This document shows positions 1 through 33,077 of a stretch of DNA of 33,077 bases, in pieces. Source of the DNA: a virus. The stretch is taken from the IMG/VR virus record IMGVR_UViG_3300012361_000008, positions 1 through 33,077 of that record; one strand, written 5' to 3'. How positions within the stretch are numbered: position 1 is the stretch's first letter; the number at the start of each line of letters is the position of its first letter. The notes under the pieces were generated by a model. The model was not told the origin of the DNA, searched no databases, and saw only the letters and a list, made by a program, of their open reading frames with translations. A program made the translations under genes and the position numbers.

Positions 1-96
1 GGACAATTCGCGCGCGGGTGCGGGTGCGATTTCGGTCGCTGCCGCGGCGTGGTGGCCTACACCATCACGCAGCCCGCTTCTCGACCCGACTTGTAG
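1..96 (+). CDS. C-terminal end of an unknown protein (partial, runs off left edge)
   Basis: Frame 1 is open from the first base to a TAG at 94-96 and gives 31 residues. They include a Cys-rich stretch (CGCDFGRC) followed by a hydrophobic strand. The stop codon sits inside the TAGGAGT ribosome-binding site of the next gene, the tight packing seen elsewhere in the window. The product is not recognised. The only support is the open frame, the Cys motif and the spacing, so this is a moderate-confidence call. Confidence 0.45.
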   Translation, partial: GQFARGCGCDFGRCRGVVAYTITQPASRPDL

Positions 97-107
97 GAGT
101 CCGTCGA

Positions 108-293
108 ATGCCGTCGTATATCTCGTTGCCGAGTCTGAGAACCTTCACGTTTCGCTCCAACATCGCGCACAGACAGCGCCGCTGGCAGGTGTACGAGCTC
201 GCCAAGCGCAACTGGGAGGCGCACCATCCGGAGGCCTCGCCGGCCGAGCGCGACGCTGCGATCGCCGAAATAACGCGGCGGCTGGGCATCTGA
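108..293 (+). CDS. Small hypothetical protein, basic N-terminus
   Basis: This 61-residue protein starts at ATG 108, chosen because AGGAG lies at 95-99, about eight bases upstream. An upstream in-frame start at 18 would overlap the preceding frame and gives an Arg-rich, unnatural N-terminus. The first half is Arg/Lys-rich. The second half (residues about 36-61) looks helical and is rich in Ala and Glu. It stops two bases before the GTG of the HNH gene, so it is probably co-transcribed with the replication genes. No family is recognised. Confidence 0.65.
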   Translation: MPSYISLPSLRTFTFRSNIAHRQRRWQVYELAKRNWEAHHPEASPAERDAAIAEITRRLGI

Positions 294-294
294 C

Positions 295-756
295 GTGAGC
301 TCTAATCAGCAATGCCGCTGTGGCGGAATCACGTTTACGCTGCGTTACCTGAAGACGAATAATGGCGTCGGACAACAATGCGATAGGTGCGGGCGATTGA
401 TTGGCAGCTGGCTGCCTCATTCAGCAATCGCAGAGCCATCCCATTTGCCGGCTTGGATAGACGGCGCCGATGCCAGATTCCGAGATAGAAACGACGCGCG
501 CTCAAAACGAGTGGCGGCGTATGACGCCTATTTGGCAAGTCCGGAATGGCAAGCGAAACGACGCGACGTATTTAAGCGATGTGGTGGCATGTGCGAAGGC
601 TGCGCAAACGCAAAGGCAACTCAGGTCCATCATCTGACATACGCGCATTTGGGCTCAGAGCTGCTCTTTGAGCTAGTGGCCGTCTGCGATCTTTGTCATG
701 CACTCGCCCATTCATCGAACATCGCCGATATAGAACCTCCGCCGGAGCAAGAATAA
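295..756 (+). CDS. HNH endonuclease family protein with N-terminal zinc motif
   Basis: A 153-residue protein from a GTG start one base after the previous stop. Residues 7-32 hold a CxC...CxxC set that could bind zinc. Residues 79-139 match the phage HNH pattern: a YLASPEW helix, CEGC at 100-103, the HH pair at 112-113, an ELLFELVAVC segment and CDLCH at 131-135, with a last His at 139. HNH proteins are metal-dependent DNA nucleases, either free-standing homing enzymes or packaging or recombination accessories. Here it lies at the head of the replication module, so a role in DNA metabolism or homing is equally possible. The stop TAA overlaps the next ATG by one base. Confidence 0.8.
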   Translation: MSSNQQCRCGGITFTLRYLKTNNGVGQQCDRCGRLIGSWLPHSAIAEPSHLPAWIDGADARFRDRNDARSKRVAAYDAYLASPEWQAKRRDVFKRCGGMCEGCANAKATQVHHLTYAHLGSELLFELVAVCDLCHALAHSSNIADIEPPPEQE

Positions 757-1712
757 TGGCGGCCATCCTGCAATTTCGCAGCGCTGCAGGCGAGATGCGT
801 GACGTTGACGTGCAGGCGTTTGCCCGCACCCAGTACCCGGCGCTGATCCGCTCGGCCCACGATCAGGATTTCGAGGATCGCGCCTGGGTGAAGATCCAGC
901 AAAAGGACGCTCTTTACGGCGACGCGATGCCATGGGCGAAGACGCACGATCGGATCCGCTTCCGCCCGGGCGAGGTGACGGCATGGATCGGGCCGAACCG
1001 CGACGGCAAATCGCTCCTGCTCGGCTATCTGGCCGCGCATTGGGCGCTGCAGGAAACGCCTGTCACGATCTACTCGCTTGAGATGGACGTGGCGATGCAG
1101 TTAAAGCGGATCGCGCGGCAGCTGCTATGCACCGACAGCCCGAGCAAATCCGAATTCGAGATGCTGCTCGCGCGGCTCATCTATCTGAACTTCTTCGACT
1201 ACGTCGGCCATCTTGCGCCGCACGAGGTGCTGGCCGCCGTGAAATACGCCGGCGCTGGCACTTCATGCCGGCACATCATCGTGGACAACCTCACGCTGAT
1301 CGTGCCGCCCGGGCGCAACACGGACGAGAGCTCGGCTATTTTCGTGCGCGGATTGGTGGAGGTCGCGCGCGATACCGAATGCCATGTGCACCTGGTCGGG
1401 CACGTTCGCAAGCCGGAAGAGGATCGATTTTTGAATCGCTACGACTGGCGCGGCACCGGTGCCTGCCCGGACATGGTCCACAACGTCATCATCTTGCAAG
1501 CGAACGAGAAGAAGCGCCGGGCCACCGAGCGCGGCGATTTTTCGAAGGCGAAAGATCCGGACATCTGGATGACGGTCGATAAGCAGCGCAGCGGCGAATA
1601 CCACGGGCGCATGGGATTCTGGTGGAGGCCGACTGCGCTGCAGCTGGTCGAGTACGGTGGTGATGAGCCGAAGCGCTTCGACCCGGGGGATTTTTCGATT
1701 TGGGAGAGGTGA
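756..1712 (+). CDS. DnaB/T7-gp4-like replicative helicase ATPase domain
   Basis: A 318-residue RecA-fold ATPase starting at ATG 756, which overlaps the previous stop. Walker A is GPNRDGKS at residues 79-86. It is followed by a YSLEMD segment typical of DnaB-family motif H1a and a Walker B-like HIIVDN strand. The VGHVRKP segment resembles the helicase part of T7 gp4/Twinkle. There is no primase zinc or TOPRIM domain, so priming must come from the host or another gene. It probably unwinds DNA at the phage fork. The next gene is a replication initiator, coupled by a TGATG overlap, as in other phage initiator/helicase pairs. RadA-like activity is a less likely alternative. Confidence 0.85.
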   Translation: MAAILQFRSAAGEMRDVDVQAFARTQYPALIRSAHDQDFEDRAWVKIQQKDALYGDAMPWAKTHDRIRFRPGEVTAWIGPNRDGKSLLLGYLAAHWALQETPVTIYSLEMDVAMQLKRIARQLLCTDSPSKSEFEMLLARLIYLNFFDYVGHLAPHEVLAAVKYAGAGTSCRHIIVDNLTLIVPPGRNTDESSAIFVRGLVEVARDTECHVHLVGHVRKPEEDRFLNRYDWRGTGACPDMVHNVIILQANEKKRRATERGDFSKAKDPDIWMTVDKQRSGEYHGRMGFWWRPTALQLVEYGGDEPKRFDPGDFSIWER

Positions 1713-2458
1713 TGCCAGCGCGATACGTGCGCGAGAAAATGCTCGATAGCAAGCGTTATCACAAGGTCGGACTGATCGAGCGGCTGGCCTTTGTGGAATT
1801 GCTTCTGCTGGCCGATGATTTCGGCCTGGTGCAACTGGATCCGACGTTCCTATCGCGCCGCACAACGGCCTTCGTTGGCCTCAGTTCAGAGGCCACAGCG
1901 ACCAAAATAGACGCTATGGAGAAGGTGGATTTGATCAGGACATATGTTGTACAAGACGAGGCGTTCGCATGGATACCGAGAAACGGGTTTTTCAGGCGCG
2001 CAAAGCGTCCATCGCACCCGCTCCCGGATTTTGAGCTGCCTCATTACAAAGGAAGATTCAGCGAACTCAAGAAGTTAGCAGGAATTTGCAGTACAGATGC
2101 AGTGCAGATGCAACGCACACGCATTGCAGATGCATTGCACATGCAAACACCACCGTCTTCGTCACCGACACCGTCTTCGTCTTCTCTTCCCCTACAGCCC
2201 GATTTGTCCAACCAGTCGATTTCTGCCGAGGTCTGGTCATTTGGCGTCGAGTTGCTGAAGCGGGACGGGAAGAAGCCGCTTGACGATACCTCGGCGCGTT
2301 CGCTTCTCGGATCGTGGCTGAAAACTTGGTCGCCCGAGCTCGTGCTCGATGCGTGCCGAGCTGCCGTTGGCACGAACGATCCGAAGGCTTACGTTCGCGC
2401 CATACTTGGCAAAAAGCGGAAAGTCGGCGAGGCCGACCCTGCCGACCATTGGGATTGA
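1712..2458 (+). CDS. Phage replication initiator / replisome organizer (lambda O-like organisation)
   Basis: A 248-residue protein. ATG 1712 is chosen because it overlaps the helicase stop and has GGGAGAGG upstream; an in-frame TTG at 1700 is less likely. Residues 1-115 resemble the winged-helix N-terminal domain of phage replisome organizers (ERLAFVELLLLADDFG, then a DAMEKVDLIRTY segment). Residues about 125-168 are a low-complexity Ser/Pro linker. Residues 170-248 form a DnaD/DnaT-like helical domain ending in a basic KKRK. The DNA of the linker carries the 11-bp iterons, as in lambda O where the origin lies inside the initiator gene. The inferred role is to bind those repeats and load the adjacent helicase. 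Confidence 0.75.
   Translation: MPARYVREKMLDSKRYHKVGLIERLAFVELLLLADDFGLVQLDPTFLSRRTTAFVGLSSEATATKIDAMEKVDLIRTYVVQDEAFAWIPRNGFFRRAKRPSHPLPDFELPHYKGRFSELKKLAGICSTDAVQMQRTRIADALHMQTPPSSSPTPSSSSLPLQPDLSNQSISAEVWSFGVELLKRDGKKPLDDTSARSLLGSWLKTWSPELVLDACRAAVGTNDPKAYVRAILGKKRKVGEADPADHWD
2091..2145. repeat. Five tandem 11-bp iterons, candidate replication origin
   Basis: Five head-to-tail 11-bp units occupy 2091-2101, 2102-2112, 2113-2123, 2124-2134 and 2135-2145. The consensus is NTGCAGATGCA: GTACAGATGCA, GTGCAGATGCA, ACGCACACGCA, TTGCAGATGCA, TTGCACATGCA. A weaker half unit ending TTTGCA precedes them. Because 11 is not a multiple of three, the repeat does not produce a protein repeat, so it is conserved at DNA level. 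Eleven bases also puts each site about one helical turn apart. The position inside the initiator gene matches the iteron origin of lambda. Confidence 0.75.
2151..2181. repeat. 13-bp direct repeat in a pyrimidine-rich tract beside the iterons
   Basis: CACCGTCTTCGTC occurs exactly at 2151-2163 and again at 2169-2181, within a strand that is almost all C and T up to about 2192. The 18-base period keeps frame and encodes the Ser/Pro linker, so it may be only a coding repeat. Its position directly after the iterons makes a strand-opening element possible. Confidence 0.4.
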
Positions 2459-2461
2459 AAA

Positions 2462-2944
2462 GTGGCTGAGCCAATCAGCTTCACCATCCGCGGCCAGCCG
2501 TGCAGCAAAGCGAACAGCCGGCGCATCGTCACCCTCAAGCGCGGGGAGGAAAACGTGCGTATCGCGGTCGTTAAATCGAAAGAAGCGCTCGCCTACGAAC
2601 GCGATGCCCTGCGCCAGATTCCGGCCGCCGCACGCCAACGCCTCGAAGGTCCGGTCGCCGTGACGATTCGGATCTGGTACGCGAGCGAGCGGCCGGATCT
2701 GGACGAATCGATCATCCTCGACTGCCTGCAGGATCGATTCCACCGGCTCAGCGCCAAGGGCCCGCGCGTGCTGCTACAGGCCGGCGTTTATCGCAACGAC
2801 CGCCAGGTGCGCGAGAAGCACATTTTCCATGCCATCGAGCACGCCAATCCGCGCGCCGAAATCAGCGTCACCGCTTTGACCCCGCAGCAGCCCGGCCTGC
2901 CGCTGCCGGATCCAGAGGACCTGGCCGCCGAAATATTCGGATAA
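2462..2944 (+). CDS. rusA-like: RusA-like Holliday junction resolvase
   Basis: A 160-residue protein from GTG 2462, three bases after the initiator stop. It opens with a FTIRGQPCSKANSRR segment typical of RusA family members. It then carries an acidic cluster RPDLDESIILDCLQD and a later RNDRQVREKH segment, where the Asp residues fit the metal-binding set of RusA. RusA dimers cut four-way junctions, and in phages they resolve recombination intermediates before packaging. Its place behind the initiator supports that job. Length is slightly above the usual 120-140 residues because of a Pro-rich C-terminal tail. Confidence 0.8.
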   Translation: MAEPISFTIRGQPCSKANSRRIVTLKRGEENVRIAVVKSKEALAYERDALRQIPAAARQRLEGPVAVTIRIWYASERPDLDESIILDCLQDRFHRLSAKGPRVLLQAGVYRNDRQVREKHIFHAIEHANPRAEISVTALTPQQPGLPLPDPEDLAAEIFG

Positions 2945-2962
2945 CCGCGAAAGGAGCTCGCA

Positions 2963-3331
2963 ATGCAAGCCGATCGTCAATCGCCGAGTGAATCCGCCGA
3001 AATCTCCGCTGCGCTGGCCGCCGACGAAGCCGTCGAGAAAGCCGCCCGCAAAGTGCGCGGTCGCAAGGCGAAAACGAGCGATCACCAGGAGGCGATCATC
3101 AAGCTCGATGAGCTGCATCCGCTCGCGATCGAAACGATGATCGCCGATTTCAAGCATGCGCAGGACGCCGCGACAGTGCTCGGCGAATCGATCAAAGCGT
3201 GGGCGGAGAAAGCCGGGATTCAGTCGTCCGTTCTGCGCAAGTTCATCGCGGCTCGCGCTGGCGAGAGTTTTCCGGACAAGAAGCGCGATGCAATGCAGCT
3301 GTCGCTGCTGTTCGAGGAGATTGGCGAATGA
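2963..3331 (+). CDS. Hypothetical helical protein, remote GapR/DUF2312-like resemblance
   Basis: A 122-residue protein with a clear AAGGAG site at 2950-2955 before ATG 2963. Residues 1-40 are Ala-rich and charged, ending in a basic RGRKAK patch. Residues 60-122 are helical. The pattern of a segment ending KAWAEKAG followed by LRKFIAAR loosely recalls the DNA-binding GapR/DUF2312 family, but I could not verify this and treat it as weak. A DNA-binding role is plausible from the basic patch. It overlaps the next gene by ATGA. Confidence 0.7.
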   Translation: MQADRQSPSESAEISAALAADEAVEKAARKVRGRKAKTSDHQEAIIKLDELHPLAIETMIADFKHAQDAATVLGESIKAWAEKAGIQSSVLRKFIAARAGESFPDKKRDAMQLSLLFEEIGE

Positions 3332-3588
3332 ACATCTTTGCGCGGTTCGCCGATTGGCTTGATCGAAAATATCCGCCGCGCGTGACGATCGATTCGGTCA
3401 AGACGCTGGAGCTAAAACCCGGGCAGATCCTCGTCATCACGACGCACGAAGCTCTGACCGCCGCGCACATCGATGTCATTCGCAAAAGTCTCGGGTCTTG
3501 GAGCGCAGAACATGGCGTGAAGATCGCGATCCTGGAGCCTGGATGGCAAATGCATGCGTTGACAGTCGGCTCGACAACGGTCGTCTGA
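3328..3588 (+). CDS. Hypothetical phage protein with alpha/beta fold
   Basis: An 86-residue protein starting at ATG 3328, which overlaps the previous stop by ATGA. A short amphipathic N-terminal helix is followed by a LELKPGQILVITT strand, a helix (about residues 45-62) and another strand (VKIAILEPG). The LKPG..LV motif is common in small uncharacterised phage proteins of early operons. No enzymatic residues stand out. It is likely co-translated with its upstream neighbour. Confidence 0.7.
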   Translation: MNIFARFADWLDRKYPPRVTIDSVKTLELKPGQILVITTHEALTAAHIDVIRKSLGSWSAEHGVKIAILEPGWQMHALTVGSTTVV

Positions 3589-3593
3589 GGGAA

Positions 3594-3749
3594 ATGACTG
3601 ACGGCCACCACCGCAGCACCCGAGCCGAGAATTCGCATCGGCCCGACGGCAAGCACTTCGACGACAGCGCCAAGCTGATCGCCGCGCTCATCTTCGTCGC
3701 CGTCGCCCTCATCGTCGGCTCGCTCGTGGCCGCAGCGATCATGCGGTGA
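3594..3749 (+). CDS. Small single-TM membrane protein
   Basis: A 51-residue protein from ATG 3594, five bases after the previous stop, with TGAGGGA as ribosome-binding site. The N-terminal 28 residues are hydrophilic. Residues about 30-49 form one hydrophobic helix (KLIAALIFVAVALIVGS...). There is no signal cleavage motif, so it should be an inner-membrane protein with a short cytoplasmic tail. The function is unknown; it could be a lysis regulator or superinfection-exclusion factor, but nothing in the sequence decides. Confidence 0.65.
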   Translation: MTDGHHRSTRAENSHRPDGKHFDDSAKLIAALIFVAVALIVGSLVAAAIMR

Positions 3750-3760
3750 ACGCCCATCGC

Positions 3761-3774
3761 CCGCGCTAGCGCGG
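3761..3774. promoter_or_regulatory. Perfect 14-bp palindrome (possible operator)
   Basis: CCGCGCTAGCGCGG is a perfect palindrome in the gap after the TM gene and just before the broken zinc-finger gene. It could be an operator or an RNA hairpin. No T-run follows, so it is not an intrinsic terminator. Chance occurrence in GC-rich DNA is possible. Confidence 0.3.
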
Positions 3775-3776
3775 AA

Positions 3777-3961
3777 ATGGCCGATGCGCCGGCTGCGGAG
3801 AAAAGTTCCTGGACCTGGACGCATTTACCAAGCACGCCACCGGAACGCTCGAGCCGTCGCCCGGCTCACGGCGCCGATGCCGCGATCAGGCCGAAATGAG
3901 GGCCATGGGCATGCAGCAGACATCCGGTGGGGCTTGGGTGGCGAAACGTTCCCACGGCTAG
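3777..3961 (+). pseudogene. Frameshifted CCHC zinc-finger protein gene (paralog of the minus gene at 30371-30574)
   Basis: From 3785 to the TAG at 3959-3961 one frame encodes 58 residues with C-x2-C, His and Cys in the spacing of a phage zinc-finger family. They align without gaps over about 46 residues with the minus-strand protein at 30371-30574; shared elements include C.GCG, AF..HATG, RRCR, AEM and GM. That frame has a TAG at 3767-3769 and no start codon after it. An ATG at 3777 lies in another frame, and one extra T near 3785 would join them (M-A-D-C-A-G-C). So the gene is frameshifted by one base, or this is an assembly error. The rest of the 3750-4063 gap shows no other gene. Confidence 0.65.
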
Positions 3962-4072
3962 CGCTGCGGTGTACGCTTCGCGCGCCGACCCCGGATCCGC
4001 AAGCTCGCCGACGTCTCCTCCCAGTCTCATCACGGCGGGCTTCCGGGGCGGCTTTTTTCGGAGATGAGCGAC

Positions 4073-4219
4073 ATGACGACCTGGCTCTGGATCATCGGTT
4101 TGATCGTCTCGCACGGCGCAGTCGGCGTCCTCGGCATGATGTACGGCAAGGCTCATCCGACGATCGCGGCCAAGGTCGCCGAAGACATTGCCGCCGCATC
4201 GAAGAAGATCGGGATTTGA
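4073..4219 (+). CDS. 48-residue single-TM protein
   Basis: ATG 4073 has GGAG at 4060-4063 with a nine-base spacer; an in-frame ATG at 4064 abuts the ribosome site and is less likely. The product begins MTTWLWIIGLIVSHG and has one hydrophobic segment over residues about 3-24, then an Ala/Lys-rich amphipathic C-terminal helix. This is the layout of a small inner-membrane protein with a cytoplasmic or periplasmic tail. Third positions are strongly G/C, as in its neighbours. The function is unknown. Confidence 0.6.
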   Translation: MTTWLWIIGLIVSHGAVGVLGMMYGKAHPTIAAKVAEDIAAASKKIGI

Positions 4220-4226
4220 CCACCCG

Positions 4227-4256
4227 TTGACCTGCACGCGAGAGCGGGCATACACT
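4227..4256 (+). promoter_or_regulatory. Candidate sigma70-type promoter
   Basis: TTGACC at 4227-4232 and TACACT at 4251-4256 are separated by 18 bases, in the non-coding gap before the gene at 4300. The match is four or five of six at each box. It could start a transcript for the small-gene cluster and the head genes. There is no experimental or comparative support. Confidence 0.35.
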
Positions 4257-4299
4257 GCCGCCGCATGAGCGTCCGGCTGCCACTCGCCAGACCCGCCAC

Positions 4300-4530
4300 A
4301 TGGAAGATCACGGTGCGCCAGCCTCTCTCGCCATGCAGGCGCGGCGCACCGTTGAGCAAGAAGCCCTCGTGATGCACGTCCGCGCGCTCGAACGCCAGGC
4401 CCGCGCCTTGATCAAGGAGCTCGAGGCGAACCGCAACGTCGAGCGTCAAGGCCTCATCTGGGCCCGCTTCATGCTGAAGACAGCCTGCCACACGCTGGTC
4501 TGCGCCATCACCCGCGAGGATTTTTTCTGA
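4300..4530 (+). CDS. Hypothetical helical/coiled-coil protein
   Basis: A 76-residue protein from ATG 4300. Third codon positions are almost all G or C. Residues 14-47 form a charged helix with a heptad-like pattern (LVMHVRALERQARALIKEL), likely a coiled coil. The C-terminal part is more hydrophobic (WARFMLKTACHTLVCAI) and contains two Cys. No good Shine-Dalgarno sequence is visible. It lies just downstream of the candidate promoter. The function is unknown. Confidence 0.6.
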   Translation: MEDHGAPASLAMQARRTVEQEALVMHVRALERQARALIKELEANRNVERQGLIWARFMLKTACHTLVCAITREDFF

Positions 4531-4539
4531 GCCAAAATA

Positions 4540-4701
4540 ATGCCTTTACGCGAGAAAGGTGAACCACTTTCGAGCTTTATCGGCCGCTTCGTGAGCAGCA
4601 AACGAGAGCGAAAGCAGTTCCCGGACATCAAGCAACGGCTCGCGGTCGGATATTTCGAAGCGCGCCAGCGAGCAAAGAAGGAGCACCATGGCAAAGCGTG
4701 A
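4540..4701 (+). CDS. 53-residue basic hypothetical protein
   Basis: ATG 4540 to TGA 4699-4701. The protein is very basic, with a KRERKQFPDIKQRLAVGYF core followed by an ARQRAKK tail. The pattern of a lysine-rich start and a [QR]R.AVG[YF]..AR helix resembles small DUF6496-type phage proteins, which is only a weak guess. It overlaps the next gene by 14 bases, and the next gene's ribosome site AAGGAG lies inside its 3' end. The function is unknown; nucleic-acid binding is plausible from its charge. Confidence 0.55.
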   Translation: MPLREKGEPLSSFIGRFVSSKRERKQFPDIKQRLAVGYFEARQRAKKEHHGKA

Positions 4702-4870
4702 AGAACGGGGCGAATCGCATGCCCAGCCGAATCAGCGGTTACCCAAAGGTCATTGGGACGAGGATGGCCGAAGCCAAGGCAAGGAAACCGGTGCGGTCCG
4801 GCCGACCTGCGACGCCTACCAGGGTCCGCGCTCGGAAGGCGAATCCACGCCCGCCAAGCCGGCGAACTGA
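4688..4870 (+). CDS. Small hydrophilic, probably disordered protein
   Basis: A 60-residue protein from ATG 4688 with AAGGAG about five bases upstream, the strongest ribosome site in this cluster. The sequence is rich in Glu, Gly, Pro and Arg and has no hydrophobic core, so it is likely disordered. A competing frame at 4698-4895 gives an Arg/Pro-rich product with no ribosome site and was rejected. The function is not recognised. Confidence 0.5.
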   Translation: MAKREERGESHAQPNQRLPKGHWDEDGRSQGKETGAVRPTCDAYQGPRSEGESTPAKPAN

Positions 4871-4872
4871 CC

Positions 4873-5166
4873 ATGCCGCGCGACGTTCATGGTAAGCCGG
4901 TGAAATCCGAAGCGGCCGAACCGGTGAAATACGGCGCATCCGGGGACAAAGACAGCAAGACCACGGAGCGCAAAGGGAAAGAGGCCATGGATCCGGACGA
5001 CCAGCTGCAGAACCATCACGATCGGCTCAGTCGCATCGAAGAGCATCTCGGCATCGCCCACAAAGCGAGCGGCATGAAGGCCGAAGACCAAGCTGGCAGC
5101 GCCAAGGTCGGTGCTGGCCATGTGACCGAGAAGGGCGGCGCGAGTTATGGGCGGAAGCGGCATTGA
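4873..5166 (+). CDS. Hydrophilic hypothetical protein with short coiled coil
   Basis: A 97-residue protein from ATG 4873, two bases after the previous stop. The N-terminal 40 residues are Lys/Glu-rich and look disordered. Residues about 43-62 (DDQLQNHHDRLSRIEEHLGI) form an amphipathic helix. The tail is Gly/Lys-rich. An upstream extension in the same frame overlaps another gene and lacks a ribosome site. No family is recognised; the composition suits a small cytoplasmic DNA- or RNA-associated protein. Confidence 0.55.
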   Translation: MPRDVHGKPVKSEAAEPVKYGASGDKDSKTTERKGKEAMDPDDQLQNHHDRLSRIEEHLGIAHKASGMKAEDQAGSAKVGAGHVTEKGGASYGRKRH

Positions 5167-5202
5167 ACACGCTGGAAACTTGCGGGTGTGTGGCACCATA
5201 AG

Positions 5203-5218
5203 CACTTAGCCACTTAGC
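5203..5218. repeat. 8-bp tandem repeat in leader region
   Basis: CACTTAGC occurs twice head to tail (5203-5210, 5211-5218), immediately upstream of the ribosome site of a short leader ORF. It lies in the only non-coding stretch between the small-gene cluster and the chaperonin gene, so a regulatory role is possible but unproven. Confidence 0.3.
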
Positions 5219-5232
5219 CCACCGGAGATATT

Positions 5233-5274
5233 ATGGAATCTACCGCAGATACACCGGACAACCGCATCTATTGA
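5233..5274 (+). CDS. Possible 13-residue leader peptide
   Basis: ATG 5233 is preceded by CCGGAG at 5222-5226 with good spacing. It encodes MESTADTPDNRIY, ending in a TGA at 5272-5274 that overlaps another ATG at 5274. That ATG opens a three-codon frame, and the true next gene starts at 5285. Ribosomes would be delivered to the downstream start by re-initiation. The good ribosome site is the main evidence; the peptide itself has no recognisable function. Confidence 0.4.
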   Translation: MESTADTPDNRIY

Positions 5275-5291
5275 TGGGCTATTGATGGGCT
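5270..5291. repeat. 11-bp tandem duplication at a translational start
   Basis: ATTGATGGGCT is duplicated exactly head to tail (5270-5280 and 5281-5291). Each copy carries TTGATG. Removing one copy would place the leader-peptide TGA directly overlapping the ATG of the following gene, so the duplication has moved the two frames 11 bases apart. Confidence 0.8.
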
Positions 5292-5527
5292 GGGCCGTCT
5301 TCGTCGTGTTGATCCCGACCAACGAAACGAACGAAGCGCGCTTCTCAACGCATTCGCATCACTGCCGTGTCGATATTACGGACGACATCACCAAAGAAAA
5401 GTTCATGGGGTGCGTGCAGGCCTGCGCTGATTACCAGTTCGACAAACTCTTCGGAGGGAATGCGACCGAAGAGTACGTGCGCGCTTTGCTTGAGGAAGCA
5501 TCGTCCCATTCCGGATTGGATTCATGA
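5285..5527 (+). CDS. Hypothetical 80-residue protein
   Basis: Begins at ATG 5285 within the second copy of the 11-bp duplication; a TTG directly before is in frame. The protein starts with a hydrophobic strand (GWAVFVVLIP). A polar section with two His residues follows, then helices FMGCVQACADYQFDKLF and EYVRALLEEA. It may be a small alpha/beta domain. It has no strong ribosome site of its own and probably depends on coupling to the leader ORF. It overlaps the chaperonin gene by ATGA, so the two are likely expressed together. The function is unknown. Confidence 0.6.
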   Translation: MGWAVFVVLIPTNETNEARFSTHSHHCRVDITDDITKEKFMGCVQACADYQFDKLFGGNATEEYVRALLEEASSHSGLDS

Positions 5528-6045
5528 CCGTCCACTCGACCAGCTCCCGCTCAGCCGAGCTTTCCTGGGCCTCGCTATCCCATGTTGCGGCGCACGAAAC
5601 GATCCGCTGCCGGCGCGACTACATCGTCGTGGAGCCGCTCGAGGTCGATCACGGCGGCGTCATCGTGGTCAAGGAGCGCACCAAGCCGCTGCGCGGGATC
5701 GTCAAGGCGGTCGGGCCCGGCCACTACCAGAAGCGGTACGACCACCCGGACAAGCACCGGCGCACCAAGACCTGGGACAGCCGCGCGTTCCAGCCGACCG
5801 AGGTTAAGCCGGGCGATGTGGTCGAGCTCGGCGGCTACGAATACGGCGGCTACGCGTTCCAGACGTTCATCTGGGGGTCAAAGCTGCATCTGATCTGCCG
5901 CGAAGCGGATGTCTCCGGGGTGGTCGAGCCTCCAGAACGCCCGCAAACGGCCTCAGATGACCCCAGGATCGATTTTTACCGCACGGCCGCTGCTCCGTGG
6001 TCTAGCAGCCTCGTCGATGCGCTTGTGGGGCCTGGATTGGCATGA
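5524..6045 (+). CDS. groES-like: GroES-like co-chaperonin
   Basis: A 173-residue protein; residues about 30-137 follow the GroES/Cpn10 fold. RDYIVVEPLE matches the first beta strand. DHGGVIVVKERTKPLRG matches the mobile loop with its GG and hydrophobic tripeptide, and GIVKAVGPG matches the GEVLAVG strand. KPGDVVELGGYEYGG matches the VGDIV strand, and LICREADVSGVVE matches the C-terminal SESDILAIVE. The roof-hairpin region is enlarged with basic and His residues (about residues 66-95), and a 36-residue tail is added. GroES caps GroEL during folding; phage versions such as T4 gp31 adapt GroEL for capsid protein. Its place just before the head genes, with a P22-type coat downstream, suggests coat folding. 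Confidence 0.8.
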   Translation: MTVHSTSSRSAELSWASLSHVAAHETIRCRRDYIVVEPLEVDHGGVIVVKERTKPLRGIVKAVGPGHYQKRYDHPDKHRRTKTWDSRAFQPTEVKPGDVVELGGYEYGGYAFQTFIWGSKLHLICREADVSGVVEPPERPQTASDDPRIDFYRTAAAPWSSSLVDALVGPGLA

Positions 6046-6368
6046 AGCGTAAGCGCGGCCGTCCTTCGAACGCGGAGCGCACCGCGCGCCTACTTGCGGC
6101 CATGGCACCTGATCCGCCCATTGAGCTTACGTCCGATCCGATCATCGCGTTAGCCGAGCCGAAGCATGTCGAGGTCCCGCCGACCTGGACAAAGGGCCAG
6201 CTCCTGAACGTGCGCAACGCCGGCGAACACTACGTCATCACGTTGCTCGGCGAAGAGTTCGATCCGCGCCACCCAGAGCGCGCGCTCAAGTTCAGCAATC
6301 CGGCGCTGTGCCAAAACTTCGTCTCAGCTTGGTATTCCCGTGAGAATCATGATCCGAGGGCTCGCTGA
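6042..6368 (+). CDS. Hypothetical protein with AT-hook-like N-terminus
   Basis: A 108-residue protein from ATG 6042, overlapping the chaperonin stop by four bases. It opens with KRKRGRPSNAER, an RGRP core like an AT-hook, which suggests minor-groove DNA contact. Residues 45-108 contain strands and helices (GQLLNVRNAGEHYVITLLG) of unknown fold. Its stop overlaps the small terminase start by one base, so it is in the packaging operon. A role beside the terminase in DNA recognition is a guess. Confidence 0.65.
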   Translation: MKRKRGRPSNAERTARLLAAMAPDPPIELTSDPIIALAEPKHVEVPPTWTKGQLLNVRNAGEHYVITLLGEEFDPRHPERALKFSNPALCQNFVSAWYSRENHDPRAR

Positions 6369-6742
6369 TGGCAGGCAATGCAAACTCCGGCAATCGAAAT
6401 CCGAAGGGCAATCCGTATCCGGTCCATGGACCATTGCCTCCAACTCGCGGTCGCCCGCCTGGCGTGCCAAACAAGATCGGCGCGCAGGTGAAGGAGAACG
6501 TCGTGACGGTGTTCTCTCAGATCGGCGGCATCAAGACCATGGTGGCCTGGGCGCGCCGCAACAAGACCGAGTTTTACCGGATGTACTCGCGCCTGATCCC
6601 GACCCAGGTGATAGCAACAGTCGATCTGCGCGACGCAACCGAGTTTAGCGATGCCGAGCTCGTCGAAATTATCGCCAGCCCAAGCAGCGGCCGAATTGCT
6701 GGCCCGCAGGAAGGCGAGAGCGTCGCTGGCGGCGTTCATTGA
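6368..6742 (+). CDS. terS: Terminase small subunit (probable)
   Basis: A 124-residue protein directly before and overlapping the large terminase. It has an N-terminal GNxNPKGN stretch and an RGRPPGVPNK motif often seen in small terminase and DUF5681-like proteins. A helical core follows (residues about 38-75, with WARRNKTEFYRMYSRLIP). The family recognises the packaging site and stimulates the large subunit. Position and motif support the call; the sequence alone gives no proof of pac binding. The 3' end overlaps the large subunit gene by 92 bases in another frame. Confidence 0.7.
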   Translation: MAGNANSGNRNPKGNPYPVHGPLPPTRGRPPGVPNKIGAQVKENVVTVFSQIGGIKTMVAWARRNKTEFYRMYSRLIPTQVIATVDLRDATEFSDAELVEIIASPSSGRIAGPQEGESVAGGVH

Positions 6743-8096
6743 GTATCTGGATCTGGGATTCGTGCCGGCGCGGCATCATCTGCTGCTGATCGGGCATCTG
6801 GAGGCGGTTGAGCGAGGCGACATTGAACGGCTGATGGTCCTGATGCCGCCGGGCAGTGCCAAGAGCACCTATGCGAGCGTACTTTTCCCGCCCTGGTTCA
6901 TGGGCCGCAACCTCGGCGCCGCGGTGCTCGGAGTGTCAAACACGACGGATCTGGCCGAGCGGTTCAGTCGGCGCGCGCGCAACACCGTCGATTCGAAGCG
7001 CTACCGCAACGTGTTCGCCTGCGGTGTCGCCGAAGACTCGCAGGCCGCCGGCAACTGGGAAACGGACGCTGGAGGCGAGTTCTTCGCGGCCGGCATCGGC
7101 ACCACGATCGCCGGCCGGCGCGCGGATCTGGGCCTCATCGACGATCCGATCAAGTCGCGCGAGGAAGCCGATTCCGACCGGCTGCGGCAGAAGCAATGGG
7201 ACTGGTACGTCAACGACTTCACGCCGCGCCTCAAGCCCGGCGCGCGGCAAATTTTGATACAGACAAGATGGCACGAAAATGACCTCGGTGGGCGGATTCT
7301 TGAGCGCGAGGCCGACCGCTGGACGGTCGTGAAGCTTCCCATGGTTGCACAGGCCTCAGACCCGCTGGACCGTCAACCTGGCGAGCGGCTGTGGCCGGAG
7401 TGGTTCACTGAAGAGATGATCGAGCAGGCCAAGCTTGATCACCGCGCTTGGAATGCGCTGTATCAGCAGGATCCGGCCCCGGAAGAAGGCGACTTCTTTC
7501 AGCGCGACGACTTCAATGCCTATCTGCAATTGCCGGAGAAGCTGCATTACTACGGCGCCTCGGACTATGCGGTGAGCGAAGGCGAAGGCGACTACACCGA
7601 GCATGGCATCTTCGGGCTCGACTACAACGGCGACCTTTACGCGATCGACTGGTGGCGCGAACAGGCCAAGTCCGACGTATGGATCGAGCGGCAGTGCGAC
7701 CTGATCGCGCGCTACAAGCCGCTCATCTGGTTCGGCGAGTCCGGCCCGATCCGTCGCGCGATCGAGCCGTTTCTGCGCAAGCGCATGCAGGAACGCGAGA
7801 CGCCGTGCCGCCTGGAGTGGCTGCCGAGCATCGCGGACAAGGTTGTGCGAGCGCGAGCGATCCAAGCGCGCTGCGCGATGGGCAAGGTCTACATGCCGAA
7901 GGCCGCGCCGTGGAAGGCTGACCTGATGAGCCAGCTCATGCGTTTTCCGGCCGGCAAGTATGACGATGGGGTGGACGTATTGAGCCTGATCGGGCGCGGA
8001 CTTGAGTTCGCCAACGCGCCGAAGCTGCCGCAACCGCAATCAAATGGGCATGCGCCGATACGGCGGGGCGGTCCGCAGGCCTGGATGAAAGTATGA
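6651..8096 (+). CDS. terL: Terminase large subunit (packaging ATPase/nuclease)
   Basis: A 481-residue packaging motor. The ATPase has Walker A MPPGSAKST at residues 65-73, Walker B LGLIDD at about 160-165 and a TRWHENDLGG coupling segment at 205-214. The C-terminal RNase H-like nuclease starts near GASDYAV (Asp305) and ends at a KYDDGVDVLSLIG segment with the last acidic residues. It translocates DNA into the prohead and cuts it, probably by headful as in P22-like phages. The start at ATG 6651 lies within the small subunit gene; the conserved ARASLAAFIEYLD segment begins about 23 residues later, so a shorter product is possible. Confidence 0.92.
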   Translation: MPSSSKLSPAQAAAELLARRKARASLAAFIEYLDLGFVPARHHLLLIGHLEAVERGDIERLMVLMPPGSAKSTYASVLFPPWFMGRNLGAAVLGVSNTTDLAERFSRRARNTVDSKRYRNVFACGVAEDSQAAGNWETDAGGEFFAAGIGTTIAGRRADLGLIDDPIKSREEADSDRLRQKQWDWYVNDFTPRLKPGARQILIQTRWHENDLGGRILEREADRWTVVKLPMVAQASDPLDRQPGERLWPEWFTEEMIEQAKLDHRAWNALYQQDPAPEEGDFFQRDDFNAYLQLPEKLHYYGASDYAVSEGEGDYTEHGIFGLDYNGDLYAIDWWREQAKSDVWIERQCDLIARYKPLIWFGESGPIRRAIEPFLRKRMQERETPCRLEWLPSIADKVVRARAIQARCAMGKVYMPKAAPWKADLMSQLMRFPAGKYDDGVDVLSLIGRGLEFANAPKLPQPQSNGHAPIRRGGPQAWMKV

Positions 8097-8368
8097 GAAT
8101 CGCGCTCGATTACGACAGCACATATACGCGCGATCGAGCGCTATGGGATGAATTGATCTTCAGTGCGCAGGATCGCGGCCATGAGGTCCTGATCGTAACG
8201 ATGCGCGCGCAAGCCGAAGGCGTGACAACAATTACCGGTGCCGAGCCACCATGCGAAGTCGTCTATACCGATCGCAAGGGCAAAGTCGGGTATATGGCGA
8301 GTATCGGCAGGCCCATTGACGTGTGGATCGACGATAACCCGCGCTGGCTGTTGTTGGATGCCGCCTGA
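8093..8368 (+). CDS. Minimal HAD-superfamily phosphatase-like protein
   Basis: A 91-residue protein overlapping the terminase stop by ATGA. It starts with MRIALDYDSTYT, the HAD motif I DxDxT (Asp6, Asp8). HEVLIVTMR fits the motif II strand (T/S), and YTDRKGK has the motif III-like Lys. VWIDDNP near residue 77 fits motif IV (two Asp). All four motifs fit into 91 residues because the cap domain is missing. HAD enzymes hydrolyse phosphomonoesters via an aspartyl-phosphate. The substrate is unknown; a nucleotide or polynucleotide 3'-phosphate is possible. It sits between terminase and portal genes, an unusual place for an enzyme. Confidence 0.75.
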   Translation: MRIALDYDSTYTRDRALWDELIFSAQDRGHEVLIVTMRAQAEGVTTITGAEPPCEVVYTDRKGKVGYMASIGRPIDVWIDDNPRWLLLDAA

Positions 8369-10533
8369 TGGCTGAAGAATCCAACCGCGCCCCTGCCCGC
8401 ACCGAAGAGGACCGCGAGTTCGCGGCTTTCACGGACGCTGCTATCTGGGAGGAAGCACGCGACCGCCTGCAAATCTGCGCCGAATCCGAGATCGACAATC
8501 GCAAGCGCGCCAAGGCAGCGCTGCTCTTCCGCGAAGGTGACCAATGGGACCACGATGTCACCACAACCGCATCTGAAGATTCGCCCGAGCTCACCATCAA
8601 TCTGACCGATGCATTTGTCAAGCGCGTCGAGAACAACATTCGCCAGCAGCGCCCGCGTGGCAAGTGTCATCCAGTAGGGGAGGGAGCTGATGTCGAGATC
8701 GCCGAGATCATCAACGGCATAGGCCGTCACATCGAAACGCGCTCCGAGGCCTCCGTTGCCTACGACACGGCGGCGAGCCATGCGGTGGGCGCCGGCGTGG
8801 GCTACTTTCGGCTGATCGCAGAGTATGTAGAGCCGCGCAGCTTTCAAAAGGATTTGCGTATTCTGCCGATCCGCAATCTGTTCACGGTGTCGATGGATCC
8901 GGGCGCGATCATGCCAAGCGGGGCTGATCAGAACTGGAACATCATCAGCATCAAGATGAAGCGCCAGGAGTACAAGCGGCGCTATCCTGATGCTCAGAAT
9001 GTCAATTGGAATGACTTGGGCCGCGATGAGCAGCGCCTCGACTGGGAGGACAAGGAAGAAGTGCGGCTGGCCGAGTATTTCAGGATCCGGGAGAAGGAGG
9101 AAAAGCTCTACCTGATTCGCGCTGCCGATGGTTCCGAGCTGACGCGCTACCGTTCCGAATTACCACGCAATGAAGATGGGAAAGTGGTGATGTTCCACGT
9201 GGAACGCAAGCTCAAGGAGCGCGGCGCCACGATCGAAGGAGAGCGCGATTCCGTCAAGCGCCAAGTGGAGTGGTTCCGGCTCAACGGCTTGATAGTAGTC
9301 GAGCGTCAGCAGATTCCGGGCAGCTGGATTCCGGTTTTCCGCGTTGAGGGCAATACCACCGATATCGACGGCCGGATTCGTCGCCGCGGCATGGTCGAAA
9401 CCATGATGGATCCGCAGCGCATGGTCAATTATGGCGAGGTCGCAAAGATCAAGCGGCTAGGGCTGGCGCCGAAAGCGCCCTGGTTGGCGATGGAAGGACA
9501 GCTCGATGGGCATCCGGAATGGAATGACGCGAATCTGAAGTCCTACTCGGTGCTGGTTTCGAAGCCGGTGATCATCGAGACCTCGAGCGGACCGATGCTT
9601 CTGCCGCCGCCAAGCCGCCAGCCGCCGGCGCAGATCGAAGCAGGTTTTTCCGAGTTCGTCCAAGGCATGCGATCGAACCTGATGGCGGTCGCCGGCATGC
9701 CGAACGAGCCAGGGCAGGATCAGCAGGGCCAGGTCGTGTCCGGCCGCGCCATCAAGCGCCGCCAGTGGCTGTCCGATCAGTCGCATTTCCAGTATTACGA
9801 CAACCTGACATTGGCTATCGCGCAGTGTTGGCGCGTGATGGTCGAGTGGATCCCGGCCTACTTCTCCGAGCAGCGTATGCAGCGCATCATCGGCGAGGAT
9901 TCGACCCCGGAGATGGTCCAGATCAACCAGCGGGTGGCAGGCGAGCAGGGCGCTGAGGCGCGGATCAAGAATGACCTCTCGGTGGGTCGCTATGATGTTG
10001 TCATGGACACGGGGCCTGGATACGAAACCAAGCGCGAAGAGGGCGCCGAGAACCTGATCGATCTGCTGAAGGTGGGTCCGCTGGCCGAGATCATTGCCAA
10101 ACAGGGTTCGGATCTCGTGTTTCGGTCGATCGACCACCCGTACATGCAGGAGCTGGCTGATCGGCTGATGGCGGCCACGCCGGAAGGCCTGCAGAAGATC
10201 ATGGCGGGGCTCTCCAGCCGCGCGCGCTCGATCGTGCAGTCGCTCGCGAACGAGAATCAGGCGCTTAAGCAGCAACTGCAGCAAGCGCAGCAGGATTTGA
10301 AGCTCGGCCTGACCAAGACGCATATGGTCGAGACGGTCAAGGCGCACGGGATCGAGGTCGCGGCGCAAACCAAAGTCCATGACACCGAAACGCGGGCCGG
10401 ATCGATGATTGCGGCCGAGGAAATCCGGGCGGCCGGCAAGATCATCGACTCCCGGATCGATCAGGCGGGCGCCTCGGCCGATGCCGACCGCATGGTATCG
10501 GCAGGACTCAACGCGGAGCAAAGGGGGCAGTGA
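8368..10533 (+). CDS. Portal protein, P22 gp1-like
   Basis: A 721-residue protein, close to the 725 of P22 gp1. It lies directly after the terminase and HAD genes. It contains the P22-portal features VGAGVGYFRL, a DPGAIMPSG segment, MVETMMDPQRMVNYGEVAKIK and GRYDVVMDTGPGYETKREE. The C-terminal 110 residues are a long Gln/Ala-rich coiled coil (NENQALKQQLQQAQQD), matching the helical barrel of P22-type portals. The dodecamer forms the DNA gate at one capsid vertex, binds terminase and later the tail adaptor. Its stop overlaps the scaffold start. Confidence 0.9.
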   Translation: MAEESNRAPARTEEDREFAAFTDAAIWEEARDRLQICAESEIDNRKRAKAALLFREGDQWDHDVTTTASEDSPELTINLTDAFVKRVENNIRQQRPRGKCHPVGEGADVEIAEIINGIGRHIETRSEASVAYDTAASHAVGAGVGYFRLIAEYVEPRSFQKDLRILPIRNLFTVSMDPGAIMPSGADQNWNIISIKMKRQEYKRRYPDAQNVNWNDLGRDEQRLDWEDKEEVRLAEYFRIREKEEKLYLIRAADGSELTRYRSELPRNEDGKVVMFHVERKLKERGATIEGERDSVKRQVEWFRLNGLIVVERQQIPGSWIPVFRVEGNTTDIDGRIRRRGMVETMMDPQRMVNYGEVAKIKRLGLAPKAPWLAMEGQLDGHPEWNDANLKSYSVLVSKPVIIETSSGPMLLPPPSRQPPAQIEAGFSEFVQGMRSNLMAVAGMPNEPGQDQQGQVVSGRAIKRRQWLSDQSHFQYYDNLTLAIAQCWRVMVEWIPAYFSEQRMQRIIGEDSTPEMVQINQRVAGEQGAEARIKNDLSVGRYDVVMDTGPGYETKREEGAENLIDLLKVGPLAEIIAKQGSDLVFRSIDHPYMQELADRLMAATPEGLQKIMAGLSSRARSIVQSLANENQALKQQLQQAQQDLKLGLTKTHMVETVKAHGIEVAAQTKVHDTETRAGSMIAAEEIRAAGKIIDSRIDQAGASADADRMVSAGLNAEQRGQ

Positions 10534-11600
10534 TGGCTGTAACCGTGATCGACAGCAAGGCAGAAATCACCGCGCTGCAGGCCGAAATGGACGCGCAGGA
10601 GCCGATTCCGGGCGTTCCGGTAGAGCCGGAAAAGCCTGCCCCCGCCAAGACGGACAAGCCGCCCGATAAACCGGCGCCGAAAGCGGGCGAGCCGGATCCG
10701 GACCATGACCCGGATGATGATGAGGGCGAGGACGGCCTGACGCCGCGCGAAAAGCGCGAGCTGAGCTTCAAGATGCAAAAGGCCATCGGCCGGCGCGTTG
10801 CCCGGATGCGGGATGCCGAGGAATTCGCGGCGGAGCAGTACAGGGAAAAGCGGGCGACCGAGCAGCGCGCACAGCTGCTCGAGCAGGAGCTGCAGGCCGC
10901 GAAGGCCAAGATTCCGCCCGAGGCGGCTCCGGATACCGGGAAGCCCCAGCGCGACAAGTTCGCCTCGGACGAGGCCTACTGGGAGGCCATGACCGACTGG
11001 CGCGTCGATCAGAAACTCGCCAAGCAGGCCGAGGAAAACGCCCGACTGGCGGCTGAGCGCCGCGCTGCCGAGATTCTCGAAACTGCCAAAGATCGCATTT
11101 CGAAAGCCCTGGAACTCGTTCCGGATTTTCGTGATGTGACCGAGGCGGTCAACGCCGAAGTGCCTCCCGTGGTGGCCGGCTATATGCAGAAATCTGAGAT
11201 GTTCGCCGAGCTTGGCTACCATCTGGCGAAAAATCCTGATCTTCTGGCAAAACTCGCCAAGTTGCCGCCCGATGAGCAACTGGTGACAATCGGAAAAATC
11301 GAGAGTACGCTTAAACCATTCGAGCCTGTTTCACGTGAAACATCGAGTGGCTCGAAGGCACAAGACGGCGCAAAGCCGGACAAGTCAGCAGGCACCAACG
11401 GCCAGCAGAAAGCTGCGCCGGGCGACGACGAAACGGGCATAGCCCCGAGCAGGGCCCGCGGTGCGGCCCCGGTGATCAAGCCGATCAATGGCAGTGGCGC
11501 GGCAGTCGAGGTCGCTCCGGCAGATATGAACATCCGCGAGACGATCAACGACTGGAGCAAGAAGCGCCAGGTCAATCTCGGCTTGCGCAAGCGGCACTGA
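10533..11600 (+). CDS. Scaffolding protein
   Basis: A 355-residue, highly charged protein between portal and coat, the position of P22 gp8. ATG 10533 overlaps the portal stop (TGATG). Residues 25-75 are Pro/Asp-rich and disordered. Residues 75-190 are long Ala/Glu/Lys helices (REKRATEQRAQLLEQELQAA), and the C-terminal end is basic (KKRQ...RKRH). A basic helix-loop-helix at the C-terminus binds coat in P22, consistent with this end. It should direct procapsid assembly and leave before packaging. Confidence 0.85.
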   Translation: MAVTVIDSKAEITALQAEMDAQEPIPGVPVEPEKPAPAKTDKPPDKPAPKAGEPDPDHDPDDDEGEDGLTPREKRELSFKMQKAIGRRVARMRDAEEFAAEQYREKRATEQRAQLLEQELQAAKAKIPPEAAPDTGKPQRDKFASDEAYWEAMTDWRVDQKLAKQAEENARLAAERRAAEILETAKDRISKALELVPDFRDVTEAVNAEVPPVVAGYMQKSEMFAELGYHLAKNPDLLAKLAKLPPDEQLVTIGKIESTLKPFEPVSRETSSGSKAQDGAKPDKSAGTNGQQKAAPGDDETGIAPSRARGAAPVIKPINGSGAAVEVAPADMNIRETINDWSKKRQVNLGLRKRH

Positions 11601-11641
11601 GCCGCCCCGGAATCCGTAGCCAGCGGATTTTCGTTGCGTTT

Positions 11642-11659
11642 GCGCCCTCTTGCGGGCGC
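11642..11659. promoter_or_regulatory. Short hairpin before the coat gene
   Basis: GCGCCC (11642-11647) and GGGCGC (11654-11659) form a six-base stem with loop TCTTGC in the 73-base gap between scaffold and coat. It ends just before the coat gene's GAGGTG ribosome site. No T-run follows, so termination is unlikely; it might affect mRNA stability or coat translation. Confidence 0.35.
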
Positions 11660-11673
11660 GAGGTGCATAGCCC

Positions 11674-13038
11674 GTGGCAAACCAGCTCCTGACGATCAGC
11701 CTGATCACGAATCGGGCATTGCCGGTGCTCGCGAATCTGTGCGTGCTCACCGACAAGTTCAACCGGCAATACGACAAGGAATTCGGCCAGAAGGGCCGCA
11801 AGATCGGGGCCACATGCAACGTGCGCCTGCCGCCACGGTATCTGGGTACCTTCGGCCCGGCGCTGAACGTGGAACCATCGGCCGAGCAGTTCGTGCCGGT
11901 GAATATCCTGTATCAGTACCACGTCGATATCCAGTTCAACACGATCAACATGCTGCTGGACATCGATGATTTCGAAGACCGGTTCATCGAGCCGGCCTGC
12001 ATGGCGGTGGCGAACCGGGTGGACAACGACGGTGCTTTCTTCGCGATGCAGAACACGGCCAACCGGCTGGGCACGCCCGGCACGGCGCCGACCGCGTTCA
12101 AGTCTTTCTCGGACTCGCGCGCGATCCTGGTGTCCGAGGGCATGCCGAAGGGCATGATGCCGACGGCCGTGCTGCATCCGCTGGCGTCGTCGGCAATGGC
12201 CGATTCTCTGAAGGGCCTGTTCAATCCGCAGGCGAAAATAGCGGAGCTGTTCGAAACCGGTATGGTCGCGGCCAAGACGGCCGGGGCGGACTGGTTCGAG
12301 GATCCGAATATCGCGAATTACACGACCGGCACGCTGGCCGGCACGCCTGTGCTGGCGGGGGCCACGGCTCCATCTGGCGGCACCGCGCTGCTGACCTCCG
12401 GCTGGGCGCAGACCGGCACCTTTGAAATATCGGGACTTGGCGCCGGCAACACGACTCAGTGCGTGGTGGGCGACACGCTGCAAGTATTGGGCGTTTTCCC
12501 GGTGAATCCGCAAAGCCGCGGCCGATACGGCAATGTGCTGAAGCAGTTCGTGGTCCTGCCTCCCGGCGGATATGCGCAGATGACCGGTGTCGCAACCCCG
12601 GGCGGGCCGCAGTTCGCCGCAGCCACCCTGTTACACGGCACCTTCAACGCCACGACCGGCGCCTACAGCACGGCCGGCGGCACTGGCCTGTTGACAGTGA
12701 CCGTGGGCGAGTGCCTCATCTCCGGCGGCCAGTTCCAGAACGTCTCGGCCGCTCCGGTGTCGCCCTTCACCGTCACCATCAACGGCGGCGCGGCCGCGGC
12801 GACCGCGTCGACCGAGAACCTGTACTTTCATCGCGACGCCTATGCACTGGCGTTCGTGGATCTGCCGCTGCCGCGCACTGCGGTCGAAGCGAGCCGGGCG
12901 TATGACGAGGATCTCGGAATCTCGATTCGTGTGGCCACTCAGTACACTATAAATAATGATGCGGAGCCGACCCGGATGGACATTGCCTACGGGTTCGCGA
13001 GTCTGTACCGGCCGATGGCCGTTCGGATTTCCGGCTAA
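11674..13038 (+). CDS. Major coat protein, P22 gp5-like
   Basis: A 454-residue protein (P22 gp5 has 430) starting at GTG 11674, with GAGGTG about eight bases upstream. It opens with an ANQLLTISLITNRALPVLAN helix like the P22 N-arm. A GATCNVRLPPRY strand and a VDIQFNTINMLLDIDDFEDR region follow. It ends with AYGFASLYRPMAVRIS, a hallmark of P22-type coats. The Gly/Ala/Thr-rich middle (residues about 215-370) fits the HK97 fold plus an inserted I-domain. It forms the icosahedral shell. In P22 this protein needs GroEL/ES, which links it to the GroES-like gene upstream. Confidence 0.9.
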   Translation: MANQLLTISLITNRALPVLANLCVLTDKFNRQYDKEFGQKGRKIGATCNVRLPPRYLGTFGPALNVEPSAEQFVPVNILYQYHVDIQFNTINMLLDIDDFEDRFIEPACMAVANRVDNDGAFFAMQNTANRLGTPGTAPTAFKSFSDSRAILVSEGMPKGMMPTAVLHPLASSAMADSLKGLFNPQAKIAELFETGMVAAKTAGADWFEDPNIANYTTGTLAGTPVLAGATAPSGGTALLTSGWAQTGTFEISGLGAGNTTQCVVGDTLQVLGVFPVNPQSRGRYGNVLKQFVVLPPGGYAQMTGVATPGGPQFAAATLLHGTFNATTGAYSTAGGTGLLTVTVGECLISGGQFQNVSAAPVSPFTVTINGGAAAATASTENLYFHRDAYALAFVDLPLPRTAVEASRAYDEDLGISIRVATQYTINNDAEPTRMDIAYGFASLYRPMAVRISG

Positions 13039-13049
13039 GGAGGCCAAAA

Positions 13050-13454
13050 ATGGTCGCAGTTACGAACGTCAGCGGCTCCAATCCTGGCCCGAACTCGAGC
13101 GCCCTGCCTGATACGGTGCAGATGCCGACCGGCAACCTGTGGAAAGTCGGCGTTTTTAACATCACGCTTTCGCCCGCAGCTGTGGCTTCCGTCACTGCAC
13201 CGGAGCAGACTTTCGCGGCAACCGGCATCGGCCTCCTGACCACCGACCAAGTGCAGGTGCAATGCATGGCGCCACTGGCCGGCGTTGGTGTCATCAATGC
13301 CAGAGTAAGCGCCGCCGATGCGCTGACGCTTCAGTTCGTGAATCCGACCGCCGGGTCACTGACGCCGACCGCGAGTACGGTCTACCGGGTGACGGTAATC
13401 CGCATCCAGCCGAACTGGTCGGCGCCGGCCTCCGGCAGCCAGCTCGACTGGTAA
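13050..13454 (+). CDS. Small beta-rich structural protein
   Basis: A 134-residue protein with the strongest ribosome site of the region (TAAGGAGG, 13036-13043) right after the coat stop. The sequence is Val/Thr/Ala/Ser-rich with alternating hydrophobic strands and almost no charged residues, typical of a beta-sandwich virion protein. VGVFNITLSPA, QVQVQCMAP and VYRVTVIRIQPNW are strand-like. Directly following the coat gene and strongly translated, it may be a head decoration protein. No database family is recalled. Confidence 0.7.
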   Translation: MVAVTNVSGSNPGPNSSALPDTVQMPTGNLWKVGVFNITLSPAAVASVTAPEQTFAATGIGLLTTDQVQVQCMAPLAGVGVINARVSAADALTLQFVNPTAGSLTPTASTVYRVTVIRIQPNWSAPASGSQLDW

Positions 13455-13463
13455 GGGGGCGCC

Positions 13464-13865
13464 ATGCCTGGACGTACCCTCGGGGTGGCGACCAGCCAAT
13501 CCGCTGGCGAGTCGCCCGCCCTGTTCTACATCGCCACGACGGTCACGCAGCATTTTTTCGTCGCCACGATTCCGGTCGTCATCACTGGTTTCATATGGCG
13601 AATTCGCGTTGCTTCGACTTCCGGGACGGCGACGCTGGTCAGATGTCCGAGCGGCACGCCGCCGGCTTCCGGCACGGCACTGACCGCGGCGCTGGACTTG
13701 AGCGGCACGCCGGCGGCCGATACGACGTTCACGGCGGCGCTGATCCCCGGTCCGAACAACACGAACCTGAACCTGAATCCGGGTGATTCGCTGGCGATAG
13801 TATTCGCCGGCACGATGACCAGCGGCGTCGGCATGCTTCAGGCGTTCATCGAGCCGCTCACCTAG
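13464..13865 (+). CDS. Small beta-rich structural protein (decoration-like)
   Basis: A 133-residue protein with AGGGGGC before ATG 13464. It is Thr/Ala/Pro-rich with few charged residues. A strand-rich N-terminal half (TIPVVITGFIWRIRVASTSG) is followed by VRCPSGTPPASGTALTAAL and PGDSLAIVFAGTMT segments. This pattern recurs in small capsid- or fibre-associated phage proteins with a jelly-roll fold. The gene follows the previous beta-rich gene and abuts the next without a gap. A virion surface role is inferred from composition and place only. Confidence 0.65.
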   Translation: MPGRTLGVATSQSAGESPALFYIATTVTQHFFVATIPVVITGFIWRIRVASTSGTATLVRCPSGTPPASGTALTAALDLSGTPAADTTFTAALIPGPNNTNLNLNPGDSLAIVFAGTMTSGVGMLQAFIEPLT

Positions 13866-14435
13866 ATGGGCAATCTGTCGGTCGGCACGGCCGGGACCAG
13901 CTATTACGAGGTTGCGCGCGCCGGCCAGGTTTTCGCAGCTCGAGCGATCGTCACTGCTCCGGTGATCTTCTCCACCGCTGCTGGCACGGGCGGGCCATTG
14001 CTATGGAACAATACCGGCGTTGCATCCGGAGTGTCCACCAAGGCGGTGAACGCGGTCATCCTGGCTGTTACCTGCGCCCTGACCGTCGTTACCACCGTCG
14101 CGGCTGCTCTCGGCATCACCGGCAACAGCGGACAGACTACGGCGCCCTCGGCGACCACCCCGATCGATACGGTCGGGAATCTCCTAATCGGCGGACCGGC
14201 ACCGCTATGCAACACTTTTCGAGTCGGAACGCCGACCAACGCCGGCGGCTTCTTCCTGCCTCTGCTCGCGCTCTCCACCGGCGCACTGACCGTCGATAAC
14301 GAGCTCGTTGGCCTCATTCACCTGGATGGGGCGATCGTGGTGCCGCCTGGTTCGTGGGCGTCCTTGGCGGCATCGGCCACGGCCACGACCACGGTTGCCC
14401 AACTGGGTTTGGTTTGGGCGGAGCTGCCAGTGTGA
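13866..14435 (+). CDS. Beta-rich structural protein, paralog of the 18781-19467 product
   Basis: A 189-residue protein starting directly after the previous TAG, without a good ribosome site. N-terminal SYYEVARAGQVFAA and C-terminal DGAIVVPPGSWASL...TTT...GLVWAELPV match, in order, FYEQCYRGNLYSI and DGSLIVPPGGVLAL...TTT...RLLWEEVAL of the gene at 18781-19467. They are therefore homologous. The composition (Ala, Thr, Val, Gly; few charges) indicates a virion beta protein, probably exposed on head or tail. The exact site is unknown. Confidence 0.7.
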   Translation: MGNLSVGTAGTSYYEVARAGQVFAARAIVTAPVIFSTAAGTGGPLLWNNTGVASGVSTKAVNAVILAVTCALTVVTTVAAALGITGNSGQTTAPSATTPIDTVGNLLIGGPAPLCNTFRVGTPTNAGGFFLPLLALSTGALTVDNELVGLIHLDGAIVVPPGSWASLAASATATTTVAQLGLVWAELPV

Positions 14436-14439
14436 CGCC

Positions 14440-14712
14440 ATGCCCACGATGCCCAACGTCGTCGGGCTGCAATATCCGGCTGCGCTGACCTCCATGGTGG
14501 CCGCCGGCGTGCGCGTGCTGCCGCTCGGCTACTTCCAGAACGATCCGGTCACATTGAAATGGATCAAGACGGCGGCTGCTAAGCCAGGCTTCGTGACCGT
14601 GCAGTCTCCGGCGTCCGGGACCACCGGCGTCGTTGCTAACTCCGCTGTGACGCTTACAGTGTCGAACTACGCGGTCAGCGTTGCCTATCCGGCCGGGAAT
14701 CCACAGGTATGA
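14440..14712 (+). CDS. PASTA-domain-like small protein
   Basis: A 90-residue protein from ATG 14440. Nearly all of it fits one PASTA repeat: MPNVVGLQYPAALTSMVAAG opens as the PDVVG...A...L..AG signature. PGFVTVQSPASGTTG and SAVTLTVSNY match the .G.V..Q.PA.GT and G..V.L.VS ends. PASTA domains bind peptidoglycan fragments and beta-lactams in bacterial kinases and PBPs. In a phage tail module it could contact the cell wall during entry. It overlaps the adaptor gene by four bases (ATGA). Confidence 0.7.
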   Translation: MPTMPNVVGLQYPAALTSMVAAGVRVLPLGYFQNDPVTLKWIKTAAAKPGFVTVQSPASGTTGVVANSAVTLTVSNYAVSVAYPAGNPQV

Positions 14713-15902
14713 GCCTCGGAGTCACCACAACTCTGAACCTGATCCAAGGCGCGCTGCGCCGGATCAATTCTTACCAATCGGGCGAGCCGATCGACAGCCC
14801 AGATGCGACCGATTGCCTCGATACGCTGAACGATCTGCTGGACTCGCTTTCGACGGATACGCAATACGTGTTCGGATCGAATGAGGCCATCCTGTCGTGG
14901 ACTGCCGGCAAGCGCCTGTATTCTGTCGGCAACCCGATCAACAGCCTGCTGGGCTCGCCGGCATTCACCGGCACCATCGGCACCGCCTTCAATGGGCAGA
15001 CGGCGACCTCGGTGCTGACCGTCAACAGCATCACGAGCGGCGTCTTCTCTGTCGGCGATCAGATCCTCGGCGCCGGTCTGCCCTCCAATACGAAGATCAC
15101 GACCTTTGGCACCGGCACCGGAGGCACCGGTACCTACAACCTTTCGACCACTCCGGGAGTGATAGCGGCCGAGGCAATGACCTCGCTATCCTCCGTCATC
15201 GCGCAGGTTACGAACGTGCCGTCGAACCTGGTCGCGGGCGCCGCGGCCGCCTACGCGGTCGGCTCCGGCTCGATCCTGACCGATCTGCAGGCGATCATCC
15301 CACTTAATACCACCGTGACCGCGATCGGCGCTTCGACGGTCACGATGTCGGCCGTTGCTACGTCCTTCACCGCGTCGCTCGATACGATCAGCTATACGGT
15401 GCCGGGCGATCTGCCGATTCCGCGCCCGCTGCGCATCACGCACGGCTTCACGCGCTTCAACGCGCTCGACTTCACGCTCGACGTTGCCGCGACGCAGACG
15501 CAATACACCGAGATTCTTTACAAGGCACAGCCCGGACCTTGGCCGACTGTGGCTTGGTACAACAATGCATTCCCCTATGGATTTCTGAACGTCTACCAGA
15601 CGCCCGGCAATAACGCGGAATTGCATCTATTCACCGATACGCTGCTTACGAATCTTACGCTCAACCAAGTCCTCATCATGCCGCAGGGCTACTCAAGAAT
15701 GCTCAAGTGGCTGCTGGCGAAGGAGTTGTGCGCGGAGTACGGTTTCCCGCTGTCGGAGGCCATCAAGACAAATGCGCAGGAATCGCTTAGTTTTATCAAG
15801 GCACTCAATGCGCGGCCGGCGGAAGTGTCGAGATATGACCGCGAACTGGTGCGCGGCAATCGGCCTGACGGGGGCTGGATCATGCATGGCGGCATGCGAT
15901 GA
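14709..15902 (+). CDS. Head-to-tail adaptor, P22 gp4-like, with inserted beta domain
   Basis: A 397-residue protein; P22 gp4 has about 166. The N-terminal 75 residues (TLNLIQGALRRINSY...CLDTLNDLLDSLSTD, SWTAGKRLYSVG) match the start of phage head-completion adaptors. The core resumes at ISYTVPGDLPIPRPLRI (about 227) and continues through PYGFLNVYQTPG to PQGYSRMLKWLLAKELCAEYG. Residues about 78-226 are an insertion with a VLTVNSITSGVFSVGDQILG stretch and a GTGTGGTGTYNLST segment, a repeat common in phage structural proteins. The core should form the ring below the portal that locks DNA in. Confidence 0.8.
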   Translation: MSLGVTTTLNLIQGALRRINSYQSGEPIDSPDATDCLDTLNDLLDSLSTDTQYVFGSNEAILSWTAGKRLYSVGNPINSLLGSPAFTGTIGTAFNGQTATSVLTVNSITSGVFSVGDQILGAGLPSNTKITTFGTGTGGTGTYNLSTTPGVIAAEAMTSLSSVIAQVTNVPSNLVAGAAAAYAVGSGSILTDLQAIIPLNTTVTAIGASTVTMSAVATSFTASLDTISYTVPGDLPIPRPLRITHGFTRFNALDFTLDVAATQTQYTEILYKAQPGPWPTVAWYNNAFPYGFLNVYQTPGNNAELHLFTDTLLTNLTLNQVLIMPQGYSRMLKWLLAKELCAEYGFPLSEAIKTNAQESLSFIKALNARPAEVSRYDRELVRGNRPDGGWIMHGGMR

Positions 15903-16060
15903 CGACAGAATGCGAAATTTGCCATGGCGAGGGATGGGTTTGCGAGAATCATCCGCTTCAGGCTTGGTGTGAGGGTGATCCGCCATGCTGCGGCGGCGCC
16001 GGCATGCCTTGCGTATGCAATCCAGAACCGTGCGGTTTGATTCCGCTTCCAGCGAACTGA
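15899..16060 (+). CDS. 53-residue cysteine-rich zinc-binding-type protein
   Basis: ATG 15899 overlaps the adaptor stop (ATGA), and the frame ends at TGA 16058-16060, three bases before the gp10-like gene. There are nine Cys at residues 5, 8, 15, 24, 30, 31, 38, 40 and 45, and His at 9 and 18. CEICHGEGWVCENHP and CGGAGMPCVCN recall small phage or bacterial Cys-rich proteins that I know only as hypothetical. Paired CxxC/CxC motifs suggest one or two zinc ions. It is locked into the virion operon; the function is unknown. Confidence 0.65.
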   Translation: MTTECEICHGEGWVCENHPLQAWCEGDPPCCGGAGMPCVCNPEPCGLIPLPAN

Positions 16061-16063
16061 CGT

Positions 16064-17626
16064 ATGGCCGGCATCTCCGAACCTCTGCAACTCTTCGGCG
16101 ATTTCGGATGGTCGGGCGGCGAGGACGTTGCCCCGAATCCGCTTCAGAACGCGCAAACCTGCGTGAACTGGTACGCCGAGGTCAACAAGCAGAACGCCAA
16201 AGAAATCCTCGGCATGAACGGCTGCCCGGGCCTCGTGCAGCTCGTTGCGGCGCCGGGAGGCGGAGCGCCCGGTTTCAGCAGCACGATGACGACATGGCCG
16301 CTGCCATCGACGGTCACGAACCTGCCGGTGCGCGGCACCTGGGAGCTGCCAGGACTTACGACCGCACTCGCGGTGATCGGCAACACATGCTATCTGGTGA
16401 CGCTGGCATCTGCTGCCACCGCAACGTCGTTTGCCACATTGGCGCTGACGAGCGTCGGAACACTCCTTACCACCAATGGCCCTGTGAGCATTCGCGACAA
16501 CAACGTGGGCGGTTATGCGGTGATCGTCGATGGTCCCTATGGCTACCTGTACAACATCGCCACGCGCGCATTCGCTCAGATCACCGATCCGGCTTTCCTC
16601 GGCGCCGATCGCGTCGCATTCATCGATGGCTGGTGGGTGTTCAATCAACCCGGCACGCAGACCTTCTACACGAACTTTCCGCAGTACGGCACCGGATTCA
16701 GCGGATCGTACTTCGCGCTGAAGGACGGCGCCCCGGATAATTTGGTGGCCGTGATCGAGAACAAGGAAGAACTCTGGCTCATCGGCGACAAGACGACCGA
16801 GATCTGGTACGACGCGGGCGGACAATTCTTTCCGTTCCAGCGCCTTGTTGGCACGTTGATACAGGCCGGTTGCAAGGCCAGGCACTCGGCGCAGCGCTTC
16901 AATACGGAGGGTCTGATCTGGTTCGGCCGCTCTGAGCGCGGCGAAAACGCCATCATCAAGACGCGCGGCTTCAATGTCGAGACGGTCTCGACTCCCGCTT
17001 TTTCCAAGGAAGTCGCGACCTATCCGATCACCTCGGATGCGCTCGGCTATGTCTATCAGGAAGATACGCACGAGTTCTATGTGCTGACCTTTCCGACCGC
17101 CGACGTGACGTGGTGCTACGACTCGCAGACCGAGTTGCTGCATAAGCGGCTTTCATACGATCCCTACGCACAGGCGTTCCACCGGCACCGGTCCAACTCG
17201 TTCATGAACTTCCAGGGCATGCGGATCGTGGGCGATTATCAGAATGGGGTCCTGTATCAGCTCACACGCAATGTGCAGAACGACGCCGGCTGGCCGCTGT
17301 TCGCGGTCAGGCGCTCGCCGCACATCTGGGACAAAGGACAGCGCGGACGCGTGTTCATGGCGAGCCTGCAGGTTGATTTCCGCAACGGCGCAGGCAATCC
17401 GAGCGGCCTGGGGTCGAATCCGCAGGCCGGCATCAGGATCTCGCGCGACGGGGCCTCAACGTTCGGACAGCTCTGGAATCGCCCGATCGGGCAGATCGGC
17501 CAGTACAAGAACCGTACCATCTGGCGCAAGCTCGGCATGGGGCGCGACAACGTGATCGAACTGCAGGTGATCGATCCGGTGCCGCGCGATGTGGTCGGTG
17601 TGACCTTGAGAGCGTTTAGCGCGTAG
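16064..17626 (+). CDS. Tail accessory / packaged-DNA stabilisation protein, P22 gp10-like
   Basis: A 520-residue protein (P22 gp10 has 472). The N-terminal NPLQNAQTCVNWYAEVNKQNAKE and GMNGCPGLVQLV segments match the diagnostic start of gp10 family proteins. The body has the repeated DGPYGYLYNI, DGWWVFNQPG and WLIGDKTTEIWYDAGG blades of a beta-propeller, then RHSAQRFNTEGLIWFGRSERGE. It forms the plug below the adaptor that keeps DNA inside and carries the tailspikes. It follows the adaptor, as in P22, apart from the Cys-rich mini-gene. Confidence 0.85.
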   Translation: MAGISEPLQLFGDFGWSGGEDVAPNPLQNAQTCVNWYAEVNKQNAKEILGMNGCPGLVQLVAAPGGGAPGFSSTMTTWPLPSTVTNLPVRGTWELPGLTTALAVIGNTCYLVTLASAATATSFATLALTSVGTLLTTNGPVSIRDNNVGGYAVIVDGPYGYLYNIATRAFAQITDPAFLGADRVAFIDGWWVFNQPGTQTFYTNFPQYGTGFSGSYFALKDGAPDNLVAVIENKEELWLIGDKTTEIWYDAGGQFFPFQRLVGTLIQAGCKARHSAQRFNTEGLIWFGRSERGENAIIKTRGFNVETVSTPAFSKEVATYPITSDALGYVYQEDTHEFYVLTFPTADVTWCYDSQTELLHKRLSYDPYAQAFHRHRSNSFMNFQGMRIVGDYQNGVLYQLTRNVQNDAGWPLFAVRRSPHIWDKGQRGRVFMASLQVDFRNGAGNPSGLGSNPQAGIRISRDGASTFGQLWNRPIGQIGQYKNRTIWRKLGMGRDNVIELQVIDPVPRDVVGVTLRAFSA

Positions 17627-17629
17627 CCG

Positions 17630-17977
17630 ATGCCGATCGCGACCAACATCCATCCGGTCGGCAGACCGACCGTTCCGGTCCCGCCATCGTCAGCGGCACC
17701 AGCGGCAACATCGGTCAGCGGCTTGCCGCAACGCATCTTGCCGGCTACGACTTCTTTCGGGATCGTGACGGACGAAAGTGGCAAGATCATCGGCCAAGTC
17801 ACCATCGATCAGTACTGGTACAAGTTTTTCTACAACCTCGGCGCGCAAACGCTCAGCCCGCCGGCCACTCCCGTGCCCACCACGGCGGCCAATGCTCTTG
17901 CGATCCTGGACGACAGTGGCAGTGTGCCGCCCAATGCGGATGCCGCTACAGTGATTGACTGGATGGGGCCAATTTGA
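17630..17977 (+). CDS. Hypothetical structural protein
   Basis: A 115-residue protein starting four bases after the gp10-like stop. The N-terminal 40 residues are Pro/Ser/Ala-rich and probably disordered. The core contains a VTDESGKIIGQVTIDQYWYKFFYNLG segment. Similar 'IDQYWYKFF' stretches are, as I recall, found in small proteins of podovirus tail regions, but I cannot name a family. It is co-directional and closely spaced with the next gene. A role in tail assembly is inferred only from the neighbourhood. Confidence 0.65.
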   Translation: MPIATNIHPVGRPTVPVPPSSAAPAATSVSGLPQRILPATTSFGIVTDESGKIIGQVTIDQYWYKFFYNLGAQTLSPPATPVPTTAANALAILDDSGSVPPNADAATVIDWMGPI

Positions 17978-17978
17978 T

Positions 17979-18308
17979 ATGGCTCGTTTGCAACTGGTCA
18001 CACCGGTCAAGTTTGGTCAGGTGCCAATCGGAATTGTGAGCACGCTCATCTACACGGTGCCGACGAACATGGCAGCGTACCTGAAGGACATTGACATCCC
18101 GAATACGACGGCGGCGCCGATTGCGGTGACGGTCTACATCGGCACTGGGGTGCTGCCTGCGAACGTATTGATACCGGGCGTGACGATTCCGGCCAACAGC
18201 ATCTTCCAGTGGACCGGAACGCAGATCCTGAATGCGGGCGACTCGATCAATGCAATAGCGAGCGCGACCGGCTGTAATGCGATCGTGAGCGGCGGCCTGG
18301 CGGTCTGA
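17979..18308 (+). CDS. Small beta-sandwich tail-region protein, paralog of the 19475-19813 product
   Basis: A 109-residue protein from ATG 17979, one base after the previous stop. The sequence is almost entirely hydrophobic and polar uncharged strands. LQLVTPVKFG, an IPNTTAAPIAVTV strand and NAGDSINAIA align with LQLVAPVQLG, FTNTTASAVTITA and PAGSSLRALA of the gene at 19475. The two are therefore paralogs. A small virion beta-domain, for example decorating head or tail, is likely. Its position in the tail gene region gives the only functional hint. Confidence 0.7.
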   Translation: MARLQLVTPVKFGQVPIGIVSTLIYTVPTNMAAYLKDIDIPNTTAAPIAVTVYIGTGVLPANVLIPGVTIPANSIFQWTGTQILNAGDSINAIASATGCNAIVSGGLAV

Positions 18309-18309
18309 T

Positions 18310-18771
18310 ATGCCGATCACCCTGTATCCATCGATCCAGACGGCCTCGGTATCGATATCGAATCTGCCAACGTCTGGATCTGGCAATCTTCTGGCCGACG
18401 TGACCTTGGCCGGCGTCGATATCGGCCCAGGATCAATGGAGACATCGCTGCCGGTGACGCTAGCACTGGATCAGGATGTGCCGCTGCGCCCGAGCGGGCC
18501 GCAACAGATGGCGCAGAGCGTTGCGGTAACGCTGGCGATGGATCAGCCGGCGCTGCCGATCGCGTTTCCTGCGACGGCGCTTGCGCCGAATGCGGCGTTA
18601 GAAGCAGGCGGCAATCTGGCGGCAAGCGCCGCGTCTCTCGCTTATCTTGCCCAGATCGCCGATACGATGCGATTGCTGCTTTATGAATTGCGCGCTCACA
18701 GCTTGCAACTTTCAGTTTTGACCGGAACTACCGTGGATCCCATCGCGGACGAACAGGCAACTTTCAACTAG
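18310..18771 (+). CDS. Virion-region protein with repeated SLPVTLALDQ-type motif
   Basis: A 153-residue protein starting one base after the previous stop. SLPVTLALDQD and SVAVTLAMDQP are a two-fold internal repeat of a kind widespread in phage tail and fibre proteins. The second half is an Ala-rich helix with TMRLLLYELRAHSLQL, a short coiled-coil-like segment. The repeat may be an oligomerisation strand set. It lies between the two paralogous beta genes. It cannot be assigned more precisely, and a tail-needle role is not supported. Confidence 0.65.
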   Translation: MPITLYPSIQTASVSISNLPTSGSGNLLADVTLAGVDIGPGSMETSLPVTLALDQDVPLRPSGPQQMAQSVAVTLAMDQPALPIAFPATALAPNAALEAGGNLAASAASLAYLAQIADTMRLLLYELRAHSLQLSVLTGTTVDPIADEQATFN

Positions 18772-18780
18772 GAGAAAGAC

Positions 18781-19467
18781 ATGGCTGGATTAGTCATTGC
18801 CGGTCAAACAGGCCTACAAGCATTGCAAGATGGAGCCTCGACCCCGCCGCGGCTGATTCGCACTGGTGAGTTAGGCGTCAGCGAGATCCATGGACGTTTC
18901 TACGAACAGTGCTACCGCGGAAATCTTTATTCCATCGGCAATGTCGGTACGGCCCTCTCGGCCAATTCGATAACATTGACAGCGACGACGACTCCAATTC
19001 TCGGAGTATGGAATCCAGCGACTTCTCCCGTCAATCTGGTCATTCTTCAAGCCTCGCTTCAGCTCTATATCAATACACTTACGGCTCCCGTTGGAGCGGG
19101 CCCTTTGTTCTGGGCTGCATCGATCGGGAACACCGCATTAAGCGCCGGCGCGCCGGTATTTAGCAGAAGAACGCTAAGTTTCTCAGGTTCTCAGGCAGCC
19201 GGTTTCAGCGGGGGCAATGCGCTCACCGGCCTGACTAATAACGTGGTCAAGTTCGATGCGGCCGATTTTACCAATGCCACGGCCCAGACCTATGGGACGA
19301 TTGTTGCTCCGACCAGCGGGACGACACTGACCAGCTTCGGCGGCGTTCAAAATTTCGACGGCTCTTTAATCGTACCGCCCGGCGGTGTTCTGGCGCTGCT
19401 CAATGCCAATTCCACCACCACCATGAACGCGGTCGGTCGGTTGCTTTGGGAGGAAGTAGCTCTATAG
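18781..19467 (+). CDS. Beta-rich structural protein, paralog of the 13866-14435 product
   Basis: A 228-residue protein with a GGAG ribosome site in CTAGGAGAAAGAC before ATG 18781. It opens with a helix and LIRTGELGVSEIHGRFYEQ, then strand-rich sequence with Thr/Ala/Ser. The DGSLIVPPGGVLAL and LLWEEVAL ends match the paralog. Compared with it, this protein has an N-terminal extension of about 35 residues. The likely role is a repeated virion component, exact site unknown. The following gene starts eight bases after the stop. Confidence 0.7.
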   Translation: MAGLVIAGQTGLQALQDGASTPPRLIRTGELGVSEIHGRFYEQCYRGNLYSIGNVGTALSANSITLTATTTPILGVWNPATSPVNLVILQASLQLYINTLTAPVGAGPLFWAASIGNTALSAGAPVFSRRTLSFSGSQAAGFSGGNALTGLTNNVVKFDAADFTNATAQTYGTIVAPTSGTTLTSFGGVQNFDGSLIVPPGGVLALLNANSTTTMNAVGRLLWEEVAL

Positions 19468-19474
19468 GTCAGTT

Positions 19475-19813
19475 GTGACCACCATCACCCAACTCCAGCT
19501 GGTCGCGCCGGTCCAGCTTGGCAACGCGGACGCCTCGGTGTATCTTGCGCCTACGCAAACCACGGCCAAGGTCGGCCGCGCGGTGTTCACCAACACCACG
19601 GCGAGCGCAGTCACCATCACTGCCGGTATCACTACCGGTGGAGCGCTCACAGCGGCAACGACCGTGATCTCAGCCAGAAGCGTCGCAGCAGGTGAGTCCT
19701 ACGTCTCGCCGGAGCTTTCCGGTGCGGTCATCCCGGCCGGATCCAGTTTGCGCGCGCTCGCCAGCATCGCCGCCTCGATCACGCTGATAGTTTCCGGGCT
19801 GCTGATCCAATGA
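19475..19813 (+). CDS. Small beta-sandwich tail-region protein, paralog of the 17979-18308 product
   Basis: A 112-residue protein from GTG 19475, seven bases after the previous stop. The homology to the gene at 17979 is described there. This copy has more Thr and Ala and ends SLRALASIAASITLIVSGLLIQ. No catalytic residues are present. It overlaps the cupin gene by ATGA. The pairing of two diverged copies around one long and one repeat-bearing gene suggests duplication inside a tail or decoration gene block. Confidence 0.7.
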   Translation: MTTITQLQLVAPVQLGNADASVYLAPTQTTAKVGRAVFTNTTASAVTITAGITTGGALTAATTVISARSVAAGESYVSPELSGAVIPAGSSLRALASIAASITLIVSGLLIQ

Positions 19814-20277
19814 GCAAGATCAGTGTCCGCATGGAGATGCGCGCTGCGGTCAATCGCCTGCAGGAGGAAATGGCGAAGCTGCCGCAAGCGCACGTGCGAA
19901 CGGAGCACATGTTTGCCGATGGGATGTACCTGCGCGAGTACACACAGTTCCCGGATACGCTCGTCGTCTCGAAGATCCACAAGTGCGAAAACTTTTTCAT
20001 CGTCACGCGAGGACGTGCATGGGTCGCGCAGGATGGTGCGCTGCTGGAAATCAAGGCCGGCGATGTCATGGTAACGAAACCAGGGACGAAGCGCGCGGTC
20101 CTGACCAGGGCCGAAGAGGTCACGATTATCACCGTTCATCGCGTCGGACGCGAACGCAATCTTGAGGTGATCGAGAAGCGCCTGACGGAATATGAGGAAA
20201 CCGCGCTCTTTGATGTCAGGAACAATCCTAAGCCTGGAGTCGTGACGATGGATCGGATTCCGAAGGTGGCCGCATGA
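19810..20277 (+). CDS. Cupin-fold protein
   Basis: A 155-residue protein starting with ATG overlapping the previous stop. Residues 1-32 are a helix. Residues about 36-125 form a small cupin barrel: YLREYTQFPDTLVVSKIHKCENFFIVTRGRAWV, then EIKAGDVMVTKPGTKRAVLT and TIITVHRV. His residues in KIHK and TVHR, and an acidic EN, could bind a metal. Similar cupins recur in podovirus tail gene blocks without a known function; enzyme or structural roles are both open. The following gene overlaps by four bases. Confidence 0.75.
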   Translation: MSKISVRMEMRAAVNRLQEEMAKLPQAHVRTEHMFADGMYLREYTQFPDTLVVSKIHKCENFFIVTRGRAWVAQDGALLEIKAGDVMVTKPGTKRAVLTRAEEVTIITVHRVGRERNLEVIEKRLTEYEETALFDVRNNPKPGVVTMDRIPKVAA

Positions 20278-21233
20278 GCTGGGTTGCCACTGCAATTGCA
20301 GGCAGTGCGGTGATTGGAGCCGTCGGTAGCAACTTAGCTGCCGGCACGCAAGCCTCCGGCCAGCAGCAGGCCGCTGGTACGCAGCTATCGATGTTCAACA
20401 CGATCAACCAGCAACAGCAGCCGTTTATCCAAGGCGGCTATGGTGCGCTGAACAAGCTGCTTTATGGGCTTGGTATCAATCCGGTGAGCTATTCATCTGG
20501 TGCCAGCGGCGGTCAACCGATGACGGGAACGCAGCCTGGACAGCCGGGTGGCACATCCGGGACTCAGATGCCGGCATTCGACCCTGGAGTTGGTGTCAAT
20601 ACTCTGATAGGGGGTGGCAGGACGGATGCAGTGGCTGGCCAGGCGATACGTCCTACCAGCGGAATGCCAATCCAGGCACCTGGCCGCACTGCCGCCGGCG
20701 TGCCGGGGAGCGCCACGGGCGGCGGTGATCTTGGCTTTGGCCAGCTCACGAGCAACTTCACGCCGCAGGACTTCCTGAATAATCTAGACCCGGGCTACCA
20801 GTTCCAGCTCCAGACCGGCGGCCAGGCGATCCGCAATCAGGACACGCCTGGCGTGGGTGCGCTGTCCGGGCCGGCGCTGAAGGATCTGATGTCCTTCAAT
20901 CAGAGCATGGCGGCGACCGGATATCAGAACGCCTACAACCGATTCCAGACCACGAACCAGAACATTTTCTCTCGGCTGTCCGGTATCGCTGGCCTTGGTC
21001 AGAACGCCGCCGCCAACGTCGGAACACAGGGCACGGTCCTCGGAACCGGTATCGCTGGAGCGCAGGCCGGAGCGGCCGCATCGCAAGCGGGCGGAATCGT
21101 CGGAGCGACCAATGCGCTCGGCGGATCGGCCGTGCCGCTCGCGTATTTGATGGCTGGGCAAGGAGGCGGCGGTACGAGCAGCTCGATCGGTAACTGGACT
21201 CCCGGAACTCCTAATCCAGCGGTGCCATTCTGA
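20274..21233 (+). CDS. Ejection-type internal virion protein (P22 gp7-like position)
   Basis: A 319-residue protein. The N-terminus has a Gly/Ala-rich hydrophobic helix (VATAIAGSAVIGAVGSNLAAG). Then come QASGQQQAAGTQLSMFN and a QPFIQGGYGALNKLLYG segment, and after a Gly/Pro linker PQDFLNNLDPGYQFQL. The end is Ala/Gly/Gln-rich (VGTQGTVLGTGIAGAQ). This build recurs in podovirus ejection proteins that enter the cell envelope with the DNA. Its place, first of three before the tailspike, equals P22 gp7/gp20/gp16. Direct homology to gp7 is not established here. Confidence 0.65.
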   Translation: MSWVATAIAGSAVIGAVGSNLAAGTQASGQQQAAGTQLSMFNTINQQQQPFIQGGYGALNKLLYGLGINPVSYSSGASGGQPMTGTQPGQPGGTSGTQMPAFDPGVGVNTLIGGGRTDAVAGQAIRPTSGMPIQAPGRTAAGVPGSATGGGDLGFGQLTSNFTPQDFLNNLDPGYQFQLQTGGQAIRNQDTPGVGALSGPALKDLMSFNQSMAATGYQNAYNRFQTTNQNIFSRLSGIAGLGQNAAANVGTQGTVLGTGIAGAQAGAAASQAGGIVGATNALGGSAVPLAYLMAGQGGGGTSSSIGNWTPGTPNPAVPF

Positions 21234-22735
21234 TGCCGGATTTTGGCGGACCTCCCGTAGCTCAGAACGTCGACGTAAGCCCGAACAAGGGCATACAGAC
21301 GCTCGGCGAGCTCATGGGTCTGCAGCAGAAGCAGATCGCTATCTCGCAGGCGCAGCAGAACCTGGCGACCGGAACTTTCATCCAGCAGCAACAGCAGGCC
21401 GAGGCGCAACGGCAGCAGCAGGCAATGGGAACTCGGCAGGCCGCCACGAAGATGGCGCAGACCGGTCAGGATGCTGAAGGCAATTCGATCCGCGGCGACG
21501 ACGGCGAAATCGATCCGGTCAAGTTTTCGGCCTCGCTAAATCGCATCGATCCGGTCAATGCGGCCCCGATCACGCAGAACATCATCAAGACGCTGAACGA
21601 TAAGTTCACTCTGCAGTCGTCCGCGTTGAAGCTGGATGCGGCGCAACGGCAGATGCTGCAGGGTCCGCTGCAAGCCTTGAATCTGGATCCATCGGACGAC
21701 AACATCACGAACGCGCGCAATGTTGTCGGGCAACTGGCGAGCGCGCATCCGGAGATGGTGAAGACGGCCAATGCCGCTAACTCACTACTCGATCATCTCG
21801 GCAACATCAAGGATCCAGCGGCCCGATCGAAGGCGGCTAATTCGTTTTCTTCGCTGTTCCAGGCGGGTGCTCCGGTGGAAACGCAGCCGAGCGCGGCGCA
21901 GGGCGATATTGGGCCTGCGCTCCTGTTAGGAGCGAGGCAACCTCCGGCTGCTGGCGGAGGCTTCACTTCAGCCACGAGTCTGACCAAAGGCGTCGCGCCC
22001 GGGATCGTCATGGACCTGCAGGGTCAGCCGCATTACATCGGCGGCGCTGCTGGCACAGGAACCGGCATGGGTGCTGGTGGCCCTTCTCCATGGCCGACGC
22101 CGGCGGCAGTCCAGGCTCAGACGAAAACCGCGGCCGATATGTCGGACCACTTCACGGGCCTGAATGCCAGTGCGCAATCTCTGCCACTCGTTACCGGTCT
22201 GACCAAGACAATCGAGGGCTTGGCGCCATCCGCCTTCACCGGCCCCGGCGGCGACAAACGGCAGTACATGGCTGGACTCGCGCGCGTATTTGGCGTGAAT
22301 CTGACCGGCGATGCGCAGACCGACACGAACCTGATGAACAAGGCCATGGCGCAGCTGAATATCTCGACGCCGGCCGGAACCGACGCGGCTCGAGCGCTGA
22401 TCGAAGCGGGACAGCCGAATTCACACATGGACGCGGCCGCCATCAGGGAGGCTGCTGGGACGGTCGCCGGGCAGGTGCGCATGAACGCCGCCGAACGCAA
22501 TTTCCTGCAGACCACACGCCTGTCTAACCGCGGCGCAGGCGATCCGCAGGCCTATCAGGAAGGACGGCAGGCCTTCGAGGCCAACGCCGATCCGCGCATC
22601 TGGCAGTACGAGGAGCTCGTCAGAAGCAATCCGAAGGCTGCGACCTCGTTCATCAGCCGGCAGCCCGACAAAGCCGATTTGATCCGCAAGACCGGCGCGC
22701 TCGAGCAGATGGGATTTTTCCGTGGGACTCGCTGA
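21233..22735 (+). CDS. Ejection-type internal virion protein (P22 gp20-like position)
   Basis: A 500-residue protein starting at ATG 21233, overlapping the previous TGA by one base. Residues 20-70 are a Gln/Ala-rich coiled coil (LQQKQIAISQAQQNLATG, QQQQQAEAQRQQQ). The middle part is hydrophilic helices, then a Pro/Gly linker. The C-terminal third is helical with NADPRIWQYEELV and KADLIRKTGALEQMGFF. The length and order match the second P22 ejection gene (gp20 is about 471). Sequence identity to gp20 is not visible by eye. Likely function: part of the trans-envelope DNA channel. Confidence 0.65.
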   Translation: MPDFGGPPVAQNVDVSPNKGIQTLGELMGLQQKQIAISQAQQNLATGTFIQQQQQAEAQRQQQAMGTRQAATKMAQTGQDAEGNSIRGDDGEIDPVKFSASLNRIDPVNAAPITQNIIKTLNDKFTLQSSALKLDAAQRQMLQGPLQALNLDPSDDNITNARNVVGQLASAHPEMVKTANAANSLLDHLGNIKDPAARSKAANSFSSLFQAGAPVETQPSAAQGDIGPALLLGARQPPAAGGGFTSATSLTKGVAPGIVMDLQGQPHYIGGAAGTGTGMGAGGPSPWPTPAAVQAQTKTAADMSDHFTGLNASAQSLPLVTGLTKTIEGLAPSAFTGPGGDKRQYMAGLARVFGVNLTGDAQTDTNLMNKAMAQLNISTPAGTDAARALIEAGQPNSHMDAAAIREAAGTVAGQVRMNAAERNFLQTTRLSNRGAGDPQAYQEGRQAFEANADPRIWQYEELVRSNPKAATSFISRQPDKADLIRKTGALEQMGFFRGTR

Positions 22736-24974
22736 GCAGATGGCGCTGGATGCTGCGGCGCCAACAGTATCGGAACCACCGGCGCCGCAAGCGCTGAGCA
22801 GCCAGATGGCGCAGGATGCAGGCGGCGAGCCATCGCGTTCCTATCAGAATCAGCCAGCGGTAGGCCTCATTCGAGGCGTAGCGCACGCCAACCCAGCGGC
22901 TGAGCTATCGGCCCTTAAGGCGTCGGTGCCGACCGTTCCTGAGGCTCCAGTCCCCACTTCAGCATGGCGAGCTTATGTCGCAGATCCTAAATCAGATTTT
23001 GTGGGGGACACCGTTCGCGGTATTTCGGAGGCAATTACTACTACCGCCTTGAATGCCCCTGGTGCTACCGTCTCAGGTATCGGCAAATTCGTGAAGGGGT
23101 TAGGCAGTGCGGAACAGCTTGCAAGTCCGATTACCGAGGCCGTCGGCGGCGCAATCGAGAGCGCAGGAAGCGCCATCACACCCGGGGATTGGGGTCAGCC
23201 TAAGACGGCTATTGGACGGCTTCCAGCAGCCGCAGGTAGTGCCATTGGAGCCACATTCGGGCTTGCCGGGCAAGGTTACAAGGGCGTGGCGGAACTCGCC
23301 GGCTTTCCGCGCGTTGGTGCTGTGCTGTCTAATGTTGTATCCGCTGCTCCTATTCTTGCTGGTGGCGCAGAGGCGACGGGAGCTCTCAAAGCAAGCTCGG
23401 CGCCGCTCCTAAGTCGATATAAACCGCCAGCGCTTCCGACTGGGTTGCAAGAGAGTGCCGGGTCGGCCCCCGCACTTTCGCAGCAGATGGCCGGCGGTGG
23501 CGCGGCCTCCGCGAATCTGAATCCGTACCCGCAGCTAACCGGGCAGATGTACGTCCGGGACGGCCAATTTCCGGTCATCAAGCAATCAACGATCGGGCAG
23601 GATGTATCGCCTGCAGAGCAGGCAGTACGCGCCGGCATCGCCAACGACCTCGGAGTCCTGCCACGCCCCGGAGTCGTCAATGGCAACCCAGCAACACTCG
23701 CTGCTGAGACGATCCTGAAAAAAGACGGAACCAGCGCGCAAGGGCAAGTGATAGCGCAGCAGATAGCTACGGAACAGGCAGCGATGCACGATCTTGCGGA
23801 CAACATCGTCCAATCGACAGGCAAGAATACGCGCTTGGGTGACGCTGGATCGGCTGGCATCGTTCAGGACGCGATCGGCAGGGAAGGCCTCGAAGGCTAT
23901 TACCGTGCCGGGATCAAGCAGCTCTATAGCGCTGCCGACAAACGCGCAGCCGGCACCCCCGTGCAGACGCCGACCGTCGATGCGATCATGGCTGATCCGG
24001 CGACGGAATCCTTGATGCGCGTGGCTGGCGTTCAATCTCTGCATAGCGGGCTGCAGGGTCTGATCGATTCGTTCAAGCGAAGCGGCTTTGCAGATGAGTC
24101 CGGAGCCGCTGCTCCGAATACGGCTTTCGCCGCAGAAAAGATGCGGCAGTACCTCAATCAAGCCTGGACGCCGGAGAACTCATTTTGGGTCGGAAAGATC
24201 CAGGACGCGCTCGATAAGGATGTGCTCGGCTCTGCCGGTGATGATATCTACTCGGCCTCGCGCGATCTGAATTCTCAGTACAAATCTTTGTATGAATCGC
24301 GCCTTATGCAGTCGATCACCGGAGGCAAGCGCGGCACCGCTGGCATGACGCCATCGGCCGATCTAATGGATAAGATCGTAGGCGCTCCAATGGAACAGTT
24401 CGCACCGTTCTATGACGCGTTGAACAAGGTAAAGAGCATGCCAGGAGTAGACGCTGACTTGGTTTCAAGGGCGGATGCGGCGCTGTCGGAAATAAGGGGA
24501 GCGCTTGCCACGAAGATTTATCGCGCGGGCGCAAGTCGAATCGGTGCATGGGATGCCGCTGGAGTCAACAAAGCGCTCAACTCGATAGATGACAAGCTCT
24601 CATACACGATGACGCCGGAACAGATGGCGGATTTGCATACGCTTAACACGGCAGGCCAGATCATGCCTGCCGAAACAGCCTATCCGGGCGCCGCACTTCA
24701 AACCAAAAAAGCGGGAGAACTCGGCATCGTCGGCAAGAATCTGCCGGCAGCCGGCGCAGCAGTTGGCGAATTCATCGCACCAGGCGGCGCTGGCGCTTGG
24801 ACTGGAGCCAAGTTAGGAACGCTGCTACAGCCGAAACTTTCCGCTGCCAAGGATCTAGCAGCCGCTCGAGCGCTTCACGAAAAGATGCTCACCAATGCTG
24901 CGATGGCGCAAAAGTCGCGTGCGAATGTGGTGGAAATAAGGGGAGCAACACCTCCCGGGACAGGAGGGCAATAA
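22722..24974 (+). CDS. Large ejection-type internal virion protein (P22 gp16-like position)
   Basis: A 750-residue protein from GTG 22722, overlapping the previous gene by 14 bases; the start codon sits in the earlier gene's last codons and no better start exists nearby. Residues 1-35 contain two DQMA-like repeats (LAEQMALDAA and LSSQMAQDAG). Residues 95-215 hold Gly/Ala-rich hydrophobic helices (KFVKGLGSAEQLASPITEAVG, split by polar residues) suited to membranes. The rest is long helices. P22 gp16 is 609 residues and the last of the trio. It should enter the host membrane and help draw the genome in. Base composition is locally lower in GC. Confidence 0.65.
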   Translation: MGLAEQMALDAAAPTVSEPPAPQALSSQMAQDAGGEPSRSYQNQPAVGLIRGVAHANPAAELSALKASVPTVPEAPVPTSAWRAYVADPKSDFVGDTVRGISEAITTTALNAPGATVSGIGKFVKGLGSAEQLASPITEAVGGAIESAGSAITPGDWGQPKTAIGRLPAAAGSAIGATFGLAGQGYKGVAELAGFPRVGAVLSNVVSAAPILAGGAEATGALKASSAPLLSRYKPPALPTGLQESAGSAPALSQQMAGGGAASANLNPYPQLTGQMYVRDGQFPVIKQSTIGQDVSPAEQAVRAGIANDLGVLPRPGVVNGNPATLAAETILKKDGTSAQGQVIAQQIATEQAAMHDLADNIVQSTGKNTRLGDAGSAGIVQDAIGREGLEGYYRAGIKQLYSAADKRAAGTPVQTPTVDAIMADPATESLMRVAGVQSLHSGLQGLIDSFKRSGFADESGAAAPNTAFAAEKMRQYLNQAWTPENSFWVGKIQDALDKDVLGSAGDDIYSASRDLNSQYKSLYESRLMQSITGGKRGTAGMTPSADLMDKIVGAPMEQFAPFYDALNKVKSMPGVDADLVSRADAALSEIRGALATKIYRAGASRIGAWDAAGVNKALNSIDDKLSYTMTPEQMADLHTLNTAGQIMPAETAYPGAALQTKKAGELGIVGKNLPAAGAAVGEFIAPGGAGAWTGAKLGTLLQPKLSAAKDLAAARALHEKMLTNAAMAQKSRANVVEIRGATPPGTGGQ

Positions 24975-26789
24975 ATGGCCGCCGTCGTCTCTCTCGTAGC
25001 GCCTCCCGTTTTGCAATTCTTCAATAATCTCGGCGTGCCCAATGCTGGCGGTAGCCTGTTGACGCAAGTCGGCGGCATCAACACTGCGACCTATCAAGAC
25101 TCGGCCGGTACGATCCCGTTGCCGAATCCGATTCCATTGAATTCGCGCGGCGAAGTCTCCAACGCCGCAGGCATCTCCAGTCAGTTGTTTCTCATACAAG
25201 GAAGCATCTACACATTTATTCTATACGATGCCGCCGGCAATCAGATCGATACGTTTACCTATGCGGTCGGCATTTCCACTGGTCTTGCGACTCAAAGCAG
25301 CTTCACGCCAGCCGGCACGGGAGCCGTAACCACGACGGTCGCGGCCAAGCTCGCGCAGGAAATGAGCTGCTTCGATTTCATGACTGCCGCACAGATTGCA
25401 TCGGTTCAAGCCAATACGTTCGTCACGGATGTTACCGCGCCGCTGATCGCAGCGATTTCGGCAGCATCAGTTCTTGGAATCGCGCGACTGCGTATCCCGA
25501 GTGGGGGCTATCTCGTCAGTGCAACACTGAACCGTCCCGCCGATGTCTATTTGATAGGCGATGGGCCTGAATTCACCACCATCAAGGCGGCGCCGACATT
25601 CAACGGAAACATCATTGCGACCATCGGGAACTCGGTGGCCGTAGTGAATCGCGGAGGCGTGCAGAATCTTTGCGTCTTCGGAAGCTGGGGCGCAAATCAT
25701 GCGAATACGCTCTCGGTGGGTATTTTCGAGCAATGGACCAATCGCTCAATTTACAAGGATCTGCGCATCCATGGCTGCTATCGCGGAATGTACGGGCAGG
25801 CTTTATGGCAGGTCATCTGGGACAACATCAGCGTAGACGGTTTGGGCTCGTTCCAGAGCGATACCGGGTTTTACCTTGATCAACTGCTGCTGACATTCCC
25901 GGTCGGAACATCCAATGCGGTTCAGGCGGTAAACTGCATTTCTCAGCAGACGAACACCATGGGATTCAACATGCTCAATCCCAATGGATCGAAGTTCGTC
26001 AGCTGCGAGGCGCAGGGCGGCAACGTGGGTTTCTCCATCGGGAATACGGCTGCCGGATGCTATCCGATCGAATTTCTGACGATGAGCAATTGTCTCGCCG
26101 ATACGAACGCCAGCAATGGATTTCAGTTCCTGCAGGGCTCGAATGCATCGCCCGTGATGTATATGCAGCTTTCCAACTGCTGGGCTTCGAGTCATGGTCA
26201 AACGGGCTTTTACCTGAATGGCTGCCAATGGATCAATCTCACGAACAGCCAGAGCGAGAACAATAATCTTGGCGCAGTGCTGTTAAGTCAGTCCAGCCAA
26301 TGCAGTGTCACTGGCGGTATCTATCAAGGCAATAATCTGACCAGCAATGTCGGCATTGGCGACATACAGATAAGCGGAGGCAGCTACAATCTGATTGCCA
26401 ATAATTTCTCGAATATGGCGAATGGAGTCAGCGTCTCCTTTCTTGAATCAAACGCTACCAACAATAATAATGTGGTGGGTAATACGTTTTTTCAGGGCGC
26501 CACTTTTATCGGAGCGGCGAGTCGGTCAATCTCGAATTTTGGATACAATCCGGTCGGGATCACGCCGCAGACCGTTGGCGCTTCCCCGGCCACAATAACG
26601 GCTGCCCAATCTCCAGAGACGCATTATTTGAAGCAGTCGGCCACCAATACCGCCACTGTGGCAAAGGGCGGCAATACGCTCGGCACCCTGACAGCCGGAA
26701 CGACCCTCGTTGTGCAACTCGATCCAGGAGGAAGCTATGTGGTCACTTGGGCAACAACCGCCCCAACCTACATCAAGGACATCCATTGA
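24975..26789 (+). CDS. Tailspike with right-handed beta-helix (putative polysaccharide depolymerase)
   Basis: A 604-residue protein starting right after the previous TAA. Residues 1-105 resemble the N-terminal phage-tail attachment domain: PVLQFFNNLGVPNAGGSLL, then YQDSAGTIPLPNPIPLN and FTYAVG. Residues about 175-510 have the coil-like repeats of a pectate-lyase-type beta-helix (LRIPSGGYLVSA, YLIGDGPEFTTIKA, MSNCLADTNASNGFQF, LSNCWASSHGQTGFYLNGCQWI). The C-terminal 80 residues form a separate strand domain. Such spikes bind and often cleave O-antigen or capsule and set host range. Codon usage is more A/T-rich than the head genes, as expected of an exchanged receptor-binding gene. Confidence 0.85.
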   Translation: MAAVVSLVAPPVLQFFNNLGVPNAGGSLLTQVGGINTATYQDSAGTIPLPNPIPLNSRGEVSNAAGISSQLFLIQGSIYTFILYDAAGNQIDTFTYAVGISTGLATQSSFTPAGTGAVTTTVAAKLAQEMSCFDFMTAAQIASVQANTFVTDVTAPLIAAISAASVLGIARLRIPSGGYLVSATLNRPADVYLIGDGPEFTTIKAAPTFNGNIIATIGNSVAVVNRGGVQNLCVFGSWGANHANTLSVGIFEQWTNRSIYKDLRIHGCYRGMYGQALWQVIWDNISVDGLGSFQSDTGFYLDQLLLTFPVGTSNAVQAVNCISQQTNTMGFNMLNPNGSKFVSCEAQGGNVGFSIGNTAAGCYPIEFLTMSNCLADTNASNGFQFLQGSNASPVMYMQLSNCWASSHGQTGFYLNGCQWINLTNSQSENNNLGAVLLSQSSQCSVTGGIYQGNNLTSNVGIGDIQISGGSYNLIANNFSNMANGVSVSFLESNATNNNNVVGNTFFQGATFIGAASRSISNFGYNPVGITPQTVGASPATITAAQSPETHYLKQSATNTATVAKGGNTLGTLTAGTTLVVQLDPGGSYVVTWATTAPTYIKDIH

Positions 26790-26913
26790 GTCGGCGATCG
26801 ATCATTACTTGAATGGCGACCCGCATGACTTCGTTCCTCTTTCGATTCATCTCGATAATCTCGAAAAGATAGAGGCGAATGGTGGACATCATCGAACAGC
26901 TTCGCAGGGATGA
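26737..26913 (+). CDS. Possible 58-residue protein overlapping tailspike and lysozyme
   Basis: ATG 26737 has a textbook AGGAGG at 26726-26731 with a five-base spacer, inside the tailspike 3' end in another frame. The product includes SAIDHYLNGDPHDFVPLSI and HLDNLEKIEANGG, which look protein-like across the 89-base gap (26790-26878). It ends 35 bases inside the lysozyme. The gap otherwise would be the only gene-free spot in this operon. No homolog is known; the strong ribosome site could also serve only to keep the operon translated into the lysozyme. Confidence 0.5.
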   Translation: MWSLGQQPPQPTSRTSIESAIDHYLNGDPHDFVPLSIHLDNLEKIEANGGHHRTASQG

Positions 26914-27289
26914 GGGCGTGCGCTTAAAGCCATACACCGATACGGTGGGTAGGCTCACTGTGGGAGTGGGCAGAAACCTGACCGACGTCGGACTGTCGGA
27001 TGACGAGGTCGATTACCTGCTCGCCAACGACGTGAAGCGCGCGCAGGACGGCCTCGCGCAGTTCGCTTGGTATGCGGGGCTCGATCCGGTGCGGCAGGGT
27101 GCGTGCGTCAATCTCGCATTCAATCTTGGCATCGCGGGGCTTTTGCATTTTCCGCACTTCATCGTCGCCATGTCGCATGGCGACTGGCCCGAAGCAGTGG
27201 CTCAGTTACACGATTCGATCTGGGCGAGACAAGTAGGGGACAGAGCTATTCGCTTGGAGCAGCAAATCCTGAGTGGCGAATGGGTTTGA
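26879..27289 (+). CDS. Phage lysozyme (GH24 muramidase, T4-lysozyme-like)
   Basis: A 136-residue enzyme that cuts the beta-1,4 bond between MurNAc and GlcNAc in peptidoglycan. It begins VDIIEQLRRDEGVRLKPYTD and continues TVGRLTVGVGRNLTD. Glu12, Asp21 and Thr27 match the catalytic triad of T4 lysozyme (Glu11, Asp20, Thr26). The end matches family GDRAIRLEQQIL. There is no signal peptide, so release needs a holin. GAGG at 26871-26874 is its ribosome site. The holin gene of this module, just downstream, is interrupted. Confidence 0.92.
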   Translation: MVDIIEQLRRDEGVRLKPYTDTVGRLTVGVGRNLTDVGLSDDEVDYLLANDVKRAQDGLAQFAWYAGLDPVRQGACVNLAFNLGIAGLLHFPHFIVAMSHGDWPEAVAQLHDSIWARQVGDRAIRLEQQILSGEWV

Positions 27290-27318
27290 TGGCTGCGATG
27301 TCCGTATGATTTTCTCGC

Positions 27319-27762
27319 ATGTGGATACTCGTCACAATACGCCGCACCAGTCGGGCGCCGGAGGGCACTGTAGGCACCGCATGGCTGGCCGGGCACACGA
27401 AAGAGCGCTTCGAAAGCCTGGAGCCGCGCGACTGCATCCCGGCCGGCGTCTACGAAGGCTACCTGCACCGCGTTCCGGTGCTCGGCGTGGATCACCCGCA
27501 GTTTCGGCGCGTCTATGAACTGCAGCGCGTACCAGGGCACAAGCACGTCGAAATCGATCGGGGCCACTTTGCGGGTGACGTGAAGCTCGGATTGGCTAAC
27601 GACATGCTCGGCATGATCGCTTTCGGCTTCGGCTTCGGGCTGCGCTCGCCCGGGAACGGATTCGCGAAGCAGATGTGCTTGCAGCATTCAGCGCGAGCGA
27701 TCGCCAAATTCATGTGCTACACCCAAGGGCAGGGCATCCGCGTGGAGATCCTGGATCCGTAG
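27319..27762 (+). CDS. DUF5675-like protein in the lysis module
   Basis: A 147-residue protein starting at ATG 27319, 29 bases after the lysozyme stop; no good ribosome site is seen. The pattern TLE...CIPAGVYEGYL.RVPVLG.....RVYELQRVPGHKHVEI matches the short DUF5675 domain often found near phage lysins. The 60 C-terminal residues (MLGMIAFGFGFGLRSPG and a Cys/His region) are not part of that pattern. The domain has no proven role; by association it may be lysis-related. It lies between lysozyme and the broken holin. Confidence 0.6.
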   Translation: MWILVTIRRTSRAPEGTVGTAWLAGHTKERFESLEPRDCIPAGVYEGYLHRVPVLGVDHPQFRRVYELQRVPGHKHVEIDRGHFAGDVKLGLANDMLGMIAFGFGFGLRSPGNGFAKQMCLQHSARAIAKFMCYTQGQGIRVEILDP

Positions 27763-27771
27763 GGAGCGACG

Positions 27772-28170
27772 ATGGATCTGACCGGTATCGGCTCTCTCGC
27801 CGACCTCGCTAAACGGCTCACCGACGTCTTCCTGCCGGACAAGGCACAGCAGGAAAAGGATGCCGCAGCCTACAAGATCCAGCAGCTGATCGCCGACTCC
27901 GACGCCTTCAAGGCGCAGGCCGGCATCGTTCAGCAGGAGGTCGCGAGCTCGAATTGGTTGGCGTCCAGCTGGCGCCCGATCACCATGCTGATCTTCGTCG
28001 CGCTGATCGTGGCCCGTTGATTCGGCTGGACCGCGCCGAATCTTCAGCCCGAGGAATACATCAAGCTGTGGGATATCGTGCAGCTCGGGCTTGGTGGCTA
28101 CGTAATTGGCCGAAGTGCCGAGAAGATCGTGCCGACGATCGCAAGCGCTATCCGAGCCGGTAAACAGTAG
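27772..28170 (+). pseudogene. Holin (3-TM family) gene interrupted by an in-frame TGA
   Basis: The reading frame opens at ATG 27772 with GGGAG upstream and runs 82 codons to a TGA at 28018-28020. It then continues without a gap to TAG 28168-28170, 132 codons in all. The part after the TGA (FGWTAPNLQPEEYIKLW and then GLGGYVIGRSAEKI) is the usual second half of this holin family, where a Trp (TGG) is expected at codon 83. So one G-to-A change at 28020 explains it. The truncated form keeps the N-terminal helices and the first TM (PITMLIFVALIVAR) and loses the second. Whether it is dead, read through, or a sequencing error cannot be told here. Confidence 0.8.
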
Positions 28171-28234
28171 AGCACGATCCCGGTGAGCACGGCGCTGACC
28201 ACCATCGCCTCAGCCGCCCCGATAAGCCGATCGA

Positions 28235-28438
28235 CTATGCGCACGGCCGCCAGTCGTAGCCCATCCTGATCCCGCGCCAGGAGCACAGGGCGGCCCGCTC
28301 CGGGCTCGTAGCCCAGTTGCACCAGTACTCGCCGGTCCAGCGTGCCCAGGTCCTGTAAGCCACGGTTGGAATGCGGACTTCCAGGACGCCGGGCTGCACT
28401 GGCAGGGTGCTGGCGTCGAGCCAGCGAATGGTGCTCAT
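28235..28438 (-). CDS. Hypothetical Trp-rich protein, end of the leftward operon
   Basis: A 67-residue protein whose ATG (28436-28438) overlaps the upstream stop (ATGA). It starts STIRWLDASTLPVQPGVLEVR and has eight Trp, with YRTWARWTGEYWCNW in the middle and RMGYDWRPC at the end. Small phage proteins with W..... P..GVYEVR openings are common and uncharacterised. It is the last gene of the minus operon; its stop lies 64 bases from the end of the interrupted holin on the other strand. No terminator hairpin is visible between. Confidence 0.65.
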   Translation of the reverse strand: MSTIRWLDASTLPVQPGVLEVRIPTVAYRTWARWTGEYWCNWATSPERAALCSWRGIRMGYDWRPCA

Positions 28439-28632
28439 TTGATCGTCCCGTCCGGCATGCGGATGCGGGTCAGGCCCCGGTTGTTCACGTCGACGATGCG
28501 CTCCGGCCCGCGCCCCAGCGGCTCCGTAAGCCACCACAGCATGCCCAGAATGGCCGCCAAGCTGGTAGCGCTGAACGCCACGAAGACCGCCGCAATACGC
28601 ACCCAATCGAGGGCCAAATCGAGCCAGGTCAT
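28435..28632 (-). CDS. 65-residue single-TM protein beside the second lysis module
   Basis: ATG 28632 overlaps the 3' end of the holin-like gene. Residues about 10-37 are one hydrophobic helix (VRIAAVFVAFSATSLAAILG and MLWWL). The remaining polar tail contains GPERIVDVNNRG. It may be a holin partner, antiholin or lysis timing factor, judging from its place after a holin-like gene and the lysin. No defined family is recognised. Stop and next start overlap by ATGA. Confidence 0.6.
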   Translation of the reverse strand: MTWLDLALDWVRIAAVFVAFSATSLAAILGMLWWLTEPLGRGPERIVDVNNRGLTRIRMPDGTIK

Positions 28633-29168
28633 TTTCTCGCGACCGCCGCAACGGTTTCGGCGTTGATGCTGGCCGTGCTCTGGCTGTGCCGGGTGCTGCC
28701 CAGCCAGAAGTTCAGCACTTGCGTGTAGCCGGCCCCCAGTGACCCGATCAGGATCAGGAACGCCTGATTCTCGGTGACATCGACCCCCGCCAGCATGGCC
28801 GACAGGATCCCGAGAAACCCTAGCGTGATGATGATCGAAAGCACTGCTGGCACTGGGGAGGGCTTGGCGACCTGCATCTGACGCGCGCCCTCTACGTCCT
28901 GCAGCTGCATCCTCTCCAAATCGACGTCCAGGGCCTTCATCTTGGCCTGGAAGTCCTGATCGGCCTTCTTCAGGCTCGCGATCTGCTCGCCAGTGAGCTG
29001 GCCGTTGACGATTGCCTGTTCGATCTTGTCGGTTGAGCCGTCGCCACCCGTGATCCCTAGCGCCGACTCGATGGCAGACACTGCCATGCCGGCAACCGGG
29101 GTGCCGACCGCCGATGCAATGGTTGGCGCGATACGCTCTATGAATGCAAGCCAAGCGGGAGTGCCCAT
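28629..29168 (-). CDS. Two-TM holin-like membrane protein
   Basis: A 179-residue protein starting at ATG 29168, overlapping the lysin stop by one base (TGATG). Residues 50-100 are a charged amphipathic helix ending LQDVEGARQMQ. Residues about 105-127 (PVPAVLSIIITLGFLGILSA) and 134-157 (NQAFLILIGSLGAGYTQVLN) are TM helices, followed by a polar WLGSTRHSQ tail. This LGAGYTQVLNFWLGS ending is familiar from holin-like proteins of proteobacterial phages. It differs from the broken holin on the plus strand. It likely makes the inner-membrane holes that release the adjacent endolysin. Confidence 0.75.
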   Translation of the reverse strand: MGTPAWLAFIERIAPTIASAVGTPVAGMAVSAIESALGITGGDGSTDKIEQAIVNGQLTGEQIASLKKADQDFQAKMKALDVDLERMQLQDVEGARQMQVAKPSPVPAVLSIIITLGFLGILSAMLAGVDVTENQAFLILIGSLGAGYTQVLNFWLGSTRHSQSTASINAETVAAVARK

Positions 29169-29635
29169 CAGGCTACCGCCGGCGCATCCAGCGCGGCCAG
29201 ATTGTGGGCGCGCATGATGCTGATGAGCTTGTCACTGTATGAAGGATCGGTGGCATAGCCGGCCGCCTGCACCGCTCGGGCGAATTCCTCGCCGTTCGCC
29301 GCCTCGAAGCAGTGCGCGTAGCGCGGATGCGACAGGAAGTCATCGTGATCCTCGAGACACGATTCGAAATCCCGATACTTGCGCCAGTAGGCCGGCACCA
29401 TGATCCAGCCACGATCGGAAGTCCATTCGCGCGTATCCATCGAAACACGCTCGCCCAGCCACGCCGGATCCGCCTTGACCCCGAAAAGGTTGAACGCTTC
29501 GACGGCCAAGCGGGAATGCCCCCAGCCCGACTCGAGCGCGGCCTCGGCGACCGTGAAGCTGGCCGGAACCCTGGTTTTCGCCTGCGCTGCTTGCGCCGGC
29601 CCGGACATCGCGGCGATGAATTCGGCTGGCGTCAT
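29168..29635 (-). CDS. Peptidoglycan hydrolase, GH73/FlgJ-like glucosaminidase
   Basis: A 155-residue enzyme with GGAGG before ATG 29635. VAEAALESGWGHSRLAVEAFN at residues 28-48 contains the catalytic Glu35 of the GH73 family, followed by NLFGVKADPAW. YRKYRDFESCLEDHDDFL and an RYAHC...A..AGYATDPSYSDKL end complete the fold. It hydrolyses the GlcNAc-MurNAc bond. No signal sequence is present, so it should be released by the holin-like protein encoded next. Together they form a second lysis cassette, opposite in direction to the GH24 lysozyme. Confidence 0.88.
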   Translation of the reverse strand: MTPAEFIAAMSGPAQAAQAKTRVPASFTVAEAALESGWGHSRLAVEAFNLFGVKADPAWLGERVSMDTREWTSDRGWIMVPAYWRKYRDFESCLEDHDDFLSHPRYAHCFEAANGEEFARAVQAAGYATDPSYSDKLISIMRAHNLAALDAPAVA

Positions 29636-29647
29636 GGCGGCCTCCGT

Positions 29648-29803
29648 TCAATGCACCCACTGGAAAAACGAATCACCGGGCTGCCTCGAATCATGGTCTT
29701 TCGCCTCCAGCGCCGCAACCCGCGCCATCAGCATCTCGACCTTGTCAATCAGGGCCAGCATCGCCTGCGCCAAGTCCTCGGCCGTCAGCGCTTCCCGATT
29801 CAT
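29648..29803 (-). CDS. 51-residue helical protein upstream of the endolysin
   Basis: ATG 29801-29803 overlaps the stop of the 26-residue TM peptide (ATGA). The sequence MNREALTAEDLAQAMLALID, then KVEMLMARVAALEAKD, is one long amphipathic helix with hydrophobic residues at heptad positions, so a coiled coil. A short Trp-containing tail follows. The stop is 12 bases before the lysin ATG. It may partner another coiled-coil protein of the operon, such as the spanin-like one. No known family. Confidence 0.6.
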   Translation of the reverse strand: MNREALTAEDLAQAMLALIDKVEMLMARVAALEAKDHDSRQPGDSFFQWVH

Positions 29804-29880
29804 GATTTCGCCCCGAAGAAAGTCAGCACAAGCACCACAATCGCCACCGAGGCAATCATCAATTCCGCGTCGGTCGTCAT
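29800..29880 (-). CDS. 26-residue transmembrane micro-peptide
   Basis: ATG 29880 is preceded by CGGAGGGGG with about seven bases spacing, a very strong ribosome site. The frame MTTDAELMIASVAIVVLVLT ends FFGAKS and stops at 29800-29802, overlapping the next ATG. Residues 8-22 are fully hydrophobic, enough for a membrane helix. Both ends overlap coding neighbours by ATGA, and the gene sits between a spanin-like protein and the lysin. It may modulate the holin or be a tiny holin-like pore. Confidence 0.6.
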   Translation of the reverse strand: MTTDAELMIASVAIVVLVLTFFGAKS

Positions 29881-30236
29881 TTCTTGCCCCCTCCGGTAAG
29901 CCAGTGCTGCGCGCAGGTGAGGATATCGTCCTCCTGTTTCTCGACCTTGGCGGTTACGACGTCGACGTGGTGCTGGCGCACAGCCTCGAGGGCCGTCACT
30001 CGGCGGTCCAGGAACTCGACCTTCAGGTTCAGCGCCTCCGCGTCCGAGCGTCGGTACATCTCGGTCTTGATTTCCTTCACCGCATCGACCACGTTGGCGA
30101 GCTGCTCGTCCTTGCGTCCAAAGGCCAGGCCGACGAACAGCGAATTTACGACCACGATCGCGACCGAGCCAGCTGGGACAACCAGGGACATGATCGATTT
30201 GCGCGGCGGTGCAAGGTCAACGTCGTCTCGCTTCAT
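29877..30236 (-). CDS. N-terminal TM plus coiled-coil protein (spanin-like architecture)
   Basis: A 119-residue protein from ATG 30236 with no clear ribosome site. Residues about 15-39 are hydrophobic (IMSLVVPAGSVAIVVVNSLF) after a basic N-terminus, giving an inner-membrane anchor. Residues 42-105 are charged helix with heptads (EFLDRRVTALEAVRQHH). The one-TM plus periplasmic coiled-coil layout is that of an i-spanin (Rz), but no o-spanin lipoprotein gene nested within it is evident, so this is only a layout match. Other phage TM/coiled-coil proteins look alike. Its stop overlaps the next start by ATGA. Confidence 0.55.
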   Translation of the reverse strand: MKRDDVDLAPPRKSIMSLVVPAGSVAIVVVNSLFVGLAFGRKDEQLANVVDAVKEIKTEMYRRSDAEALNLKVEFLDRRVTALEAVRQHHVDVVTAKVEKQEDDILTCAQHWLTGGGKK

Positions 30237-30330
30237 ACCGGCCAGAGAAATGGCGGGCGCCGGCCGCTGTCGCCGGGATCAGAATCGACCTCGAGCCGTC
30301 ACGGAGAAGCACCCATGCCGAAATGCTGGC

Positions 30331-30347
30331 ACGGTAGCCCATACCGT
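30331..30347. promoter_or_regulatory. Inverted repeat ACGGTA-N5-TACCGT, operator-like
   Basis: A perfect six-base dyad with a five-base spacer (GCCCA) lies in the 134-base gap between two leftward genes (30237-30370). It is the largest gap in the minus operon. It could be a repressor site or a hairpin. No T-run follows on either strand, so termination is unlikely. No clear promoter boxes are recognised near it. Confidence 0.35.
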
Positions 30348-30370
30348 AATCGCGGGATTTGAGGGGCTAA

Positions 30371-30574
30371 TTATGACTTCAGGCGACGCGCCGTCCAGCG
30401 CTTATCGACGTCTGTCCTGTGCATGCCGAGGCGCTTCATTTCTGCCTCGGTGCGGCAACGCCGCGGGGCGCTGATCGGAGCTCGCCTGGAGCCGGTCGCG
30501 TGCAGATCGAATGCTTCGGAGGAAGCGAATTCGAGCCCGCAGCCGATACAGCGCAACAGGCGCTTGCTTGCCAT
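30371..30574 (-). CDS. CCHC zinc-finger phage protein (intact paralog of the broken plus-strand gene)
   Basis: A 67-residue protein from ATG 30574, which overlaps the upstream stop (TGATG). An in-frame ATG at 30652 is rejected because it lies inside the TM peptide gene. CIGCGLEF supplies two Cys, AFDLHATG the His and RRCRTEAEM the third Cys, spaced as in a C2HC zinc finger. The tail is basic (RWTARRLKS). The FD.H..G...RRC family is common in phages but uncharacterised; its basic charge suggests nucleic acid or protein binding. Confidence 0.75.
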   Translation of the reverse strand: MASKRLLRCIGCGLEFASSEAFDLHATGSRRAPISAPRRCRTEAEMKRLGMHRTDVDKRWTARRLKS

Positions 30575-30672
30575 CAGATCCAGCCGAGAGTGCGAGCGAG
30601 GAAGCCGCAGAGGAAGGAGATGAGCGCAGCTAGAGCGAACGGCAGCCACCACAGCGGACCGAAGCGGATCAT
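30574..30672 (-). CDS. 32-residue transmembrane micro-peptide
   Basis: ATG 30672 has GGAG six bases upstream. The frame encodes MIRFGPLWWLPFALAALISF, then LCGFLARTLGWI, and stops at 30574-30576. Residues 5-25 are hydrophobic and form one TM helix with Arg at both ends. The stop overlaps the zinc-finger ATG. It is under 40 codons, yet its ribosome site and chain-overlap fit the other genes of this operon. The function is unknown. Confidence 0.55.
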   Translation of the reverse strand: MIRFGPLWWLPFALAALISFLCGFLARTLGWI

Positions 30673-30700
30673 TTCTGCTCCGGTTCGATGCGCATGTCCC

Positions 30701-31003
30701 TTAGCCAACGTCGGCCGCGACTTTGTAGGCTGCTTGCAAACGCTGGGCTGCTGCGAGGGCGGCGCGAAGACGTTCTATTTCGGCGTCCCGCTCGGCGCAC
30801 TTGCGCATCAGTTCGTCGCGCTGAGATTCTAGGGTCTTGCGCTGCGTCTCGAATAGAGCATCCCGCTCGGCGCGGGCGGCATTGTAGAAGTCGATGATTA
30901 CTTGACGCGCTTTCGCCTCAAATCCTGGCGTAGCGATTTCGCTCACATCGGGACCGCCGCACTCGTCCCATAATTCAAGCGCTGGCAGGGGAACATCAGA
31001 CAT
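30701..31003 (-). CDS. Coiled-coil hypothetical protein
   Basis: A 100-residue protein. ATG 31003 is chosen because GGAGG lies five bases upstream; the upstream frame to 31087 overlaps the HNH-like gene and is a shadow. Residues 1-28 are acidic and Pro/Gly-rich. From residue 33 on it is one charged helix (RAERDALFETQRKTLESQRDE, and RDAEIERLRAALAAAQRL), a strong coiled coil. Similar proteins occur in phage early gene clusters with no known role. Confidence 0.7.
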   Translation of the reverse strand: MSDVPLPALELWDECGGPDVSEIATPGFEAKARQVIIDFYNAARAERDALFETQRKTLESQRDELMRKCAERDAEIERLRAALAAAQRLQAAYKVAADVG

Positions 31004-31310
31004 GAATCCTCCGCATGATCGCGTGCGCCTGACGATGATGGATCGTGCATAGCCACACCACGGAGAGCGGAACGGAATAATCCGCATGATGCGCTTCTAC
31101 GCGCTCCGAACCACAAATAAAGCATGGGAGTTTTTGAAGTTTGCCATCTCGGACGGCGTTGCCTACCGCCCATTGAGCCTTACGCCATTCCGGATTTTTC
31201 GCCATCCAACGCTTGGGCAGTTCGTTAAAGGCTTTCTTTCTGCTTTCACTTTGGTTGCGCAGTCTGTCGTGGGCTCTACGCCTTTCAATACTTTCAGGGC
31301 TTCTACTCAT
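30996..31310 (-). CDS. Small HNH-type zinc protein
   Basis: A 104-residue protein. ATG 31310 is chosen for its GGAG site and the ATGA overlap with the upstream gene; a longer frame runs inside the neighbour. The N-terminal 50 residues are very basic (ERRRAHDRLRNQSESRKK). The C-terminal CFICGSERVEAHHADY, then VVWLCTIHHRQAH, forms a CxxC...HH...C..H set with the spacing of HNH zinc nucleases. It could nick DNA or simply bind it. The two neighbours overlap it at each end. Confidence 0.75.
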   Translation of the reverse strand: MSRSPESIERRRAHDRLRNQSESRKKAFNELPKRWMAKNPEWRKAQWAVGNAVRDGKLQKLPCFICGSERVEAHHADYSVPLSVVWLCTIHHRQAHAIMRRIHV

Positions 31311-31618
31311 AGCTTCCACTCCGGCTTCGGCGCCGCGGCTAGCATGTCTTCTTCGCGACAAAATGGGCAATACGTTATCGTCGTACTTGCGACCGTCTGA
31401 AATGTCTGCGTCCGATGCTGATGTCGAATGCACGGCATAGGAATCGACATTCCGATCTCCGCCTTCGGCACCAGCACGAATCGGTCACGCTGGGCGAGAG
31501 CGGCTTGGATGTTTCTGCAAACTGAAGGGCTGGCACGTTCTTCCTCGATCACGGTGAGACAGGCTTCCAGCAGCCCCCAAACATCTGGCACGTTCTGCAC
31601 ATCCGGCGGGGAGGTCAT
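31307..31618 (-). CDS. Hypothetical protein with CxxC motif
   Basis: A 103-residue protein starting at ATG 31618, overlapping the upstream stop. Residues 10-45 are helical (VWGLLEACLTVIEEE). A later strand QTVASTTITYCPFCREED ends in a CPFC pair at about residues 84-87. With C63 and His residues at 66 and 68 it might hold a zinc ion. It belongs to the tight leftward chain of small genes and has no recognisable function. Confidence 0.65.
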   Translation of the reverse strand: MTSPPDVQNVPDVWGLLEACLTVIEEERASPSVCRNIQAALAQRDRFVLVPKAEIGMSIPMPCIRHQHRTQTFQTVASTTITYCPFCREEDMLAAAPKPEWKL

Positions 31619-32034
31619 ATGGCGGTTCCCTGCTGTGACTTTCTAAAACGTTCATACGCCGCATCTATATATTGCTCAAAAAGCTGTCCGCCAGGACCGT
31701 TATCGCGCTTGCACAATGGAGTCCATGAGCTGTCCCCGATGTATGCCAGCCATTTGTACCTCGCTGCGTCCCGCACATCCGACGGGCTGGCCGGGGGCGG
31801 GGCGCGATAGACCTGGAACGCATCGACAAAATGGCGGTTGGATGGCTCTAAGTGGCATATCAGCGGAATGCGCTTACCTTCGTCGTACATCATCCAGGCC
31901 ACCGGCTCCGGCGCGGGCTCGGCCAGCGAAAGAGTCAGCACTGCGCGCGCTTTCGTTGCCCACGCAGCATAGGTGACCGATGCATTGTCGTAATAGTCCA
32001 GTGCCTCCCGCAACAGCTCTTTCAACTCGCTCAT
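31615..32034 (-). CDS. Ea22/Ead-like hypothetical phage protein
   Basis: A 139-residue protein from ATG 32034 with GGGGA upstream. It opens with helix LKELLREALDYYDNAS and ends with DAARYKWLAYIGDSSWTP and IDAAYERFRK. A VDAFQVYRAPPPASPSDVRDAARYKWL segment (positions split by Pro) is a widespread feature of Ea22-like phage accessory proteins. They occur in variable early regions and have no known activity. It overlaps its neighbours by ATGA on both sides. Confidence 0.7.
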   Translation of the reverse strand: MSELKELLREALDYYDNASVTYAAWATKARAVLTLSLAEPAPEPVAWMMYDEGKRIPLICHLEPSNRHFVDAFQVYRAPPPASPSDVRDAARYKWLAYIGDSSWTPLCKRDNGPGGQLFEQYIDAAYERFRKSQQGTAI

Positions 32035-32243
32035 TTCCCCAGCTCCCCGATCTGCTCCTTAGTCAACCTCGCCCTGCGATCCCGATACCCGTCAACTCTG
32101 CATCGATCCCCGGGCAGCAGAATCGTCGGCTCGCGCTTCGGATGCAGGCGCCGGCACTCCGGACATGGGATGCCGTGCTTCGCTTTGAGCTGGCGTGTGG
32201 CCTCGCGGACGGCGTGCCAGAAGTCGCCTTCGTCGCCGGTCAT
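32031..32243 (-). CDS. Small hypothetical protein with CPEC motif
   Basis: A 70-residue protein starting at ATG 32243, overlapping the upstream stop by ATGA. A helix (FWHAVREATRQLKAKHG) precedes CPECRRLHPKREPTILLPGD and RCRVDGYRDRR. The CPEC pair, with a His and a third Cys, could bind zinc. Similar small proteins are seen in phage early regions as hypothetical proteins. The function is unknown. Confidence 0.65.
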   Translation of the reverse strand: MTGDEGDFWHAVREATRQLKAKHGIPCPECRRLHPKREPTILLPGDRCRVDGYRDRRARLTKEQIGELGK

Positions 32244-32707
32244 TTCGCAATCCTCAACTTCGTATCCGGCTCGCTCGGCGGCAGAAGCTTCTGAGATTCG
32301 ATCGTATCGAGCACGGTCTTACCGGTTCCGAGCAGGATCGATCCCAGGAACGCTCCTTCGAATGAGAGGACGCCAACCTCTACCGCCGTTACCTGACCTT
32401 TGATCCAGTCGCGCAGGATCGAGCACACCGAGATTTCGGCCTGCTTGACGGCTTCTCCCTCGTATTGCTCGCGCGACTTGCGCATGCGCCCGCTGTATGG
32501 CGACTTCTTGAGCAGTGCCGCGGCATAGCCGGCGACGCTCGCGCGAACGAGAATGTCCCGGTTGCGATAGGTGAACTGCACGATGACCTCGCGCTTTTCA
32601 GTATCGGTCATCACGCCGAAGCGCGTAGCACCGAATCGACCGAGGACCTTTTGCACCTCGTCGAGCGCGCGTCGGCCGCTGGTTGCGTTTTCGTATGGCA
32701 GGGTCAT
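32240..32707 (-). CDS. Conserved phage hypothetical protein (YENATSG family)
   Basis: A 155-residue protein. ATG 32707 is chosen since GGAG lies eight bases upstream and it overlaps the next gene's stop; the frame open to 32746 is within that gene. It begins TLPYENATSGRRALDEVQKV and continues LGRFGATRFGVM. Strands VIVQFTYRNRDILVRAS then lead to SVCSILRDWIKGQVTAVEVGV. I recall this pattern from many phage genomes as an uncharacterised conserved protein, often near replication or recombination genes. The exact activity is not known. Confidence 0.75.
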   Translation of the reverse strand: MTLPYENATSGRRALDEVQKVLGRFGATRFGVMTDTEKREVIVQFTYRNRDILVRASVAGYAAALLKKSPYSGRMRKSREQYEGEAVKQAEISVCSILRDWIKGQVTAVEVGVLSFEGAFLGSILLGTGKTVLDTIESQKLLPPSEPDTKLRIAK

Positions 32708-32916
32708 TTCTTCGGCTCCGCAAAAACCGGCTTCGTCCCCATGCATTTGATAGCGATGCTGAAATTGCGCGCTGGTTCACCCGGCCATTCTTGGATCTGA
32801 ATGCCGCCGATGACGACAATGCGACCGTCATGCTTCTCGACATAGTTTCGAACGGCGCGATAGAGGCAACTCGTGACGTCGCGCTTGCCTAGCAACGGAT
32901 CAAAGTTCTTTTTCAT
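32704..32916 (-). CDS. Small hypothetical protein
   Basis: A 70-residue protein. ATG 32916 overlaps the stop of the partial gene to the right (TGATG), and a GTG directly before is an alternative. It is basic at the N-terminus (KKNFDPLLGKRD), then a helix CLYRAVRNYVEKHDG and strand IVVIGGIQIQEWPG, ending NFSIAIKCMGTKPVF. It looks like a small alpha/beta protein common in phage early operons. It has no motif that hints at activity. Confidence 0.65.
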   Translation of the reverse strand: MKKNFDPLLGKRDVTSCLYRAVRNYVEKHDGRIVVIGGIQIQEWPGEPARNFSIAIKCMGTKPVFAEPKK

Positions 32917-33077
32917 CACAATCCCAATTTATGTTTCCTCGCATCCTTTACCCCGAGCAGATGCGCGCGGGCCTTCGGATCGTTCATGGTCCTGGCGATT
33001 CCGATTCGGCTTGAGCCGGTGCCGCCTTCGCCGTCCGATGCATCATCTTCTTGAACGGGCGACGGCGCGGCAGCGCA
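32916..33077 (-). CDS. C-terminal end of an unknown protein (partial, runs off right edge)
   Basis: The leftward frame is open from the window edge to a TGA at 32916-32918 and gives 53 residues. The first part is acidic and Gly/Ser-rich, such as a linker (PVQEDDASDGEGGTGSSRI). The last 23 residues are basic (TMNDPKARAHLLGVKDARKHK). A disordered acidic linker with a basic tip is typical for phage ssDNA-binding or recombination proteins, but nothing here proves that. It overlaps the next start by one base. Confidence 0.5.
   Translation of the reverse strand, partial: CAAAPSPVQEDDASDGEGGTGSSRIGIARTMNDPKARAHLLGVKDARKHKLGL

Follow-up and report, generated by a model that had tools for sequence, protein, structure and literature searches.

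A tandem array of palindromic 11-bp iterons inside a phage initiator-like gene: a probable replication origin and its counterparts in related phages

The initiator-like gene and the repeats in its linker

The window, i.e. the whole stretch of DNA analysed here (33,077 bases), corresponds to an entire IMG/VR virus record. Its replication region (Table 1) comprises adjacent genes for a replicative helicase, an initiator-like protein and a Holliday junction resolvase, with an HNH gene farther upstream of the helicase gene; terminase, portal, major head and head-closure genes follow. Elsewhere in the window, two dissimilar endolysin-like genes are encoded on opposite strands (26879-27289, plus strand; 29168-29635, minus strand).

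Table 1. Coordinates of the genes, domains and repeats in the replication region of the window
Feature	Position	Strand	Basis or remark
DnaB/RecA-type replicative helicase gene, directly upstream	756..1712	+	PF13481, E-value 2e-13; phrog_239, E-value 2.5e-33
Initiator-like gene, 248 aa: N-terminal winged-helix domain, linker, C-terminal domain	1712..2458	+	profile and homolog matches, AF2 model
N-terminal domain, residues 1-108, proposed iteron binder	1712..2035	+	alignments, covariation, fold search
Residues 94 and 96	1991-1993, 1997-1999	+	align with specificity-linked columns
Iteron 1	2087..2097	+	TGCAGTACAGA; dyad pairs 3/4
Iteron 2	2098..2108	+	TGCAGTGCAGA; dyad pairs 4/4
Iteron 3	2109..2119	+	TGCAACGCACA; dyad pairs 3/4
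Iteron 4	2120..2130	+	CGCATTGCAGA; dyad pairs 3/4
Iteron 5	2131..2141	+	TGCATTGCACA; dyad pairs 4/4; followed by a TGCA half-site, 2142-2145
Second tract, imperfect hexamers (CGTCTT/CGTCAC/CGACAC...), strand-asymmetric, C/T rich	2148..2189	+	lag 6, TRF period 6
C-terminal domain, probably a helicase or loader contact	2219..2458	+	inferred from relatives; weak match to phrog_38541
RusA-like Holliday junction resolvase gene, directly downstream	2462..2944	+	PF05866, E-value 1.6e-6; phrog_140, E-value 7.7e-10

The initiator-like protein exhibits a weak similarity to phrog_1408, annotated as "replication initiation protein" (E-value 0.043), and matches none of the O-like families in PHROGs and Pfam up to an E-value of 1; a sequence-profile search of the PDB reported nothing useful. 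The assignment of its N-terminal domain to the type found in phrog_1408/2149/5810, weak when made directly, is stronger through the relative L044, which is 24% identical to the window protein over the full length of the domain (E-value 4e-7, a single pair), itself matches phrog_5810 at 1e-27, and thereby ties the window domain to these replication initiation proteins. The AF2 model of the domain (pLDDT 76) reveals helices and a wing arranged as in the winged-helix fold, and the fold search identified generic winged helices with E-values above 0.05, among them, weakly, the N-terminal domains of initiators (4pql/4pt7). The C-terminal domain is predicted to contact the helicase or its loader because relatives join a related N-terminal domain to DnaD-like or O-like C-terminal domains, the latter being present in some of them.

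The linker between the two domains contains five tandem 11-bp units (2087-2141), all of which agree exactly with the motif YGCANNRCASA. Without mismatches this motif occurs five times in the 33,077 bases, every time inside the array, and with one mismatch allowed it is no more frequent in the whole record than expected by chance. TRF called period 11 at 2094-2145 and period 22 at 2097-2145. The array matches itself at lag 11 in 34 of 44 positions, a value reached by 0/2,000 codon-order shuffles of the initiator gene (maximum 28) and 0/2,000 synonymous, protein-preserving shuffles (maximum 31), and among all lags from 7 to 40 across the entire 33-kb record, the strongest tandem periodicity is that of lag 11 at position 2087. 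Since the array exceeds both kinds of shuffles, it is a feature of the DNA level; moreover, 11 is not a multiple of three, so the array is not a simple protein repeat. The preliminary description of this DNA had argued in the same way that the frame shifts with each unit, and it had reported five tandem units in the initiator gene at 2091-2145, which is the identical array in another phase; the best phasing is 2087-2141. It had not included the palindrome: each unit is an imperfect 9-bp inverted repeat, TGCA-n-TGCA, with 17/20 dyad pairs over the five units, a score that sets of five 9-mers picked at random from the gene reached in 0/200,000 trials and that is visible in just one of the 11 possible unit phases, that of 2087-2141. 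Both the array and its palindromic units are solid as sequence facts.

The array is followed, two bases beyond the half-site, by a second tandem tract (20/30 matches at lag 6, equalled by 0/200 codon shuffles), which is equally solid as a fact of the sequence. The tract is not AT-rich, so that the array is not flanked by an AT-rich unwinding element, and the average instability of its duplex corresponds to the 45th percentile within the gene, compared with a family median of 0.91. The second tracts of the family are on average less stable than the remainder of the gene, while that of the window is not; an unwinding element was considered and rejected as an explanation for the window tract, although it suits the family average.

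Relatives of the initiator gene and the DNA words they carry

A tblastn search of phages with the window protein identified no relative, and neither did pattern scans of viral and genome collections. L044 was found by a DNA-pattern search, hence the TGCnnnGCA common to L044 and the window is not an independent observation. Searches with protein sequences only, starting from L044, revealed six viral loci and then 57, plus two gut phages, cultured phages and prophages; all relatives other than L044 were thus picked by protein similarity, without selection for repeats. The DNA-pattern scan also reported initiator genes in viral contigs together with many non-initiator matches in bacterial genomes, therefore possession of the motif does not by itself identify an initiator gene, and these matches were given no statistical weight. 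In Paraburkholderia, Mariniblastus and a Gemmatimonadetes bin (L045, L058, L062, L063), 11-bp tandem repeats of the GCA type (GCAAACGCATC and similar ones) lie within or next to genes that were not identified as initiators, and one Chloroflexota bin (L037, L041, L043, L048, L064) contains a dispersed repeat, GTGCCCACGGG...CATGCAGAGCACATGCAGAGCAC, not recognised inside initiator genes. Initiators of the DUF1376 type (L003, L005, L010, L018) and of the Lin1244 type (L028) likewise contain GCA units of 11 bp with short tandem tracts behind them (hexamers of AACGTC, pentamers of AAAGG), but being motif-found they are not independent. In E. coli Rac ydaU (DUF1376) we found no clear 11-bp array.

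A 10- or 11-bp array (threshold: at least 19/30 matches) lies right after the N-terminal winged-helix domain in 36 of 50 non-redundant genes that encode a relative of this domain. A column-permutation test over the 36 arrays supports palindromy with a combined p of 2.7e-13, kinship ignored; the scan also picked up a few second-tract repeats, which are counted among the 36 and dilute the signal instead of producing it. The place and the period are kept and the word is not: the unit is TGCnnnGCA in the window, L044 and L075, TGACnGTCA in L074 and L079, TGCCnGGCA in L080, TG(A/C)nn(G/T)CA at 10-bp spacing in L081, L105, L113 and others, and TCACnGTGA at 10-bp spacing in 17 genes, and further types include TTGCGGCGA at 10-bp spacing and CCCGGG-type units. 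The cultured phages Butters and Raymond7 carry four 11-bp TCGCGA units in the initiator gene, with a similar array in Fishburne, while no array was seen in L145, L084, L086 and L119. A prophage in a bacterial genome (L160) has one of the cleanest arrays seen, with seven 11-bp units (GGAACATGTGG/TTC, palindrome GAACATGTTC) in the linker of its initiator gene. The preliminary description had asked whether relatives retain the period but not the unit sequence; this is borne out, with a period of either 10 or 11 bp.

In most relatives a shorter tandem tract with a period of 5-8 bp follows the array at the corresponding position, and in 39/50 genes it is significant against codon shuffles at lag 6, 7 or 12. 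Period 6 is found in the window and many others, period 7 in L093, L094, L096, L103, L104, L106 and L123 and, as GGGAACA, in Streptomyces phages, period 8 (GGGGAACA) in several mycobacterio- and Gordonia phages, and period 5 (GAACA) in the Paenibacillus phage Bert; for periods of 5, 7 and 8, a simple repeat at the protein level is impossible. This two-part layout of the linker is common to cultured phages of Mycobacterium, Gordonia, Streptomyces and Paenibacillus. In the Gordonia phage ClubL (L141) and in L135-L138 and L140, the GGGGAACA tract, with up to ~7 copies, lies inside genes annotated as replication initiation genes of mycobacterio- and Gordonia phages. A GC-rich inverted repeat is often present after the second tract, as in the linkers of L088 (e.g. 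TATGCGCGCAAGCGCGC), L102, L116 and L129.

The unit sequence co-varies with the N-terminal DNA-binding domain, as had been anticipated, although this is to be read as a correlation. Over 43 genes classed by hand, the column of window R96 contains Gln in 17/17 genes with TCACnGTGA and Arg in 26/26 others, and the split holds across close pairs with 72-82% identity (82% for L094/L097). Gln96 goes with TCACnGTGA, Arg96 with TG..CA or TTGCGGC units, and Arg94 with an inner C-N-G. An automatic count over 59 genes reported CACnGTG cores in 18/20 genes with Gln96/Arg94 (the remaining two lack an array), the expected words in 10/11 with Arg96/Arg94 (TTGCGGC in 7, inner C-N-G in 3), and TG..CA in 23/28 with Arg96 but not Arg94, none of which has CACnGTG. 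An automatic rule for CCCGGG proved too permissive and misfiled L102, L107 and L129, a problem from which the simpler 59-gene count is free. Twelve sequences outside the discovery alignment were added, of which 11 fit: L067 (Gln96), L132, L143 and L144 (Arg96/Arg94), and L066, L146, L147 and L152-L155 (Arg96, not Arg94); the twelfth, L145, has no array. The blind independent tests number fewer than 11, because the arrays of L066, L067 and L132 were known before the rule was applied and L147/L155 and L143/L144 are near-identical pairs. The tree places five changes in the DNA state and five in Gln96, with none running in opposite directions; well-supported independent switches number only ~3, too few for significance (tree-corrected sign test, p ~0.25). 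Residues 94 and 96 of the window itself are placed with less certainty, since it lies on a very long branch. We regard the apparent two-residue recognition code as a well-supported correlation.

The sole close homolog of the window initiator was found in L189, whose terminase is 87% identical to that of the window and whose initiator is 55% identical over the N-terminal domain (E-value 6e-46), with Arg at 96 and a residue other than Arg at 94 (aligned by eye). A strong array was expected in this closest homolog, but its linker exhibits only ~2.5 weak 11-bp units, followed by a long GACTTC tract. L180 is even closer in its terminase (95%) and RusA (90%), yet the corresponding slot is occupied by an unlike initiator-like gene, DUF1376-like by eye, which indicates that the replication module is exchanged between close relatives. 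Comparison of L180 (2883-4165) with the window (295-2458) reveals that the module between HNH and RusA has been swapped for the other initiator-like gene and a further gene.

The array as a putative origin of replication

The feature that defines in-gene iteron origins, a tandem set of iterons located in the coding sequence of the initiator itself, is present here, and the genomic neighborhood is that of DNA replication: the window helicase gene is linked to the initiator gene, as is DnaB in L116 and DnaC in L044, and DnaB, DnaC, RecT and SSB genes adjoin the initiator genes of relatives. We therefore consider it highly probable that the array is the core of the phage replication origin, with the N-terminal domain binding its units and the helicase being brought in. 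That the array functions as the origin, as the preliminary description had proposed, is very probably correct, judging from the period and covariation in relatives and from the replicative gene context (helicase, RusA). The cumulative GC-skew minimum that had been predicted near 2.1 kb was looked for and is absent, hence GC skew gives no support to the origin reading. The winged-helix domain, probably in dimeric form, would bind every one of the palindromic 11-bp units, and this binding is suggested indirectly by the co-variation of the unit sequence with residues 94/96. Bound copies would all be located on the same side of the helix, their sites being one turn apart, and the C-terminal domain would then recruit the helicase encoded by the adjacent gene. 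The second tract (2148-2189) could serve for strand opening or as the site where the helicase or the initiator grips single-stranded DNA.

The sequence data would also fit an operator, at which the protein binds its own gene and shuts off transcription of the replication operon, with replication starting elsewhere: transcription would be blocked by the bound winged-helix protein, and operators are typically palindromic. Nonetheless, five helically phased units ~0.4 kb into a gene, accompanied by a second tandem tract, would be unusual for an operator, the neighbors are helicase, loader, RecT and SSB genes, and the well-studied in-gene arrays of phage initiators are origins, so we regard this explanation as improbable. 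Still less probable is that the repeats are functionless products of slippage in a loosely constrained linker. Linkers do tolerate repeats, and some bacterial genomes contain similar 11-bp GCA repeats outside initiator genes, but neutral slippage does not predict units that have diverged while the palindrome was kept, nor a period of 10-11 bp maintained across diverged genes while the sequence tracks two protein residues.

The least probable of the explanations considered, to which we attach very little credence, takes the array for a partition centromere of the parC/tubC kind, to which a DNA-binding adaptor would attach. Partition sites are likewise composed of short-period iterons. In addition, HHpred matched the replication protein of another phage to TubR (PMC7924643). 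However, none of the window genes searched (a subset of the ORFs) matches the ParA, ParM or TubZ families, the array sits in a gene between those of the helicase and RusA, and mycobacteriophage repA alone supports plasmid replication, with parS dispensable (PMC7157519; the RepA proteins concerned may or may not belong to the present family).

Relation to known origins and implications

In-gene iteron origins are already known (lambda O, SPP1 gp38, TP901-1). The comparison with lambda drawn in the preliminary description holds, as its ori lies inside gene O and each iteron is a 19-bp imperfect inverted repeat (PMC7466680). The likeness consists in iterons placed inside the initiator gene, each an imperfect inverted repeat; however, lambda has 4 iterons with a 19-bp inverted repeat and an adjacent AT-rich region, whereas in the window palindromes of 9 bp recur at 11-bp intervals, the hexamer tract is not rich in AT, and the protein has no significant match to O-like families. 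In SPP1, oriL lies in gene 38 and consists of direct repeats bound by the gene's own product (PMC6316719); the likeness is one of layout, but SPP1 has an AT-rich DUE and a second origin, oriR. As no AT-rich element adjoins its array, we classify the window locus as a variant rather than a lambda-type or SPP1-type origin. The replisome organizers ORF13 of TP901-1 and Rep2009 of Tuc2009 bind direct repeats in their own genes, which constitute the origin (PMC8965321), a likeness drawn from the published description.

Mycobacteriophage repA with its flanks (Miko, Rachaly, Jeeves) supports plasmid replication, and the authors suggested an origin either in repA or upstream of it, having found the region they examined to be free of repeats (PMC7157519); these RepA proteins are compared by description only, while other actinophages, Butters, Raymond7 and Fishburne, have the in-gene TCGCGA arrays at 11 bp. 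In the RepA_N system of the PLE satellite, the origin and the DNA-binding domain co-vary and swap as a module and the iterons are semi-palindromic (PMC8263062), but there are three of them, of ~30 bp, and they are intergenic. Among open-licence papers we found none on the literal GGAACAGG repeat, and none on the palindrome scheme, the second tract or the two-residue code; these three seem to be new, although an earlier description is possible.

The broader proposition is that phage initiators of a large family are encoded together with their own binding site, in the form of 10- or 11-bp palindromic units inside the gene, with the word set mainly by residues 94/96, which follow the wing, and the second tract belonging to the origin; it appears to us evenly balanced between true and false. 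For most phages from the environment, the gut and actinobacteria, the origin has yet to be mapped, and the layout described here predicts an origin from sequence alone across a broad family, cultured phages included. The second tract, with its period of 5 to 8 bp, suggests an additional origin element. As the binder and its site lie in one gene, natural variation supplies many matched protein-DNA pairs, and in the added sequences the DNA word could already be predicted from two protein positions. If the proposition is true, each such gene would record a protein and its target together, and the recognition code could be read directly from genomes.
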